A stretch of 64,000 nucleotides of DNA, from assembly GCF_030145145.1 (NCBI RefSeq), contig NZ_JAQYWD010000026.1, positions 1 through 64,000 on the forward strand. The letters are read 5' to 3'. Below the pieces are notes generated by a model, which saw only the letters and a list, made by a program, of their open reading frames with translations, did no database searches and had not been told where the DNA came from. Of this stretch, positions 1-64,000 are shown piece by piece; position 1 is the first letter of the stretch; each line of letters opens with the position of its first letter. The stretch is from Desulfobacula sp. (lineage in GTDB: Bacteria > Desulfobacterota > Desulfobacteria > Desulfobacterales > Desulfobacteraceae). The position numbers were made by a program, and so were the translations under genes.

Positions 1-212
1 GAGATCACAAGTTTGCCGTTACTGAATTTTTTTACATCTGCAGCAAATCCCTTTAACAGCTCAAACGAAAGATCGCCATGGGGATACCCGGATTGAAGTT
101 TCCATCGGTATACTTTGTCCCCGGCAAGTGAAGAACCAATCGTAAACACACTACAAACGAGTAAAACCATTGAAATGAGTGCCAATTTCTTTAAAATTGT
201 TTTTCCTGTCAT
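1..212 (-). CDS. TRAP transporter solute-binding protein, DctP-like (partial)
   Basis: This is the 5' end of a minus-strand gene that runs off the left edge; about 70 residues are visible. It opens with an ATG at 210-212, preceded by a GGAG ribosome site around 219-222. The N-terminus is a signal peptide (basic MTGKTILKK, a hydrophobic core, then a SLAG-type cleavage region). The mature start, DKVYRWKLQTGYPHGD, resembles DctP-type periplasmic binding proteins of TRAP transporters, which capture organic acids or sulfonates in the periplasm. It lies downstream of the aminotransferase/AOR/Ald genes on the same strand, so it may bring in their substrate. The family call rests on a short N-terminus and is moderate. 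Confidence 0.6.
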   Translation of the reverse strand, partial: MTGKTILKKLALISMVLLVCSVFTIGSSLAGDKVYRWKLQSGYPHGDLSFELLKGFAADVKKFSNGKLVI

Positions 213-291
213 TTTTTTCTCCTTACGGTGTTAAATTAATTAAACCTTGATGCGGTATTCATTTTATTATTTCAAACCGATGGTTATCCGG

Positions 292-537
292 TTACCCTCC
301 ATAAACCGGTGAAAAAAGACCAATGGTCATTCCATCTTTAAGACGGGTGTTTCGTTGAATCGCCTGGTTTTCATGGCTGATAAGGCCGACGTGGGACGGC
401 GGCAGCTGCAAGCGCTTCAACAGGTCTTCCGGGGTGGCATCATCCGGCAGATGGACAATCAATCCCTTTTTATGCTCGTAATCCGGCACTTTTAAACTTA
501 ATGTGCCAAACAGCCGGATGGTCACCCGTATGGTCAT
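292..537 (-). CDS. MoaD/ThiS-family sulfur carrier protein
   Basis: An 81-residue beta-grasp protein ending in the diglycine tail (SPVYGG) that is activated and thiocarboxylated in MoaD/ThiS/SAMP proteins. A MoaD-type carrier donates sulfur for the dithiolene of molybdopterin or tungstopterin. The gene starts one base after the aminotransferase stop and lies in the same unit as an AOR, whose tungsten-bispterin cofactor needs such a carrier. AOR-linked MoaD paralogues are common, so a cofactor role is a reasonable inference. No E1-like activating enzyme is seen nearby. Confidence 0.8.
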   Translation of the reverse strand: MTIRVTIRLFGTLSLKVPDYEHKKGLIVHLPDDATPEDLLKRLQLPPSHVGLISHENQAIQRNTRLKDGMTIGLFSPVYGG

Positions 538-1959
538 TTATGACCCCATGGTCCAATTAAGACTGTATCTAGCCATATCCGCTGTTTCGAGCACATCTGC
601 TATAATATCAATGCTTTTGTCAACCAGATCTTTGGAGATCATCAGGGGGGGGACCATACGCAATATATTATCAAACCGGCCGCATGGCAGGACATAAACC
701 CCTTTATCTCTCAAGTGCCACACGATTCGAACCACTTCGGCCATGGAAAGGGGTTGTTTGGTCGTTTTATTACACACCAGTTCTATAGCAATTCCCCAGC
801 CCATACCCCTCACATCACCAATTACCTCTCTTTCTTTGGCCAACTCTTTTAAACGGCCCTTGGCATAGGCCCCCATTTCTTTGGATCTGTCCAGCAACCC
901 ATCCTGAATTAATTCCAGATTTTTGCAGGCAACCGCACAGGACATGGAGTTCCCCGCCGCAGTAAGCACATGACTGAAGGGTTCCAGGTCCTTCACCAGA
1001 TCAGCCCGGCACAGTACTGCACTGAACGGTAGATCTCCTCCCAGGGCTTTTCCCATGGTAATGATGTCCGGTTCAACACCAAAATTTTCTACGGCAAACA
1101 GGGTTCCGGTGCGGCCCATTCCCATCTGGACTTCGTCATCGATGATAAGGATTCCCAGGCGGTTGAACAAATTATACATATACTCCATCCAACCCGGCGG
1201 CGGCGGGACATACCCGCCTTCCCCCTGCATGGGCTCAAGGATGACGGCAGCAACATCACCCACATCAATCCCACCATAGGGATCGGTTAATTGAAATTCC
1301 ACATACTTGGCACACTGAAGATCGCACTCAGGATGGGTGAGATCATAGGGGCAGCGATAACAATAGGGGTAAGGCCCCAAGCGCTCAACAAACGGCATAA
1401 ACGGCCGGTACAGGCTGCGAAAGGTGGGAGAAGTGGTTAATGTAAGCGTCGTACCAATGGAGCCATGGTAGGCACCTTGAAACCCCAATATGATTGACTT
1501 GCCGGTGGAAGCCCGGGCAAATTTAATGGCAATTTCATTGGCAGAACTGCCGCTCAATCCATATGCCATTCTTACATTGTTCTTAAGATTTCCCGGTGCT
1601 GCCTCGGCGAGCATTGCACCCAGTCTTTGACGGTTTTTACAGGTACCGTCGGGCGTATGCATCAACCGCCCGCATTCGTTTTTAATCACCTCAACAATTT
1701 CCGGATGAGAATGACCCACATTGTTTACCGCCACACCCGATGACAGATCAATAAATACATTGCCGTCCGGGTCTTTAAACGTTGCGCCAGATGCTTCTTC
1801 CCATGCAATGGGAATGCCGATGGGCGCAATTCTTGTAGGGGTTTCATTGCTCAGTTCTTTTTCCAGCAGCGCCCTTGTCTGGGGACCGGGTATCGTTTTT
1901 GTCACAATTTTTGGTGCATCCGGGAAGGACAATTTTTCATAATATTCTTCAGAAGCCAT
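538..1959 (-). CDS. Class III PLP-dependent aminotransferase (GABA/taurine-type)
   Basis: A 473-residue fold-type I aminotransferase. The PLP-binding lysine lies in the MGKALGGDLPFSAV segment near residue 300, the IIDDEVQMGMGRTG segment carries the cofactor-binding Asp, and EPMQGEGG is the usual class III signature. An unusual cysteine-rich insertion near residues 200-220 (YCYRCPYDLTHPECDLQCAKY) resembles one I associate with archaeal GABA/ornithine-type enzymes. Such enzymes move an omega- or alpha-amino group to 2-oxoglutarate or pyruvate and leave an aldehyde or oxo-acid. The neighbours AOR (aldehyde oxidation) and alanine dehydrogenase (regenerates pyruvate from alanine) suggest a pyruvate-dependent transaminase. 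The substrate cannot be read from sequence. Confidence 0.85.
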   Translation of the reverse strand: MASEEYYEKLSFPDAPKIVTKTIPGPQTRALLEKELSNETPTRIAPIGIPIAWEEASGATFKDPDGNVFIDLSSGVAVNNVGHSHPEIVEVIKNECGRLMHTPDGTCKNRQRLGAMLAEAAPGNLKNNVRMAYGLSGSSANEIAIKFARASTGKSIILGFQGAYHGSIGTTLTLTTSPTFRSLYRPFMPFVERLGPYPYCYRCPYDLTHPECDLQCAKYVEFQLTDPYGGIDVGDVAAVILEPMQGEGGYVPPPPGWMEYMYNLFNRLGILIIDDEVQMGMGRTGTLFAVENFGVEPDIITMGKALGGDLPFSAVLCRADLVKDLEPFSHVLTAAGNSMSCAVACKNLELIQDGLLDRSKEMGAYAKGRLKELAKEREVIGDVRGMGWGIAIELVCNKTTKQPLSMAEVVRIVWHLRDKGVYVLPCGRFDNILRMVPPLMISKDLVDKSIDIIADVLETADMARYSLNWTMGS

Positions 1960-1994
1960 TCAGTTTCTCCTTATTTCAAATTTATACGGTTACT

Positions 1995-3704
1995 TTAGAA
2001 AGCATTTACACGATCAAGATCTTCATCCGATACATCAAAAACATTTCCTGAAGGCAGCAATGGCTCGTCCTTGAAAAATTGGGGTAGTCGATCATCTTCT
2101 TTTGTAAAACCGGCATTGGTATTAAATTCTCTTTCCGCTTTTAACGTGGCAATCCCTAATTGTTTAATATAATCTCGATCAAGGGTTTCACCATAAAGGG
2201 CGGCAACGCCCTGCACAATATGGCCCTGAAGATCTGCAAAATCAAGTGCAGGTAAAGAGGCGAACAAACAAATGCCAAGACTGTCTATGGCTGCATGATA
2301 AATTTGCAGGAAAGATGACATTTCCGCCTGGCCCTTGGGTGAGGCGGGGTCATACTGCGACAAGGGATTGGGGATGGCATTTCCAACGGTATGATCCGCA
2401 CCCATTGCGGATGTGGCATAGCTGGTACCGGTCCCTTTAAGGCCTCTTGGGTCATATGCGGCAAGGCTTTGTCCCTTTACATGGGGAATCCTTTTTGATC
2501 CCAGTCGTTCACCGGTGACTTTGCATCCGTTTCCAATAAGCAGGCCATTGTCTGTGCCTTCTCTGATTTCACTGACCAGTGCTAAAGCGCCGGTTGCATC
2601 CCCCATTTTCAATATATCTGCTTCCATGGCAAGGGCAATGGCAGCACCGACATCCATGGTATCAACACCAATGTCATTACAGGCCCAATTAATTTTAGCG
2701 ATCATATCAATGTCATCAATCATGCAATTGGATCCGGTCAGAACAATGGTTTCATACTCAAGCCCGGAAACAATCACCTCGCCCTTTTCATCGGTAAAGA
2801 CGTTTGAACATCCGATCACACATCCGGTCATGCATTTATGGCCGGGAACGGAATTCGGCCGTTTTGACATTAATTCAGCCATATGCTCACCCGAGATCTG
2901 ATGGGCTTTGTCAAATTGACCAACGGAATAATTACGGGTCGGAAGGCATCCCATGCCATTGATCATGTTGACAAGAATCGGAGTCCCTAATGCATTCAAG
3001 CCTTCAATCATTGGATAGGCAAGTACCCCTTTGGTAAATTTTGAGGCTGCGGCTTTGAACAGGGGTTTGTCCTTTATTTCAACCCCTTTAGCACCTTTGC
3101 TGTCGATGACCAGTGCTTTTACATTTTTAGACCCCATCACTGCACCCAGTCCTCCCCTTGCAGCCATCCTGGGATAAAAATCAGGTGATGTCACTGAAAC
3201 GGAGGCCGCTTTTAATTGACGTTCCCCTGCAGGTCCAATGGAGACAATAGATACCTTGTCACCATGCGCTTTTTTTAAATCTTCAATCACCTGATAATTG
3301 CCCAATCCCTTTATCGGGCCTGCATCAACAAACGACACGCCGTCAGCATCAATTTTTAAGGTAGTTAACCCCGTTGCCCGCCCCTCAAGAACAACGGCTT
3401 GAATCCCCAATTTAGCCAGGTTGGATGCGGCATTTCCACCGGCATTGGCCTCTTTGATACCGCCGGTTAAAGGGCTCTTGGATCCCACGGATAATCTACT
3501 GCTGTTGGCAAAGCCGGTCCCGGCAAGAATTCCGGCCGCAAAAATCAATTTGTTCTTTGGATCTAACGCATCAACGTCGGGAGGTACTTCCCGGTTGATA
3601 ATAGATGAGCTCAATGCTCTGCCGCCCAGTCGGGCATATTCCGGGGATAATTCCTCAAAAAGAAAATGTTGTTTCTCCACATCAATCCTAAGTAATTTTA
3701 ACAC
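1995..3704 (-). CDS. Tungsten-containing aldehyde:ferredoxin oxidoreductase
   Basis: A 569-residue AOR-family protein, slightly shorter than the typical ~600. It should oxidise an aldehyde to the acid and reduce ferredoxin, using a tungsten-bispterin centre and one 4Fe-4S cluster. The N-terminal AOR domain shows GGRALSSSI and RLSVGSKSPLTGG. Candidate cluster ligands are C291, C295 and C299, plus C479 in a DSLGIC motif (the DxxGxC signature). The first spacing is C-x3-C rather than the usual C-x2-C. The gene sits between the aminotransferase and alanine dehydrogenase, with a MoaD-like gene in the same run, so its likely substrate is the aldehyde made by that aminotransferase. Confidence 0.88.
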   Translation of the reverse strand: MLKLLRIDVEKQHFLFEELSPEYARLGGRALSSSIINREVPPDVDALDPKNKLIFAAGILAGTGFANSSRLSVGSKSPLTGGIKEANAGGNAASNLAKLGIQAVVLEGRATGLTTLKIDADGVSFVDAGPIKGLGNYQVIEDLKKAHGDKVSIVSIGPAGERQLKAASVSVTSPDFYPRMAARGGLGAVMGSKNVKALVIDSKGAKGVEIKDKPLFKAAASKFTKGVLAYPMIEGLNALGTPILVNMINGMGCLPTRNYSVGQFDKAHQISGEHMAELMSKRPNSVPGHKCMTGCVIGCSNVFTDEKGEVIVSGLEYETIVLTGSNCMIDDIDMIAKINWACNDIGVDTMDVGAAIALAMEADILKMGDATGALALVSEIREGTDNGLLIGNGCKVTGERLGSKRIPHVKGQSLAAYDPRGLKGTGTSYATSAMGADHTVGNAIPNPLSQYDPASPKGQAEMSSFLQIYHAAIDSLGICLFASLPALDFADLQGHIVQGVAALYGETLDRDYIKQLGIATLKAEREFNTNAGFTKEDDRLPQFFKDEPLLPSGNVFDVSDEDLDRVNAF

Positions 3705-3799
3705 AATGACCCTCCTAAATATGGTTTAAAATCTGGCAAATTAATGATCTCCCGCCCCATCATCCTTTTGGGGGAATCACTAAACGGTAACGAAAAATA

Positions 3800-4906
3800 T
3801 TAAAAATCAACAGGCGAATATTCATACCCGGTTGCCTCGGCAACCGGTTTGTAAACAAGCTTGCCATTCTGGATATTCAATCCTTTTTTCAGGGACAAAT
3901 CTTCCTGCATGGCTCGTTTCCAGCCCTTGTTGGCAATGGCAACCGCATAGGGAAGGGTGGCGTTTGTCAGGGCCAGGGTTGATGTTTTCGCCACGGCACC
4001 CGGCATGTTTGCCACACAATAATGAATGACGCCGTCAATGGTATAAACAGGATCAGAATGGGTGGTTGCTTTTGAGGTTTCAAAACACCCGCCCTGGTCA
4101 ATGGCTACATCCACTAAAACGGCCCCTTTTTTCATGGTCTTCAGGTCTTCTTTTGTCACCAGCCGGGGGGCCTTTGTCCCGGCAACAAGAACAGCACCCA
4201 CCACCACATCCGCCTCTTTGATCAGTTTCCGGATGGCCGCAGGGCTTGACATCATGGCAATGCAGTTTGCCGGCATAATGTCACTGAGATATCGCAGTCG
4301 ATCCAGATTCATATCCAGCAGATAGACTTTTGCGCCTAATCCGCAGGCCATTTTAGCGGCATTGGTGCCGACAACACCACCGCCGATGACCACCACCGTT
4401 CCAGGTTCTACACCGGGGACACCCCCTAAAAGGACCCCGTTTCCTCCCTGGGCCATTTCAAGATATTTAGCCCCCTGCTGAATGGCCATCCTGCCGGCCA
4501 CTTCACTCATGGGGGTCAGCAGGGGAAGAGACCTGTCCTGTTTTTCAATGGTTTCATAGGCAATGCACACCGACTTGCTTTTCATCAGGGCCCCGGTCAA
4601 CTCTTTTGCCGCAGCCAGGTGAAGATAGGTGAAGACAATTTGATTTTCTCTTATCAGATGGTATTCAGCGGGCAGTGGCTCTTTGACATGCATGACCATT
4701 TCAGCGGTTTCAAAAATCTGTTCCGGGGTGTTGACAATGGTTGCCCCGGCAGCAATGAACCTGGCATCCTCAAACCCACTGCCAATGCCTGCATCTTTTT
4801 CAACCAGTATGTCATGTCCGTTCCGTACCATGACCTCAACGCCGGAAGGCGTCATGGAAACGCGATTTTCAGCGGATTTGATTTCTTTTAATATACCGAC
4901 TTTCAT
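3800..4906 (-). CDS. ald: Alanine dehydrogenase
   Basis: A 368-residue NAD-dependent alanine dehydrogenase catalysing L-alanine + NAD = pyruvate + ammonia + NADH. The N-terminus [20 protein letters not shown] is typical, the Rossmann motif [20 protein letters not shown] is intact, and the length matches the family. I chose the ATG at 4904-4906 because a strong AAGGAG site lies just upstream; a start 23 codons earlier would add a non-homologous tail. Placed beside a class III aminotransferase, it would recycle alanine to pyruvate, the arrangement known from taurine:pyruvate transaminase pathways. Confidence 0.93.
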
Positions 4907-5326
4907 TTTCCTTCTCCTTTGTTCATATAGAATGAATTTTTGAACACAATGGATTGTATGTTTGTCTGAATTCAAAGCAACAATCGTGCCCGACCAGCAA
5001 GATTTCAGCTAAATGATTTTATTTCAGGTGGTTATGTGATATATGGCAACGGAAATGAATCCATGGAGGGCGTTGCGATTCGGGTCATAAATGTCCCAGG
5101 ATGGTAATCTGCCTGTGCAGGGAATGATGGGGAAGGTGTTTCGGGGATTGGGTCAAAAAAGACCCATAATGGGTTCATGTTAACTCAATTGGGTTTATTT
5201 TCCAGTCCGAATATTGGGGGGGTAAAGGAGAGGCCTGGCCTCTGGTGGAAAAAAAATGGGGTTTGCTTTTAAAAAAGCAAACCCCAAAGCGTTGTCTATC
5301 TAAAAACAATTACAAAAAAAGTGTCA
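4907..5326. other. Intergenic region, no gene found
   Basis: About 420 bases between ald and the porin gene, both on the minus strand. The only structure I can support is the terminator at 5248-5287. A small GGGTC/GACCC hairpin lies near 5144-5160. No tRNA or convincing small ORF is visible. The ald promoter is presumably at the right side of this stretch, but no clear -35/-10 pair stands out. Confidence 0.5.
5248..5287 (-). terminator. Rho-independent terminator of the porin gene
   Basis: A perfect 13-bp inverted repeat (5258-5270 pairing with 5273-5285). Read on the minus strand it is followed by a run of T from 5257 down to 5250. It lies 40 bases past the porin stop and is well placed to end that transcript. 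Confidence 0.85.
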
Positions 5327-6682
5327 TTAGAAAGTCACACCCAGTCTTACGACCAGTTGAAGAGCAGCATCATCTGTCATGCCCATTGCTGTAAGTTGAG
5401 CGTCTGTGGCATCGTAATCGGGGGCAATGTACATCATACCAGCGGAAAGCGTTACTGCAGGCATCCAGGCATAGTCAACATTGGCGATGGCACCAAAAGC
5501 ACTGTCAAGACCAGGATTAACAAGAGTAACGGGAACATCATCAGAGGGTTCAGCATACATGAGTTTTCCATAGAAGGTAAGGGATTCGGTTGCAGCAAAA
5601 GACGCATCCAGAATAAGTCCCAATACACCTGCGCCGGATTGGGCAATATCAAACAAGGAGGTCGGGGTATTTGTGGCCGGCATTAATCTAACACCGTTGT
5701 CATAACCCAGGGCACCGGCATAATCAAAGGGGTTGAAACCGGTATCATCAACGATAACAGTAGCCTGTGCGGTGGTGGCATTGGCGACATCATCGGCCCA
5801 GATAACCATTGCACCGGCTTTGAATTGTTCGGTAAAAGCAGTTCTGGCGAAGGCCATGAGCTGGGTTCCTTCGAAGTCAATTTGGGCGGCACCGTTTAAG
5901 CCATTGTCGCCATCAAAAAGCGCGATTTCAGCGCCCAGGCTTACATCCCCGAAAGCGCCGGTAACAGTTCCGGAATACCCACTGAGTGTGGCAGCGTCAG
6001 CACCGAAAACGGTAGCATTTGCAGCATCATTAATCATGGTCACATAGGTTAAAGCAGCCGTAAACGTATCTGCTGCATAACCGAGCTGGAGGCCATAAAT
6101 ATCTGTATCGTCGTTTACACTGTTGTCAGTGATTGCATTGCCAGCCGCTGCACCAGGAACCGTTCCAATAACAGCACCAGCAGCGTTCGTTACATTGACA
6201 GTACCGGCCAATCCACCTTCAGATTCTTTTGACCAAAGGGCTTTAACGTTAAACGGCGCAAAATCAAGGTCGGCATGGATGCCCTGGAACTGATCACTCC
6301 AGAGAAGACCCTGGCCCCAGCCATTGGCCTGCTGACCAACGGTCAGTGTAAGGGGGCCTTGTTTGATTGTGACAAACGCCCGGTCTATCATGAGGGTATC
6401 AGTACCCTGCTCAGGTCTGTAACCGTCACCCCATGTCATCTCTGCAAAGTCACCGCGAAGTTGTACCGCTACATTGTCATTAACGCCCCAGTTAAAAGCA
6501 ACCCTCATTCTCTGGTCTACCCATGTTTCATTGGGTGGGTCCAAGCCGACGCCTTTAAACCCTAGATCATTACTGGTTCCAACAGCACGGTAAGAACCGC
6601 CAATGTCCAGATCTGCCATGGCAGGCACGGCAGCAAACGATGCAATCATGGCAATGGCCAGGATCAATGCTAATTTTTTCAT
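5327..6682 (-). CDS. Outer-membrane porin (beta-barrel)
   Basis: A 451-residue exported protein with a clear Sec signal peptide (MKKLALILAIAMIASFAAVPAMA). Alternating hydrophobic/polar segments follow, ending in LQLVVRLGVTF; the terminal Phe is the BAM-recognition signature of outer-membrane barrels. The gene has its own terminator and a long AT-rich leader, which fits an abundant general porin. It is alanine- and aspartate-rich and low in cysteine. The specific substrate is unknown. Start is the ATG at 6680-6682, preceded by an AAGGAAAAAAAG site. Confidence 0.8.
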   Translation of the reverse strand: MKKLALILAIAMIASFAAVPAMADLDIGGSYRAVGTSNDLGFKGVGLDPPNETWVDQRMRVAFNWGVNDNVAVQLRGDFAEMTWGDGYRPEQGTDTLMIDRAFVTIKQGPLTLTVGQQANGWGQGLLWSDQFQGIHADLDFAPFNVKALWSKESEGGLAGTVNVTNAAGAVIGTVPGAAAGNAITDNSVNDDTDIYGLQLGYAADTFTAALTYVTMINDAANATVFGADAATLSGYSGTVTGAFGDVSLGAEIALFDGDNGLNGAAQIDFEGTQLMAFARTAFTEQFKAGAMVIWADDVANATTAQATVIVDDTGFNPFDYAGALGYDNGVRLMPATNTPTSLFDIAQSGAGVLGLILDASFAATESLTFYGKLMYAEPSDDVPVTLVNPGLDSAFGAIANVDYAWMPAVTLSAGMMYIAPDYDATDAQLTAMGMTDDAALQLVVRLGVTF

Positions 6683-6714
6683 CTTTTTTTCCTTTTAAAA
6701 AAAAGTTAAGTGAA

Positions 6715-6751
6715 TTTTTTTATTGTACTCCTTTTAAATACAATAAAAAAA
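6715..6751. repeat. AT-rich inverted repeat upstream of the porin gene
   Basis: A 13-bp perfect inverted repeat (6715-6727 with 6739-6751) and an 11-base loop lie 33 bases upstream of the porin start. On the porin strand it ends in A rather than T, so it does not read as a terminator. It could be an operator or a 5'-UTR stem. Confidence 0.45.
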
Positions 6752-6917
6752 AGTTTAATTGTGCCTAATCTTTCAAAAACGGTACGAGCCTTGATTTCCA
6801 GGCATCCCTCCTTTCTTTTGAGATTAATGCTTTGCATGATAAATCATAAACCCGGGCAATAGTCAATGGAAAAATGTTGTTTTTGTGTGTTTGAGTAAAA
6901 AAAACTGAAAAAACAGG

Positions 6918-7571
6918 TTACCAGATTTTCCACCAGGGTTTTGCCTCTTCATCCATGGCGGGCAGGGGCATCATCCGTTCGGGATTGATCCGTCTTAATT
7001 GTTCCTGGGTGATAATGTGTTCCCGCTCAAATTTTTCATAGGACAGGGTTGTTCGATCAAAAACCTTTTTATTGATTTTAGCCGACATGATATCTACTTC
7101 AGGGATTACCCGGTCAATGGTTTTCGACTGCCCGTAAAAGGTCATGTAAGATTTGTCGGTCAAGTCATAGACCCGGGTGTCAATACTATAGGCACCGGAA
7201 AATTCCGTGATAATACCCGTGATAACATAATCAGCCCCTGTTTTTTCCCCCACTGCCATGACCCGGCGGACTTGACCGGTTTGCTGAAGGTCGGAAAGCG
7301 TTTCATCCACCCGGCTTTTTTGAACCATCTCCACGTGGCCTTTCCAGGACAGCCTGGAGTGGAGCATGGTCAACACCCCGGATGTGATATAGGAGATATC
7401 AGTCTGTGAATTGGTTTCAAAGGGGATAACCGCAAGGGTTTTAATGTTTTTTGTGTCGGCATGGCCGGCTCCCAAAGGAAGAACAATGAAAAGGGGTAAC
7501 CATAAAAAGCCCTGTTTGATTGAACGGGTCAATTGTATTAAACGGATCAAAGGGGTCACAATACGCTCCAT
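6918..7571 (-). CDS. TolB/CsgG-like periplasmic protein of unknown role
   Basis: 217 residues with an N-terminal hydrophobic segment (GFLWLPLFIVLPLGAGHA) acting as a signal or anchor. A domain follows that begins KTLAVIPFETNSQ and contains TGADYVITGIITEFSGAYSIDTRVYDL. This pattern of an AVIPF start, then GADYVITG, is typical of the TolB N-terminal / CsgG-like / FlgO-like fold, which occurs in envelope proteins. The C-terminus is a polar tail ending PWWKIW. The gene starts one base after the gatB stop and is probably co-transcribed with it. No lipobox cysteine is visible. The exact function is unknown. Confidence 0.6.
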   Translation of the reverse strand: MERIVTPLIRLIQLTRSIKQGFLWLPLFIVLPLGAGHADTKNIKTLAVIPFETNSQTDISYITSGVLTMLHSRLSWKGHVEMVQKSRVDETLSDLQQTGQVRRVMAVGEKTGADYVITGIITEFSGAYSIDTRVYDLTDKSYMTFYGQSKTIDRVIPEVDIMSAKINKKVFDRTTLSYEKFEREHIITQEQLRRINPERMMPLPAMDEEAKPWWKIW

Positions 7572-7572
7572 G

Positions 7573-9000
7573 TTACAGGTTGGTTTTCAATAATTGGGTG
7601 ATGATGGCCGGGTCTGCTTTGCCCCGGGTTTTTTTCATGATCTGTCCCATGAAAAAGCTGAACAATTTGGTTTTACCCTCCCTGTAGGCCGTCACTTCCG
7701 CTGGGTTATCCCGGATGACCGACTGGACAAGGGTGTCCAGTTGGGAGTGGTCCGACACCTGTTCAAGCCCTTTTTCCCGTACAATGCGGTCTGGGGATTT
7801 TGAGGATACTACCATTTCTTCAAATACGGTTTTCCCGGCAGCAACAGTGATGGCTCCCTGTTCCATAAGCAACAGCAATTTTGAAAAATCCCCTGCAGTG
7901 ACCGGGGAGTCGGTGATGCTGATCCCCTTTGTGTTGAGCAGACCCAGCAGGGTGGTCAGAATCCAGTTGGCAGCCCGTTTTTTGTCCTGGACTAACCGGG
8001 CGGTTTCTTCGAAAAAATCCGCCAGTGCGATGGAGGAAGTCAACACGATGGCATCAGGGGTTGCCAGGTCATAGTCACGGATGAATCGGGACTGTTTTTC
8101 CTCGGGCAGTTCCGGGATTTCTTTGGCAACTGCCTGGATCCATGCATCGTCAACAATGAGGGGGACCAGGTCCGGGTCTGGAAAATACCGGTAATCATGG
8201 GCTTCTTCTTTGCCCCGCATGGCACTTGTTTTGTTCCTGGAAGGGTCCCACAGCCGCGTTTCCTGGATGACCGGTTGTCCTGCTTCTAACACATAGGTCT
8301 GACGGTCAATTTCATAAGCAATGGCCTTTTCAACATGTTTAAAGGAGTTGAGGTTTTTCAGTTCGGTTCTGGTGCCGAATGCTGCCTGGCCTTTCGGCCG
8401 CAGGGAGATATTGGCATCACATCTGAAACTGCCCTCTTCCATGTTACCGTCACATACGTCAATATATTTTAAAATCCCATGCAATTTCCTCAAGTAGGCA
8501 CCGGCTTGTCCGGGTGTCCGGATGTCCGGTTCACTGACAATCTCGATCAGGGGAACCCCGGTCCGGTTCAGATCCACCATGCTTTTGGCCCTGGCCGGAT
8601 CATGGATGAGTTTTCCGGCATCCTCTTCCATGTGAATCCGGGTAATGCCGATTCTCTGAACGCCGGAGGGGTCTGTTTCAATATCAAGGTATCCATGTTC
8701 GGCAATGGGAAGGGCATATTGGGAAATCTGATATCCTTTGGGAAGATCCGGGTAAAAATAGTTTTTCCGGTCAAACCGACTTTCCCTGTTGATGTTGCAA
8801 TGGGTGGCAAGGGCGGCTTTGATGGCAAAGGAAACCACTTGTTTGTTCAGGACCGGCAACACACCGGGCATTCCCGTACAAACAGGGCAGGTATTGGCAT
8901 TGGGTGATTTCCCGAAGGCGGTGGAGCATCCACAGAAAATCTTTGTTTTTGTTTTCAATTGTGCATGGACTTCAAGACCGATGACAGGTTCAAACTGCAT
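7573..9000 (-). CDS. gatB: Asp/Glu-tRNA(Asn/Gln) amidotransferase subunit B
   Basis: 475 residues beginning [25 protein letters not shown], the GatB N-terminal signature, with zinc cysteines in FCGC and NTCPVC and a C-terminal YqeY-like tail ([13 protein letters not shown]). GatB is part of GatCAB, which converts mischarged Glu-tRNA(Gln) and/or Asp-tRNA(Asn) to the amidated form. gatC and gatA are not adjacent. A matching GltX is encoded at 13646-15049. Full length and intact. Confidence 0.97.
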
Positions 9001-9171
9001 GAATAATTATTCCTCTTATGGGTTATCACTAATATCGTTTAACAATAACCTTCTTATATAACCTTGAAATTTCCATTAATCAATATAATTTTCATTGCAT
9101 AAAAACAGGGAAAACTATAAAAGAGATACCGAATGATGATGATTACCGTTGGAAACAAATAAAGGGGGCGT

Positions 9172-9362
9172 ATGCAGTTTTTCTTGTGTGTCATTGGCAT
9201 GGTCATGATTGTTGAGGGGGTGCCATACTTTGCCGTCCCCGGCAAAATGAAGGAAATGGTTCAAATGATCATTCGGCTGGAAGACACCCATCTGAGAAAA
9301 TTCGGGTTCGGTTTGATGCTGATAGGGCTTTGCCTTGTTTATATGGGTATGGAAAGCCTCTG

Positions 9363-9363
<1 letters not shown>
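9172..9363 (+). CDS. DUF2065 (YjeT-like) small membrane protein
   Basis: A 63-residue protein with two predicted membrane helices (MQFFLCVIGMVMIVEGVPYF and LMLIGLCLVYMG). The pattern matches the DUF2065/YjeT family of small inner-membrane proteins with no assigned activity. An AAAGGGGG ribosome site lies 6-13 bases upstream. Its TGA overlaps the queA ATG (TGATG at 9361-9365), indicating translational coupling. Confidence 0.75.
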
Positions 9364-11563
<2,200 letters not shown>

Positions 11564-11575
11564 GGAAATCAACCG

Positions 11576-11923
11576 ATGCACGAGATGGGGATTGCCGAAC
11601 AATTGGTTAACATCGCCCTGGATGCAATTCCTGAAGACATGGAACATCCAGTGGTTGAAATCGTAAATCTGAAAATCGGGCGGCTTGCATCTGTGGTCGA
11701 ACATAGCCTTACGTTTTGTTTTGAGATCATTACAAAAGATACGCCGCTGGAGAATGCCCGGCTTAAGATTGACGTTGTTCCGGTGACGGTTCGGTGTCAG
11801 TCCTGTGACAACACCTGGGAGGTGACAGGGCCGGTGTTCACATGTCCTTTCTGTAAAGAGGGGGATGTCCAAATGCTCACCGGAAGAGAAATAGAGATCA
11901 CCTCCCTGGAACTGGCAGAGTAA
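11576..11923 (+). CDS. hypA: Hydrogenase nickel incorporation protein HypA
   Basis: 115 residues starting MHEMGIAEQLV, with the N-terminal His2 nickel ligand, and two zinc CxxC pairs (CQSC and CPFC). HypA works with HypB to deliver nickel to [NiFe] hydrogenases. The following gene is hypB. No hydrogenase structural genes occur in the window. Confidence 0.95.
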   Translation: MHEMGIAEQLVNIALDAIPEDMEHPVVEIVNLKIGRLASVVEHSLTFCFEIITKDTPLENARLKIDVVPVTVRCQSCDNTWEVTGPVFTCPFCKEGDVQMLTGREIEITSLELAE

Positions 11924-11960
11924 GTAAAAACAGATCAATTTTAAAAAGCAGGCAAAAACC

Positions 11961-12635
11961 ATGGAAATAAATATTCAAAAAAGAGTGCTTGAAGCAAACG
12001 AAACACAAGCCGATACGAACAGAATGTTTTTCAAGGACCAGAATGTGTTTGTGCTGAACTTGATGTCCTCACCCGGCTCGGGAAAAACCGAGACCCTTTG
12101 TAAAACCCTTGTACGGCTGATGCCCCGGATTCGCGTGGGCGTGATTGTGGGAGATATCTGCACCACCAACGACGCTGACCGGCTGGATGTAACCGGTGCC
12201 AAAGTGACCCAGATCAATACGGATCAGTTTGGGGGGGATTGCCACCTGGCAGCACACCTGATTTTTTCTTCGGCCAGGCAGTTGGGGTGTGAGGACCTTG
12301 ATCTTCTCATTGTGGAAAATATCGGGAACCTGGTCTGTCCGGCTGAGTTTGATATTGGTGAGGATGCAAGGGCCGTGATGTTAAGCGTAACCGAAGGGGA
12401 AGACAAACCATTGAAATACCCGTTGATGTTCAGGGTGGCAGACGTTGCCATTTTAAACAAGATTGATTTGCTGCCATACCTTGATGTGGATATCCGGTTG
12501 GCAAAGGACAATATACAACAAGTGCATCCCCACCTGCCGGTGTTTGAGATCTCTGCTAAAACTGAAGAAGGCTTTTCACCCTGGCTTGAATGGCTGAACA
12601 TAAAGGTGTTTGAAAAAACAGGAAAAGGCCTTTGA
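11961..12635 (+). CDS. hypB: Hydrogenase nickel incorporation GTPase HypB
   Basis: 224 residues, a SIMIBI-class GTPase. The P-loop is SSPGSGKTE, VGDICTTNDADRL is the switch segment, VENIGNLVCPAEFDIGE carries the conserved metal-binding Cys, and NKIDLL is the base-recognition motif. It lacks the N-terminal CxxCGC metal site and His-rich tail of some HypB proteins. It energises nickel transfer with HypA. Confidence 0.95.
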   Translation: MEINIQKRVLEANETQADTNRMFFKDQNVFVLNLMSSPGSGKTETLCKTLVRLMPRIRVGVIVGDICTTNDADRLDVTGAKVTQINTDQFGGDCHLAAHLIFSSARQLGCEDLDLLIVENIGNLVCPAEFDIGEDARAVMLSVTEGEDKPLKYPLMFRVADVAILNKIDLLPYLDVDIRLAKDNIQQVHPHLPVFEISAKTEEGFSPWLEWLNIKVFEKTGKGL

Positions 12636-12806
12636 CCGCTTTAGGGGCACAGAAATAAATAATTCCCCGATCTTGATTGTCTTTCAACTCGTCTTCTGCG
12701 TTGCATCAAAGGACACATATTTCACCTGACCCCTGTCTGCCGGCACTTAAGTCTCATGGTTGGCTGAACACGGTGTAAGGGAAAAGATAAAAAGGGAGAG
12801 AACATT

Positions 12807-13661
12807 ATGGAAAAGAAACGAATGGCATTTGCCGGTTCATGGTATCCTGCAGCCGCTGATGCGTGTGAGGCTTCCATACAAGGGTTTTTAAAAGAAAAGA
12901 ACGGGCCCCTGGCGGGTCGTTTTATGGGGGGGATTGTCCCCCATGCAGGTTGGTACTATTCCGGGTCTATTGCCTGCCGGGTGATTGCTTCTCTTCAGTC
13001 TGATGATAAAATTGATACCATTGTTTTATTCGGTGCACATATGCACAGGCAGTCCGAACCCTTTATCCTGTCCCATGGTGCCATTGAAACACCCTTTGGG
13101 GATATGGAGGTGGACAGGGAACTGGCAGATAAGATTTGTGGGGGTATCAGTATCCGCCAGAGACCGCCCCACAAATTTCCGGATGATAATACCCTTGAGC
13201 TTCAATATCCGTTTATTAAATATTTTTACCCGGATGTAAAAATTGTGGTCTGCGGTGTTGCACCGTCCTTTTTTGCCGGAATTATCGGCAGTATGGTCGT
13301 TGCAGAAGCGCAACAATTGTCAAAAAATATCAGGGTGATCGGTTCCACGGACATGACCCACTATGGGCCTGATTTTGGATTTACACCGGCCGGAACCGGT
13401 AACCGGGCCGTGGAATGGGTGACAACCGAAAATGACAGGGCCGCCATCCAGGCAATGATGGAAATGGATCCGTCAACGATTGTCGCTGAAGGGCTGGATC
13501 ATCAGAATATGTGTTGTGCCGGTGCTGCAGCTGCCACAGCGGCAGCCTGTAAAAACCTGGGCGCGGTCAAGGCCGTTGAGCTTGACTACGCCACCAGTTT
13601 TGAGAAATCCGCCGCCGAAAGTTTTGTGGGATATTCAGGGCTTCTTTATGCCGTATCCTGA
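12807..13661 (+). CDS. amrB: AmmeMemoRadiSam system protein B (MEMO1-like)
   Basis: 284 residues of the MEMO family, related to extradiol dioxygenases. The N-terminus KRMAFAGSWYPAAADACEASI and the segments IVPHAGWYYSGSIA and STDMTHYGPDFGF are typical. In bacteria this protein belongs to a three-part set with an AMMECR1 protein and a radical SAM enzyme; neither partner is in the window. It follows hypAB after a 170-base gap that shows no gene, and an AGGGAGAG site precedes the ATG. Its 3' end overlaps gltX by 16 bases on the opposite strand. The biochemical role is not established. Confidence 0.85.
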   Translation: MEKKRMAFAGSWYPAAADACEASIQGFLKEKNGPLAGRFMGGIVPHAGWYYSGSIACRVIASLQSDDKIDTIVLFGAHMHRQSEPFILSHGAIETPFGDMEVDRELADKICGGISIRQRPPHKFPDDNTLELQYPFIKYFYPDVKIVVCGVAPSFFAGIIGSMVVAEAQQLSKNIRVIGSTDMTHYGPDFGFTPAGTGNRAVEWVTTENDRAAIQAMMEMDPSTIVAEGLDHQNMCCAGAAAATAAACKNLGAVKAVELDYATSFEKSAAESFVGYSGLLYAVS

Positions 13662-15049
13662 ATCAGCCGGATAGCGGTTTTAATCCGTTGAACGGTTTTT
13701 TCCTGACCCAGGGCCAGCAGCATTTCAAAAATACCCGGACTCACCGTTGTGCCCGTAATGGCAACCCTTATGGGCTGGGCAATTTTTCCGAATTTGAGAT
13801 GGGTTTGATCCATGATTTTCTTGAATACGTGTTCAAGGGTCGCCTGGGTATACGCTTCAAGGCCTTCAATATCGTCTGCAATGGTTTGCAGCATATCCAG
13901 ACAGTCGGGGTTTAAAAATTTATGAGCGGCCTTTTCATCAAATTGAACATCTTCCTGATAATAAAAAGCAGCGCCCTTTGCCATCTCCACAAGGGTTTTA
14001 CTTCTGGACTGAAGGGTTTCAATAACCCCCTGGGTGAAGGCATCATTTTGGGCATCAATGCCTAAATTTTTCAGGTGAAACAGGAAATGATCTGCCAGTA
14101 TCTCCGGGCGTTTGCTTTGAATGTGTTTGGCATTCAGGGCCAAAAGTTTATCATTGTCAAACATGGAAGCGGATCGGCCTAGATGTTCCAGGTCAAATTT
14201 TTCAATGAGGTCATTCCTTTCAAAGAATTCCTGGTCCCCATGGGACCATCCCAACCGCACCAGATAATTGATCATGGCATCGGGCAGGAATCCTAAATGC
14301 TTATATTCCCCCACGGACATGGCACCGTGCCGCTTGCTCAGGCGGGATTTGTCAGCTCCCAGGACCATGGGAACATGACCGAAACTCGGCATGTCTGCGC
14401 CCAGGGCCTGGTATATCAGCATTTGTTTCGGGGTATTGATCAAATGGTCATCTCCCCGGATAATGGTATTAATCCCCATGGTCAGGTCATCAATGACAAC
14501 CGCCAGGTTATACATGGCAGATCCGTCACTTCTCTGGATAATAAAGTCATCCATTTCAGAATTTTGAAATGCCGTGTCACCCTTTACGATGTCCTGAACA
14601 ATGGTAACGCCTGTTTGGGGCGTTTTCAGGCGGACCACCGTGTTGTCGCCGGGGCCAAGATTTTTTTTCCGGCACCTGCCGTTGTACATGGGTTTTAATC
14701 CATTGGCCTTGGCCGCTTCTCTCATGGCATTGACCTCTTCCGGGGTACAGGAACAATAGTAGGCAGACCCTGATTCGACCAGTCGTTCTATGTATTCAGT
14801 GTAAATAGTGGCTCTTTCGGTTTGAAAATACGGGCCTTCATCCCAGTCAATGCCGAGCCATGTTAACGATTCCAAAATAGCCCCCACAGATTCTTTTGTG
14901 GATCTTACCGTATCGGTATCTTCAATTCTTAAAATAAATTTCCCTTTTTTTTTCCGTGCATACAGCCAGTTAAAGAGCGCTGTTCTTGCCCCGCCAATGT
15001 GAAGGGCGCCGGTGGGGGAGGGGGGAAATCGTGTGACAATTGGTTCCAT
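13646..15049 (-). CDS. gltX: Glutamyl-tRNA synthetase
   Basis: 467 residues of class I synthetase. The HIGH-type motif is in PPSPTGALHIGGARTALFNW and the KMSKS-type loop is KSRLSKRHG. It charges tRNA(Glu), and probably also tRNA(Gln), since a GatCAB subunit is encoded nearby. The gene ends 16 bases inside the convergent amrB gene. Confidence 0.97.
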   Translation of the reverse strand: MEPIVTRFPPSPTGALHIGGARTALFNWLYARKKKGKFILRIEDTDTVRSTKESVGAILESLTWLGIDWDEGPYFQTERATIYTEYIERLVESGSAYYCSCTPEEVNAMREAAKANGLKPMYNGRCRKKNLGPGDNTVVRLKTPQTGVTIVQDIVKGDTAFQNSEMDDFIIQRSDGSAMYNLAVVIDDLTMGINTIIRGDDHLINTPKQMLIYQALGADMPSFGHVPMVLGADKSRLSKRHGAMSVGEYKHLGFLPDAMINYLVRLGWSHGDQEFFERNDLIEKFDLEHLGRSASMFDNDKLLALNAKHIQSKRPEILADHFLFHLKNLGIDAQNDAFTQGVIETLQSRSKTLVEMAKGAAFYYQEDVQFDEKAAHKFLNPDCLDMLQTIADDIEGLEAYTQATLEHVFKKIMDQTHLKFGKIAQPIRVAITGTTVSPGIFEMLLALGQEKTVQRIKTAIRLIQDTA

Positions 15050-15152
15050 TTGTTCTCCATAAAATAAATATTGCAGAAAATTAAGACGTTACCTACCACA
15101 AGACCTGATTTCATTCAAGTGTGGGGACTTAAAATACTTCAGTTTAAATTTC

Positions 15153-15181
15153 TTGACACTTTTTGTTAATTGATGTAAAAA
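15153..15181 (+). promoter_or_regulatory. Predicted sigma-70 promoter for rpmF-acpP operon
   Basis: A perfect TTGACA (15153-15158), a 17-base spacer and TAAAAA (15176-15181) lie about 70 bases upstream of rpmF, the first gene of a long plus-strand run. The -10 is only 4/6. Confidence 0.5.
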
Positions 15182-15249
15182 TGTGTGTTTTATTATATTG
15201 GACCATAGCAATAGAAACTCAAATAAAATAATATAGTTAGGAGAGATCA

Positions 15250-15435
15250 ATGGCAGTCCCAAAGCAAAAGAGTTCTAAAGCAAGAGGCAGAAAAAGACGG
15301 ACACATTACAAAACAAGCGCTCCCACAGTGAGCGTCTGCCCTGAATGTCAAGAGCCCAAACTTCCCCATACCGCCTGTCCTGAGTGCGGTGCATATAAAG
15401 GAAGAAATGTAAACGACCTGGTCGACGACGAATAG
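15250..15435 (+). CDS. rpmF: 50S ribosomal protein L32
   Basis: 61 residues beginning MAVPKQKSSKARGRKRRTHYK, with two zinc-ribbon CxxC pairs (CPECQEPKLPHTACPEC). First gene of the plus-strand housekeeping run; rpmF normally precedes fatty-acid genes such as plsX/fabH, and here is followed directly by acpP. Confidence 0.97.
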   Translation: MAVPKQKSSKARGRKRRTHYKTSAPTVSVCPECQEPKLPHTACPECGAYKGRNVNDLVDDE

Positions 15436-15456
15436 TGTAAGGAGTCAGTCTAATCC

Positions 15457-15690
15457 ATGACGGTTGAAACAAAAGTGAAAAAAGCGATCGCTGAAAAGAT
15501 TTCAGGGATTGATATTGAGGATATTGTTCCGGAAGCCTCCCTGATTGAAGATTTGGGTGCGGATTCTTTGACCATTGTTGAACTGGTCATGTCAATGGAA
15601 GAAATATTCGAGATTGAAATTGATGATGAGGATGCTGAAAAACTGCACACGGTTCAGGATACCATTGATTTTATCAAATCAAAATTTTAA
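15457..15690 (+). CDS. acpP: Acyl carrier protein
   Basis: 77 residues, acidic and four-helical, with the phosphopantetheine serine in the DSL motif ([12 protein letters not shown]). Carries acyl chains during fatty-acid synthesis. It lies 21 bases after rpmF and 15 bases before rpiB. A fabF gene often found right after acpP is absent here. Confidence 0.97.
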
Positions 15691-15705
15691 ACAAGGGTAA
15701 TTAAA

Positions 15706-16146
15706 ATGGATAAAACCACGTCCATTATCATTGGAAGTGACCATGCCGCCTATGAATTGAAAGAAAAAATCAAGGCATATCTGTCGGACAAAGGATATTC
15801 GGTTGAAGACGCCGGGACCCACAATGAAGCATCGGTAAATTATGTGGTGTTTGGTAAAAAGGTTGCCGGCGCTGTTTCAAGCGGGCAATATTCAAAGGGA
15901 ATTTTGCTTTGCGGTACCGGGTTGGGGATGTCCATGGTTGCCAACCGGTTTCCCCATGTAAGGGCCGCTCTTTGTTCTGATGTGTTCTCCGCACGGATGA
16001 GCCGGATTCATAATGATGCCAATGTGCTGGTTCTCGGGGGGCGTATTGTGGGGGATGTTCTGGCATTTGCACTGGTTCAAACATGGTTGGATACGGCGTT
16101 TGAAGGCGGACGTCATCTTGAACGGATTCAAAGTATCGATAATTAG
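15706..16146 (+). CDS. rpiB: Ribose-5-phosphate isomerase B
   Basis: 146 residues of the RpiB/LacAB family. The start [17 protein letters not shown] and the catalytic-loop segment [26 protein letters not shown] are diagnostic. Interconverts ribose-5-P and ribulose-5-P; ribulose-5-P feeds RibBA in the downstream riboflavin genes. Confidence 0.96.
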
Positions 16147-16169
16147 ATGTACGGGAAGGGGTAGAGGAA

Positions 16170-17414
16170 ATGGGGTATCTTGATCAGACGGATTTTGAAA
16201 TTGCAAAGATTATTAAACAGGAAGCACACCGCCAAGAATATGAATTGAATCTGATTGCTTCTGAAAATACGGTGAGCCGTTCTGTTATGGAAGCACAGGG
16301 GTCCATTTTGACCAATAAGTATGCTGAAGGGTATCCTTCCCGGCGGTATTATGGCGGTTGTGAATATGTGGACCAGGCAGAGGATCTGGCCATTCAACGG
16401 GCCAAGCAATTGTTCAACGTCGAATATGCAAACGTTCAGCCCCATTCCGGCTCCCAGGCCAATATGGCGGTGTATTTTGCCGTGTTGAACCCCGGGGACA
16501 GAATTCTTGCCATGGATCTTTCCCATGGCGGTCACCTGACCCATGGCGCTGCCGTCAGTTTTTCCGGCAGGCTATTTGATTTTGCCCATTACGGACTCTC
16601 CCCCCAGACCCAGCGGATTGACCTGAACCAGGTGGAAGACCTTGCAAAAAAACATCACCCAAAGCTGATTGTGGCCGGTGCCAGCGCTTATCCCAGAATT
16701 ATCGATTTTAAAGGATTTGCTGATATCGCTAAATCTGTGGGCGCACTTTTTATGGTGGATATGGCCCATATTGCCGGTCTTGTGGCGGCGGGTGTTCACC
16801 CCACTCCGGTGGGGTTTGCAGACGTGATCACCTCAACCACTCACAAAACCCTTAGAGGACCCCGGGGCGGTTTGATCCTGTCTTCGGAAAAATTTGCCAA
16901 ATCCATTGCCAGCCAGATTTTTCCCGGTATTCAGGGGGGGCCATTAATGCATGTGATCGCAGCAAAAGCAGTGGCCTTTAAAGAAGCATTGGATGACACC
17001 TTCGTCGAGTACCAGCGGCAGGTGATCAAAAATACGGCAGCCCTTGCCGCCGTTCTGATGGAGAGAGGCTATCAACTGGTTTCCGGCGGAACAGACAACC
17101 ACATGGTATTGGTTGATTTCAGTCAACGGGAAATTTCCGGGAAGGATGCCGAAGAACGACTTGGCAGGGCTGGCATCACCGTAAACAAAAATACAGTTCC
17201 CAATGAAAAGCGCGGCCCCTTTGTTACCAGTGGTATCCGCATCGGGTTGCCCCTTGTTACATCCAGAGGAATGGATGAAGCGGCCAGCAAACAGATTGCG
17301 ACCTTTATCTGCGATGTTCTGGATGATCAAGCCAATGTTGAGCGCATGGCCAAACGGGTGACAGATCTTTGCCGACAATATCCCTTATATCCCGGGGAAT
17401 TTTCCCATGACTGA
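16170..17414 (+). CDS. glyA: Serine hydroxymethyltransferase
   Basis: 414 residues. The PLP lysine is in [16 protein letters not shown], and the N-terminal [25 protein letters not shown] block is characteristic. Converts serine and THF to glycine and methylene-THF, providing one-carbon units for the adjacent dCMP-deaminase/thymidylate route. Its stop overlaps the next gene by 8 bases. Confidence 0.97.
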
Positions 17415-17871
17415 GCCTGCGTCTGACAGACCTTCATGGCATGCATACTTTATGGGAATCTGTGATCTGGTTTCCAGCCGGTCTACCTGTATCAGAAGAA
17501 AAGTCGGCGCGGTTCTGGTGAAGGAAAAAAGAATTCTTTGCTCAGGGTATAATGGGGCCCCGTCAAAGGTGCCCCACTGCCGGGAAGTCGGATGCTTAAG
17601 GGCTCAATTGAATGTCCCGTCCGGGGAAAAACATGAATTGTGCCGGGGGGTCCATGCCGAACAGAATGCCATTATCCAGGCGGCCTATCACGGTATACCG
17701 GTGAGCGGGGCACATCTTTACTGTACCCATCAACCCTGTTCCATCTGTGCAAAAATGATCATTAATGCCGGCATCAAAATCGTCTACTATAAAGAGGGGT
17801 ATGATGACCCGCTAACCGTTGAGATGTTTGACCAGGCCAAGGTAAAACTTGTCCGGTTTGAGATGCCATAA
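17407..17871 (+). CDS. dCMP deaminase family protein (ComEB-like)
   Basis: 154 residues of the cytidine/deoxycytidylate deaminase fold. The zinc site is formed by [12 protein letters not shown] (HAE, catalytic Glu) and the [13 protein letters not shown] PCxxC motif. Likely deaminates dCMP to dUMP for thymidylate synthesis. The start overlaps glyA by 8 bases (coupling). Confidence 0.92.
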
Positions 17872-17886
17872 ATAAAGAGGCCCAAC

Positions 17887-18393
17887 ATGAAATGCCCATT
17901 TTGTGGAAACCTGAACACAAGAGTCGTTGATTCGCGTCCGGGCAAAATTGAGTTTGAAGTGCGTCGACGCAGAGAATGTCAGGACTGTGCCCAGCGATTT
18001 ACCACTTATGAGCGGGTTGAGCAGGTTCCCATCATGATTGTTAAAAAGGATAACCGCAGGGAAGAATTTAATCGGGAAAAGGTGCTGACGGGGATTAAAA
18101 AAGCCTGTGAAAAAAGAGCCATCAGCATTGATCAGATTGAGGCGGTTGTGGATGCCATTGAGCGGGATTTAAGGGAAACTAATGACCGGGAGATTTCTTC
18201 AACCATTGTGGGGGAAAAAATTATTCAGGCGTTAAAGCAACTCGATGATGTGGCTTATGTCCGGTTTGCATCTGTTTACAGAGAGTTCAAAGATGTGGCC
18301 GATTTCATCCAGGAACTCAAAAAAATCATGCCCAAAGACTGTTTGCCCCTAGAATTTGATAAGATGTCGGATCCGGTTGATGACAGATCATGA
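17887..18393 (+). CDS. nrdR: Transcriptional repressor NrdR
   Basis: 168 residues: an N-terminal zinc ribbon (MKCPFCGNLNTRVVDSRPG ... RRRECQDCAQRFTTYER) and an ATP-cone (PIMIVKKDNRREEFNREKVLTGI). NrdR senses ATP/dATP and represses ribonucleotide reductase genes by binding NrdR boxes. Very commonly found in this glyA-ribD neighbourhood. Confidence 0.97.
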   Translation: MKCPFCGNLNTRVVDSRPGKIEFEVRRRRECQDCAQRFTTYERVEQVPIMIVKKDNRREEFNREKVLTGIKKACEKRAISIDQIEAVVDAIERDLRETNDREISSTIVGEKIIQALKQLDDVAYVRFASVYREFKDVADFIQELKKIMPKDCLPLEFDKMSDPVDDRS

Positions 18394-19480
18394 TTTTATG
18401 CGGCAGGCGCTTATCCTTGCACGAAAAGCAATGGGATTTACCTCCCCTAATCCTTGTGTGGGAGCGGTTGTTGTTAAGAATGGGGAAGTGGTCGGGCAAG
18501 GGTTTCACAGGGCTGCGGGATGTGCCCATGCTGAAGTGGAAGCCCTTGATAATGCCGGCCCCAGGGCAGGGGGGGCAACCCTCTATGTGACCCTGGAACC
18601 GTGCAATCATTTTGGAAAAACACCGCCATGCACCCATAAAATAATCAAGGCAAAAATAAAAAAAGTGGTTGTGGGCTGTAAAGACCCCAACCCTTTCGTC
18701 AGTGGTGGGGGGATACAATACCTTCAAGACAACGGGATTGAAGTGATTTCCGGTGTTTTGGAAAAAGAGGCCCAAATCCTGATCGAAGCGTTTATCTGGT
18801 ATACTCAACATCATAAAACCCCTTTTGTGATCATGAAATGTGCATCCACTCTGGATGGAAGAATCGCAACGGCTGCCGGGGATTCAAAATGGATTACCAA
18901 TGAAGCGTCCCGGGCATTTGCTCATCAGATCCGTCATGAAGTGGATGCCATACTGGTGGGGTCGGGAACCTTACATGCCGATAACCCGTCTCTGACGTCA
19001 AGAATTGCCGGTGTTCAAACAAAAGATCCGGCCAGAATTATTCTGGATACCCATTTAACGATTAAAGAAGATGCCCGGGTGCTGACCCAGACATCCACTG
19101 CCAAAACCATTATTGTGACAGGCCCGGATGTATCAGAAGAGAAAAGAGCGTTAATAGAACAAAAAGGTGCCTGGATCATTGACGTACCGCTAAAGGAAGA
19201 AAAACTTGATTTAAATGAACTGATGATTAAATTAGGGCAGATGTCAATTTTAAGCGTATTGATAGAAGGCGGCAGTCGGGTGGCAGGATCAGCGCTCAAG
19301 GCGGGAATCGTAAACAAAATGCTGTTTTTTTTAGCGCCTAAATTTTTAGGATCCAGTGACGGAATTCCCATGTTTGAAGGAAAAGGTCCGGATCTGATAA
19401 AAGATGCGTTTGAGCTTAAACGGTTGACAGTGACTCGATTTGACACGGATATCCTGGTACAGGGATATATAGACATATAG
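18380..19480 (+). CDS. ribD: Bifunctional riboflavin deaminase/reductase RibD
   Basis: 366 residues: an N-terminal deaminase domain (CAHAEVEALDNAGPRAGGATLYVTLEPC, catalytic Glu and zinc Cys/His) and a C-terminal reductase domain (MKCASTLDGRIATAAGDSKWI and VLIEGGSRVAGSAL). Performs steps two and three of riboflavin synthesis. I chose the ATG at 18380, overlapping nrdR by 14 bases; an upstream TTG (18356) would be in frame but is less likely. Confidence 0.95.
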   Translation: MTDHDFMRQALILARKAMGFTSPNPCVGAVVVKNGEVVGQGFHRAAGCAHAEVEALDNAGPRAGGATLYVTLEPCNHFGKTPPCTHKIIKAKIKKVVVGCKDPNPFVSGGGIQYLQDNGIEVISGVLEKEAQILIEAFIWYTQHHKTPFVIMKCASTLDGRIATAAGDSKWITNEASRAFAHQIRHEVDAILVGSGTLHADNPSLTSRIAGVQTKDPARIILDTHLTIKEDARVLTQTSTAKTIIVTGPDVSEEKRALIEQKGAWIIDVPLKEEKLDLNELMIKLGQMSILSVLIEGGSRVAGSALKAGIVNKMLFFLAPKFLGSSDGIPMFEGKGPDLIKDAFELKRLTVTRFDTDILVQGYIDI

Positions 19481-19536
19481 GGTACCAATGGGGTGCACAG
19501 GATTGAAACGCGGCAAGTGCTTGGGAAATAAAGACA

Positions 19537-20202
19537 GTGTTTACAGGTATCATTGAAAGTTTTGGAACCATCAACCGCATTACGTCCAGTGGCGAGGGAA
19601 AGGTGCTTCATATCGGTTGTGATCTGGATTTGTCCGGGAGCCGAGTCGGAGATTCTTTTGCTGTAAACGGTGCCTGCCTGACGGCGGTCAGTTTAGAAAA
19701 ACATGCGTTTAAGGTGGATATGGCACCTGAGACGGTGGAACGGACAACGTTTAAGAATCTAACGATGGGGTCCCGGGTCAATATCGAGCGGGCATTAAAA
19801 TTGTCGGATCGAATTGATGGCCATCTGGTTTCTGGTCATATTGACGGCACGGGCATCATTTCTTCCATCGTCCGAAAGAGCAATGCCCTGATTATCAAAA
19901 TTAATGTTCCCCTGAAGCTGTCTGCGGATATGATTGAAAAAGGATCTGTTGCCATTGAGGGAATCAGCTTGACCATCAACAGGTGTACGGACAAAGATTT
20001 TGAAATCAGTATTATTCCTCATACTGCCGATATCACGACCATCGGGTTAAAACGGGTCGGTGATGAGGTCAATATCGAAACCGATATGATCGGAAAATAT
20101 GTAAAAAAGATGTTAATGGGAAGTTTTTCAAAAAACGATGCCTTGTCCGGCCAAAAAAAAGAGGTCAGCATGGAACTTCTCGCAAGGAACGGATTTTTAT
20201 AA
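19537..20202 (+). CDS. ribE: Riboflavin synthase alpha subunit
   Basis: 221 residues, starting from a GTG (19537-19539): MFTGIIESFGTINRI is the invariant opening. Two tandem lumazine-binding barrels are seen; DGHLVSGHIDGTG is the second-barrel signature. It dismutates two dimethylribityllumazine molecules into riboflavin and the ribityl-uracil. Preceded by ribD, followed by ribBA and ribH. Confidence 0.96.
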   Translation: MFTGIIESFGTINRITSSGEGKVLHIGCDLDLSGSRVGDSFAVNGACLTAVSLEKHAFKVDMAPETVERTTFKNLTMGSRVNIERALKLSDRIDGHLVSGHIDGTGIISSIVRKSNALIIKINVPLKLSADMIEKGSVAIEGISLTINRCTDKDFEISIIPHTADITTIGLKRVGDEVNIETDMIGKYVKKMLMGSFSKNDALSGQKKEVSMELLARNGFL

Positions 20203-20218
20203 CCTTAAGGATTTAGAT

Positions 20219-21421
20219 ATGCCGCATTTAACAATTGAACAGGCGATTGAAGATATTAAAAACAGTAAAATGGTTATTCTCGTGGATGATGAAGATCGTG
20301 AAAACGAGGGTGATTTGACCATGGCAGCAGAAGCGGTAACACCTGAAGCCATTAATTTTATGGCCACCCATGGAAGGGGATTGATCTGTCTTTCCCTTGA
20401 TTCAACGATTGCAGACCGGTTGGACCTGCCCATGATGGTGGACAATAATACCTCACAATACGGCACGGGATTTACCGTGTCCATTGAGGCTAAAATGGGA
20501 GTCACCACAGGGATTTCCGCAGCAGACCGTGCCACAACTGTTCTGACGGCTGTGGCCGATGACACCACCCCCAATGATATTGCCAGACCCGGACATATTT
20601 TCCCGTTGCGGGCCAGGGACGGCGGTGTCATGGTCCGGATCGGCCAGACAGAAGGATCGGTTGATCTGGCTCGGCTGGCGGGCATGAAACCTGCCGGGGT
20701 GATTTGTGAAATTATGGACGATGACGGCACCATGGCACGGATGCCGTCCCTGGAAAAATTTGCAAAAAAACATGGTATCGGTATCTGCACGGTTGCGGAC
20801 CTGGTGAAATACCGGCTTAAAACGGAAAGTTTCGTTAAAAAGGCCGCGGAGACGGTTATTCCCACAAAGGTGGGGGGAGAGTTCAGGATCATTGCGTATG
20901 AAAACGATCTCGATGATTTGACCCACATTGCCCTGGTAAAAGGGGAAATTGATCCTGAAAAGGAAATTCTGGTAAGGGTTCATTCAGAATGCATGACCGG
21001 GGATATTTTTTCATCCCTTCGATGTGACTGCCAGGACCAGCTCCACAGGGCCATGGCCATGATGGAAGAAGAAGGGTGTGGCGTGCTGTTATACCTTCGC
21101 CAGGAAGGCCGGGGCATCGGGCTTGTCAACAAATTAAAAGCCTATGAATACCAGCGCCAGGGTCTGGATACGGTTGAAGCCAATGAAAAACTCGGCTTTG
21201 ATGCAGACATGAGAGATTATGGTGTGGGCGCCCAGATGCTGGTGGATCTGGGGGTCAAGAAAATGCGCCTTTTAACCAACAACCCCAAAAAAATGATCGG
21301 CCTGGAAGGCTATGGATTAACGGTTGTTGAGCAGGTTCCCATTCAAGTTGAGCCCAATTGTTACAACCAGGGATATTTAAAATGTAAACAGGCGAAGATG
21401 GGACATTTGCTCCACATGTAA
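20219..21421 (+). CDS. ribBA: Bifunctional DHBP synthase / GTP cyclohydrolase II
   Basis: 400 residues. The N-terminal RibB half has VILVDDEDRENEGDLTMAAE, and the C-terminal RibA half has zinc cysteines in CMTGDIFSSLRCDCQDQL and the RQEGRGIGL motif. It makes both riboflavin precursors, from ribulose-5-P and GTP. The start MPHLTIEQAIEDI at 20219 is preferred; an ORF extension upstream overlaps ribE. Confidence 0.97.
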   Translation: MPHLTIEQAIEDIKNSKMVILVDDEDRENEGDLTMAAEAVTPEAINFMATHGRGLICLSLDSTIADRLDLPMMVDNNTSQYGTGFTVSIEAKMGVTTGISAADRATTVLTAVADDTTPNDIARPGHIFPLRARDGGVMVRIGQTEGSVDLARLAGMKPAGVICEIMDDDGTMARMPSLEKFAKKHGIGICTVADLVKYRLKTESFVKKAAETVIPTKVGGEFRIIAYENDLDDLTHIALVKGEIDPEKEILVRVHSECMTGDIFSSLRCDCQDQLHRAMAMMEEEGCGVLLYLRQEGRGIGLVNKLKAYEYQRQGLDTVEANEKLGFDADMRDYGVGAQMLVDLGVKKMRLLTNNPKKMIGLEGYGLTVVEQVPIQVEPNCYNQGYLKCKQAKMGHLLHM

Positions 21422-21469
21422 GGGGTTATTTTAACGTGTGATTAATATGAAGAATAAAAGGATATAAAC

Positions 21470-21946
21470 ATGCCCAAAATTATCGAAGCAGGCTTACAGG
21501 CCCAGGGTAAAAAGTTTGGAATCATTGCTTCCCGTTTTAATGATTTTATTACCGGACGGCTCTTGGAAGGGGCACTGGATGCCCTCATCAGAAGCGGCGC
21601 CGAAGATAAGGATATCACGGTTTTAAAAGTTCCCGGCGCCTTTGAAATTCCTCTGGCTGCAAAAAAAATGCTGAACCATGGATCCTATGATGCCATTATC
21701 TGTATTGGCGCCGTCATCCGGGGGGCCACAACCCATTATGATTATGTGTGCGCTGAAGTATCCAAGGGCATTGCAACGGTCAGCCTGGAGGCCGACGTAC
21801 CGGTGATGTTTGGTATCCTTACCACGGAAACCATTGAGCAGGCCATTGAAAGGGCAGGAACAAAAGCCGGAAATAAAGGGTTTGACGTCGCTCTGGGTGC
21901 CGTGGAAATGGCAAATCTTTCCGATAGTCTGAAAAAGGCACAATAA
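21470..21946 (+). CDS. ribH: 6,7-dimethyl-8-ribityllumazine synthase
   Basis: 158 residues. [19 protein letters not shown] and the substrate site [15 protein letters not shown] (catalytic His) identify lumazine synthase. Completes the riboflavin set with ribD, ribE and ribBA. An AAAGGAT site precedes the ATG. I looked for an FMN riboswitch upstream of the rib genes and saw none; they appear constitutive in the housekeeping run. Confidence 0.97.
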
Positions 21947-21950
21947 AATT

Positions 21951-22382
21951 ATGGGGGACCGCAGGCAGGCAAGGGAACTTGCCCTTCAAGCCTTGTTTTC
22001 TTTTGATCTGGACGCATCAGACCCAGATGAACGTATGGCGGCGTTCTGTGCCAATAATGAAGAAAGTCTTACCCAGGGAGTCAAACCGTTTTTCCTGGAT
22101 CTGGTAAAAGGGGTAAAGGAGAATGAATCTCAAATTGATGCCCTGTTAAACCGGTATTCAAAAAACTGGAAAATTTCCAGGATGCCTGTGGTGGACAGAA
22201 ATATTATGAGAATTGCCATCTTTGAATTTTTAAAACGCACGGATATTCCCTGCTCCGTTACCATAAATGAAGCAGTTGAAATCGGAAAAAAATATGGCAC
22301 TAGGGATTCCGGCGCATTTATCAATGGCGTTCTGGATCGAATCAAATCCCTTGAAGGATTGGAAATAGCGGATAAATCTTAG
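21951..22382 (+). CDS. nusB: Transcription antitermination factor NusB
   Basis: 143 residues, all-helical NusB fold. The start MGDRRQARELALQALFSFDL and the C-terminal CSVTINEAVEIGKKYGTRDSGAFINGVLD block are diagnostic. It forms the antitermination complex with NusE (S10) on rRNA operons. Four bases after ribH. Confidence 0.96.
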   Translation: MGDRRQARELALQALFSFDLDASDPDERMAAFCANNEESLTQGVKPFFLDLVKGVKENESQIDALLNRYSKNWKISRMPVVDRNIMRIAIFEFLKRTDIPCSVTINEAVEIGKKYGTRDSGAFINGVLDRIKSLEGLEIADKS

Positions 22383-22391
22383 GAGGTTGTT

Positions 22392-23012
22392 TTGTTTATA
22401 AAGAAACTTGAAGTGGGCCCAATTATGGCCAATTGTTATATTTTAGGATGTGAATCTACAAAAGAAGCGGTGGTTATTGATCCGGGAGATGATGCGGATC
22501 GAATCCTGATGGAATTGTCAAAAGCCGAATTACGGGTGAAATACCTGATTAATACCCACGGTCATTTCGATCATGTGGGGGCCAATAAAAGAATGAAAGA
22601 AGTGACCGGGGCGCAGCTGGCCATTCATCCGGATGATGAGCCCATGTTGAATCAACTGTCAAAGTCTGCGTTAATGTTTGGGATGTCTGTGGAGGATTCC
22701 CCCCCTGCTGATATTCTTTTAAAAGACGGGGATGAAATTACATTTGGTGACATCACCCTGAAAGTGATTCACACGCCAGGTCATTCAAAAGGCGGTGTCT
22801 GCCTGTATACTGCAGGTCACCTGTTTGCCGGGGATACCTTGTTTGCCGGGTCCATCGGCAGGACAGATCTGGAAGGTGGCGACTATGATACCTTGATTTC
22901 AAGTATCAAAAATCGACTGCTGTCCCTTGACGAGAACACCCTCGTGTACACCGGTCATGGCCCGGAAACAACCATTGGCAATGAACGGAGAATGAATCCG
23001 TTTTTAAGATGA
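22392..23012 (+). CDS. MBL-fold metallo-hydrolase (glyoxalase II-like)
   Basis: 206 residues of the metallo-beta-lactamase fold. The HxHxDH site is THGHFDHVGA; further ligands are in TPGHSKGGVC and FAGDTLFAGSIGRTD, and TGHGPETTIGNERRMNPFLR is the usual C-terminus of YcbL/GloB-like hydrolases. Start is TTG (22392), supported by AGGAGG at 22381-22386. It may hydrolyse glutathione- or thiol-ester adducts. The exact substrate is unknown. Confidence 0.9.
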   Translation: MFIKKLEVGPIMANCYILGCESTKEAVVIDPGDDADRILMELSKAELRVKYLINTHGHFDHVGANKRMKEVTGAQLAIHPDDEPMLNQLSKSALMFGMSVEDSPPADILLKDGDEITFGDITLKVIHTPGHSKGGVCLYTAGHLFAGDTLFAGSIGRTDLEGGDYDTLISSIKNRLLSLDENTLVYTGHGPETTIGNERRMNPFLR

Positions 23013-23133
23013 AAGACCAAAAGAGGGGTGGGACCCGTTTTTCCTTAAACCATCAAACTTGATTTTTTTTTTAAATCAATATACCGTGTCTTACAGATTT
23101 TAATATTAATTGATTAGGCTAAAGTGACTTGCC

Positions 23134-23832
23134 ATGAAAAAGAAAATCATCATCGTCATTGCAATTGCCGTATTTTGTATGGTTCAACAGGGAATGGCGC
23201 AACCCATAGTTTTGGTTGATGTTCCTGTTTTTACGTTTGAATCGGTGCCCGAAGGGGTTCCTATTGCCCATGTGTTTAACGTTAAAAATATCGGGGATAC
23301 CGCGCTTCATATCGACAATGTTTTGCCGCCCTGAGGGTGTGATAAACATTCCTTTGACAGGGACATTCCCCCGGGCGGGGAAGGCAAGATAATGGTGAGC
23401 TTTAAAACCAGTGGATACGGTGGAAAGACCATGAGGAAAAATATCCTGGTCAAGACGAATGATCCGGATAAAAAAAAGTTCAACCTGACGGTCACAGGAC
23501 CGGTGGAAAAAGTTGTGGATATCAGCCCCAGATCGGTTTACCTGAATGGAAACCCAGGTGACACTCTGGATGCTGTTGTCAATATTACCCCGGCGGAAAA
23601 ATATCCTTTTTCAATTCTGGAAATGAAACAGAAGATCAATACTAGAATTAAAGCCCAGCTGATAGAACTCAACGGCGATAAAAAATCCTGGCAGGTTAAA
23701 ATTAAAAGTACGTCAGATACGGCCGGCGATCTGTATGATGTGCTGACCCTTAAAACAGACAGTCCGTACAAACCAAATCTGACCATCAGGGTCTATGCCA
23801 TTTTTATTAAAAAAAAGGAACCCCGTTCTTAA
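23134..23832 (+). CDS. Exported DUF1573 protein, candidate selenoprotein (in-frame TGA as Sec67)
   Basis: One continuous frame from 23134 to 23832 (232 residues) is interrupted only by TGA at 23332-23334. Residues 1-22 are a Sec signal peptide (MKKKIIIVIAIAVFCMVQQGMA). Residues 35-90 match DUF1573, an Ig-like domain found in exported proteins: GVPIAHVFNVKNIGDTALHIDNV, then IPPGGEGKIMVSFKT. In that family the loop between the two halves normally carries a CGC-type motif; here the TGA takes the place of the first Cys and Cys69 follows (U-G-C). A second, Ig-like region fills residues 110-232. A hairpin at SECIS distance lies just downstream. The alternative, a nonsense-mutated pseudogene, is less likely because the frame is intact on both sides for 165 codons. 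Confidence 0.75.
23345..23367 (+). promoter_or_regulatory. Candidate bacterial SECIS hairpin in the DUF1573 gene
   Basis: Downstream of the TGA (23332-23334), 23349-23353 pairs with 23359-23363 (five pairs including one G-U), leaving a small loop near 23354-23358 that contains a G. Outer pairs 45-46 with 66-67 extend the stem past an internal loop. The loop starts about 20 bases after the TGA, within the usual bacterial SECIS range. A second, stronger stem, 23366-23371 with 23377-23382, lies further away and is an alternative. Confidence 0.5.
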
Positions 23833-23868
23833 GCGTATTGAACCCTTAATCCCCTCCCCAAAAAAAAT

Positions 23869-24498
23869 ATGGATATTTCAAAAATAAAAGCAGTGGTCTT
23901 TGACTGTGACGGTGTCATGTTTGATACGGCCGTTGCCAACAGAAAATTTTATGACGAGGTGTTGCAGGCCTTTGGCAAACCCTCTTTGACTGAAGATCAG
24001 TTTGTCAATGTGCATATGATGACGGTCACTGATGCGATTGGCTATCTTTTTTCTGAAATGAAGGACCTTACACGTGTTTATGAGTGCCTTAAACACATTG
24101 GATACCCTAAATTCATCCAGTATATGACCATGGAGAAAGGGTTGAAAGAACTGCTCATATCCCTGAAAGATAACGGGTATATCAGGGGAATCGGCACCAA
24201 CCGGACCAACACCATGGAAAAGGTGCTGGAAGACTTTCACCTGGAAGATTATTTCGAAGTTGTGGTCACGGCACAAACGGTTAAACATCCCAAGCCTGAT
24301 CCTGAGCAATTGCTGCTTATCATGGAAAAATTTAATCTGAAACCGGTTGAGATCCTTTTTGTGGGGGATTCTGAATATGACCAGCAGGCGGCTGTCAATG
24401 CAAAGGTATGGTTTGCCGCATTTAAAAATCCGGCATTACCGGCAGATGTTAATGTGAATTCAATGGATGAAATTGCTAAGATTTTACAGATAAATTAA
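23869..24498 (+). CDS. HAD-family phosphatase (phosphoglycolate phosphatase-like)
   Basis: 209 residues with the HAD motifs in order: I, VVFDCDGVMFDTA (nucleophile Asp); II, GTNRTN (Thr/Ser position); III, KHPKPDPEQL (Lys); IV, FVGDSEYDQQAA (acidic pair). A helical cap follows motif I. It probably hydrolyses a small phosphorylated metabolite; the substrate is not predictable. It lies 36 bases after the DUF1573 gene. Confidence 0.85.
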   Translation: MDISKIKAVVFDCDGVMFDTAVANRKFYDEVLQAFGKPSLTEDQFVNVHMMTVTDAIGYLFSEMKDLTRVYECLKHIGYPKFIQYMTMEKGLKELLISLKDNGYIRGIGTNRTNTMEKVLEDFHLEDYFEVVVTAQTVKHPKPDPEQLLLIMEKFNLKPVEILFVGDSEYDQQAAVNAKVWFAAFKNPALPADVNVNSMDEIAKILQIN

Positions 24499-24506
24499 TA
24501 AAATTC

Positions 24507-24535
24507 TTGACAAATTCATCCATCATCATTACATG
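24507..24535 (+). promoter_or_regulatory. Possible sigma-70 promoter for sat
   Basis: A perfect TTGACA (24507-24512) lies about 110 bases upstream of sat. The best -10 at 17-base spacing (TACATG) is weak, so only the -35 is convincing. Confidence 0.35.
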
Positions 24536-24564
24536 ATACAAGATTTTTCAGTTTAGAATTCAAG

Positions 24565-24588
24565 ATAAATGTTTGGATAAACATTTAT
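24565..24588. promoter_or_regulatory. Perfect 10-bp palindrome in the sat leader
   Basis: ATAAATGTTT (24565-24574), GGAT, then AAACATTTAT (24579-24588). It is a perfect 24-base dyad between the candidate promoter and the sat ribosome site (AAGGAG at 24607-24612). It could be a repressor site or a 5'-UTR stem. It does not match the Rex consensus spacing. Confidence 0.5.
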
Positions 24589-24622
24589 TACAAGTAAAAC
24601 ATAAACAAGGAGAATGAAGAAT

Positions 24623-25900
24623 ATGTCGAAATTAGTAGCACCGCACGGTGGAAAAGGTCTCGTAATTTGTAAGCTTGAAGGCGCAGAACTAGAAGCAGAA
24701 CTTAAAAAAGCCGCAGGTCTCAAAAAAATTGAGATTTCTTCCCAGGTTAAAGGCGATTTGATCATGCTGGGAATCGGTGGATTCAGCCCGCTTAACGGGT
24801 TTATGACCAAAGCGGACTGGAAAGGTGTTTGTTCAGACTTCCTTCTGGCTGACGGTACCTTCTGGCCTGTACCGGTGATGTTGGATGCAGCCAAAGATGA
24901 TGCCGCCCAGATCAATGTTGGTGATGAAATTGCCCTGGAAAGAAAAGGCGAAATTTTTGCCACCATGAAAATAGAAGAAAAATTTGAAATGTCCGAAGAC
25001 GAGAAAAAATGGGAATGTGAAAAAGTCTATAAAGGTCATGGCGAAGAATCTGCGGATGATGTGTTCTGGAAAATTGCCATGGAAGATCACCCAGGTGTTC
25101 AGATGGTTATGGCCAGAAAAGAATTTTGTCTTGCCGGTCCTGTAAAAGTCCTTTCTGAAGGCGAATTCCCGGAAAAATTTAAAGGGGTTTATCTGACGCC
25201 AACTGAAACCCGGGCTATTTTTGATGAAAGAGGCTGGGCAAACGTTGCTTCAATGCAGTTGAGAAACCCCATGCACAGATCCCATGAGCATCTTTGCAAA
25301 ATTGCCCTTGACGTATGTGATGGTGTTTTGATCCATTCTTTGATTGGTAATCTCAAACCCGGTGATATTCCGGCAGACGTTCGTATTGAATGTATTGACA
25401 CATTGATCAAAGGGTTTTTTGTCCCGGAACATGTCGTCAATGGTGGATATCCCCTTGACATGCGTTATGCCGGTCCAAGAGAAGGCCTTCTCCACGCCAC
25501 TTTCCGTCAGAACTATGGGGTGAACAGAATGATCATCGGTCGTGACCATGCAGGTGTTGGTGACTTCTATACATTGTTTGAGGCCCAGGAAATTTTTGAC
25601 ACGATCCCGACCCCGTCAGAACCCGGAAAAGCACTGCTTTGCGAACCGTTGAAAATTGACTGGACATTCTACTGCCATAAATGTGACGGCATGGCTTCCA
25701 TGAGAACCTGCCCCCACGGTAAAGATGACAGGGTTATCCTTTCCGGAACCAAATTGCGTCATGCCCTGTCCAACAACGAAGAAGTTGTGGATCACTTTGG
25801 CCGGGAGGAAGTTCTGGTTATCCTGAGAAAATACTATGCGTCCTTGACTGAGAAAGTTGAAGTTAAACTTCAGAGTCATGCAGAAGGATCTAAAATGTAA
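24623..25900 (+). CDS. sat: Sulfate adenylyltransferase (ATP sulfurylase)
   Basis: 425 residues. Activates sulfate with ATP to adenosine phosphosulfate, the first step of dissimilatory sulfate reduction in the cytoplasm. ATP-sulfurylase motifs are present: [13 protein letters not shown] (the HxxH-like nucleotide site) and [20 protein letters not shown]. The four cysteines/histidines [13 protein letters not shown] and PHGKDD near residue 355 form the zinc knuckle typical of bacterial/archaeal dissimilatory Sat. Start [10 protein letters not shown] at 24623 is chosen because AAGGAG (24607-24612) is too close to the ATG at 24614. It stands alone: apr and qmo genes are not adjacent. Confidence 0.97.
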
Positions 25901-25940
25901 TTTGTCCTTTCTGTTAAGGGCAACCCCATTTTAAACATAC

Positions 25941-25983
25941 AAAGGGGGTCTTTCCTTGTAAAAGGAAAGACCCCCTTTTTTTA
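25941..25983 (+). terminator. Strong rho-independent terminator after sat
   Basis: A perfect 17-bp stem (25941-25957 with 25962-25978), a GTAA loop, and a T run to 25983. Follows the sat stop by 40 bases. Confidence 0.95.
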
Positions 25984-26090
25984 TTTCCGAGTCCCTAACT
26001 GATATTTTCGATCTTTAGGACCGCAAATTTTATAAGCTGAATTTCTGCTTACCTTATTTTATCTGGGGTCCCTGGCTTTAATTAATGGAT

Positions 26091-26169
26091 GGGGTCCGGC
26101 TTTTCTAATGCGCTTTTATCATTGTTTCATGATCAGACAGGTAATGTACCATAAGAAAAGCGTGACCCC
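26091..26169. repeat. Imperfect inverted repeat, possible MITE/REP remnant
   Basis: GGGGTCCGGCTTTTCT (26091-26106) pairs with the reverse complement of 26154-26169 at 14 of 16 positions, with about 47 bases between. Ends beginning GGGGTC are seen on some small repetitive elements linked to IS200-like transposases. No transposase gene is nearby. Confidence 0.4.
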
Positions 26170-26205
26170 TGTAAAATGACCCGTTCCGAAAGTTGAGTCC
26201 CAAAT

Positions 26206-28458
26206 TTATGAACATTTCTGGTTCAACTTAAACGATTCATTGAAGATATCCAATAGTTTTACATTCTGTTTGGACATCATGACACAATTTCCACTTATGG
26301 CATAAAAAAGGATGCTCAGTCGCGTCTTTGAGGAATCATTTCTGATCCTTTCAATCTGGTTTTCATTAAAATCATCCACCAGTTCCCTCAAGTAGTGAAA
26401 TTGTTCTACGGCTTGCTGACAGTCCACAATTTCCTTGTCCCGGAAAGCGGTCTCCACAAGGGCAAAGATATTCAAAAAAACCCGTTGGATCTCTTTTAAT
26501 TCAATGATCTGGACTTCCAACAGTCCCTTGTGGCGATTACTGACGTGCATGCTGGACCGGATCACCGTATCCCGGTGGCCATCTGTTAATTTTTGAAGCC
26601 GTCGGATGATCTGGTAGTAATTATAGGAGGTGTCCTGGTCTTCTTTGGAGAGCAACCTCAATACTTTGAAAATATTGGCAATGATAATATTGGTGCTGTT
26701 CTGGAAGTGCTTGACCCGCATCCTTTCCTGCCGCAATTTATCGAGGTCTTCCTCAAAGAGCGCATTAAAAACGATGTCAAAGGATTCTCTGATACCTTTA
26801 AGAAGAACGGCCAGATGATCAAAGGTCTGGGAGACGGATGTTTGAAAATCATTAACATTGTGCAGGTTATATATACTGGTTTCTTCCTTGTCTTTTTCAT
26901 GTTCTTTATGTTTGTGGTGATTTTTTCGGATCATATATCCGGCAAACGCGAAGAGAATAAAAAATCCGGGGACTTTTAAATAGGATAAGATATTGGCAAA
27001 AATAAACGCGGCCACAAAGGCAATGAAAGCGGTCATAAACCAGCCGCCAATGACCGTTAATACACCAGTGACCCTGTACACAGCACTCTCCCGGCCCCAG
27101 GCCTGATCCGAAAAGCTGCTTCCCATGGCTACCATGAACGTAACATAGGTGGTGGATAAGGGCAGTTTCAAAGAGGTGGCAAACGACACCACCGCACTGG
27201 CCACCATCAGGTTGACAGAGGCACGAACCAGGTCAAAGGAGGGTTCTCCCGACTGGGAAACCCCTTTTCGTTCTGCCATCGGGGCAAGGCGCCGGGAAAT
27301 GGTGTTCCTCAAGGGCAGGGGTGTCAGGTGTTTTATGGTGCCGAATAATCCATCAAACATGTTGACGATTTTTCTGGACAGCCAGATAGATTCAAATTTT
27401 TCTGTGCCCTCATCCTGCTGGCCCAGGCGGATTTCTGTTTCTGTTACGGTTCTGGCCTTTTTGGAGAGCCACAGAGTGACCACCATGATAAGGCCTGCCC
27501 CCAGCATGATATAGGTCTGGGACTGGACTTTTTTGCTTAATGCAACCATGGGAATAGTTAACGGGTCACTGGAGGCAATGGCATTTTGAAAGGCATTCAG
27601 ACCAGCCAGGGGAACGCCGATAAAATTTACCAGATCGTTGGCTGCAAATGCCATGGCCAGGGCAAAAGTACCGATGAGGACAATGGGTTTTAAAATATTG
27701 ATCTTAAAAATGGATATCAAAAACTGGAAAATGGTGCCCGAGACCATAAAGATCCCGAACATGATGGTGAAGGAATGGGTCTTGATCCAGGTGATTGTCC
27801 CGGCATCCATAAAGGTTGCCCCTTTTGAGCCTTTGACAAGAATAAAAAAGGTGATGGCCGTCATGGCAAAGCCTCCCCATAGCGCGCCGTATTTTCTTAA
27901 CCGATCCTGATAGTCAAATGTGAAAATCAGCCGGGAAACAAACTGCATCACCGCACCCGAGAAAAAGGCCACCACAATGGATAACAGAATGCCGCCCGCA
28001 ATGGCCATGGCCTTGGCGGTATTGATATAGTCCCATAATTCCATGGACGCATCAGTGGCGGCTATAATTTTGATCATGGAAACCGCCACAGCTGCTCCCA
28101 GCAGTTCAAAGACAATGGATACTGTTGTGGACGTCGGCAGCCCATGGGTGTTGAACAGATCCAGCAGGAGAATGTCCGCGATCATGACCGAAAGGAAAAT
28201 CGTCAGCAGCTCCGGCATGGTAAACAGTTGGGGATGGAAAATGCCCTTTCTGGCAACTTCCATCATGCCGCCGGAAAAGGTCACTCCGGCCAGGATGCCC
28301 AGGCTGGCGATGGCCATGATGACAACAAACGGTGCTGCCTTGGACCCGATGGCAGAATTTAAAAAGTTGACTGCGTCATTGGTAACGCCGACAATCAGGT
28401 CAAATATCGCAAATAAGACCAGCATGCCGATAATGATATAGCACAATTGAAGACCCAT
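26206..28458 (-). CDS. PiT-family inorganic phosphate (or sulfate) transporter with PhoU-like C-terminus
   Basis: 750 residues. The first ~500 hold two PHO4/PiT halves with about 10-12 membrane helices; each half has the GVTNDAVNF or AANDLVNFIG sodium/phosphate signature (the family GANDVAN motif). Residues ~520-750 are a soluble helical tail (RQERMRVKHFQNSTN, TDGHRDTVIRSSMHVSNR) resembling PhoU/DUF47. A PiT-PhoU fusion may couple transport and regulation in one chain. Some PiT homologues (CysP) move sulfate, and the gene converges on sat, but phosphate is the default. Confidence 0.9.
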   Translation of the reverse strand: MGLQLCYIIIGMLVLFAIFDLIVGVTNDAVNFLNSAIGSKAAPFVVIMAIASLGILAGVTFSGGMMEVARKGIFHPQLFTMPELLTIFLSVMIADILLLDLFNTHGLPTSTTVSIVFELLGAAVAVSMIKIIAATDASMELWDYINTAKAMAIAGGILLSIVVAFFSGAVMQFVSRLIFTFDYQDRLRKYGALWGGFAMTAITFFILVKGSKGATFMDAGTITWIKTHSFTIMFGIFMVSGTIFQFLISIFKINILKPIVLIGTFALAMAFAANDLVNFIGVPLAGLNAFQNAIASSDPLTIPMVALSKKVQSQTYIMLGAGLIMVVTLWLSKKARTVTETEIRLGQQDEGTEKFESIWLSRKIVNMFDGLFGTIKHLTPLPLRNTISRRLAPMAERKGVSQSGEPSFDLVRASVNLMVASAVVSFATSLKLPLSTTYVTFMVAMGSSFSDQAWGRESAVYRVTGVLTVIGGWFMTAFIAFVAAFIFANILSYLKVPGFFILFAFAGYMIRKNHHKHKEHEKDKEETSIYNLHNVNDFQTSVSQTFDHLAVLLKGIRESFDIVFNALFEEDLDKLRQERMRVKHFQNSTNIIIANIFKVLRLLSKEDQDTSYNYYQIIRRLQKLTDGHRDTVIRSSMHVSNRHKGLLEVQIIELKEIQRVFLNIFALVETAFRDKEIVDCQQAVEQFHYLRELVDDFNENQIERIRNDSSKTRLSILFYAISGNCVMMSKQNVKLLDIFNESFKLNQKCS

Positions 28459-28629
28459 AATATTCTCTCTTTTGAAGTTATAATAGGCAAAATAGTTTCC
28501 CGGATAGTGGGATTAGATGCCTTTATTTAGTGATTTGTTAAATTAACGACTAATATAAACCTAATTGAATTCTAAGCGTTCAAGCCTAATAACCCTTTTA
28601 ATCCTATTTTACAAGAGGTTGAGACAAGT

Positions 28630-28647
28630 CTAACATAATTCTAACAA
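28630..28647 (+). promoter_or_regulatory. PhoB-like direct repeat upstream of the PiT gene
   Basis: CTAACAT-AATT-CTAACAA (28630-28647): two 7-base repeats 4 bases apart, the architecture of a PhoB box. It lies about 170 bases upstream of the PiT start but in the plus-strand orientation, opposite to the gene. Low-confidence match. Confidence 0.25.
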
Positions 28648-28692
28648 TTGGAAAAGTGATGAATGGGAAATGAGGTGCATGCGAGTATAAAA

Positions 28693-29559
28693 TTAACAGG
28701 ATGTTTTTTTTAGATGTTGAAGGGTAAGGATGGTTTCATAGATCTGTTTTTTCGGCAGATGGGTTTCCTTTGAAATCTGCCTGGCCAGACCGGATGTGCT
28801 CAGATCCGTTGTGGACAGTCTTGCAAGGATAATTTCTGCCAGTCGTTCTTTGTCCGGAGGCTTTTCAGGTGAACACCCCTGGACGAATAACACACATTCT
28901 CCTTTAATGGTCTCTTTCTGGTTTAATTGCTGGATAATTACCGACAATGTTCCCCTGATGTACTCCTCGTGGAGCTTGGTGATTTCCCTTGCCAGACATG
29001 CCCTTCGATCCCCTAAAACAAGCATCATCGCGTCACTAAGGGGTTTAATCCGTTTCGGAGATTCATAAAAGATGAGGGTAGCGCTTTGATTTTTTACAGC
29101 TTCAATTGCCTGGTGTCGTTTCTGGTGCTTCTTGGGCAGAAATCCCAAAAAAAGAAACGAATCCGTGGGAAGCCCGGATACGCTTAATCCGGCAATGGCA
29201 GCACTGCATCCGGGAATGGGGATCACCTTGATGTGTTCGCCAGCCACGGCAGTGACAAGTTTGTATCCCGGATCTGAAATGGTCGGTGTCCCGGCATCGG
29301 AAATCAGGGCAATGTTGAGACCGTTTTTCAAGTGAGTGATGAAATGGGGGATTTTGTTGACCTCATTGTGCTCATGGCAGGAAACAAGTTTTGTTTTGAT
29401 GTCATAGTGGGACAATAGTTTTTTCGAGTGCCGGGTATCTTCTGCTGCAATCAGGTCAACCTGTTTTAACACCTTAACCGCGCGGAAGGTGATGTCTTCC
29501 AGATTCCCCACCGGAGTCGCAATCACATATAAAGTGCCAAAGGAAGTTGGGTCATCCAT
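28693..29559 (-). CDS. rsmI: 16S rRNA (cytidine-1402-2'-O)-methyltransferase
   Basis: 288 residues. YVIATPVGNLEDITFRAVKVLKQVDLIAAEDTRHSKKLL and the SDAGTPTISDPGYKLV motif identify RsmI, a tetrapyrrole-methylase-fold rRNA methyltransferase. Of two in-frame ATGs (29580 and 29559) I prefer 29559, which begins MDDPTSFGTLY and has AGGG upstream; both overlap yraN. Last gene of the ffh-to-rsmI operon. Confidence 0.93.
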   Translation of the reverse strand: MDDPTSFGTLYVIATPVGNLEDITFRAVKVLKQVDLIAAEDTRHSKKLLSHYDIKTKLVSCHEHNEVNKIPHFITHLKNGLNIALISDAGTPTISDPGYKLVTAVAGEHIKVIPIPGCSAAIAGLSVSGLPTDSFLFLGFLPKKHQKRHQAIEAVKNQSATLIFYESPKRIKPLSDAMMLVLGDRRACLAREITKLHEEYIRGTLSVIIQQLNQKETIKGECVLFVQGCSPEKPPDKERLAEIILARLSTTDLSTSGLARQISKETHLPKKQIYETILTLQHLKKTSC

Positions 29560-29926
29560 TTTGATGGCCCTGAAATGCATTTTTCATTAAATAAAAGGAA
29601 AACCCGTCTTTATTTTCATACACTTCCACCACATCGAACCGAACCCTTATGTCCATTTGATGGGTGTGTTTAAGATAAAATAAGGCACCCAGGATAATTT
29701 TTTTTTGTTTTGATCGGGTGACGGCTTCTCTTGGCAGTCCTTTTTTTAAACTGCGCCGGGTCTTGACCTCAACAAAGCAGAGATACTCTTTATCCCGGGC
29801 AATAATATCGATTTCAGAAGTCTTGGTTCGATAGTTGGTCTCCAGAATGGCAAACCCTTGACTCCGGAGAAAAGCAGCCGCTGCTGTTTCACCGGCGTGG
29901 CCCAGTGTTTTTCCATCATCGGTCAT
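29552..29926 (-). CDS. yraN: UPF0102 family protein YraN
   Basis: 124 residues with a PD-(D/E)xK nuclease-like core: GHAGETAAAAFLRSQGFAILETNYRTKTSEIDIIARD then CFVEVKTRRSLKKG (the E-x-K catalytic set). The family is linked to DNA processing or Holliday junction-type endonuclease activity, but no role is established. Start MTDDGKTLGHAGE at 29926 is chosen; an upstream extension overlaps rnhB heavily. Sits between rnhB and rsmI as usual. Confidence 0.9.
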   Translation of the reverse strand: MTDDGKTLGHAGETAAAAFLRSQGFAILETNYRTKTSEIDIIARDKEYLCFVEVKTRRSLKKGLPREAVTRSKQKKIILGALFYLKHTHQMDIRVRFDVVEVYENKDGFSFYLMKNAFQGHQNG

Positions 29927-30521
29927 TGAAAACCTGCCTGACTCCCTTGAAGGACCGCCTGTGAACCGGGCAGGGGCCATGCGTGAAAATGGCTTGCTTG
30001 TGGGCTTTGGTGGGATAGCCCTTGTGCTGGAGAAAATTATAGTCTGGATAGGTTTCATGAAGGTCTTTCATGATGGCATCCCGGGTGACTTTGGCGATGA
30101 TGGAAGCTGCAGCAATGGAAATGCTTTTCGAATCTCCTTTGATAATAGCAGACTGATCTATGTCCATGTCCAGGGTAAATTTGCCATCGATGAGAAGGAA
30201 ATTCGGCGGGTGGGATAGATTTTCAACGGCCCGCTTCATGGAAAGCAAAGTGGCCTGGAGAATATTGATCTGATCTATCTCCTTGTGGGTGGCGATACCA
30301 GTGGCAACAGCAATGGCCTGTTCTTTGATTACAGGAAAAAACGCGGCTCTTTTTTTTTCTGACAGCCGTTTGGAATCATCAATTCCTTCACAGAAAAAAT
30401 CCAGAGGCAAGATCACTGCAGCAGAAACCACAGGACCGGCAAGGGGTCCCCTGCCGGCCTCGTCTATACCTGCTATGCTGTTAAATCCCCGGGCAGTTGC
30501 TTCGTGTTCAAATTGCCACAT
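29916..30521 (-). CDS. rnhB: Ribonuclease HII
   Basis: 201 residues. The catalytic acids are seen in IAGIDEAGRGPLAG (DE), LLIDGKF and AKVTRD. Removes RNA primers and misincorporated ribonucleotides from DNA. Follows rplS in the operon and overlaps yraN by 11 bases. Confidence 0.95.
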   Translation of the reverse strand: MWQFEHEATARGFNSIAGIDEAGRGPLAGPVVSAAVILPLDFFCEGIDDSKRLSEKKRAAFFPVIKEQAIAVATGIATHKEIDQINILQATLLSMKRAVENLSHPPNFLLIDGKFTLDMDIDQSAIIKGDSKSISIAAASIIAKVTRDAIMKDLHETYPDYNFLQHKGYPTKAHKQAIFTHGPCPVHRRSFKGVRQVFNDR

Positions 30522-30542
30522 CAGCGAAACCTTAAGGGGCTG

Positions 30543-30893
30543 TTATGCAAACCGTTTTTCTTTGATCCTGGCAGCTTTCCCTCTAAGGTTTCTAAGGTAG
30601 TAAAGCTTGGATCGTCTGACGCGCCCCCTTGTAACGACTTCTATCTTGTCAAGGATAGGGGAATACAGCGGAAAAATTCTTTCAACACCAATACCACCGG
30701 ATATTTTTCTTACGGTAAAACGAGCGCTGGCATACCCTTTGGTTTTTTTAATCACCACCCCCTGGAATATCTGGATACGTTCCTTCTCACCTTCTCTGAT
30801 TTTTACATGTACTTTTACAGTATCTCCTGAATCAAATTCAGGGATATCAAGTCGCAATTGTTCTTTTTCTATTTTTTCGATTACATTACTCAT
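30543..30893 (-). CDS. rplS: 50S ribosomal protein L19
   Basis: 116 residues. [28 protein letters not shown] and [24 protein letters not shown] are the L19 signatures. Start [13 protein letters not shown] at 30893 has an AGGAG site; an upstream extension overlaps the methyltransferase gene and is rejected. Canonical trmD-rplS-rnhB order with an inserted methyltransferase. Confidence 0.96.
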
Positions 30894-30939
30894 TTTGTTT
30901 CTCCTAAGATCCTTCCCTTTTGGTAAACGGATACGTATC

Positions 30940-31503
30940 TTATCTGCCATTAATGATTCTGTCCAAATATATTGATACGGCAGACCTGACAGAAAGGTGA
31001 TTGTAATCTGAGCCCCCATCAATCGGGTCTAAAATAAAATCACACGTGTCAATCAATTCGTCTGCCAGTCCCCATGCCGTTCCAAAAACAAGCACATGGG
31101 ATGCTTTATTCTCAAGTTTTAGCTGTAACGCCTTTGTTGTTATTGAACCGGCGGTTTTTTTTGCACTGGTGGCAATGGTGACCACTGGTTCCTTTCTTTC
31201 TGTTTCTATCGATGTGACCGCATCTTCAAGGGTTGCGGTCACACGAATAAGTTCAAGAGCTGCTTTCCTGAACGGATTGAGCTTGCCGCCCACTCCGTTT
31301 GTCCAGTGTTCAATCACCTCTTTGGCCAGCGTTGCCTGGTCGTCATAAGGGGTTACGACGTAAAATCCTTTTACCCCAAAGGTGATGGATGCCCTTGCAA
31401 TATCATGCAAATCAATGGTTGTCAGGGATGATCCTATGGATTGATCCAGTTTGTTCATCACCGGAAAATGGATCAATGCCACGTAAAGGTTACTCGCTAA
31501 CAA
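30940..31503 (-). CDS. SPOUT-like RNA methyltransferase (Methyltrn_RNA_4 type)
   Basis: 187 residues. The start [19 protein letters not shown] and the C-terminal [29 protein letters not shown]...[14 protein letters not shown] resemble a SPOUT-fold RNA methyltransferase family commonly placed between trmD and rplS in deltaproteobacteria. The trefoil-knot SAM site is inferred from the GTAWGL and LSVRSA segments. The target nucleotide is unknown. Overlaps trmD by 14 bases. Confidence 0.8.
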
Positions 31504-32242
31504 AGGTTCCCAACTCCCGACGCCATTGCATTAATATGTTTTTTTCTTCCGTTGTCAGTGTGCTTTTCCTGAAAAGATCCGGTCGTTTCAGAAACGTTCT
31601 CTGAAGGGAAGAGGTTCTTCTCCACTGCCTTATTTTTTCATGGTTTCCGGATAATAATACCCCGGGAACCCCTAATCCGTTAAATTCTTCCGGCCTTGTG
31701 TATTGTGCATATTCCAGTCGGTCATCTGTAAATGAATCCGATTTCGAAGAGTCACAACTGCCCAGGACACCTGGGATTAACCTGGCGACGGCATCAATGA
31801 TCACCATGGCGGCCAATTCCCCGCCTGTCATAACATAATCCCCGATGGAAATTTCTTCATCCACCAGCAATGTGGTTATCCGTTCATCAAGTCCTTCATA
31901 ACGGCCACAGACAAAAATAAGTCCGGTTTTTTGAGATGCAAGTTCCTGGGCTTTTTCCTGGCTGAATCGGGTCCCCTGGGGGGTCATCAATATCACCCGT
32001 GATTCAGGGCTTTTTTTTTGGGCGTATTCCACTGCGGCCTGCAGGGGTTCCGGTTTCATGATCATGCCGCTTCCCCCGCCATAGGGCCGGTCATCCACTG
32101 TCTTATGGCGGTCTGTTGAAAAATCCCGGATATTGATACACTGTCCTTTTATGAGATTTTTCTCAATACCCCTTGAGATCATACCATGATCAAAAAAGGG
32201 TCCGATGAGGTCGGGAAACAGGGTGAGTACAGTAAAGTCCAT
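31490..32242 (-). CDS. trmD: tRNA (guanine-37-N1)-methyltransferase
   Basis: 250 residues. MDFTVLTLFPDLIGPFFDHGMISRGIE, DDRPYGGGSGMIMKPEPL and DYVMTGGELAAMVIIDAVARLIPGVLG are the TrmD hallmarks. Methylates G37 to prevent +1 frameshifting. Shares a base with rimM. Confidence 0.97.
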   Translation of the reverse strand: MDFTVLTLFPDLIGPFFDHGMISRGIEKNLIKGQCINIRDFSTDRHKTVDDRPYGGGSGMIMKPEPLQAAVEYAQKKSPESRVILMTPQGTRFSQEKAQELASQKTGLIFVCGRYEGLDERITTLLVDEEISIGDYVMTGGELAAMVIIDAVARLIPGVLGSCDSSKSDSFTDDRLEYAQYTRPEEFNGLGVPGVLLSGNHEKIRQWRRTSSLQRTFLKRPDLFRKSTLTTEEKNILMQWRRELGTFVSE

Positions 32243-32754
32243 TAATAATCCTCGGGTAATGTCGTCCTCACGGTCCCTGCTTCAATGTCCACCGAGTCGA
32301 TAAAGTGCTTGTGCATCGGTACCAGTGTTTCCCGGATTTTGCCGGTTACCACCAACACATCATTTGCACCGGTGGGAATAATATCGGTTATTTTGCCGAT
32401 ATACCCTTTTTGATCATCAAACACATCCAGCCCCAAAAGGTCCTGCCAATACCAGGTGTCTTCTTCCGGTTCCGGCAATTGAGCCCGGTCGATGAGAATT
32501 TTTTTTCCCACCAGATCCTCGGCAAGTTCCCGGTTATCAATCCCTTCAAGCAACAGAAGAATCCCCTTTCGCTGGGGGATTGCCTTGAGAATCGTGTATC
32601 GTTGTCCCGTGTCATCTTCAGCGGTTAACAGCACGCTTCTGCCCGGGCAGAAAGTATCCACTGATTCTGCAAAAGATCGAACCTTAATGTTGCCACCAAG
32701 CCCATGAACGCCGGTTACTTGACCTATGGTTAACAGATCGGCATTATCGTTCAT
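32242..32754 (-). CDS. rimM: Ribosome maturation factor RimM
   Basis: 170 residues: an N-terminal RimM barrel (LLTIGQVTGVHGLGGNIKVRSFAE) and a C-terminal PRC barrel (WYWQDLLGLDVFDDQKGYIGKI, VLVVTGKIRETLVPMHKHFIDSVDI). Aids 30S head maturation. Directly precedes trmD. Confidence 0.96.
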   Translation of the reverse strand: MNDNADLLTIGQVTGVHGLGGNIKVRSFAESVDTFCPGRSVLLTAEDDTGQRYTILKAIPQRKGILLLLEGIDNRELAEDLVGKKILIDRAQLPEPEEDTWYWQDLLGLDVFDDQKGYIGKITDIIPTGANDVLVVTGKIRETLVPMHKHFIDSVDIEAGTVRTTLPEDY

Positions 32755-32763
32755 GTGGTTTCC

Positions 32764-32994
32764 CTACTCAATGATTTCAAGAACCGTTCGTTTTTTAAGT
32801 TTGGTGGATGCTGCGCTTAAAATGGTTCTCATGGCTCTTGCCGATCTGCCCTGCTTCCCAATAACCTTTCCCAGATCTTCCTTTGCCACTTTAAGTTCCA
32901 GAACAGACGTTTGATCTCCAACCACTTCGGATACCTGAACCTGATCAGGATTATCAACCAGTGCTTTTGCAATGTATTCTACCAACTCTTTCAT
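32764..32994 (-). CDS. khpA: KH-domain RNA-binding protein KhpA
   Basis: 76 residues with a single KH domain; the GxxG loop is [16 protein letters not shown]. Family members bind RNA with KhpB and are found between rpsP and rimM. Confidence 0.92.
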
Positions 32995-33058
32995 AATTAG
33001 ATCTCCTTTTAACGGGGTATTGAGAATACCGGGAGTGCCTGTTAAACAGCATGCATAC

Positions 33059-33307
33059 TTATGCCTGGGGGATTCCCTGCCGTTTTAATAAGCTCTGGAC
33101 AGTGGTTGAGGGTTTGGCACCTTCGTCCAGCCAATATTTTATTCTGTCCTCTTTCAGGGTAATGGCAGCCGGCTCAATCATTGGATTATACGTGCCTAAA
33201 AGTTCCAAAAATCTTCCGTCTCTCGGGCTTTCAATGTCAGCAGCCACTATTCTGTAGAACGGTTTTTTCTTTGTGCCTTGTCTGGTCAATCTGATTCTTA
33301 CGGACAT
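33059..33307 (-). CDS. rpsP: 30S ribosomal protein S16
   Basis: 82 residues beginning [33 protein letters not shown], the S16 signature. Follows ffh by 16 bases and precedes khpA. Confidence 0.97.
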
Positions 33308-33323
33308 ATTCTTTTTTTTCTCC

Positions 33324-34649
33324 TTAGAATGGCAGCATGTTTTTCAATGAACGCATACCGCCTTTATTAAATTTCTTTATCATTTTCATGGACTGGGAAT
33401 AGCTTTTCAGCAGTTTGTTGACATCCTGAACCGTTGTCCCGCTTCCCCTGGCAATTCTTTTTTTTCTTGACCCTTTAATGATGGTGTATAATCGCCTTTC
33501 TTCAGACGTCATTGAGTTGATAATCGCTTCAATCCTGACAAATTCCTTGTCGCTTATATTTAAGCCTTTCAACTGCTTTTTATTTACACCCGGCAACATC
33601 CCTATCAGATCTTTAATGGACCCCATTTTCCGTACAGATTTCATCTGGTTCCGGAAATCTTCCAGGGTAAAGGCATTTTTTCTTAATTTTTTTTCAAGTG
33701 CCTTGGCTTCTTTCTGGTCAACGGCTTCCTGTGCCTTTTCAATAAAGGAAAGCGTGTCTCCCATTCCCAGAATTCTGGAGGCCATCCTGTCCGGATGAAA
33801 TGCTTCCAAAGCGGTTGATTTTTCACCGACCCCAATGAATTTTAACGGCTTACCGGTAACGGCTTTTATGGAAAGTGCTGCACCACCGCGAGCGTCACCA
33901 TCCATTTTTGTTAGCACAACACCGTCCAAATCAAGGGCTTTGTCAAATGATGCCGCAATGTTCACCGCATCTTGACCGGTCATGGCATCCGCCACCAGAA
34001 GGATCTCTGATGGGTTGATGCCTTTTTTAATGTCTTTGAGCTCAGCCATTAAGGTTTCATCAAGATGCAATCGTCCGGCTGTATCCAGAATCAGTGTGTC
34101 ACACCCCTGTTCCCTGGCGGCTAATTGTGCCTCCTGACAAATAGTTAAAGGCTTCATGTCAGTTGAAGACTGAAATACCGGAACATCCAGTTGCTGCCCA
34201 ATTTTTTTTAACTGATCAATGGCTGCAGGCCTGTATACATCCACTGGTACCAGAAATGGCTTTCGGCCTTCTTTTCGAAGATAGTGTGCCAGTTTTCCTG
34301 CCGTAGTGGTTTTACCAGAACCTTGCAGTCCAATGAGCATAATGGACCCCAGAGACCTTCCATCAAAATTCAGGCCTTGATGTTCAGATCCCATCATTCT
34401 GGTAAATTCATCGTTTACAATTTTTATGACCTGCTGACCCGGGGTAAGGCTTTGCATGACATCCTGGCCCAGAGCACGCTCTTTTATATCTGAAATAACG
34501 GATTTTGCAACCTTATAATTGACGTCCGCCTCAAGCAGCGCCATCCGAACCTGCTTGAGAGCATCATCAATGTTCTTTTCATTCAGGGTGCCGTGACCTT
34601 TTAACTTTTTAAAGACCGAATCAAGCCTGTCACTCAAATTTTCAAACAT
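33324..34649 (-). CDS. ffh: Signal recognition particle GTPase Ffh
   Basis: 441 residues: N domain, G domain ([20 protein letters not shown]-loop; [20 protein letters not shown]) and a methionine-rich M domain with the SRP RNA-binding [17 protein letters not shown] segment. Targets nascent membrane proteins to FtsY. First gene of the operon leading to rsmI. Confidence 0.97.
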
Positions 34650-34686
34650 AAAAAGATCAACCTCGAAATATCAAATCAAATCATTG

Positions 34687-34715
34687 AAATTAGTATAGAT
34701 TCCGTGGTATGTCAA
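34687..34715 (-). promoter_or_regulatory. Predicted sigma-70 promoter for the ffh operon
   Basis: On the minus strand TTGACA (34715-34710), a 17-base spacer, and TAATTT (34692-34687), about 40 bases before ffh. The -35 is perfect; the -10 is weak. Confidence 0.45.
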
Positions 34716-34757
34716 GAAAATAATAAATTTTAGCCGATTAAAATATTTGGGAAAACC

Positions 34758-35798
34758 ATGGAAAACATATTGGATTTTACAAGGGATGATCTCGCTGTAT
34801 GGCTTGAGAGCAGAGACATTCGCCCGTTCAGGGCCGGACAGATATTCAAGTGGCTCTATATCCGACAGGTCGATGCATTCGAACAGATGACGGATCTTTC
34901 TAAAGCGCTGCGCAAGACACTTGCGGATTGCTTTTTCGTTAACCGCCTCATCCTTGATGAACGCCAGGTTTCTGTTGATGGAACGGAAAAGTTTCTGCTC
35001 CGACTGGCAGACGGGCAGCATATCGAATCGGTCCTGATTCCTGAAAAGGATCATTTCACGCTCTGTGTGTCTTCCCAGGTTGGATGTGCCCAGGCGTGTC
35101 AGTTTTGTCTGACTGCCAAGGGCGGGTTTGTCAGGAATCTTAGTGTCGCTGAGATTATTTCCCAGGTGAGGGATGCACGATATTACCTGCTTGAAAAGGA
35201 TGTCGACCCCTTGAAACTTTCCAATATCGTATTTATGGGAATGGGGGAGCCCCTTGCCAATTATAAAAACCTGATCAAGGCGTTATTCATCATAACCGAC
35301 AGTGATTATGGTCTCAAATTTTCATCCCGGCGGGTAACGGTCTCAACCTCCGGCCTGGTCCCGAAAATGACACAGCTGGGCCTTGATACCGATGTGAACC
35401 TGGCGGTTTCTTTAAATGCAACCACCGATGAGATGCGGTCCGAATTAATGCCCATTAATAAAACGTATCCATTACCTGTGTTGCTGGCCGCCTGTCAGAC
35501 GTTTGCCATGAAGCCCAGAAATAAGATCACCTTTGAATATATTTTAATGAAAGGTGTGAATGATACACGAACAGATGCCCTGAGACTGGTGAAGCTTTTG
35601 TTGCCCATAAAAGCAAAGGTGAACCTGATCCCCTTCAACGAACATGGCAGAAGTGATTTTAAACGGCCATCCAAGAACGCCGTCAGCGATTTTTTGCAGA
35701 TTTTACTTGACCGAAATTTAACAGCGATCACAAGAAAGAGCAAAGGAGATGACATCTTGGCGGCCTGTGGACAATTGAAAGCAAAATTGCTGCCTTAG
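34758..35798 (+). CDS. rlmN: 23S rRNA (adenine-2503-C2)-methyltransferase
   Basis: 346 residues. A radical SAM enzyme with the CxxxCxxC cluster motif (CAQACQFC), GEPLANYKNLIKAL, and the C-terminal reactive Cys near CGQLKAKL. Methylates A2503 of 23S rRNA and A37 of some tRNAs. Divergent from ffh. Confidence 0.95.
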   Translation: MENILDFTRDDLAVWLESRDIRPFRAGQIFKWLYIRQVDAFEQMTDLSKALRKTLADCFFVNRLILDERQVSVDGTEKFLLRLADGQHIESVLIPEKDHFTLCVSSQVGCAQACQFCLTAKGGFVRNLSVAEIISQVRDARYYLLEKDVDPLKLSNIVFMGMGEPLANYKNLIKALFIITDSDYGLKFSSRRVTVSTSGLVPKMTQLGLDTDVNLAVSLNATTDEMRSELMPINKTYPLPVLLAACQTFAMKPRNKITFEYILMKGVNDTRTDALRLVKLLLPIKAKVNLIPFNEHGRSDFKRPSKNAVSDFLQILLDRNLTAITRKSKGDDILAACGQLKAKLLP

Positions 35799-35920
35799 TT
35801 TCGGATGGAGTTATAAAGTCAAATTTGAGTATTGAATCTTTTGGGATATGATTTATACTTAAGGGGATCGCAAGATGCGTTCACCTATTGTTCGTAACCC
35901 TTAACTGATTGGAAGAAAAA

Positions 35921-36406
35921 ATGTCAACTATCAGCCTTGAAAATAAAAAAATCCTAATTGTTGATGATGAACCGGATGTCCTTGATTCCCTGGAAGAACT
36001 ACTCGATATGAGTACCACCGTCAGGGCAACAAGTTTTGAGGAAGCAAATCACCTTCTTGAGACCGAGGATTTTGATATTGCAATTCTTGATATCATGGGT
36101 GTTGACGGCTACCAGTTGCTGGAAACCGCAAATAAGAAAAATGTGGTAGCGGTTATGCTCACCGCCCACGCCCTGAGCCCGGATAATATCAAAAAATCCT
36201 ATCGTGGTGGTGCCTGTTCGTATATACCCAAAGAAGAAATGATCAATATTGAAACCTTTCTTGTTGATGTGCTGACAGCTAAAGAGAAAGGGGAAAATCC
36301 ATGGACGAGCTGGTACAAAAGGCTTGGATCATTTTGTGAAAAAAAATTCGGGCCGGACTGGGACAAGGACGAGAAAGAGTTCTGGGAAAAGATGATTTAT
36401 TATTAA
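35921..36406 (+). CDS. Single-domain response regulator
   Basis: 161 residues. A receiver domain covers the first ~120 residues: acidic pocket VDDEPDV, phospho-acceptor Asp in AILDIMGVDGY, a Thr in VMLTAHAL and a Lys in YIPKEE. The C-terminal ~35 residues (WTSWYKRLGSFCEKKFGPDWDKDEKEFWEKM) are a charged, aromatic tail without a DNA-binding domain. The partner kinase is not in the window. Start is ATG 35921; an upstream TTG is rejected. Confidence 0.88.
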   Translation: MSTISLENKKILIVDDEPDVLDSLEELLDMSTTVRATSFEEANHLLETEDFDIAILDIMGVDGYQLLETANKKNVVAVMLTAHALSPDNIKKSYRGGACSYIPKEEMINIETFLVDVLTAKEKGENPWTSWYKRLGSFCEKKFGPDWDKDEKEFWEKMIYY

Positions 36407-36437
36407 ATCCCCCATCAAGGTATTCAAATAACGCCTG

Positions 36438-36470
36438 GCCATCTCTTTTAAGGGTGTCTTAAGGGATGGC
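36438..36470. terminator. Hairpin between convergent genes
   Basis: GCCATC (36438-36443) pairs with GATGGC (36465-36470), and the inner bases TTAAG/CTTAA extend the stem. There is no clear T run, so it is only a possible two-way terminator between the response regulator and the PP-loop gene. Confidence 0.3.
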
Positions 36471-37471
36471 TAAATTATCAGATGTTTAAATTCCAGGGGT
36501 TCCACGGCTGAGACACGGATCACGGTTTGTGTTCCGTTTTCCAGGACCCTTATATCGGCAGGGTCTCCTGGTTTTGACTTGGTATAGCTTGCACAGATGA
36601 TCCCGGCTGTCCGGATGTTTTCTGAGGTATTGCTGCCTGTCAGGATTACATCAGGGCCCGGCAGTTTGACATGTTTCAATAAAACATCCTTGGTTTGGTC
36701 AAAGGAATTGAGCAGATGAGTGTTGTCTTGTTCAGACCGTCCTGCAATGACCTTTGTTCTTGAGTCAAGTCTGAAGTGTCTGCCATATTTTAAAAAGTAC
36801 AACTCTCTTTTATCAAAAAGTTTTTGAACATTCATCAGGTCCTTTAGTCTGCCAGAAAAGGCTTTGTCCGTTAAAAGACAGCCACCGGCGGGAGACGGGT
36901 AGTCTTTAATGCCAAACTCCCGGGCCATCTGCAGTTGAATTTTTCTTGATCTGCCGGAGATATCCAAAAGCTGGTCCCGGTCAACCAGACCTTTTTGTTC
37001 AACAAGGGTTTCGGGTAACAATTTTGCACACAACGGTCTCAATATCTGACCATCAAAACCAGAATTTTTTTCCACATACCGCAATGAATTTTTATTTTGG
37101 GATTTGGGCCTTTGCCCTATCACTTCTCCGCTGAACAGAAAATGAAACCCTTGTTTTTTTAGAACGTCACCTGCCTTGGAAAACATCAATGCGTGACAGT
37201 CCATACAGGGGTTCATGTTTTTTCCAAACCCGGCCTTAGGGGCTTTCATCATTTCCATATAGTCATCTGTGATATCAAGTGTTATCAGCGGAATGCCGGT
37301 GTGACAGGATGCTTTTCTGGCGGACTCGGATGAAAAGAAAGGGGTTTCAAAGCAAATCCAGGTGACATCAATTCCCTGGCGTTGAAGCACCAGGGCGGAA
37401 AGGATGCTGTCCAGCCCCCCGGAACACAGGCCAAGGCCCTTAATCGGTATTGAAGTTTGATCAATTTTCAT
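36470..37471 (-). CDS. PP-loop tRNA thiolase-like protein (MnmA/ThiI-related)
   Basis: 333 residues. The adenylating PP-loop is GLCSGGLDSILSALVL near residue 15. CMDCHALMFSKAG and PAGGCLLTD supply cysteines (CMDC; GGC) in the positions used by thiouridylases. The C-terminal third (KYGRHFRLDSRTKVIAGR..., HVKLPGPDVILTGS) resembles the NFACT-R/DUF814 RNA-binding domain, so the chain looks like a fusion of a tRNA-thiolation enzyme and an RNA-binding module. Start MKIDQTSIPIKG at 37471, 13 bases from divergent nth. Not clearly MnmA itself. Confidence 0.7.
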   Translation of the reverse strand: MKIDQTSIPIKGLGLCSGGLDSILSALVLQRQGIDVTWICFETPFFSSESARKASCHTGIPLITLDITDDYMEMMKAPKAGFGKNMNPCMDCHALMFSKAGDVLKKQGFHFLFSGEVIGQRPKSQNKNSLRYVEKNSGFDGQILRPLCAKLLPETLVEQKGLVDRDQLLDISGRSRKIQLQMAREFGIKDYPSPAGGCLLTDKAFSGRLKDLMNVQKLFDKRELYFLKYGRHFRLDSRTKVIAGRSEQDNTHLLNSFDQTKDVLLKHVKLPGPDVILTGSNTSENIRTAGIICASYTKSKPGDPADIRVLENGTQTVIRVSAVEPLEFKHLII

Positions 37472-37484
37472 ATATATCCACGCT

Positions 37485-38120
37485 ATGGGTTTAACGGCAT
37501 CAAAAATAACCGCATTGCTTAAAATATTAAGGAAACGGTATCCTGTTGTCAAGACCCAGCTTGATCATGACACGCCTTTTCAATTGCTCATTGCCACGAT
37601 ACTGTCTGCCCAGTGCACAGATAAACAAGTCAATAAGGTCTCAAAAAAGCTGTTTGAAAAATACCCTGACCCAAAGGGGCTGGGTCATGCGGCATTGGGG
37701 GACATCAAACGAATCATCTATTCCACCGGCTTTTATAATAATAAAGCTAAAAATATTAAAGCCTGTGCCCTTGATATCTTTAACCGGTATGACAGTGTCG
37801 TTCCGGAAGATATCAGCAAGCTTGTCACATTGCCGGGCGTGGGGAGGAAAACTGCCAACGTGGTGCTGTCAGCAGCTTTTGGTCATCAGGCCATCGTTGT
37901 GGATACCCATGTGCTAAGAATTTCAAAGCGATTGGGTCTGACAGATAAAACAGATCCCACAAAAATTGAGTATGAATTAATGGAGATCATACCCGAAAAT
38001 TCCTGGAGTGATCTGTCCTTGCAATTGATCTACTTTGGCAGGGAAATCTGTGATGCAAAAAAACCGCTTTGTGAAGCGTGTCCTTTGTTTAAGATCTGCC
38101 TGGCAAAAGGGAAAAAATAA
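37485..38120 (+). CDS. nth: Endonuclease III
   Basis: 211 residues. The helix-hairpin-helix LPGVGRKTANVVLSAAF, the catalytic Lys in ILSAQCTDKQVN and Asp in VVDTHVLRIS, and the 4Fe-4S motif C-x6-C-x2-C-x5-C (CDAKKPLCEACPLFKIC) identify Nth. Removes oxidised pyrimidines in base-excision repair. No clear ribosome site is visible at the ATG. Confidence 0.95.
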   Translation: MGLTASKITALLKILRKRYPVVKTQLDHDTPFQLLIATILSAQCTDKQVNKVSKKLFEKYPDPKGLGHAALGDIKRIIYSTGFYNNKAKNIKACALDIFNRYDSVVPEDISKLVTLPGVGRKTANVVLSAAFGHQAIVVDTHVLRISKRLGLTDKTDPTKIEYELMEIIPENSWSDLSLQLIYFGREICDAKKPLCEACPLFKICLAKGKK

Positions 38121-38132
38121 GATCTTCATCTG

Positions 38133-38726
38133 TTACTCATCTTTTTTGAACTCCCAGAATTCACGGCTTTCCTTGAGGATATCATTGATATCATCATCGA
38201 CTAGATCGTCCGGGATAAAATCATCTGTTCCTGTTTCAGGGTCCAATTCAGACGCATCTGCCGGTTGATCAAGCATATCAATTTCAATCGCTTCAATTTC
38301 TTCAGGGCCTGTTTGTGAGGTTTCCTTCTGTTCAATTTTTATGGAGGGTCCATCCACTGTATCATCAAGGGCATAATCCAGGAGATCCTTATCAAGGTCT
38401 TCTTCCGGGGGGGTATTGTCCGGTATATCAACCAGGTCAAGGTTTTCTGATATGCGGGTTTCAGGATCACGGGTCTCATTTGACTCTGGAATATAATTGC
38501 CTTGCCTGTCAAACATGAGGCTGCCGCTCAACTGAATATCAAAATCCAGTCTAAAGGCAATTTCATTCTGATGAACAACGATTTCACCTCCTTTGGATGA
38601 AAGGGCTGCCGCGGCCATCCTTTTTTTTAAAATTTCCTTGACCACTTCCAAGTCAAGGTCATTTCTTACAGCCTTGATCAGATCCTTTTCACTGTTTTTG
38701 ATAACATCCGGGTCAGTAATTTTCAT
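38133..38726 (-). CDS. Acidic protein of unknown function
   Basis: 197 residues, not recognised. The first ~85 residues are mixed (EVVKEILKKRMAAAALSSKGGEIVVHQNEIAFRLDFDIQLSGSLMFDRQGNYI) and could form a small folded domain. The rest is Asp/Glu-rich (DIPDNTPPEEDLDKDLLDYAL, DLVDDDINDILKESREFWEF) and probably disordered. No signal peptide or membrane segment. It has an AAAAGGAG ribosome site. Convergent with nth. Confidence 0.7.
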   Translation of the reverse strand: MKITDPDVIKNSEKDLIKAVRNDLDLEVVKEILKKRMAAAALSSKGGEIVVHQNEIAFRLDFDIQLSGSLMFDRQGNYIPESNETRDPETRISENLDLVDIPDNTPPEEDLDKDLLDYALDDTVDGPSIKIEQKETSQTGPEEIEAIEIDMLDQPADASELDPETGTDDFIPDDLVDDDINDILKESREFWEFKKDE

Positions 38727-38902
38727 CGAAGACTCCTTTTAAAATGATAGATATGCTTCGCCGTGCATCACGGGGGTTGATACCTTTATCATGCCCCGAC
38801 CGTTTGTATTATAAAATAATTTATCACCATTACAATGAAAAAACAAACAGCCGTCTTAAAACAGGTCCATAGCATCACCCGCAATGACGATGGGCATACC
38901 CT

Positions 38903-41137
38903 TTATTTGCTGGTATGGGTAAAAACACCCTCCCAGTTTATATCGGGTGGATTTGTTTTAAAAAAAGCACACCTGTCTTGATATATCTTATATAGTTTTT
39001 GTTCAGGATATTGACGGACAAGGTCTCTAAAATAGTGTTCTCCCTTAACAAAGGACTTGTTTTTGTATAGGTTTAACCCCTCGGTGTAAGCATCAATCTC
39101 TTGTTTACGCTGGGGTGTGGTATCCTTCAGCCACGAATAAACCGTATAGATGCGAACCGGCTCGTTTTTTCCCTTGACCCTTACCAGGTCCAATTCCTGG
39201 ACGACAATATCCCGGGGGCATTTCTTGAGAAGGGTCTCGCTGACAATCAGCTGAACCCCGTAAAATTTTGTCAGGCTTTCCAATCGGGAAGCCAGGTTCA
39301 CATTGTCACCGATAATGGTATAATCAAAAATATCGGCTGACCCCATATTCCCAACCCTGCATCGACCGGAATGCAATCCAATACCGATGGCCAGATGAAT
39401 ACCAAATTTTTTTTCAAACCCCTTGTTCAAATCGGGCAATGCATCCAGGATCTCTAACGCTGTTTTAACGGCAAACGCCTCATGATGCTTCACATCCACC
39501 GGCGCATTCCAGAAACACATGACCGCATCGCCGATAAATTTGTCATGGGTGCCATGATTGTTGATAATAATGCGCGTAACAGGGGTAAAATAATCATGCA
39601 GCAATAGGGTGACTTGTGACGGTGAAAGGCGTTCAGAAAGTGAGGTAAACCCTCGAATATCGGAAAACAGAATGCTGATGGGTTTCTCTTCCCCTTCAAG
39701 GCTCAATTTTTCCGGATTTTCAGCCAGTTGATCCACCACAGCCTTGGATACGTATTTGCTGAATGCACTGCGGAAAAATTTCTTTTTTTTTTCGGAAAAC
39801 CAGAATTTTTGCAGGGTTAAAATTGAAAAATTTTCAATCAGCACCATTAATGGGAAAAAAGGAGATACCCAGATATTAAACCGGTCAAGGCTCCATAGAC
39901 CACCATACCATGCCCCCAAACCAAGTATCAGCGTGATGAGCAGGGTTAAAAAGGCACTGGCCCAACCGATCAGCAGGGTGGTGATCACCCCCCACAACAG
40001 GATGCAGGCAAGTTCCAGGCCGGGTATCCAGTCCGGTCTGTGGATGAAATCATTCCGCAGGATATTGTCCACAATGGTGGCATGAACCTCAACACCGGGG
40101 AATACCTGGTCCAGGGGAGAGACCCGCATATCTTTCAGCCCGGCTGCCGAAGTCCCCAAAAAGATGATTTTTCCCTGCAGCGCCTGTTTATCTGCCGTGT
40201 CTTCCAGGATTTCCCCGGCAGAAATATAGGGGAAGGTATTGCTGGGTCCCCGGTAATTTAACAGCATGGCGCCGTTGGGTTGCAAAGGAATAACGGTGGT
40301 GCCGATTTTTATGGATTCAATGCCGCCCCGGGTTACCCGGATGACCGGATCCGGCAGTTTGTCTTTAAAAGCAGTCATTAGGGTTGCCAGGGATAACTGT
40401 GGATATATTTTTTTTTGCCAGGAAATAAACAACGGTGTTCTTCTGAGCACCCCATCTTTATCGGTTAAGGTGTTCATAAAACCGGCATTATTGCCGCTTT
40501 CTAAAAAAACAGGCAGGGGAGAAATCAGATGTGACGCTTTAAACAGATAGTTGTGAGCCGGTTTTGCGCCTGGTGCCTTGATTTCAACCACTTTCAAAGC
40601 CGGTGGTGGTAACAGTGCCGAGGAAGGAGATCCATTTTTTTCAAAACCAAAAGAATATCCCAGAACATACGGTCCTTTTTGCAATACATTAGCAAACAGC
40701 TGATCGTTATCCAGAAGTCCCTCCGGTATTCCTGAAAACTGGATATCAATATGGAGATCTCGTTTAAGTGCTTTTTGCAGCACAACCGGTGATGTCCCGT
40801 CAGGCTCTGCAAAAAGAATATCCGCTCCCACTGCAAGGGCGCCGGCCATATGGATTTTCTGTAACAAAAGGGCCACACGATAACGGGGCCACGGCCATTG
40901 CCCGAATTTTTCAAGGCTGTATTCATCAATATCAACAATAGCAACAGATTGTGTTTTGTCATTTGAATAGACTTTTTGAAAAAAAACATCATAGAGTTTA
41001 TATTCCAAAAGGTTGAGATATGCCGGTTTGAAGATATATATCCCCGCAGTCAGCAGTGTTATAGCAAGTCCCAAAGCCATGACGGTCCAGTGGGCCTGTT
41101 TGAAAAACCGGGATATGTGCTGGGCAATTTGTATCAC
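38903..41137 (-). CDS. CHASE2 sensor class III adenylate cyclase
   Basis: 744 residues. A first membrane helix at ~20-38, a CHASE2 extracytoplasmic sensor domain at ~40-360 (SVAIVDIDEYSLEKFGQWPWPR is typical), three helices at ~370-440, and a class III cyclase domain at ~475-655. The catalytic set is complete: metal Asp in FSDIRGFTSLSER, Lys and Asp in DKFIGDAVMCFW, FDYTIIGDNVNLASRLES (Asp, Asn, Arg). Lys plus Asp favour ATP, so it should make cAMP. Start is GTG (41137), with AAGGAG upstream. It is divergent from the type I secretion genes. Confidence 0.88.
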   Translation of the reverse strand: MIQIAQHISRFFKQAHWTVMALGLAITLLTAGIYIFKPAYLNLLEYKLYDVFFQKVYSNDKTQSVAIVDIDEYSLEKFGQWPWPRYRVALLLQKIHMAGALAVGADILFAEPDGTSPVVLQKALKRDLHIDIQFSGIPEGLLDNDQLFANVLQKGPYVLGYSFGFEKNGSPSSALLPPPALKVVEIKAPGAKPAHNYLFKASHLISPLPVFLESGNNAGFMNTLTDKDGVLRRTPLFISWQKKIYPQLSLATLMTAFKDKLPDPVIRVTRGGIESIKIGTTVIPLQPNGAMLLNYRGPSNTFPYISAGEILEDTADKQALQGKIIFLGTSAAGLKDMRVSPLDQVFPGVEVHATIVDNILRNDFIHRPDWIPGLELACILLWGVITTLLIGWASAFLTLLITLILGLGAWYGGLWSLDRFNIWVSPFFPLMVLIENFSILTLQKFWFSEKKKKFFRSAFSKYVSKAVVDQLAENPEKLSLEGEEKPISILFSDIRGFTSLSERLSPSQVTLLLHDYFTPVTRIIINNHGTHDKFIGDAVMCFWNAPVDVKHHEAFAVKTALEILDALPDLNKGFEKKFGIHLAIGIGLHSGRCRVGNMGSADIFDYTIIGDNVNLASRLESLTKFYGVQLIVSETLLKKCPRDIVVQELDLVRVKGKNEPVRIYTVYSWLKDTTPQRKQEIDAYTEGLNLYKNKSFVKGEHYFRDLVRQYPEQKLYKIYQDRCAFFKTNPPDINWEGVFTHTSK

Positions 41138-41215
41138 TAAGTTTCTATTTTCTCCTTTTAAAAATAATACTGCCTTTTGTCGATGGTATCTGATAGTGTC
41201 AAAAAAAGATAGTTC

Positions 41216-41246
41216 TTGACAAACTTAATGCGCTGGGATTTATAGT
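41216..41246 (+). promoter_or_regulatory. Predicted promoter of the type I secretion operon
   Basis: TTGACA (41216-41221), then TATAGT (41241-41246, 5/6) after a 19-base spacer. The TolC-like gene starts 67 bases later with an AAGGAGGT site. Confidence 0.45.
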
Positions 41247-41312
41247 ATTTTGATCCCAATGTTATTTCAATAAAAAAACATTATTACGATAAAATAATAC
41301 TAAGGAGGTAAA

Positions 41313-42644
41313 ATGCATAAAGTTATTTTAAAGTGTTTTGTCATTTTTTTATTTATCGCCCTTGTTTCATTGAATGGGTATGCTAGTGATGGGTTGCAAA
41401 AAACAAAAAATTTAGCATCTGAATTGAACCTTCATCATTTGTTGATGCAGCTCCAGGAAAATCACGAAGAAATTAAAAATTTTCAAAGTCAGGTTGAACA
41501 GGCCCAGGCACAATATCTTCAGAGTAAAGGGCTTTATTATCCAACCCTGGATCTGATGGCTGACGGTGGCAGACAAGATATAGATCAGGAGTTCAGCAAT
41601 GATACAAATGAGAACCGATACAATGTTACATTAAGGGCCCGTCAACTGATAACAGATTTTGGAAAAACAAAAGGGATCGTTGACAGATCTGCTGTGCTGC
41701 TTGAACAGGCCAAAGCCCGTTTGGAGTCAAGCCGTCAGCAGTTGATGCTGGAAGGTATTCATGCATATATCAATGTTATCCGGGCTAGGGAACGACTTAA
41801 ATCCGCCCAACAGTCTGAAGCACGCATCAAGGAATTAACAGGAATTGAAAAAACCCTGGTGGAAAAAGGGGCAGGCCTTTCTTCAGATGTTCTCCAGGCA
41901 AAATCACAACTGGCCGGCGCAATGGCCTTGAGAGTTGAAGCCCAGGGAGAACTCAACTTTGCCATAAATCGCTTCCAGGCCATTTTTTTTCGATCCCCCA
42001 GCACCCGGGAAATCGAATTTCTCGAGGATATTGAGTTTCCGGACAATCAGTTGCCGGCTATGCTTGAAGATGCCGTTACCACAGCCCGGCAGCAAAACCC
42101 TGAGCTGCTGATTACACGGTACACGACCCAAATGGCCCAAAAAGATATTGATATTGCCAAAACAGCATTTTATCCAAAAGTGAATCTCTTTGCCGAAGCC
42201 GTGGCAAAAGACAATGAGGATGGTATTATCGGTTATAGAAATGAAGCCTCTGCAGGTATGGAACTCAGCTATAATTTTTTCAATGGGGGAGGGGACAAAG
42301 CCGCATTAAAATCGGCATTGGCAAATCGAAAAGCGACCTCATATCATACCGAGTATGTTCAGAGAATCATCCAGGAACAGGTCAGCAACAGCTGGGACCA
42401 GTTATCAATTTTAAAACAAAAAAGTGAACTTTTAGACCAGCAGGCAGAGATTGTGAAAAATTTTTTATTGCTGGCCAAAAAAGAGCGTAAAATGGGAACA
42501 CGGTCCCTTTTAGATGTGCTTAACGGTGAAATTAATTATATCAATGCCACTGCCACCGCCATTGCCGCCCGCCAGGACACGAAGATGGCTGCCTACAACC
42601 TTTTGTTTTCAATGGGCAGTATCCATCTGCAACTGTTTGAGTAA
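41313..42644 (+). CDS. TolC-family outer-membrane channel
   Basis: 443 residues with a Sec signal peptide (VILKCFVIFLFIALVSLNGYAS) and two repeats of the TolC coiled-coil/barrel type. Long helices rich in Gln/Ala/Glu appear (QSQVEQAQAQYLQSKGLYYPTLDLMADGG and AFYPKVNLFAEAVAK). It forms the outer-membrane duct for type I secretion, paired with the ABC and HlyD genes downstream. The promoter and strong ribosome site mark it as first in the operon. Confidence 0.9.
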   Translation: MHKVILKCFVIFLFIALVSLNGYASDGLQKTKNLASELNLHHLLMQLQENHEEIKNFQSQVEQAQAQYLQSKGLYYPTLDLMADGGRQDIDQEFSNDTNENRYNVTLRARQLITDFGKTKGIVDRSAVLLEQAKARLESSRQQLMLEGIHAYINVIRARERLKSAQQSEARIKELTGIEKTLVEKGAGLSSDVLQAKSQLAGAMALRVEAQGELNFAINRFQAIFFRSPSTREIEFLEDIEFPDNQLPAMLEDAVTTARQQNPELLITRYTTQMAQKDIDIAKTAFYPKVNLFAEAVAKDNEDGIIGYRNEASAGMELSYNFFNGGGDKAALKSALANRKATSYHTEYVQRIIQEQVSNSWDQLSILKQKSELLDQQAEIVKNFLLLAKKERKMGTRSLLDVLNGEINYINATATAIAARQDTKMAAYNLLFSMGSIHLQLFE

Positions 42645-42673
42645 GGGGATCAGCCAAACGATGATGCCTGGGG

Positions 42674-44365
42674 GTGATGGGTGCTAATTTTACTATGAAA
42701 GAAATCCTCCGTCGGGTTTTCCGAAAACCGTTACTGGCCATGGAAATTCTTATTGCCAGTTTTTTTATAACTGTTCTGGCGCTTGCCATGCCGCTGTATG
42801 TCATACAGATATTAAACCGGTATGTCAGCTATGGCTTCCATGGCACACTTATTACCCTGACCACAGGGATGTTGCTGGCGATCTTGCTGCAGTTCGGGTT
42901 CAGGATATTGCGAACAAAGATGGCAAGTGTGGTCAACCAGGACGTCAATGACCAGTTATCCCTGGATGTCCTGACCATTGTTACCCAGGCAAAGGCAGAG
43001 CCCCTTGATCTGTTTTCACGATCAAGGATACAGGAAGTCCTTAATAGTATTCAGACCCTTCAGAGCACCTATGACGCTCAAACGTTGAATACGCTTATTG
43101 ATGCCCCTTTTTCCCTGCTCTTTATCGGGGCAACCTATCTGTTGAGTCCTGCGTTGGCCGGGGTTGCCGTAATGGGCATCATGATCGGCCTGGTTACTGG
43201 ATGGCTGAGCATCAGGAAGTCTCAGCAGAACTCAGAACAGCTGTTAATCGAAAGCGCAACCCATCGCAACCTGAATTATTCTGCCGTTAATGCCCTTGAT
43301 ACTGTCCGGGCTTTCAGTGCCGGGGGGTTTCTTCAACATATGTGGCAGAGCCAGCTGTCAACCATCAGTCGGTTGCGGGAGAAAATGACGGATACAAAAG
43401 AGCTGTCCCAGACACTGACACTGTCCGGTAGTTCTTTAACCAGTGTATTGATTTATGCGGTGGGGGCAACCATCGTGGTTCAGGGTGACTTAACTGTGGG
43501 GGCGTTGATTGGTGCCAATATTCTTGTGGGAAGGGCCTATCAGAACATTACCCGGCTGGTCCAGGTCAGCTACCTGCTGGGCAAAGCAAAAGAAGCGTTT
43601 AAACAGATTGCCTTGCTGAAAAGGTTACCCCTGGAGTCTGCCACCGGGTCGTCTCTAAGAGAGTATACCGGGCAGATCGAATTTCAAGATGTGGGGTTTG
43701 CCTTTCCCAATACCTCCCATCCGGTTTTTGAATCTGTGACACTCACGATGGCTTCGGGGAAAGCCATGGCCGTTTACGGACGGAATGGTACGGGTAAAAC
43801 AACTTTGGCAAAACTGCTGGTGGGTCTTTTGGAGCCAAGAAGAGGGAGTATACTGGCCGATGATGTCAACCTTCAACAGCTGGCAGCACCCTGGTGGAGA
43901 AGACAAATTATTTATATGCCCCAGGAACCGTCATTCATCAATGGCACCATAAGAGAAAATATCCTTTTGTTAAATCCTGACCTGGAGGAGTCGGTGTTAA
44001 ATAATATTCTCAGGGCAGTAGATTTAAAGTCATTCCTTGACATGACCCCAAATGGGCTGGACACGCCCATGACGGATAATGGGAAAAATTTGCCCTTGGG
44101 TATCCGACGTCGGTTGTCGCTGGCCCGGGGCCTTGTCACCAATGGCCGGTTGGTGATACTGGATGAACCCACGGATGCCATGGATGAAAAAGGGATCCAG
44201 GCGGTTTATCAGATCATGAATGACCTGATGAAAGCAAACAAGACCATCATTGTGTTTTCCAATGATCCTAAAATATTAAAAGGGGCATCATTGATTTTGA
44301 ATTTAAACGTTAAACCCAAACCTGAATTGACAATACCAGCCATGCCAGCCTTAAAAAGAGACTGA
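42674..44365 (+). CDS. Type I secretion ABC exporter (permease-ATPase)
   Basis: 563 residues: a membrane domain with about six helices (residues 1-310) and a nucleotide-binding domain (320-563). Walker A is YGRNGTGKTTLAK and Walker B VILDEPTD. The ABC signature is degenerate (LPLGIRRRLSLARGL in place of LSGGQxQR). There is no N-terminal C39 peptidase, so it is an RTX-type rather than a bacteriocin-type exporter. Start could be GTG 42674 or ATG 42677. It is the energising component for the adhesin at 46929-53636. Confidence 0.88.
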   Translation: MMGANFTMKEILRRVFRKPLLAMEILIASFFITVLALAMPLYVIQILNRYVSYGFHGTLITLTTGMLLAILLQFGFRILRTKMASVVNQDVNDQLSLDVLTIVTQAKAEPLDLFSRSRIQEVLNSIQTLQSTYDAQTLNTLIDAPFSLLFIGATYLLSPALAGVAVMGIMIGLVTGWLSIRKSQQNSEQLLIESATHRNLNYSAVNALDTVRAFSAGGFLQHMWQSQLSTISRLREKMTDTKELSQTLTLSGSSLTSVLIYAVGATIVVQGDLTVGALIGANILVGRAYQNITRLVQVSYLLGKAKEAFKQIALLKRLPLESATGSSLREYTGQIEFQDVGFAFPNTSHPVFESVTLTMASGKAMAVYGRNGTGKTTLAKLLVGLLEPRRGSILADDVNLQQLAAPWWRRQIIYMPQEPSFINGTIRENILLLNPDLEESVLNNILRAVDLKSFLDMTPNGLDTPMTDNGKNLPLGIRRRLSLARGLVTNGRLVILDEPTDAMDEKGIQAVYQIMNDLMKANKTIIVFSNDPKILKGASLILNLNVKPKPELTIPAMPALKRD

Positions 44366-44370
44366 TTCTT

Positions 44371-45654
44371 ATGCCCGATACAACCGCCAGGAAACTGAGT
44401 CGTGTCACCCACCTTTTTTTTGTTTTGATGGCCTTGATGTGCATCAGTTTTATCTATTGGGCCTATCACGGAGAGTTGGATATTGTCAGTGTTGCGGATG
44501 GGCAGGTGGTGCCAACGGGAAAAATAAAGCATGTGCAGCATCTTGAAGGCGGTATTATCCGGAAAATAAATATTCGGGAAGGAGATGCGGTGACAAAAGG
44601 TCAGGCCCTGGTTGAGCTTGAGCAAATCAGGAGCGGGGCAAGCCTTGAAGAGATTCAAATGAGAATGGATGCCTTAACCGTGGATATTATACGGTATACC
44701 GCCGTGATAAAGGATAAGCAAACCATTGCCTTTCCTCCAGACAGTGAACGAAAATATCCCCACCTGGTAAAAGATGCCCGGAGTCTGTTTGCTGCCCACA
44801 AAAACAGCGTACAAAGCAAGATTGAAACACTGAGCAAGCTTGTGGACCAAAAGCGGCAGCGCATCAAAACCATTGAATCTCATCTGGAAAGCAAACGACA
44901 ACAACTGCCATTACTTGAAGAGCAGCTTGCCTTGTCCCAAGACCTGTTGAATGAAAATTTGACAACCCGTTACAAGCACCTTGAAATCATGCGTAAAACC
45001 AAAGAAATTGAAGGGGGTATCCAAAACGACTTGTCTGCCTTGTTGGAGGCAAATCATGCCCTGAAGGAAACCCAGGCGAATTTAAAAGAGGTGGCATACG
45101 CGTTTAAGGAAAGAACAGAAGAAAAACTCAAGCAGGCAAAACAGGAGCTGAATGAATTCTCTGTCCGATTGAAAAAATTTGAAGACAGCATGAAACGAAC
45201 CATTATTCGCTCGCCCATTAACGGGGTGATAAAAAAAATATATTTGGTCACAAGGGGGGGCGTGCTCAAACCCGGCGACACCATCGCCGATATTGTCCCC
45301 TCGGAAGAAATCCTCATCATTGAGGCCCATCTGTCCATATCCGATGTCGGATATGTTCAAAAAGGTCAAACGGCATTGTTACAATTGCCAACGTCTGATG
45401 CCCGCAAATATGACAAACTGCCTGGACGGGTTGTCAACATCAGTCCGGATACATTTACCGACAAAAATGGACGGACGTTTTATAATGTCCGCATTGAATC
45501 GGAAAAAAATTATTTTCAATCCGGCGACCAAAAATATAAATTATACCCTGGAATGGTCCTGCTTGCCTATATCCATATCAGCAAACGAACGGTTTTGGAC
45601 TATCTTGTAGACCCTTTTATGAACACACTCAGTTTTTCTCTGCAGGAGCGTTAA
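44371..45654 (+). CDS. HlyD-family membrane fusion protein
   Basis: 427 residues: one N-terminal membrane helix (HLFFVLMALMCISFIYWAYHG), a biotinyl-lipoyl-like beta domain (GQVVPTGKIKHVQHLEGGIIRKINIREGDAV), a long coiled-coil at ~130-290, and a C-terminal beta barrel. The periplasmic adaptor joining the ABC exporter to the TolC channel. Starts 5 bases after the ABC gene. Confidence 0.93.
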   Translation: MPDTTARKLSRVTHLFFVLMALMCISFIYWAYHGELDIVSVADGQVVPTGKIKHVQHLEGGIIRKINIREGDAVTKGQALVELEQIRSGASLEEIQMRMDALTVDIIRYTAVIKDKQTIAFPPDSERKYPHLVKDARSLFAAHKNSVQSKIETLSKLVDQKRQRIKTIESHLESKRQQLPLLEEQLALSQDLLNENLTTRYKHLEIMRKTKEIEGGIQNDLSALLEANHALKETQANLKEVAYAFKERTEEKLKQAKQELNEFSVRLKKFEDSMKRTIIRSPINGVIKKIYLVTRGGVLKPGDTIADIVPSEEILIIEAHLSISDVGYVQKGQTALLQLPTSDARKYDKLPGRVVNISPDTFTDKNGRTFYNVRIESEKNYFQSGDQKYKLYPGMVLLAYIHISKRTVLDYLVDPFMNTLSFSLQER

Positions 45655-45656
45655 GT

Positions 45657-46883
45657 ATGAATATTTTGTTCATTCATCCCGATTTCCCGGGTCAATTTGG
45701 ATTTTTGGCAGAAAGCTTGGGTAAAGATAAGGACAATAAAATTCTTTTTCTCACTTCTGCAACGGCAAACAAAAACCGTCAGATTCCCGGGGTGCAGAAA
45801 ATTGTTTTTTCTGAACAATTGCCGGGGAGGGAAAAGAATGATCCTCATTCCAAAAATCCCCCTGGTCTGGCTGTGGCCAATATCCTTGCGGGACTAAAAA
45901 AACAAGCGTATACGCCTGATTTGATCGTCGGTCATTCCGGTACCGGCACATCTTTTTACGTGAAAGATATCTATCCCAATACTCCTTTCCTGGGCTTTTT
46001 TAACTGGTTCCACAGCCTGGAAAACCCTCATGATGATAGTACGGCTATTTCCGGACCCGACCTGAACATCCGTATGAACTTGAGAAACAAAAACCTGTCC
46101 ATCTTATCTGACCTGTGGGCCTGTGATCATGGCATCTGTCCCACCGGCTGGCAAAAAAGACAATTTCCAAAAGAGTTTCATCAAAAATTGAGTGTCGTGC
46201 ATAACGGCGTCAACACCCGTGCATTCCAACCCTCGACAGATCAAACATTCAAAACAGATGTCCTGGATTTGTCCCACATTAAACAATTGATCACCTACAC
46301 GACAGCGGTGTTGGCCCCTTATAAGGGGTTTCAACAGTTTATCGCTTCTTTGCCCGCGGTTTTAGAACAACAACCAGATGCCCATGCCGTCATTGTGGGT
46401 GCAGATCGTGTATCCTTTGGTGATGCATCCGGCAATAAAACATCGTATAAGTCATTGATTTTTGAAAAAGTTAAACTGGATCCCCATCGGGTTCATTTCA
46501 TTGATGGTCTGGCCCATGAAGCGTATAAAATGCTTCTCCAGTCGTCTAGGGTTCATGTTTATCTTGACTCCCCCCTGATGGTTTCACCATCCTTGCTGGA
46601 AGCGATGTCCTGTGAATGCCTGGTGCTTGCACCGGATATGTTGCCGGTTAAGGAAGTGATCACCGATGGAGTGAACGGGATCATAACCGATTTTTCTTCC
46701 CCGGATAAAATCAGTGAAAAGATTTCAGCCTGCCTGGATTATCCCTCTTTTATGACAGCAGTCAAACAAAAAGCACGGCAGACGATTGTTAAAACATATG
46801 CCATTGAAAAAACGCTTCCCCGGCAACTGGACATCATTAAAAAAATGATTCATCAGGACAAACAGGGCAACCTGTTTGGTTGA
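45657..46883 (+). CDS. GT4-type glycosyltransferase
   Basis: 408 residues. MNILFIHPDFPGQFGFLAESL is a GT-B N-terminal start; the donor-binding half has YKGFQQFIASLPAV and SPSLLEAMSCECLVLAPDMLPVKEVITDG, the EX7E-like region of GT4 enzymes. Starts 2 bases after the HlyD gene, so it is part of the secretion operon, and may glycosylate the adhesin or a surface polymer. No acceptor can be named. It converges on the adhesin gene. Confidence 0.85.
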   Translation: MNILFIHPDFPGQFGFLAESLGKDKDNKILFLTSATANKNRQIPGVQKIVFSEQLPGREKNDPHSKNPPGLAVANILAGLKKQAYTPDLIVGHSGTGTSFYVKDIYPNTPFLGFFNWFHSLENPHDDSTAISGPDLNIRMNLRNKNLSILSDLWACDHGICPTGWQKRQFPKEFHQKLSVVHNGVNTRAFQPSTDQTFKTDVLDLSHIKQLITYTTAVLAPYKGFQQFIASLPAVLEQQPDAHAVIVGADRVSFGDASGNKTSYKSLIFEKVKLDPHRVHFIDGLAHEAYKMLLQSSRVHVYLDSPLMVSPSLLEAMSCECLVLAPDMLPVKEVITDGVNGIITDFSSPDKISEKISACLDYPSFMTAVKQKARQTIVKTYAIEKTLPRQLDIIKKMIHQDKQGNLFG

Positions 46884-46928
46884 TAAAGGCTTGCTTACCC
46901 ATACCACACGAGAATGGGAAAAAACGGG

Positions 46929-49900
46929 CTAGACAATTTGAAAGTTTTCTTCACCCAATGTTGAGATATCATTGAATCCATCCAGGTCAGCAAAATGGGT
47001 CAACTCAGCATCATTCACCATATTATCGGTATTGGCATCCCCTTCCCAATAATACACCCGGGCATCTGTGCCATTGCTGAGAACAAAATAGGTATCATCA
47101 TTGGTGCCATCCCCTGGGGTGGCATCAACGGCCGCGTCAAGAATGGATGCCGCATCCGTCCAGTCGCTGGCTACCACGCCCGTTACACCGATGATCTGGT
47201 ATGCAGTGGGATCCGCCTTGTTTGTCCCATCAAACACCGTGTATTCATTGTCTCCTTTAGCAGAAAATCCTAAATCCCGACCCTCTTCAAATCGAAGGAT
47301 ATCATTTTCACCGCTTGCCCCATCGGCTGTAAAATCTAAAATTGTGTCCACAGAATCCGGGGCCGTGGTAAACAAAAAGGTATCATTTCCCAAATTTCCG
47401 GTCAATGTATCAGAACCGGCCTGACCGGCAAGCCAGTTATCGGTTTGAGTGCCAAGGATCACGTCATCAAAACCGGATCCCCAGGCTTCTTCAATGCTGA
47501 AGAGTGCATCATGAAATGTCTCCTGGCCATTGTCATCATATCCAGTGACATCATTGTTCTCCAAGTCAATCTTCACCCCATTAAACTCATCCAGATGGTC
47601 CATCCAGCCATAGCCTAACCAGTCCCATCCCGTGCCGCCGATAATTGTATCGTCTCCAAGTGAGCCTAAGAATCCACTGGAATCAATCAGTCTTCCCTGG
47701 AGGGTATCGTCTCCAGAGTTTGACCCGCTCACTGCCTGGATATCAATGAGAAGGTCCGTATTGCCCCAGCCGTCCTGAGCCGTTCCTGCTTCAAGATTTA
47801 TGACGACATCATCCGGGTCGTCAAAATAAAGGGCCCGGACTCGTTCACCCGCCGTACCAGTGATTTCGTCATTGCCTTCCATACCCCAGACGTACCAGTA
47901 AATATTTGATGTCCCGTCATAATCATTGATGTCGAAAGAAATGCTGTCATCATGATCGGAACCTACGATCCGGGTAATATTGGACAAGCTGTCTGTATCG
48001 CCCCACCCGTCCTTGACACTGGACCCTTCAAAAGACCCGGAAGAATCATAGCTGATATGGGCATCAATGCCATCGGGGTCACTGTCGTAAACCGCATATG
48101 TGCTTCCCCTTGTACCGACGATTTCTGCGCCGATCAGTGCGTCATTTCCCTGGGAACCTGCCAGACGATCATACCCTTCACCGCCAATGAGCGTGTCATC
48201 TCCTTCCCATCCGCCCAGCCAGTTGTTTTCGGCATTTCCCTGGAGGGTATCTGAGAACATCGATCCTTCGGCTATTTCAAGATTCAGTAAAGCATCCTGG
48301 AACAGGGAATTTCCAAGGGAATCAAAGCCTGCGGCATAATTATCAGCCAGGTCAATACTGACCCCATTAAAATCCCCGTTGTCGTCCATCCAGCTATAGG
48401 AGACCCAATCCCGGCCGATAGAACCATCTATACTGTCATCCCCAAGGGTTCCGATAAAGCCGTCATCATTGTCCGATCCCAAAAGGGTGTCAATATAATC
48501 AGACCCACTGACCGCCTGGATATGGGTTAACGTGTCTGTTTTTCCCCATCCATCCACGGCGGTTCCCGTTGACAAATCAACCGTGACACCGATGCCATCC
48601 CCGTTTAGATCCGGGTCATCCAGATACATGACCCTGACGCGTTCTCCGTCCGTACCGGTAATGTCATCCGCGCCGTTCATGCCCCATAATTCCCATCTGA
48701 CATCTGAGAGATCGTTTGGATCCTCTATGGTGAGGGTAATGCTGTCATCAAAGTTAGACCCCTTAATAATGGAAATGTTTTTCAGTGTGTCTGTATCACC
48801 CCATCCGTCCACAACCTGGGAGCCGTTAAACGTATCAAGATCATTTGCCGGGGTATAATGGATAACGGCTTCAATCCCATTCCAGTCATCAGCGCTATTT
48901 ATCGGGTCATCCTGGTAATCTGCCGTATTCCGCGGATAATTGCCTTCAAAATCACCGCCATCCATATAATCATCACCGGCATTGCCGACAAATGTATCCT
49001 CTCCGTTGCCACCCAACAGGGCGTTGTCCTGGTCATTTCCGATCAATGTGTCATCAAAATCGGATCCTTCAACATGATGAATGTCGAAGAGCATGTCGGT
49101 ATCGCCCCAGCCGTCGATGGCATATCCGTTTCCGGGATTGATGCTGCCTTCGTCAAACAAATCCACAAACACACCGTCGATGTCTGCGTCATACCGGGCA
49201 ATAGTATCTTCATTTGCCTGACCCCTCAAAATGTCATCGCCGGCGCCCCCTTCAAATCTCCATTCACCCCAAAAGCTTCCATCACTTTGAATGGTCATGA
49301 CATCATCGAAGTTTGATCCCCATATTTCCGTAATATTGGTAAGCGTATCCATCGTCTGCCATCCGTCAACAACCGATCCGGTGATATCTGTGCCGTCATA
49401 CGCTAATGTGGCGTCAATACCGTCCGTATCCATCAGATAAACAGCCATATTACCCCACTCCTCACTCGCCATACTCAGATTGCCGCCATGGAGGATATCA
49501 TTTCCCTGGCCACCCGAAAACCAGGAATGGGTGTCATCTATTCCCCGGAAGATGTCATTCGCCTGGGAACCCGCGACGCCGTTGATATTTTGAAGGGTAT
49601 CGGTATCCCCCCAGCCATCAAGCACTTCCACCACACCTAGTTGATCTGGCGTCAGGTCAATGACAACCCCCTGGTCATTCACAGGGAAGGGATCATACCA
49701 AAAGGACACCCCGCCATCATCTTCATCCGGATCAACCCCGGCATTGATGGTATCACTGCCGGCTCCGCCTTCATAAATCATGAATCGGCCGTCCCCGGTA
49801 AAGACATCACTATTATCCGTACCCCGGATCCATTCAATATCATACAGGAGGTCTGTGAACCCATATCCGTCCGTTAGGACCACTAGGTCAGATGTATCCA

Positions 49901-52900
49901 TGGTAACGGTGATGCCACTAGGATCATTGTGGTAATCGGCCTGATCAAGAAGGCCCTCGCCGCCATCTAATAAATCATTACCGGATCCCCCTTCAAGAAA
50001 ATCATTGCCTTTGTATCCAAACAACGTGTCATTACCGCTGTCACCAAAGAGAAGATCATCACTCTCTTTACCAAAGAGCGTATCATCACCTCCCTTGCCA
50101 TATATTTCATCATCTGCCATAGTGCCGGTAAGGACATTATCAAGATCATCGCCAGTGATGATTTGTCCATGAACTTCTACCTGTACGGTAGCTGAATCAA
50201 AATTTTCACCATCAGTGATCGTATAGTCAAAGGTATGAACAGGGAAAAGCGGATCAAAGTTGTAAGGGGTATAGATAAGATAAGAATTGCTGGAATCAAT
50301 TTCTAAACTACCATCAGCGGTCAAATCTATCGAGGATATGGAAATATCATCCCCCTCCAGATCATGGTCATTGTCGAGAACATAAATGTCTGTACTTTCA
50401 TTCATCCGAGCCATTTCAAAGTCATCTTCAGCCACTGGAGGATCATTTACAGCGTCCACATTGACCGTAACCGTAGCGGTGTCTTCCCCGCCATTGCCGT
50501 CGCTGACCGTATAGGAAAACGTATCCAGTCCGCTAAAGTCTGAATCGGGGGAATAGGTAAGGGTGTCGTCTGAATTGATGCTGACACTTCCGTTGGCACC
50601 TTGGGTAATGCTGGCAATATTCAGCGGATTCCCTTCAATATCGGTATCATTATCAAGGACATGAATAATGATGCTTTCATTTTCATTCGTGGTAATACCC
50701 AGGTCATCTTCAGCCACGGGGTCATCATTTACGGGGGCCACATTGACCGTAACCGTAGCGGTGTCTTCCCCGCCATTGCCGTCGCTGACCGTATAGGAAA
50801 ATGTGTCCTGCCCGTTAAAATCTAACTCGGGGGTATAGGTAAGTGTATCGTCTGAATTGATGCTGACGCTTCCGTTGGCACCTTGGGTAACGCTGGCAAT
50901 ATTCAGGGTATCGCCATCCGGATCCATGTCATTTACAAGGACATCAATAATGATGCTTTCATCTTCATTGGTGGACACATTCAGGTCGTCTTCAGCCACT
51001 GGAGGATCAGGTGCGTGGTCCACATTGACCGTAACTGTAGCCGTGTCTTCCCCGCCATTGCCGTCGCTGACCGTATAGGAAAACGTGTCCTGCCCGTTAA
51101 AGTCTAACTCGGGGGAATAGGTAAGCGTATCGTCTGAATTGATGCTGACGCTTCCGTTGGCACCTTGAGTGACACCGGCAATATTCAGGGTATCGCCATC
51201 AATATCCGTGTCATTTGCAAGGACATCAATAATGATGCTTTCATCTTCATTGGTAGACACATTCAGGTCGTCTTCAGCCACTGGAGGATCAGGTACGGGG
51301 GCCACATTGACCGTAACCGTAGCGGTGTCTTCCCCGCCATTGCCGTCGCTGACCGTATAGGAAAATGTGTCCTGCCCGTTAAAGTCTGACTCGGGGGAAT
51401 AGGTAAGTGTGTCGTCTGAATTGATGCTGACGCTTCCGTTGGTACCTTGGGTAACGCTGGCAATATTCAGGGTATCGCCATCAATATCAGTGTCATTATC
51501 AAGGACCTGAAAGGAGACACTGCCATCTTCATTGACGTCAATATTCAAATCATCTCCAGCCACTGGGTCATCATTTACGGGGGCCACATTGACCGTAACC
51601 GTAGCGGTGTCTTCCCCGCCAATGCCGTCGCTGACCGTATAGGAAAATGTGTCCTGCCCGTTAAAGTCTAACTCGGGGGAATAGGTAAGTGTATCGTCTG
51701 AATTGATGCTGACGCTTCCGTTGGCACCTTGAGTAACACCGGCAATATTCAGAGTATCCCCGTCCGGATCCGTGTCATTGTCAAGGACATCAATAATGAT
51801 GCTTTCATCTTCATTGGTAGACACATTCAGGTCATCTTCAGCCACTGGGTCATCATTTACGGGGGCCACATTGACCGTAACCGTAGCGGTGTCTTCCCCG
51901 TCATTGCCGTCGCTGACCGTATAGGAAAACGTGTCCTGCCCGTTAAAGTCTAACTCGGGGGTATAGGTAAGTGTGTCGTCTGAATTGATGCTGACGCTTC
52001 CGTTGGCACCTTGAGTAACACCGGCAATATTCAGGGTATCCCCGTCCGGATCCGTGTCATTGTCAAGGACATCAATGGAGACACTGTCATCTTCATTGAC
52101 GTCAATATTCAAATCATCTCCAGCCACTGGGTCATCATTTACGGGGGCCACATTGACCGTAACCGTAGCGGTGTCTTCCCCGCCCTTTCCGTCGCTGACC
52201 GTATAGGTAAAATCGTCGGATCCGTTAAAGTCCGTATCAGGGGTATAGACAAGGGAACCCTCTCCATTGTCCGACACCGTGCCGCTTTCGCCCTGGGTAA
52301 TGCTGCCAATGGTCAGGGCATCCCCGTCCGGATCCGTGTCATTTCCAAGGACATCAATAGTGACACTGTCATCTTCATTGACGTCAATATACAGGTCATC
52401 TTCAGCTACCGGAGGATTGTTTGGCGTGATACTGACAGTGACAGCAGCGGTATCTTCCCCGCCCTTTCCGTCACTGACCGTATAGGTAAACGTGTCGGAT
52501 CCGTTAAAGTCTGTATCGGGGGTATAGGTAAGTGTGTTGTCTGAATTTATGGTAATCCTTCCGTTGGCGCCCTGGGTAATACTGTCAATGGTCAGGGCAT
52601 CCCCGTCCGGATCTGTATCATTTTCAAGAACATCAATGATGATGCTTTGGTCTTCATACGTGGATATATTCAGGTCATCTTCAGCCACAGGCTCATTGTT
52701 TAAAGGCGTAACGACTGGCGGTACCGGTGGTATTTCTTCTTCGTTCCCTTCTTCTCCCAATGTGTCGGAACCAAACAACCCGTCAGTGTTTCCATTGGAT
52801 GGTTCCAGGTCCGGCTCAATGACACTGTAAAAAGATGGGTCATCCGGATCCGTATAATCGATCAATCCAAGTATCTGAGGTTCGGGTGTTGGCGGTTCAG

Positions 52901-53636
52901 GGCCATCTCCTTGGGTATCTCCTGTTTCCGAATCCGGTTCTGAGGTTCCCTGGCCGTCATCATCCCCATCTTGGTTCTGCCCGGGGTCTCCATCTTCATC
53001 TTCTGTATCCTCCTGGCCATTGTCGCCTTGATTGTTCTCCGATGGTGAGATAGGCGCCGATTTTTGAAAAAAATTCAATTCTTCCGACGTCAACGGCCGG
53101 GCCGGCTGGATCGGTTGATTTTTCAGAAAATCGATGATTAACGTCGGTTCGCTGATAAATTGAATATTCCCAAACGAATCCTGCACCACCAGCACATGGC
53201 CTTTTCCGATCTCTTCAACGCCCCAGCGCTCTGAATCCTCTGAAACTTCACCCAGCACGGTAGTCCCTCTGATACCGATGAGGGCCAAGGGGGATTTTAA
53301 ATTAAAGTTGTCAGGATTTTGTTTGGCAATCTCACCTGTCACCGTTCGGAAAACACCTTTGGTCATTTGTAACAGCAAATTTGAGTTAGACCCTTCGTCA
53401 GGATCATACACATAGGCATCAATGCTTACTTCACTGTTCCCGCCCTGGGATAAACTGGTATTGTCTATAAATTTAACTTCGATCTGCCCGTCTGCCTGGG
53501 TAACAAGTCTTTCACCCTGAAAAATTTCACTTCCAGTTGACAATTCCCGGATTCCATCCGCTGAAATCGCTTGAACATGTCCCTGAATGCTGACCACAAC
53601 GCCGACGCTTTTTCCTGATACGGTATTATCTGTCAT
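46929..53636 (-). CDS. Giant RTX adhesin with FecR-like N-terminus and tandem cadherin/VCBS-type repeats
   Basis: 2235 residues, strongly acidic, without a Sec signal, consistent with type I export. Residues ~20-165 match FecR (GEIAKQNPDNFNLKSPLALIGIRGTTV). A Glu/Asp/Pro/Gly linker covers 200-310. Nine ~94-residue repeats fill ~313-1157 (PVAEDDLNVSTNEDES... TLTYSPELDFNGQDTFSYTVSDG), typical of Ca-binding VCBS/cadherin-like adhesins. RTX nonapeptides follow at ~1158-1225 (GKGGDDTLFGKESDDLLFG). Eight DGWG-TD-L-NI modules, each followed by GS-x-DD RTX-like repeats, span ~1240-2080. The C-terminus has a last RTX block and secretion tail. Convergent with its exporter genes. Function: surface or secreted attachment. 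Confidence 0.9.
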   Translation of the reverse strand: MTDNTVSGKSVGVVVSIQGHVQAISADGIRELSTGSEIFQGERLVTQADGQIEVKFIDNTSLSQGGNSEVSIDAYVYDPDEGSNSNLLLQMTKGVFRTVTGEIAKQNPDNFNLKSPLALIGIRGTTVLGEVSEDSERWGVEEIGKGHVLVVQDSFGNIQFISEPTLIIDFLKNQPIQPARPLTSEELNFFQKSAPISPSENNQGDNGQEDTEDEDGDPGQNQDGDDDGQGTSEPDSETGDTQGDGPEPPTPEPQILGLIDYTDPDDPSFYSVIEPDLEPSNGNTDGLFGSDTLGEEGNEEEIPPVPPVVTPLNNEPVAEDDLNISTYEDQSIIIDVLENDTDPDGDALTIDSITQGANGRITINSDNTLTYTPDTDFNGSDTFTYTVSDGKGGEDTAAVTVSITPNNPPVAEDDLYIDVNEDDSVTIDVLGNDTDPDGDALTIGSITQGESGTVSDNGEGSLVYTPDTDFNGSDDFTYTVSDGKGGEDTATVTVNVAPVNDDPVAGDDLNIDVNEDDSVSIDVLDNDTDPDGDTLNIAGVTQGANGSVSINSDDTLTYTPELDFNGQDTFSYTVSDGNDGEDTATVTVNVAPVNDDPVAEDDLNVSTNEDESIIIDVLDNDTDPDGDTLNIAGVTQGANGSVSINSDDTLTYSPELDFNGQDTFSYTVSDGIGGEDTATVTVNVAPVNDDPVAGDDLNIDVNEDGSVSFQVLDNDTDIDGDTLNIASVTQGTNGSVSINSDDTLTYSPESDFNGQDTFSYTVSDGNGGEDTATVTVNVAPVPDPPVAEDDLNVSTNEDESIIIDVLANDTDIDGDTLNIAGVTQGANGSVSINSDDTLTYSPELDFNGQDTFSYTVSDGNGGEDTATVTVNVDHAPDPPVAEDDLNVSTNEDESIIIDVLVNDMDPDGDTLNIASVTQGANGSVSINSDDTLTYTPELDFNGQDTFSYTVSDGNGGEDTATVTVNVAPVNDDPVAEDDLGITTNENESIIIHVLDNDTDIEGNPLNIASITQGANGSVSINSDDTLTYSPDSDFSGLDTFSYTVSDGNGGEDTATVTVNVDAVNDPPVAEDDFEMARMNESTDIYVLDNDHDLEGDDISISSIDLTADGSLEIDSSNSYLIYTPYNFDPLFPVHTFDYTITDGENFDSATVQVEVHGQIITGDDLDNVLTGTMADDEIYGKGGDDTLFGKESDDLLFGDSGNDTLFGYKGNDFLEGGSGNDLLDGGEGLLDQADYHNDPSGITVTMDTSDLVVLTDGYGFTDLLYDIEWIRGTDNSDVFTGDGRFMIYEGGAGSDTINAGVDPDEDDGGVSFWYDPFPVNDQGVVIDLTPDQLGVVEVLDGWGDTDTLQNINGVAGSQANDIFRGIDDTHSWFSGGQGNDILHGGNLSMASEEWGNMAVYLMDTDGIDATLAYDGTDITGSVVDGWQTMDTLTNITEIWGSNFDDVMTIQSDGSFWGEWRFEGGAGDDILRGQANEDTIARYDADIDGVFVDLFDEGSINPGNGYAIDGWGDTDMLFDIHHVEGSDFDDTLIGNDQDNALLGGNGEDTFVGNAGDDYMDGGDFEGNYPRNTADYQDDPINSADDWNGIEAVIHYTPANDLDTFNGSQVVDGWGDTDTLKNISIIKGSNFDDSITLTIEDPNDLSDVRWELWGMNGADDITGTDGERVRVMYLDDPDLNGDGIGVTVDLSTGTAVDGWGKTDTLTHIQAVSGSDYIDTLLGSDNDDGFIGTLGDDSIDGSIGRDWVSYSWMDDNGDFNGVSIDLADNYAAGFDSLGNSLFQDALLNLEIAEGSMFSDTLQGNAENNWLGGWEGDDTLIGGEGYDRLAGSQGNDALIGAEIVGTRGSTYAVYDSDPDGIDAHISYDSSGSFEGSSVKDGWGDTDSLSNITRIVGSDHDDSISFDINDYDGTSNIYWYVWGMEGNDEITGTAGERVRALYFDDPDDVVINLEAGTAQDGWGNTDLLIDIQAVSGSNSGDDTLQGRLIDSSGFLGSLGDDTIIGGTGWDWLGYGWMDHLDEFNGVKIDLENNDVTGYDDNGQETFHDALFSIEEAWGSGFDDVILGTQTDNWLAGQAGSDTLTGNLGNDTFLFTTAPDSVDTILDFTADGASGENDILRFEEGRDLGFSAKGDNEYTVFDGTNKADPTAYQIIGVTGVVASDWTDAASILDAAVDATPGDGTNDDTYFVLSNGTDARVYYWEGDANTDNMVNDAELTHFADLDGFNDISTLGEENFQIV
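50165..52700 (-). repeat. Nine tandem ~282-bp repeats within the adhesin gene
   Basis: Each unit codes for one ~94-residue Ig-like domain. The period is exactly 282 bases for the central copies (for example corresponding points 50883, 51165, 51447, 51729, 52011). Central copies are nearly identical in DNA, while the outer ones diverge, which suggests recent duplication or gene conversion. Confidence 0.9.
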
Positions 53637-53849
53637 TACGGATCCTTTAATAAAGATGTTGATTTGCTAATATCGCTTAACGACAGGGAGTATCAGCAAT
53701 AGTAGCACCACTTTATTGAAATTCTTAAGCCCAGAATATTTATTTTGGCATAGCATAGTTAAACTGTCATGGAAAGTACTATTTTTTCAAAATCAATTTA
53801 ACGGCAGTGTTATCCTCAACAAAGTGGTATCAATTATGACCAACTGCCG

Positions 53850-55130
53850 TTATGTACAATCAGAAGAGATGAGCTTGGTAACGTGATAAATGGGTACTTT
53901 CTCTGAAATATTTTTAAGTTTGTAATGGCCCAGAAAGTCACAATCAATTTTTTCATGAATTCTTTTGTGGGTGTCAGCCCCGATATACAGCCTGCTCTGT
54001 TCAGATAAGGCACCGATTCTGGATGCCAGAATGGTGACAAGCCCTGATGCCGTATACGTCCATCTCTCACCAAGGGCACTTTCCATCCGTGTCGTTCCCA
54101 CATAGGCTTCACCTGTACCGATACCCATGTGCAGATGAATTTCTCCCCAGGGATAGGTGTATTGTTGATTGAGCCGCTTATTTTCTTCTATAATTTCAAG
54201 GGCTGCTGAGACCGCTTCAAGTGCGTAGTCTTCAATGGTATCACTCTTGAATATGACCATGATCCCATCACCGGAGGTCTCGTTTATTTCCCCGCCGTGG
54301 TGATAAATACACCGGAGATAGTTCGAAAAATGGTTTTCAACCATGTGATTGACCATTCGCTGCTCATAATTTTCAGTCATACCCGTAAAATTATGGATAT
54401 CAACAAACAAAACAGATACTGCCATGGGTATTTTTTCGCAGGACAGTTTTTCCGGATCTGTTTCAGCCAGGTTCGCCACACTCTGGGGAACAAATTTTGT
54501 CAGCTGATTTTTCAATTTGACAAGGGATTCATTGATGATAATCTGTTCCTGGAGGTTCTCCGAGTAGTTTTTTACATCATCATACAATCTGGCATTGTCA
54601 AGGGCAATGGCAACATAGTCTGATATGGCCGCTAAAAACAGATTGTCGCTATCCGTAAATTCGCCTTTGCTATTGTTCAACGCCTGGAGCACACCAATAC
54701 AGTTGCCCTGAGTATTAATCAAAGGAACACAGAGGATGTTTTTTGTTTTAAAACCGGATTTGCAGTCAATGTCAACATTAAACCTTGGGTCCCTATACGC
54801 GTCATTAATCACCAGCGCTTCTTTATGGTTAAATACCCAGCCGGCAACACCTGTATTGGACGGAATTCTGATTTCCTGTTTCTTCATTCCAGTGGCAACC
54901 AGCGACCAGAGTTCATCGGTCTTTTTATCATGCAGGAATACCGAACTTCTCTGGGATCCCATGATGGTGTTGGTCAGATCCATCACCAGGGGGAATAAGA
55001 CGGATATATCAATTTCAGCCGTGATTATTTTGCCGACGTCACATAATTTGTGAAATCGTTTGATTTCTTTTCTGACGATAAAATCTTCCATTCTTCGGCC
55101 GATATTTCTTTTCATATCTGTCTGCATCAT
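53850..55130 (-). CDS. GAF-domain class III cyclase-like protein with altered catalytic residues
   Basis: 426 residues. A GAF domain at ~30-190 (GSQRSSVFLHDKKTDELWSLVATG and FKTKNILCVPL) is followed by a helical linker and a class III cyclase domain at ~230-420. The first metal Asp is kept (VLFVDIHNFTG) and so is the second (TSGDGIMVIF). The position of the ATP-selecting Lys is Glu (NETSGDG), the Asp is Thr (RWTYTAS), and the transition-state Asn before ASR is Ile. It may use another substrate, or be a pseudo-cyclase. I start at ATG 55130; the longer frame overlaps the SpoIIE gene. Confidence 0.75.
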   Translation of the reverse strand: MMQTDMKRNIGRRMEDFIVRKEIKRFHKLCDVGKIITAEIDISVLFPLVMDLTNTIMGSQRSSVFLHDKKTDELWSLVATGMKKQEIRIPSNTGVAGWVFNHKEALVINDAYRDPRFNVDIDCKSGFKTKNILCVPLINTQGNCIGVLQALNNSKGEFTDSDNLFLAAISDYVAIALDNARLYDDVKNYSENLQEQIIINESLVKLKNQLTKFVPQSVANLAETDPEKLSCEKIPMAVSVLFVDIHNFTGMTENYEQRMVNHMVENHFSNYLRCIYHHGGEINETSGDGIMVIFKSDTIEDYALEAVSAALEIIEENKRLNQQYTYPWGEIHLHMGIGTGEAYVGTTRMESALGERWTYTASGLVTILASRIGALSEQSRLYIGADTHKRIHEKIDCDFLGHYKLKNISEKVPIYHVTKLISSDCT

Positions 55131-55170
55131 CTCAACTACCGAATACCCGTCAATTTTTTGATGGGGTTGA

Positions 55171-56580
55171 TCATGAATGCCACTTGATGGCCAGCATTGT
55201 GATATCATCAGTCTGCTGTGCCTTTCCGATAAACGCAAATAAATCTGATTTAATGGTTTCCAAAAGCGCTTCTGCAGAATCATCAAATCCATTTTTGATG
55301 ATCGTTTCAATCCGGCCGCGGGTATAAAACTCCCTTGTTTCTGATCTTGCTTCCGTTACCCCATCCGTATAGCTGAAAAGGATATCCCCCGGTTCAAGCT
55401 GCAGGGTGTTGATGTCGTAGGTTGCGCCCTGGATGGGGCCCAGTGCCGGACCGCTTGATTTTAGAACATGTTTTATGTTGTTTTTTCCCACAACAAATGC
55501 CGGTTCATGCCCCCCGTTAATATAAACCACCTTACCGGTCAATTGATCAATAATACCAAAGAAAAGGGTCACAAACATACCATGCTCACCATGTTCTTTG
55601 GCAATATATTCATTGATCAGAGAAATCGTTTTCATCGCATAATCCGGTAAAAAAACAGCACTGCCATTTGCCCAATTGTTTAAACGGCTGCTGGTGGTGA
55701 ACGACCCTGAAAAAATACGCAAAAGACTTCGGGTCAATGCCATGAAAAGTGCCGATCCAACGCCCTTACCACTGACATCTCCCACAACAAAGCCAATATG
55801 ATGATCCGGCAATGTGAACATATCATAAAAATCACCAGACAATTGCAGGGCAGAATGAAAATAGGATGAAACGTTACAGTCTTTCACTTCCGGCAGATAG
55901 GGGGGCAGAAAATCTTTTTGAATTTTTTTGCCTTTTTCCAGCTCATCATTCAGTGCCGTGGAATATTTTTCAATCGCTTGTTTGGCCTTTTCAAGGGAGA
56001 CTTTTGATTGTTCAAGTTTTTTATATAACTGGGCATTTTCAATGATTAACGCCATTTGATTGGCCGCATTCTGGACAATGTCCACCGCGGCCTGATCAAA
56101 ATGTGACGGCAAAGAGTGCATTAAAGTGAGAATACCGAACAAGGTATCATGTCGTAAAACAGGCACGGCTAAAGCAGAACGGACGATATAGGATTGCCCG
56201 GGCAGGGTAATCCACCTGGCATCCGTTGTTGTGTCCGTTACCAGTCCCACTGAAAGATGCTGTTTTACCCACCCGGCAAGACCTTTGTCTATGACTTTAC
56301 CGATCAGGCTGGATCGTTTTTTTTGACTGACCTGGTCCCGGGTAAGAATGCTGTCTGTTACTACACCATCTTTATCCATTAGGAACAGGCTGGCTTTTTC
56401 GGCACCTGAAATCTGGGCTGCAATATCCAGGGCATTTTGCATGGTAACATTCAGCATCCGTTCTTCTTTGGACGATCTTGCCATGGTGATGAATGTTTCA
56501 AACATCCGGTTCTGGGCATCGTGAATTTTTTTTTCATGCCGGAGAACAGCAATTTCTTTCTGAAGTTGTTTTAACTCCAT
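55171..56580 (-). CDS. GAF-PP2C (SpoIIE-type) serine phosphatase
   Basis: 469 residues: a coiled N-terminus, a GAF domain at ~30-190 (GAEKASLFLMDKDGVVTDS), a coiled-coil linker, and a SpoIIE PP2C domain at ~240-469. Metal-binding Asp residues lie in GDFYDMFTL, VVGDVSGKGVGSALFMALTR, and FSYTDGVTEAR. Such RsbU-type phosphatases dephosphorylate an anti-sigma-factor antagonist. No partner is in the window. Upstream of the GAF cyclase and probably in one operon with it and the adhesin. Confidence 0.88.
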   Translation of the reverse strand: MELKQLQKEIAVLRHEKKIHDAQNRMFETFITMARSSKEERMLNVTMQNALDIAAQISGAEKASLFLMDKDGVVTDSILTRDQVSQKKRSSLIGKVIDKGLAGWVKQHLSVGLVTDTTTDARWITLPGQSYIVRSALAVPVLRHDTLFGILTLMHSLPSHFDQAAVDIVQNAANQMALIIENAQLYKKLEQSKVSLEKAKQAIEKYSTALNDELEKGKKIQKDFLPPYLPEVKDCNVSSYFHSALQLSGDFYDMFTLPDHHIGFVVGDVSGKGVGSALFMALTRSLLRIFSGSFTTSSRLNNWANGSAVFLPDYAMKTISLINEYIAKEHGEHGMFVTLFFGIIDQLTGKVVYINGGHEPAFVVGKNNIKHVLKSSGPALGPIQGATYDINTLQLEPGDILFSYTDGVTEARSETREFYTRGRIETIIKNGFDDSAEALLETIKSDLFAFIGKAQQTDDITMLAIKWHS

Positions 56581-56764
56581 TCATATCCCTTAATGTTTTG
56601 AAGGTGGTTGCATCAAAGTTTGAGAATCTCCTGAATACTTTTTTGTTGTAAGATGAATCCTTAAATCATGTCAAGCGAATTAACAGATATCCCTGCTATT
56701 ATTGCCGGTCCCGGCAGCGTTATCCCGCTGCCGGATAACCAAATTCAAGCCATCGATGAAAGGG

Positions 56765-58465
56765 TCACAGTCGTCCTTTCTTAATAATGGCGAACAGCAG
56801 CCAGAATCCCATCACAGCAGCAGCAATAAACCCTGCAATACCGATCACGGACACCCCGAAAAGCATGGGGGGAACCTTGGTATTAATGAGGATGGCCGAC
56901 CCCAATATCAATGCCGCGATAATGATGGAAAAAGAAATGCGGTTGCTGGTCTGATCCTGGGTATGCAACAATTTATCAAGCCCGTCAATTTTTATGTTGA
57001 AAGAGAGTCGTCCGGATTTAACCAGGCGCATGATCTCAACAGCATCTGTCGGGAAGATCTGAAGTAATTTATAGGACTCCCTTGCCATGCCCATCAATTC
57101 TTCCACAATCCTTGACACCGTGAATTTCCTGTATTTGGCAGCTGTCACATAGGGGACGGCATGGGAAATCATATCAAAATCAGGATCCAGTTTTTTAGCG
57201 ACGCCCTCAATGGAGATAAAGGCTTTTATCATTAAAAAAAAATCCGGTGGTATTTTCAGGTTATGGGTTGAACACAGTTCAAGAAACTGGGTCACCATTT
57301 TTGCCGTTTTAATCTCTTTTAATACCTTTGAAAGGTGCAGGGATACAAATAGAGACACGTCCTTTTCAAGGCGTGGAAGGTCTGGCTGGATATCGTATTC
57401 AGCCAGTTCGCATAACAGTCTTGCGGTAAGTTTAAAGTTGTTTGTGGCAATACTGTGGATCAGATCCACAAATATCTCCCGGGTGAGTTGATCCACAAAG
57501 CCTGTCATCCCAAAGTCCACGGGGCAGATACAGTTTTTTTCCATGACAAAGATATTTCCGGGATGGGGATCTGCATGAAAAAATCCATGTTCGAACACCT
57601 GCTTCATGATGAAATCAGCCCCCCGTCGTGTGATCAGTTTTCTGTCAAGTCCGGCCGATTTAATGGCATCCACGTCATCTGCCTTGATACCCTGGATATA
57701 TTCCATGGACAGCACCCGTTCGCTGGATTCGTCAGAATATACTTTGGGAATATGAATGGTCTTGTCCTTTTTGAACTGCTCGGCCATTTTTTTTATATTG
57801 GACGCTTCAACAGAATAATCCAGTTCTTTTTCAAGGGTTTTGGCAAATTCTTCCACAATTTTGACCGGTTTGAAAAGTGCCACCTCCTCAATATTATTTT
57901 CCGCGATGGAGGCCAGGTGAAGCATGATTTCAAGATCTGTTTCAATGATTTTCCGTATGCCGGGTCTCTGGATTTTTACGGCGATTTGATCATTGCTGCT
58001 GATCCGTGCCCGGTGGACCTGTCCGATGGAAGCACTGGCAAAAGGGACTTCTTCTATTGACTCAAAAATTTCGTTATGGGGTTTGCCGAATTCTGACGCA
58101 ATAATGGTTTTTACATGCTCGAATTCAAACGGTGGAACGTGATCCTGCAGTTTGGTCAGCTCAGTCAAGAGATTAACCGGAATAAGGTCGGGGCGGGAAG
58201 AAAGAACCTGACCCATTTTGATAAAGGTCGGGCCAAGTTCTTCAAGTGTCATGCGGATCCGCTGGTTTTTGGAAAGCTTTGCCACTCGTTCATGCGGATT
58301 GACAAAGGGAATGAGCTGAAGGCCCGATTCAATGTAGCGGTCAATATTCATGACATCAATGATGTTTTCAAAGCCATACTTTAAAAGGATGCCAATGACT
58401 TGCCGATAGCGCATCAAATGGCGGTATCGGGTGCTCACCCGGCCAATTTTCTTAATGCTCAGCAT
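56765..58465 (-). CDS. ABC1/UbiB atypical kinase family protein
   Basis: 566 residues. KxGQ motif in LGPTFIKMGQVLSSRPDLIP, the AxAS-like FASASIGQVHRA loop, a metal-binding DPHPGN and DFGMTGF. Two C-terminal membrane helices (ISFSIIIAALILGSAILI and GFIAAAVMGFWLLFAII). Family members (COQ8/UbiB) bind lipid-like quinone precursors and act as ATPases. It follows the phasin-like gene by 17 bases. Menaquinone or membrane-lipid role is inference. Confidence 0.9.
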   Translation of the reverse strand: MLSIKKIGRVSTRYRHLMRYRQVIGILLKYGFENIIDVMNIDRYIESGLQLIPFVNPHERVAKLSKNQRIRMTLEELGPTFIKMGQVLSSRPDLIPVNLLTELTKLQDHVPPFEFEHVKTIIASEFGKPHNEIFESIEEVPFASASIGQVHRARISSNDQIAVKIQRPGIRKIIETDLEIMLHLASIAENNIEEVALFKPVKIVEEFAKTLEKELDYSVEASNIKKMAEQFKKDKTIHIPKVYSDESSERVLSMEYIQGIKADDVDAIKSAGLDRKLITRRGADFIMKQVFEHGFFHADPHPGNIFVMEKNCICPVDFGMTGFVDQLTREIFVDLIHSIATNNFKLTARLLCELAEYDIQPDLPRLEKDVSLFVSLHLSKVLKEIKTAKMVTQFLELCSTHNLKIPPDFFLMIKAFISIEGVAKKLDPDFDMISHAVPYVTAAKYRKFTVSRIVEELMGMARESYKLLQIFPTDAVEIMRLVKSGRLSFNIKIDGLDKLLHTQDQTSNRISFSIIIAALILGSAILINTKVPPMLFGVSVIGIAGFIAAAVMGFWLLFAIIKKGRL

Positions 58466-58482
58466 AACCGGTCAATGACCTT

Positions 58483-58785
58483 TTATGGCAGATCAGACAG
58501 TTTTTTCGTAAGGTCATCGATCCTGTCATTGAGTGCTTTGATGTCTGATTTAGATGCCAGATCCAGTTTTGACAGAATTTTTTCCAGGGTTTTTTCAATT
58601 TTTTTATCAAAATCGGTTTTTGCATCTTCATACTTTTGCTGGCATTCGTTTAAAAAATCCCTGGCTTCGTCCTGGTTCATTTTGGAATTTTGCGCAAATT
58701 CTTTTGCCAGGTCTTCAATCTCATTTTTAGATCGTAAGGCAAGCCCTACGCCGGTTAACAGGCTTTTTCTAAGATACTCAAACAT
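58483..58785 (-). CDS. Phasin-superfamily (PhaI/PhaF-like) coiled-coil protein
   Basis: 100 residues, all-helical and charged: a short hydrophobic head (LRKSLLTGVGLALRSKNEIEDLAKEFA), a coiled coil and DLASKSDIKALNDRIDDLTKKL at the end. The pattern matches small phasin-like proteins found beside UbiB genes. AGGAGG site upstream. Granule binding is not shown here. Confidence 0.65.
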   Translation of the reverse strand: MFEYLRKSLLTGVGLALRSKNEIEDLAKEFAQNSKMNQDEARDFLNECQQKYEDAKTDFDKKIEKTLEKILSKLDLASKSDIKALNDRIDDLTKKLSDLP

Positions 58786-58817
58786 GTTTCCTCCTACAAT
58801 ATTATGTTACCAAGGGG

Positions 58818-60665
58818 TTATTTTGATCCAAAAGAAACTTCCAGAATGTCTTCCACACTGGAGTCTCCTTCCATGATGGCATCCATCTTACCATAAGCGG
58901 ATGGCAGAAGGGTATGAATAAAAAATTTAGCAGATGCCATCTGACCTGCATAATAGGCCACATCTTTGTTTTTTTCAGCCATTGCGTTAACCGCTTCCCG
59001 TTCAAGACTCCCTGCTTTTTTAATCAGCTTTGGCGCGGCAACAGATGCCCGCCATAAATGCATCCATGCAAAAGTGACATCCCCTGTCACGTCAAGGAAG
59101 GGATGGGCAAAGGCATGGGCATTGAAGATTTTTTCGGACCGGGTTCTCTGGCTGAGTTCCCGGGCAAGCGCTTCAAGTCTGTCTAGGGCATGGCTGACCG
59201 TTTCAACCAGTCGTTCTATGCCTTCAATACCTTTGGCCGCATTTACGGTTTTTCGTATCTGGTGAAGAAAGTAGGCAAAGCTCTCGCCGTTATTCAACCT
59301 CAGTTTTCTGCCGATGAGATCCATGGCCTGGATACCATTGGTGCCTTCATAAATCATGAAAATTCTTGAATCCCTCATCAGTTGTTCAACAGGGTATTCA
59401 CAAATATAACCGTATCCGCCGTAGACCTGGACTCCATGGGAACAGACTTCCAGGGCTTTATCCGTGATATACCCTTTTACAATGGGCGTCAAAACTTCAA
59501 TTAATGCCCGGGTATCGGCTTTGTGTTGTTCATCCGCGGTGGTGTGAACGATATCAGCGCATTTACCATAATAATAGATCAAAGACCGCATCCCTTCCGT
59601 ATAGACTTTCATGTTCAGCAGCTGACGTTTCACATCCGGATGTTGGATAATGGGGACATCCTTGGCTGCCGGGTCTTTTCCGGCGAGAAGATGTCTTCCC
59701 TGTATCCTGTTTCTGGCATAATCAAGGGCATACATATATGACGCTGAGGCCACTGCAAAGCCCTGCATACCCACAAAGGCCCGGGCTTCATTCATCATCT
59801 GGAACATTTCCGGCATGCCCTTGTTCTCTTCTCCCAGAAGCGTGCCGATACAGTCTCCTTTTTCTCCCAGGGAAAGCGTGGCCGTGGCATTACCATGAAT
59901 GCCCATTTTATGTTCCAGGCCGGTACAGACAATGTTATTGAAGTCACCCAGGCTGTTGTCTTCATTTACATGATATTTGGGAACCAGAAACAAGGAGATC
60001 CCTTTGGTTCCTGCGGGTGCGCCTTCAATTCTTGCCAATACCGGATGAATGATATTTTCACACAGATCATGGTCGCCTGCAGAGATAAAAATTTTTGTTC
60101 CCTGGATGGCATAGGTACCATCCGCTTTTTTTATGGCCGTGGTGGTGAGTGCCCCCACATCAGATCCCGCTTCAGGCTCAGTCAAGAGCATGGTCCCACC
60201 CCAAATGCCGGCAAACATTTTTTTCATGTATCGTTTTTTCTGGTCTTGGGTACCAAAGGCTTCCACCAACTTGGCTGCCCCGTGGGTCATGCCGTAGTAA
60301 AGCATGAATGCCGAATTGGCACCGATCATATATTCCAGAGCCGCACACCCGACAAGTTTCGGCATTCCCTGCCCCCCCACTTCCGGGTCATCACACATGG
60401 CCAGCCATTCGCCTTCACAATACAGCTTCCACGCCCGTTTAAAGGATGGCGGAACCGTTACAGTTCCATTTTCCAGTCTGCACCCCATTTCATCCCCTTC
60501 CTTAAACGTGGGAAGGATTTCTTTTATGGCCAGGTTCCTTGCCTCTGAAACGATCAGGTCTATGGTTTTTCGATTAAATTCATTAAACAATTCATGGTCA
60601 ACCATTCCGATCTGTTCATGCAAAACAAAGTCAACATCCCGTCGGTCAGCGATTAATTGTGCCAT
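58818..60665 (-). CDS. Acyl-CoA dehydrogenase with C-terminal extension (DmdC/AcdB-like)
   Basis: 615 residues, longer than the usual ~380. The middle ~340 residues hold the FAD fold: LTEPEAGSDVGALTTTA and YGGYGYICEYPVEQLMRDSRIFMIYEGTNGIQ; the Glu of YEGTNGIQ is the catalytic base. The N-terminus (FVLHEQIGMVDHELFN) and the C-terminal helical extension are typical of the 600-residue subfamily that includes DmdC. Substrate unknown: aliphatic or sulfur-containing acyl-CoA. It lies alone, with a palindrome on the divergent side. Confidence 0.88.
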   Translation of the reverse strand: MAQLIADRRDVDFVLHEQIGMVDHELFNEFNRKTIDLIVSEARNLAIKEILPTFKEGDEMGCRLENGTVTVPPSFKRAWKLYCEGEWLAMCDDPEVGGQGMPKLVGCAALEYMIGANSAFMLYYGMTHGAAKLVEAFGTQDQKKRYMKKMFAGIWGGTMLLTEPEAGSDVGALTTTAIKKADGTYAIQGTKIFISAGDHDLCENIIHPVLARIEGAPAGTKGISLFLVPKYHVNEDNSLGDFNNIVCTGLEHKMGIHGNATATLSLGEKGDCIGTLLGEENKGMPEMFQMMNEARAFVGMQGFAVASASYMYALDYARNRIQGRHLLAGKDPAAKDVPIIQHPDVKRQLLNMKVYTEGMRSLIYYYGKCADIVHTTADEQHKADTRALIEVLTPIVKGYITDKALEVCSHGVQVYGGYGYICEYPVEQLMRDSRIFMIYEGTNGIQAMDLIGRKLRLNNGESFAYFLHQIRKTVNAAKGIEGIERLVETVSHALDRLEALARELSQRTRSEKIFNAHAFAHPFLDVTGDVTFAWMHLWRASVAAPKLIKKAGSLEREAVNAMAEKNKDVAYYAGQMASAKFFIHTLLPSAYGKMDAIMEGDSSVEDILEVSFGSK

Positions 60666-60803
60666 ATAAAGTACTCCCTTTTTTTTAGTTCATTGCTTCT
60701 CATTTTTCGAGAACCATACCCTTAATTCCCTAAGCAAAATAAATAATGTTGTCAAGCGGCGAACATTAAAAAAGTTTGGTTGTTTTTAACTATTTTTATG
60801 AAT

Positions 60804-60827
60804 ATTGAACAAATCCTGACGTTCAAT
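60804..60827. promoter_or_regulatory. Inverted repeat between divergent ACAD and MBL genes
   Basis: ATTGAAC (60804-60810) and GTTCAAT (60821-60827), a perfect 7-bp dyad with a 10-base spacer in the region shared by the acyl-CoA dehydrogenase and MBL genes. A candidate binding site for a transcription regulator; no regulator gene is adjacent. Confidence 0.35.
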
Positions 60828-60884
60828 GGTCTGATAAAATAATTTTGGGTGGACGAAGAATTGGGGTTGTGATACAGGAGAACA

Positions 60885-61724
60885 ATGGATATTAAATGCT
60901 GGGGCTCGCGAGGGTCAATCTCTGTATCAGGTGATCAATACCTCAAGTATGGTGGGGATACCACTTGTATTGAGATTACTGCGAGATCAGGCGAAACGAT
61001 TATCCTGGATGCAGGAACCGGTATCCGCCGTCTGGGGAACTCCCTTATTGAAAGAGACATCTCCCGGTACACGGTTTTGTTTACCCACGCCCACTGGGAT
61101 CATATCCTGGGAATTGCTTTTTTCAGGCCCCTGCAATACCGTAAGGTGAAAATGGTATTCCAGAATCGGACATTTTCAGGCCTCAGCTCCAAAGCGGTGT
61201 TGAAGGAAGTGATGAAACAGCCTTTTTTCCCCATTGGCCTAAAGGATCTGAGAGCAGATATTCAATTTGATACCACATTGAACGGCACCTTCACCATCGG
61301 ATCTATCCGGATCGAAACCATTTCCAGCAGCCATTCCGGTGGAGGCCTGGGGTATAAATTTATTGAAAACAAAAAAACATTTGTATTTTTAACGGACAAT
61401 GAACTGGGGTTTGATCATCCTGAAGGAAAAGGCTTTGATGCGTATGTGAAGTTTTCACGAAATGCGGATCTCCTGTTTCATGATGCTGAATATACTGAAA
61501 GGGAATATAAGCGAAAGAGAAGCTGGGGACATTCATCGGTTCAGGATGTAATGGATCTGGCATTAAAAGCCCGGGTGAAACGACTGGGATTGTTTCATCT
61601 GAACCAGGATAGAACCGATGACCAGATGGATAAGATTGTCCAGGCATGTCAAACTGACCTGAAAAAGAAAAATGCTTCCCTTGACTGCTTTGCTGTTCCC
61701 TGCAATATGGAAATTCATCTTTAA
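60885..61724 (+). CDS. MBL-fold phosphodiesterase-like hydrolase
   Basis: 279 residues. KCWGSRGSISVSGDQYLKYGGDTTCIEI and the zinc motif FTHAHWDHILG (HxHxDH) place it in the cyclic-nucleotide phosphodiesterase/RNase Z-like MBL group; further ligands are SSSHSGG, FLTDNELG and WGHSSVQDV. Possible substrate is a phosphodiester such as a cyclic nucleotide, which would fit the two cyclases upstream, but this is only inference. It has no membrane segment. Confidence 0.82.
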   Translation: MDIKCWGSRGSISVSGDQYLKYGGDTTCIEITARSGETIILDAGTGIRRLGNSLIERDISRYTVLFTHAHWDHILGIAFFRPLQYRKVKMVFQNRTFSGLSSKAVLKEVMKQPFFPIGLKDLRADIQFDTTLNGTFTIGSIRIETISSSHSGGGLGYKFIENKKTFVFLTDNELGFDHPEGKGFDAYVKFSRNADLLFHDAEYTEREYKRKRSWGHSSVQDVMDLALKARVKRLGLFHLNQDRTDDQMDKIVQACQTDLKKKNASLDCFAVPCNMEIHL

Positions 61725-61752
61725 TGATAAGGACCTTCCGTTTAATCACCCC

Positions 61753-63042
61753 ATGAAGCCATCATCTCCCCTCTCTTTTTCCCAGGTCATGAAAATAATT
61801 TTTTCCTGGAAAATGATGGTCATGTTTTTTTTTGGATTTTCGTCTGGATTTCCCTTCTATATTATTAAAGATGTGTTGAAATTATGGATGACCGAGTCCA
61901 ATATGGATCTTACCACCATTGGTCTATTTTCAGCGTTAAGCCTTCCGTACACCTTGAAGTTTGTCTGGTCGCCCTTAATGGACGGATATGTGCCGGGCTT
62001 TTTAGGCCGACGCAGGGGCTGGATCATTATTGCCCAGTCGGGATTGATGATCAGTATTGCGCTGATGGGACAATTTGACCCTTCTCGTTCTTTGTTCGGG
62101 ATTGTTTTCATGGCCCTGTGTGTCAATTTTTTTGGGGCAAGCCAGGACATTTCCCTGGATGCCTTCCGGCGGGAATATCTAACCAGCGATGAACTGGGAT
62201 TTGGTACCGGTGTCTGGATGAATGCCTGGCGTCTTGGCATGTATGTTTCCGTGGGGATTTCCCTTTTGACAGAGGTCAATATCAGTTGGTCTACCATTTA
62301 TATTATCCTGTCCCTGATGATGGGGATTGGGATGTTAACCACATTGTCTGTCGCTGAACCCATAATAGAGGACGCACCGCCGGTTTCGCTTAAAGAGGCG
62401 GTTCTTGAACCTTTTATTGAGTTTTTCCAGCGCCATAGTGCTGTTCTTGTCCTGTTATTTATCCTGCTGTATAAAATCGGTGATAATATGGCCGGGGCCA
62501 TGACCATTCCGTTCATTCTTAAAATGGGGTTTTCCAAAACAGAGTACTTCGTTATCGTCAAAGGGATCGGCATGTTCGGGCTTTTTGGTGGCGTGATTTT
62601 GGGAGGCGGGATTATGATCCGCCTGGGGATTGCCAGATCCCTATGGGTATTTGGTATCCTTCAGGCCGTATCAACAGCCCTTTTTGCCATAATGGTCATG
62701 CTGGATCACCATTCGCTGACATGGCTTGCCTACAGGCAGGTTCTTCTGGGATGTATCGTGGGATTTGAATTTTTTGCCACGGGCCTGGGTCAGGCCGCCT
62801 ATGCAACGTATATGGCCATACAGACAGACAAGCGGTTTACGGCTACCCAATATGCCTTACTGACAAGTTTAATGGCTGTTCCCGGCGTCTTTGCTGCCGC
62901 TGCCACAGGGTTCATGGCAAAATATCTGGGGTGGGACCTATTTTATCTTCTGTGCGCAGTGGCGGCAATTCCAGGGCTGCTGCTATTGTTCAAAATTGCC
63001 CCCTGGAATGCCAGCAACCAGGATTTGGAAAAAGGATTTTAA
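61753..63042 (+). CDS. AmpG-like major facilitator permease
   Basis: 429 residues with 12 predicted membrane helices. FGFSSGFPFYIIKDVLKLWMTESNMDLTTIGLFSALSLPYTLKFVWSPLMDGY is the AmpG/MFS start, followed by a GRRRGWIIIAQ loop. AmpG imports anhydro-muropeptides for cell-wall recycling. The start at ATG 61753 is chosen because the frame upstream overlaps the MBL gene. Family assignment is good, substrate is inferred. Confidence 0.85.
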   Translation: MKPSSPLSFSQVMKIIFSWKMMVMFFFGFSSGFPFYIIKDVLKLWMTESNMDLTTIGLFSALSLPYTLKFVWSPLMDGYVPGFLGRRRGWIIIAQSGLMISIALMGQFDPSRSLFGIVFMALCVNFFGASQDISLDAFRREYLTSDELGFGTGVWMNAWRLGMYVSVGISLLTEVNISWSTIYIILSLMMGIGMLTTLSVAEPIIEDAPPVSLKEAVLEPFIEFFQRHSAVLVLLFILLYKIGDNMAGAMTIPFILKMGFSKTEYFVIVKGIGMFGLFGGVILGGGIMIRLGIARSLWVFGILQAVSTALFAIMVMLDHHSLTWLAYRQVLLGCIVGFEFFATGLGQAAYATYMAIQTDKRFTATQYALLTSLMAVPGVFAAAATGFMAKYLGWDLFYLLCAVAAIPGLLLLFKIAPWNASNQDLEKGF

Positions 63043-63556
63043 GAATTGCTCTTGAGTCGTCTTATTTTCTAGAAATAGTGCTTGACAAAAAACACCCTAT
63101 TTTTTACTTAAGGGCTGGAAAATAGCAAACGTTATAGATTCGGTTTATAGAACCAGACCGCTTTACTTGAGATGTGAAGGTTTTTGCATTATTGTGCAAC
63201 CCAATTGCACTGATATAATTAGACTGACCGGAGCAATCCGGTGGTCGGATAAAGTTTATTCCAGGATACTGGGCTTTCGTCCTGATAAGCGTCAGAGAGG
63301 TGTTCTTCATGGTAACCAAAGCGCCGGTTTCTTTATATCCTTTTGCAAACCATTGATTTATAAGCCTCTCCATCAAAGTGGAAAATCATATGAAGGCCTG
63401 ATGAATTGAAAAAAAATCAATTATCAGGCTTTTTTTGTTCCGATCATTGTTTGCATTATTTGGAATAATTTAAAGCAGACAGGGTTCATAGCTTTAAATT
63501 GTAAAGCTGCTATAAATGTATAAAGCTGCTAAAATAAGGTAGGAGGTTAAAAAATA
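63043..63556 (+). other. Intergenic region with stable hairpins, candidate small RNA
   Basis: 514 bases without a credible gene. A TTGACA (63082-63087) near the left, a 6-bp hairpin (63194-63199 with 63205-63210), a 6-bp hairpin closed by a GCAA tetraloop (63227-63232 with 63237-63242), and a strong terminator (63396-63436) are in order. With no gene right before the terminator, this may be a transcript of about 320 bases. Two overlapping short ORFs (minus 63104-63376, plus 63167-63409) look non-coding. Confidence 0.4.
63396..63436 (+). terminator. Rho-independent terminator upstream of hdrA
   Basis: GCCTGAT (63396-63402) pairs with ATCAGGC (63423-63429), extended by AATTG/CAATT past a one-base bulge, then seven T. 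It is 350 bases past the AmpG-like gene and 121 bases before hdrA. Confidence 0.85.
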
Positions 63557-64000
63557 ATGACCCAAAATTTAACACCGGAGAAAGATCTTGCAGGATCTGT
63601 GATGGTTCTCGGCGGCGGGATCGCGGGAATGCAGTCTGCCATTGATTTGGCCAATTCAGGGTACTATGTATACCTGGTTGAAAAATCGTATGCCATCGGC
63701 GGCATGATGGCACAGCTGGATAAGACATTCCCAACCAATGACTGCACCATGTGAGTGATCTCACCCAAACTGGTCGAGGTCGGCCGGCATCTGAATATTG
63801 AATTATTGACAAACACGGATCTTCTTTCGGTTGAAGGAGAAGAGGGAAATTTTATTGCCCGGGTGAAAGAAAACCCCCGGTTTGTTGATTTGTTAAAATG
63901 TACATCTTGCGGGGAATGCACCAAGGTTTGTCCGGTGGATGTGCCCAGTGAACACAATCAGGGCTTAGCCCCTCGAAAAGCTATTTTTAAGCAGTATGAA
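63557..64000 (+). CDS. hdrA: Heterodisulfide reductase subunit A-like selenoprotein (partial, Sec66 at TGA)
   Basis: The 5' part of an HdrA-type FAD/iron-sulfur protein, running off the right edge; 148 codons visible. FAD dinucleotide motif [29 protein letters not shown], then [29 protein letters not shown] and a ferredoxin-type [16 protein letters not shown]. The TGA at 63752-63754 replaces the Cys usual at this place (CSMC in many HdrA), and the frame continues. HdrA-type selenoproteins are known in deltaproteobacteria and methanogens. AGGAGG (63541-63546) lies 10 bases before the ATG. Probable role: electron bifurcation or ferredoxin/heterodisulfide electron transfer. Confidence 0.92.
63770..63787 (+). 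promoter_or_regulatory. Candidate SECIS hairpin of hdrA
   Basis: A 7-bp stem (63770-63776 with 63781-63787, two G-U pairs) closes an AGGU loop with G at the second position. It begins 16 bases after the TGA, matching the bacterial SECIS rule for distance and loop size. Confidence 0.75.

Follow-up and report, generated by a model that had tools for sequence, protein, structure and literature searches.

A DUF1573 gene of Desulfobacula sp. with an in-frame TGA at a conserved Cys position belongs to the selenoprotein family OS_HP2

The gene at positions 23134..23832 (forward strand) of the window, a 64,000-nucleotide stretch of Desulfobacula sp. DNA, codes for a protein of 232 amino acids in which codon 67, a TGA, is very probably decoded as selenocysteine (Sec), making the product a selenoprotein of the OS_HP2 family (DUF1573, PF07610); we put the probability of this reading at about 0.93. 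Sec at this codon is strongly supported, on sequence data only. The gene is an ordinary member of an already known selenoprotein family, since its match to the NCBIfam profile NF041425 lies above the cut-off (119.4 bits against 100) and the family stands in published lists with the motif UGC or UxC.

The open reading frame starts with ATG at 23134 and ends with TAA at 23830-23832. The TGA at 23332..23334 (+) is its sole in-frame stop and is followed by 165 open codons, as had been noticed in an earlier reading made from the sequence alone. In the CGC motif of DUF1573 the TGA stands where the first Cys would be, giving Sec67-Gly68-Cys69 (23332..23340, +), so the [UC]-x-C pattern that goes with OS_HP2 membership is present as TGA-Gly-Cys. 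The DUF1573 match in Pfam covers residues 30-123 (23221..23502, +), scores 60.3 bits against a cut-off of 26.1 and spans the TGA; the two halves indeed form one domain, as the sequence-only reading had it. In a profile search of the 5.66-Mb genome at E ≤0.001, the window gene is the only DUF1573 match.

That reading had also proposed a candidate new selenoprotein, and here it has to be corrected, as the family has an NCBIfam model of its own and has been catalogued repeatedly. A DUF1573 selenoprotein (PF07610) with the motif UGC is listed in PMC9312934 and again in PMC13188914, both citing Zhang and Gladyshev 2007, while the list in PMC2398784 gives OS_HP2 as pfam07610 with UxC. Pfam family and motif in these entries are the same as in the window gene, which shares both the domain and the Sec site with the OS_HP2 family (seleno)protein of NF041425 and shows no essential difference from it; on the SECIS, fusions and neighbourhood of the DUF1573 family the entries themselves are silent. 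Among 395 genomes of the phylum, NF041425 finds a match at E ≤0.001 in 161, and in 45 the match is above the cut-off. A literature search turned up no work on the function of OS_HP2 or of a DUF1573 selenoprotein; PMC10434189, a paper on DUF1573, reportedly deals with iron in Bacteroidetes.

The residue at position 67 was compared among relatives. A match was found in 128 of the 145 related genomes searched, and the loci taken were the best 30 together with 80 further stretches hand-picked among the matches listed, partly overlapping the 30. The 112 hits gave 93 rows after removal of duplicates and 92 usable rows, window gene included, once a shadow piece of the locus L069 had been dropped. The residue-67 column holds TGA in 82 of the 92 rows and a Cys codon (TGC or TGT) in the other 10, that is, one or the other in 92/92, which bears out the earlier proposal that the TGA takes the place of a conserved Cys. 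The motif is U-G-C in 81/82 TGA rows and U-A-S in 1/82, and among the Cys rows C-G-C in 9/10 and C-S-C in 1/10 (L072). The U-A-S relative, L129:4920-4976, may be a variant, a misalignment or a sequence error. In a collection of named records, 241 stretches encode a relative, and the best 80 of these were kept; the motif, sought as [UC]-G-[CU] within the matched range (78/80 rows viewed in context, two without a start), is U-G-C in 80/80. These records come from Desulfobacula, Desulfobacter, Desulfospira and other Desulfobacterales, Desulfobacula being the closest among the best 80 of 241. Some contigs are common to the named records and the 92 rows; the count of 80 is therefore not an independent one, and the named set mainly adds names.

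The genome encodes the machinery for Sec incorporation: selA, selB, selD and a tRNA-Sec (anticodon tca) are all present, as a check suggested with the first reading required. The selD gene of the same genome (G000:C74:71040-71963) has an in-frame TGA of its own. The window contains a second selenoprotein gene, a partial hdrA running off its end (63557..64000, +), in which the TGA at 63752-63754 is codon 66 within the motif NDCTMU; it too had been pointed out from the sequence, and it is a known kind of selenoprotein, HdrA with CxxU being among the selenoproteins listed in PMC2398784. Nine and then ten window frames were scanned for domains with TGA read through (one of the ten without a TGA reading), and TGA positions were determined for six of them, hdrA and five others. 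In those five the TGAs lie outside conserved domains, as expected of ordinary stops, a comparison which is no test of readthrough.

Two other explanations of the TGA have to be weighed against its decoding as Sec. It could be a true stop, left by a disabling mutation in a pseudogene or by an assembly error: TGA is a stop under translation table 11, and five genomes among the relatives listed carry extra stops (one TAG each in G013 and G055, two TAA in G005, one TAA each in G118 and G090). Yet the same TGA stands at one alignment column in 82/92 usable rows and in 80/80 named records and the reading frame downstream of it is conserved in the alignment of relatives; because of its conservation at one column the TGA is no chance stop, and we regard this explanation as practically negligible. 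Hardly more probable is that UGA is read as Trp or Cys through a changed code or plain readthrough. Cys is indeed the alternative residue at column 67, but the complete Sec machinery of the genome and the position of the TGAs in the five other window frames, outside conserved domains, speak against it. The conservation of the TGA and the presence of the Sec machinery thus led to the rejection of a pseudogene, an assembly error and a changed code.

Decoding as Sec is further connected with RNA structure. Two hairpins follow the TGA, of which hairpin B (23366..23382, +) is the best SECIS candidate, with a 6-bp stem, a CGGGC loop at 23372-23376, a TGA-to-loop distance of 37 nt and an energy of -8.9 kcal/mol. 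The bSECIS model given in PMC13188914 comprises a loop of 3-9 nt, a stem of 4-16 bp, a G in the first two loop positions, a spacing of 16-37 nt and an MFE of at most -7.5. Hairpin B lies within all these limits (5-nt loop, 6 bp, G second, 37 nt, -8.9), its spacing being at the upper edge. The sequence-only reading had named a small hairpin with a G in its loop, some 20 bases 3' of the TGA; this structure, hairpin A, exists at 23350..23363 (+) with the loop UGAC, but in the window copy it is weak (-3.1 kcal/mol) and outside the bSECIS energy limit; hairpin B, which that reading did not mention, is the better SECIS candidate. Equally stable structures appeared in 11/200 shuffles for hairpin A and in 48/200 for hairpin B of the window copy, and the energy of B alone is therefore not above chance; the codons for Pro-Pro-Gly-Gly may by themselves promote this hairpin.

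What distinguishes hairpin B is the state of its synonymous sites. In the near group of relatives (44 genes), codons 78, 79, 80, 82 and 83 of the hairpin are nearly fixed synonymously (ATT 43/43, CCC 37/42, CCG 44/44, GGG 42/43 and GAA 43/44, respectively), and the loop codon Gly81 and the post-stem codon Gly84 vary freely. The mean for synonymous sites in this group is 0.69 in hairpin B (7 codons, loop and flanks included) vs 0.16 in the 67 other codons; codons 2, 85 and 109, outside the hairpin, vary about as little as those of the stem. Every cell of the hairpin-B stem pairs in the 43 aligned near-group sequences (41 distinct), and for hairpin A 84.8% of near-group cells pair. By RNAalifold, the near group has hairpin B and the distant group a remnant of B; hairpin A is predicted for neither group.

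A counterpart of hairpin A occurs in distant relatives and shows compensatory changes there, both sides having changed at 4/5 of its pairs (37 sequences). The covariation score of A and B jointly is 0.253 in these 37 sequences, a value reached by 0/500 shuffles, and slid controls in the distant group score ≤0.221; the control slid by -2 has the same number of both-side-change cells (23) and more such pairs (7 vs 5), but far fewer of its cells pair. Mean energies in 9 distant Cys genes vs 38 distant Sec genes are -1.58 vs -6.81 for A and -4.33 vs -10.01 for B (one-sided Mann-Whitney p ~9e-6 and ~4e-6, respectively, uncorrected for relatedness). When codons were randomly recoded synonymously, z fell below -1 in 36/38 distant Sec genes for A and 32/38 for B, and in 4/9 and 0/9 distant Cys genes. 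Among the near Sec genes the effect is clear for A (35/44) and moderate for B (18/44; median z -0.96, which is not exceptionally stable). The case for hairpin B as the SECIS element is thus built on its frozen synonymous sites, the published model and the contrast between Sec and Cys genes, and not on energy. In this comparison of sequences the TGA proves to be linked to a conserved RNA structure, in which hairpin A may take part beside the candidate SECIS hairpin B.

The Cys-form DUF1573 proteins, 10 of the 92 usable rows, have the same domain as the window gene and differ from it in having Cys for Sec and, in the 9 distant Cys genes, weaker downstream hairpins. On a tree of the 92 rows at least 8 Sec/Cys label changes are needed by parsimony, 4 of them forced by well-supported branches, the tree being midpoint-rooted, with long branches and unsettled bootstrap values. 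Shuffled labels need 9.6-9.7 changes on average, and the Cys forms are therefore scattered. In genome G076 the Cys paralogue L072 (CSC) and its Sec sister L071 (UGC) form a group with a support of 100/99, and both fall inside a 45-row clade, also supported at 100/99, which is otherwise Sec. L072 keeps most of hairpin B and is likely to represent a Sec-to-Cys change with a relic SECIS. According to a 2026 review (PMC13188914), Sec-to-Cys substitutions are rare in prokaryotes, the documented cases being mostly FdhA and SelD. For OS_HP2 the chances are roughly even that Sec and Cys were exchanged several times, true Sec-to-Cys losses included, with UGA decoded perhaps via a two-hairpin element. 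The scattered switching and the case of L071 and L072 may be a little new.

The window protein is likely exported via an N-terminal signal, judging by eye from residues 1-22 (23134..23199, +), in line with what the first reading had claimed; in the predicted model residues 3-18 form a helix. The model (mean pLDDT 92.8, pTM 0.79, built on a 50-sequence alignment with Sec modelled as Cys) consists of an N-terminal helix and two all-beta domains, the DUF1573/HYDIN-VesB-like Ig domain of residues 30-123 and a second, Ig-like one at about residues 128-224 (23515..23805, +). Residues 65-68 form a turn between strands 58-64 and 69-74, which places the Sec67-Gly68-Cys69 motif at this turn. In the PDB, the model is matched best by Ig-like ciliary HYDIN/ASH-type domains and by the Porphyromonas protein 2qsv, of unassigned function. 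HYDIN/ASH-type Ig domains resemble the window protein as its best PDB matches (10-15% identity in the first 20) and through a Pfam match to PF22544, but they belong mostly to eukaryotic ciliary and centrosomal proteins. With query TM-scores of 0.32-0.43, the first 20 matches do not cover the two-domain arrangement; a search of solved structures by sequence found no relative (best E 0.25).

Eleven long relatives were viewed by eye and four of them scanned for domains; an OmpA domain (PF00691) lies at the C-terminus of two of the four, L197 and L198. These OmpA-fused OS_HP2 selenoproteins lie at L197:2842-4107 and L198:1812-2975; the fusions fit a periplasmic place near peptidoglycan. In L212:685-2049 and in L205 the second domain appears, by eye, to be repeated after the Sec domain.

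A HAD-family hydrolase gene (23869..24498, +) lies downstream of the window gene. Such a gene is found 3' of OS_HP2 on the same strand in 61/80 loci (79 others and the window), with a median gap of 42 nt, some of the 80 loci ending too early to tell, and it is one frequent neighbourhood link among these loci. The hydrolase passes no equivalog cut-off among the NCBIfam matches listed. The frequent neighbour genes of the 80 loci give no pointer to a redox role or to a substrate.

In the preferred mechanism SelB with Sec-tRNA-Sec decodes UGA at codon 67, guided by a hairpin just 3' of it; this decoding step is well supported. The N-terminal signal would export the protein, whose two Ig-like domains would then fold and display Sec67 and Cys69 on a beta-turn. 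The pair could repeatedly form an Se-S bond and be reduced again, in exchange with a periplasmic partner, and the site may thus serve thiol-disulfide or peroxide handling in the periplasm. Sec is generally used in redox sites (PMC9312934), and it is for this reason, together with the motif, that a redox role is ascribed to the Sec-Gly-Cys site; taken alone, this putative role is somewhat favoured.

Its main rival is metal or metalloid binding (Cu or Hg, for instance) by the Sec-Gly-Cys pair in place of redox chemistry. Such binding would be suited by a beta-turn that carries two soft ligands at a spacing of two residues, His46 in the same domain is nearly invariant in the 50-sequence alignment, and the list in PMC13188914 that includes the DUF1573 family names other selenoproteins for mercury or metal binding. 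However, the same alignment has no further conserved Cys, and the frequent neighbours, most of them without annotation, include no recognised metal gene. We consider metal binding rather unlikely, and a redox role the preferred reading of the site.

The raw-sequence reading of the window gene as a selenoprotein has thus been confirmed and placed in a catalogued family. What the family offers is an Ig-like protein of sulfate reducers whose Sec-Gly-Cys site is conserved and probably lies in the periplasm, and in G076 the pair of Sec and Cys paralogues would allow a direct test of what selenium adds.
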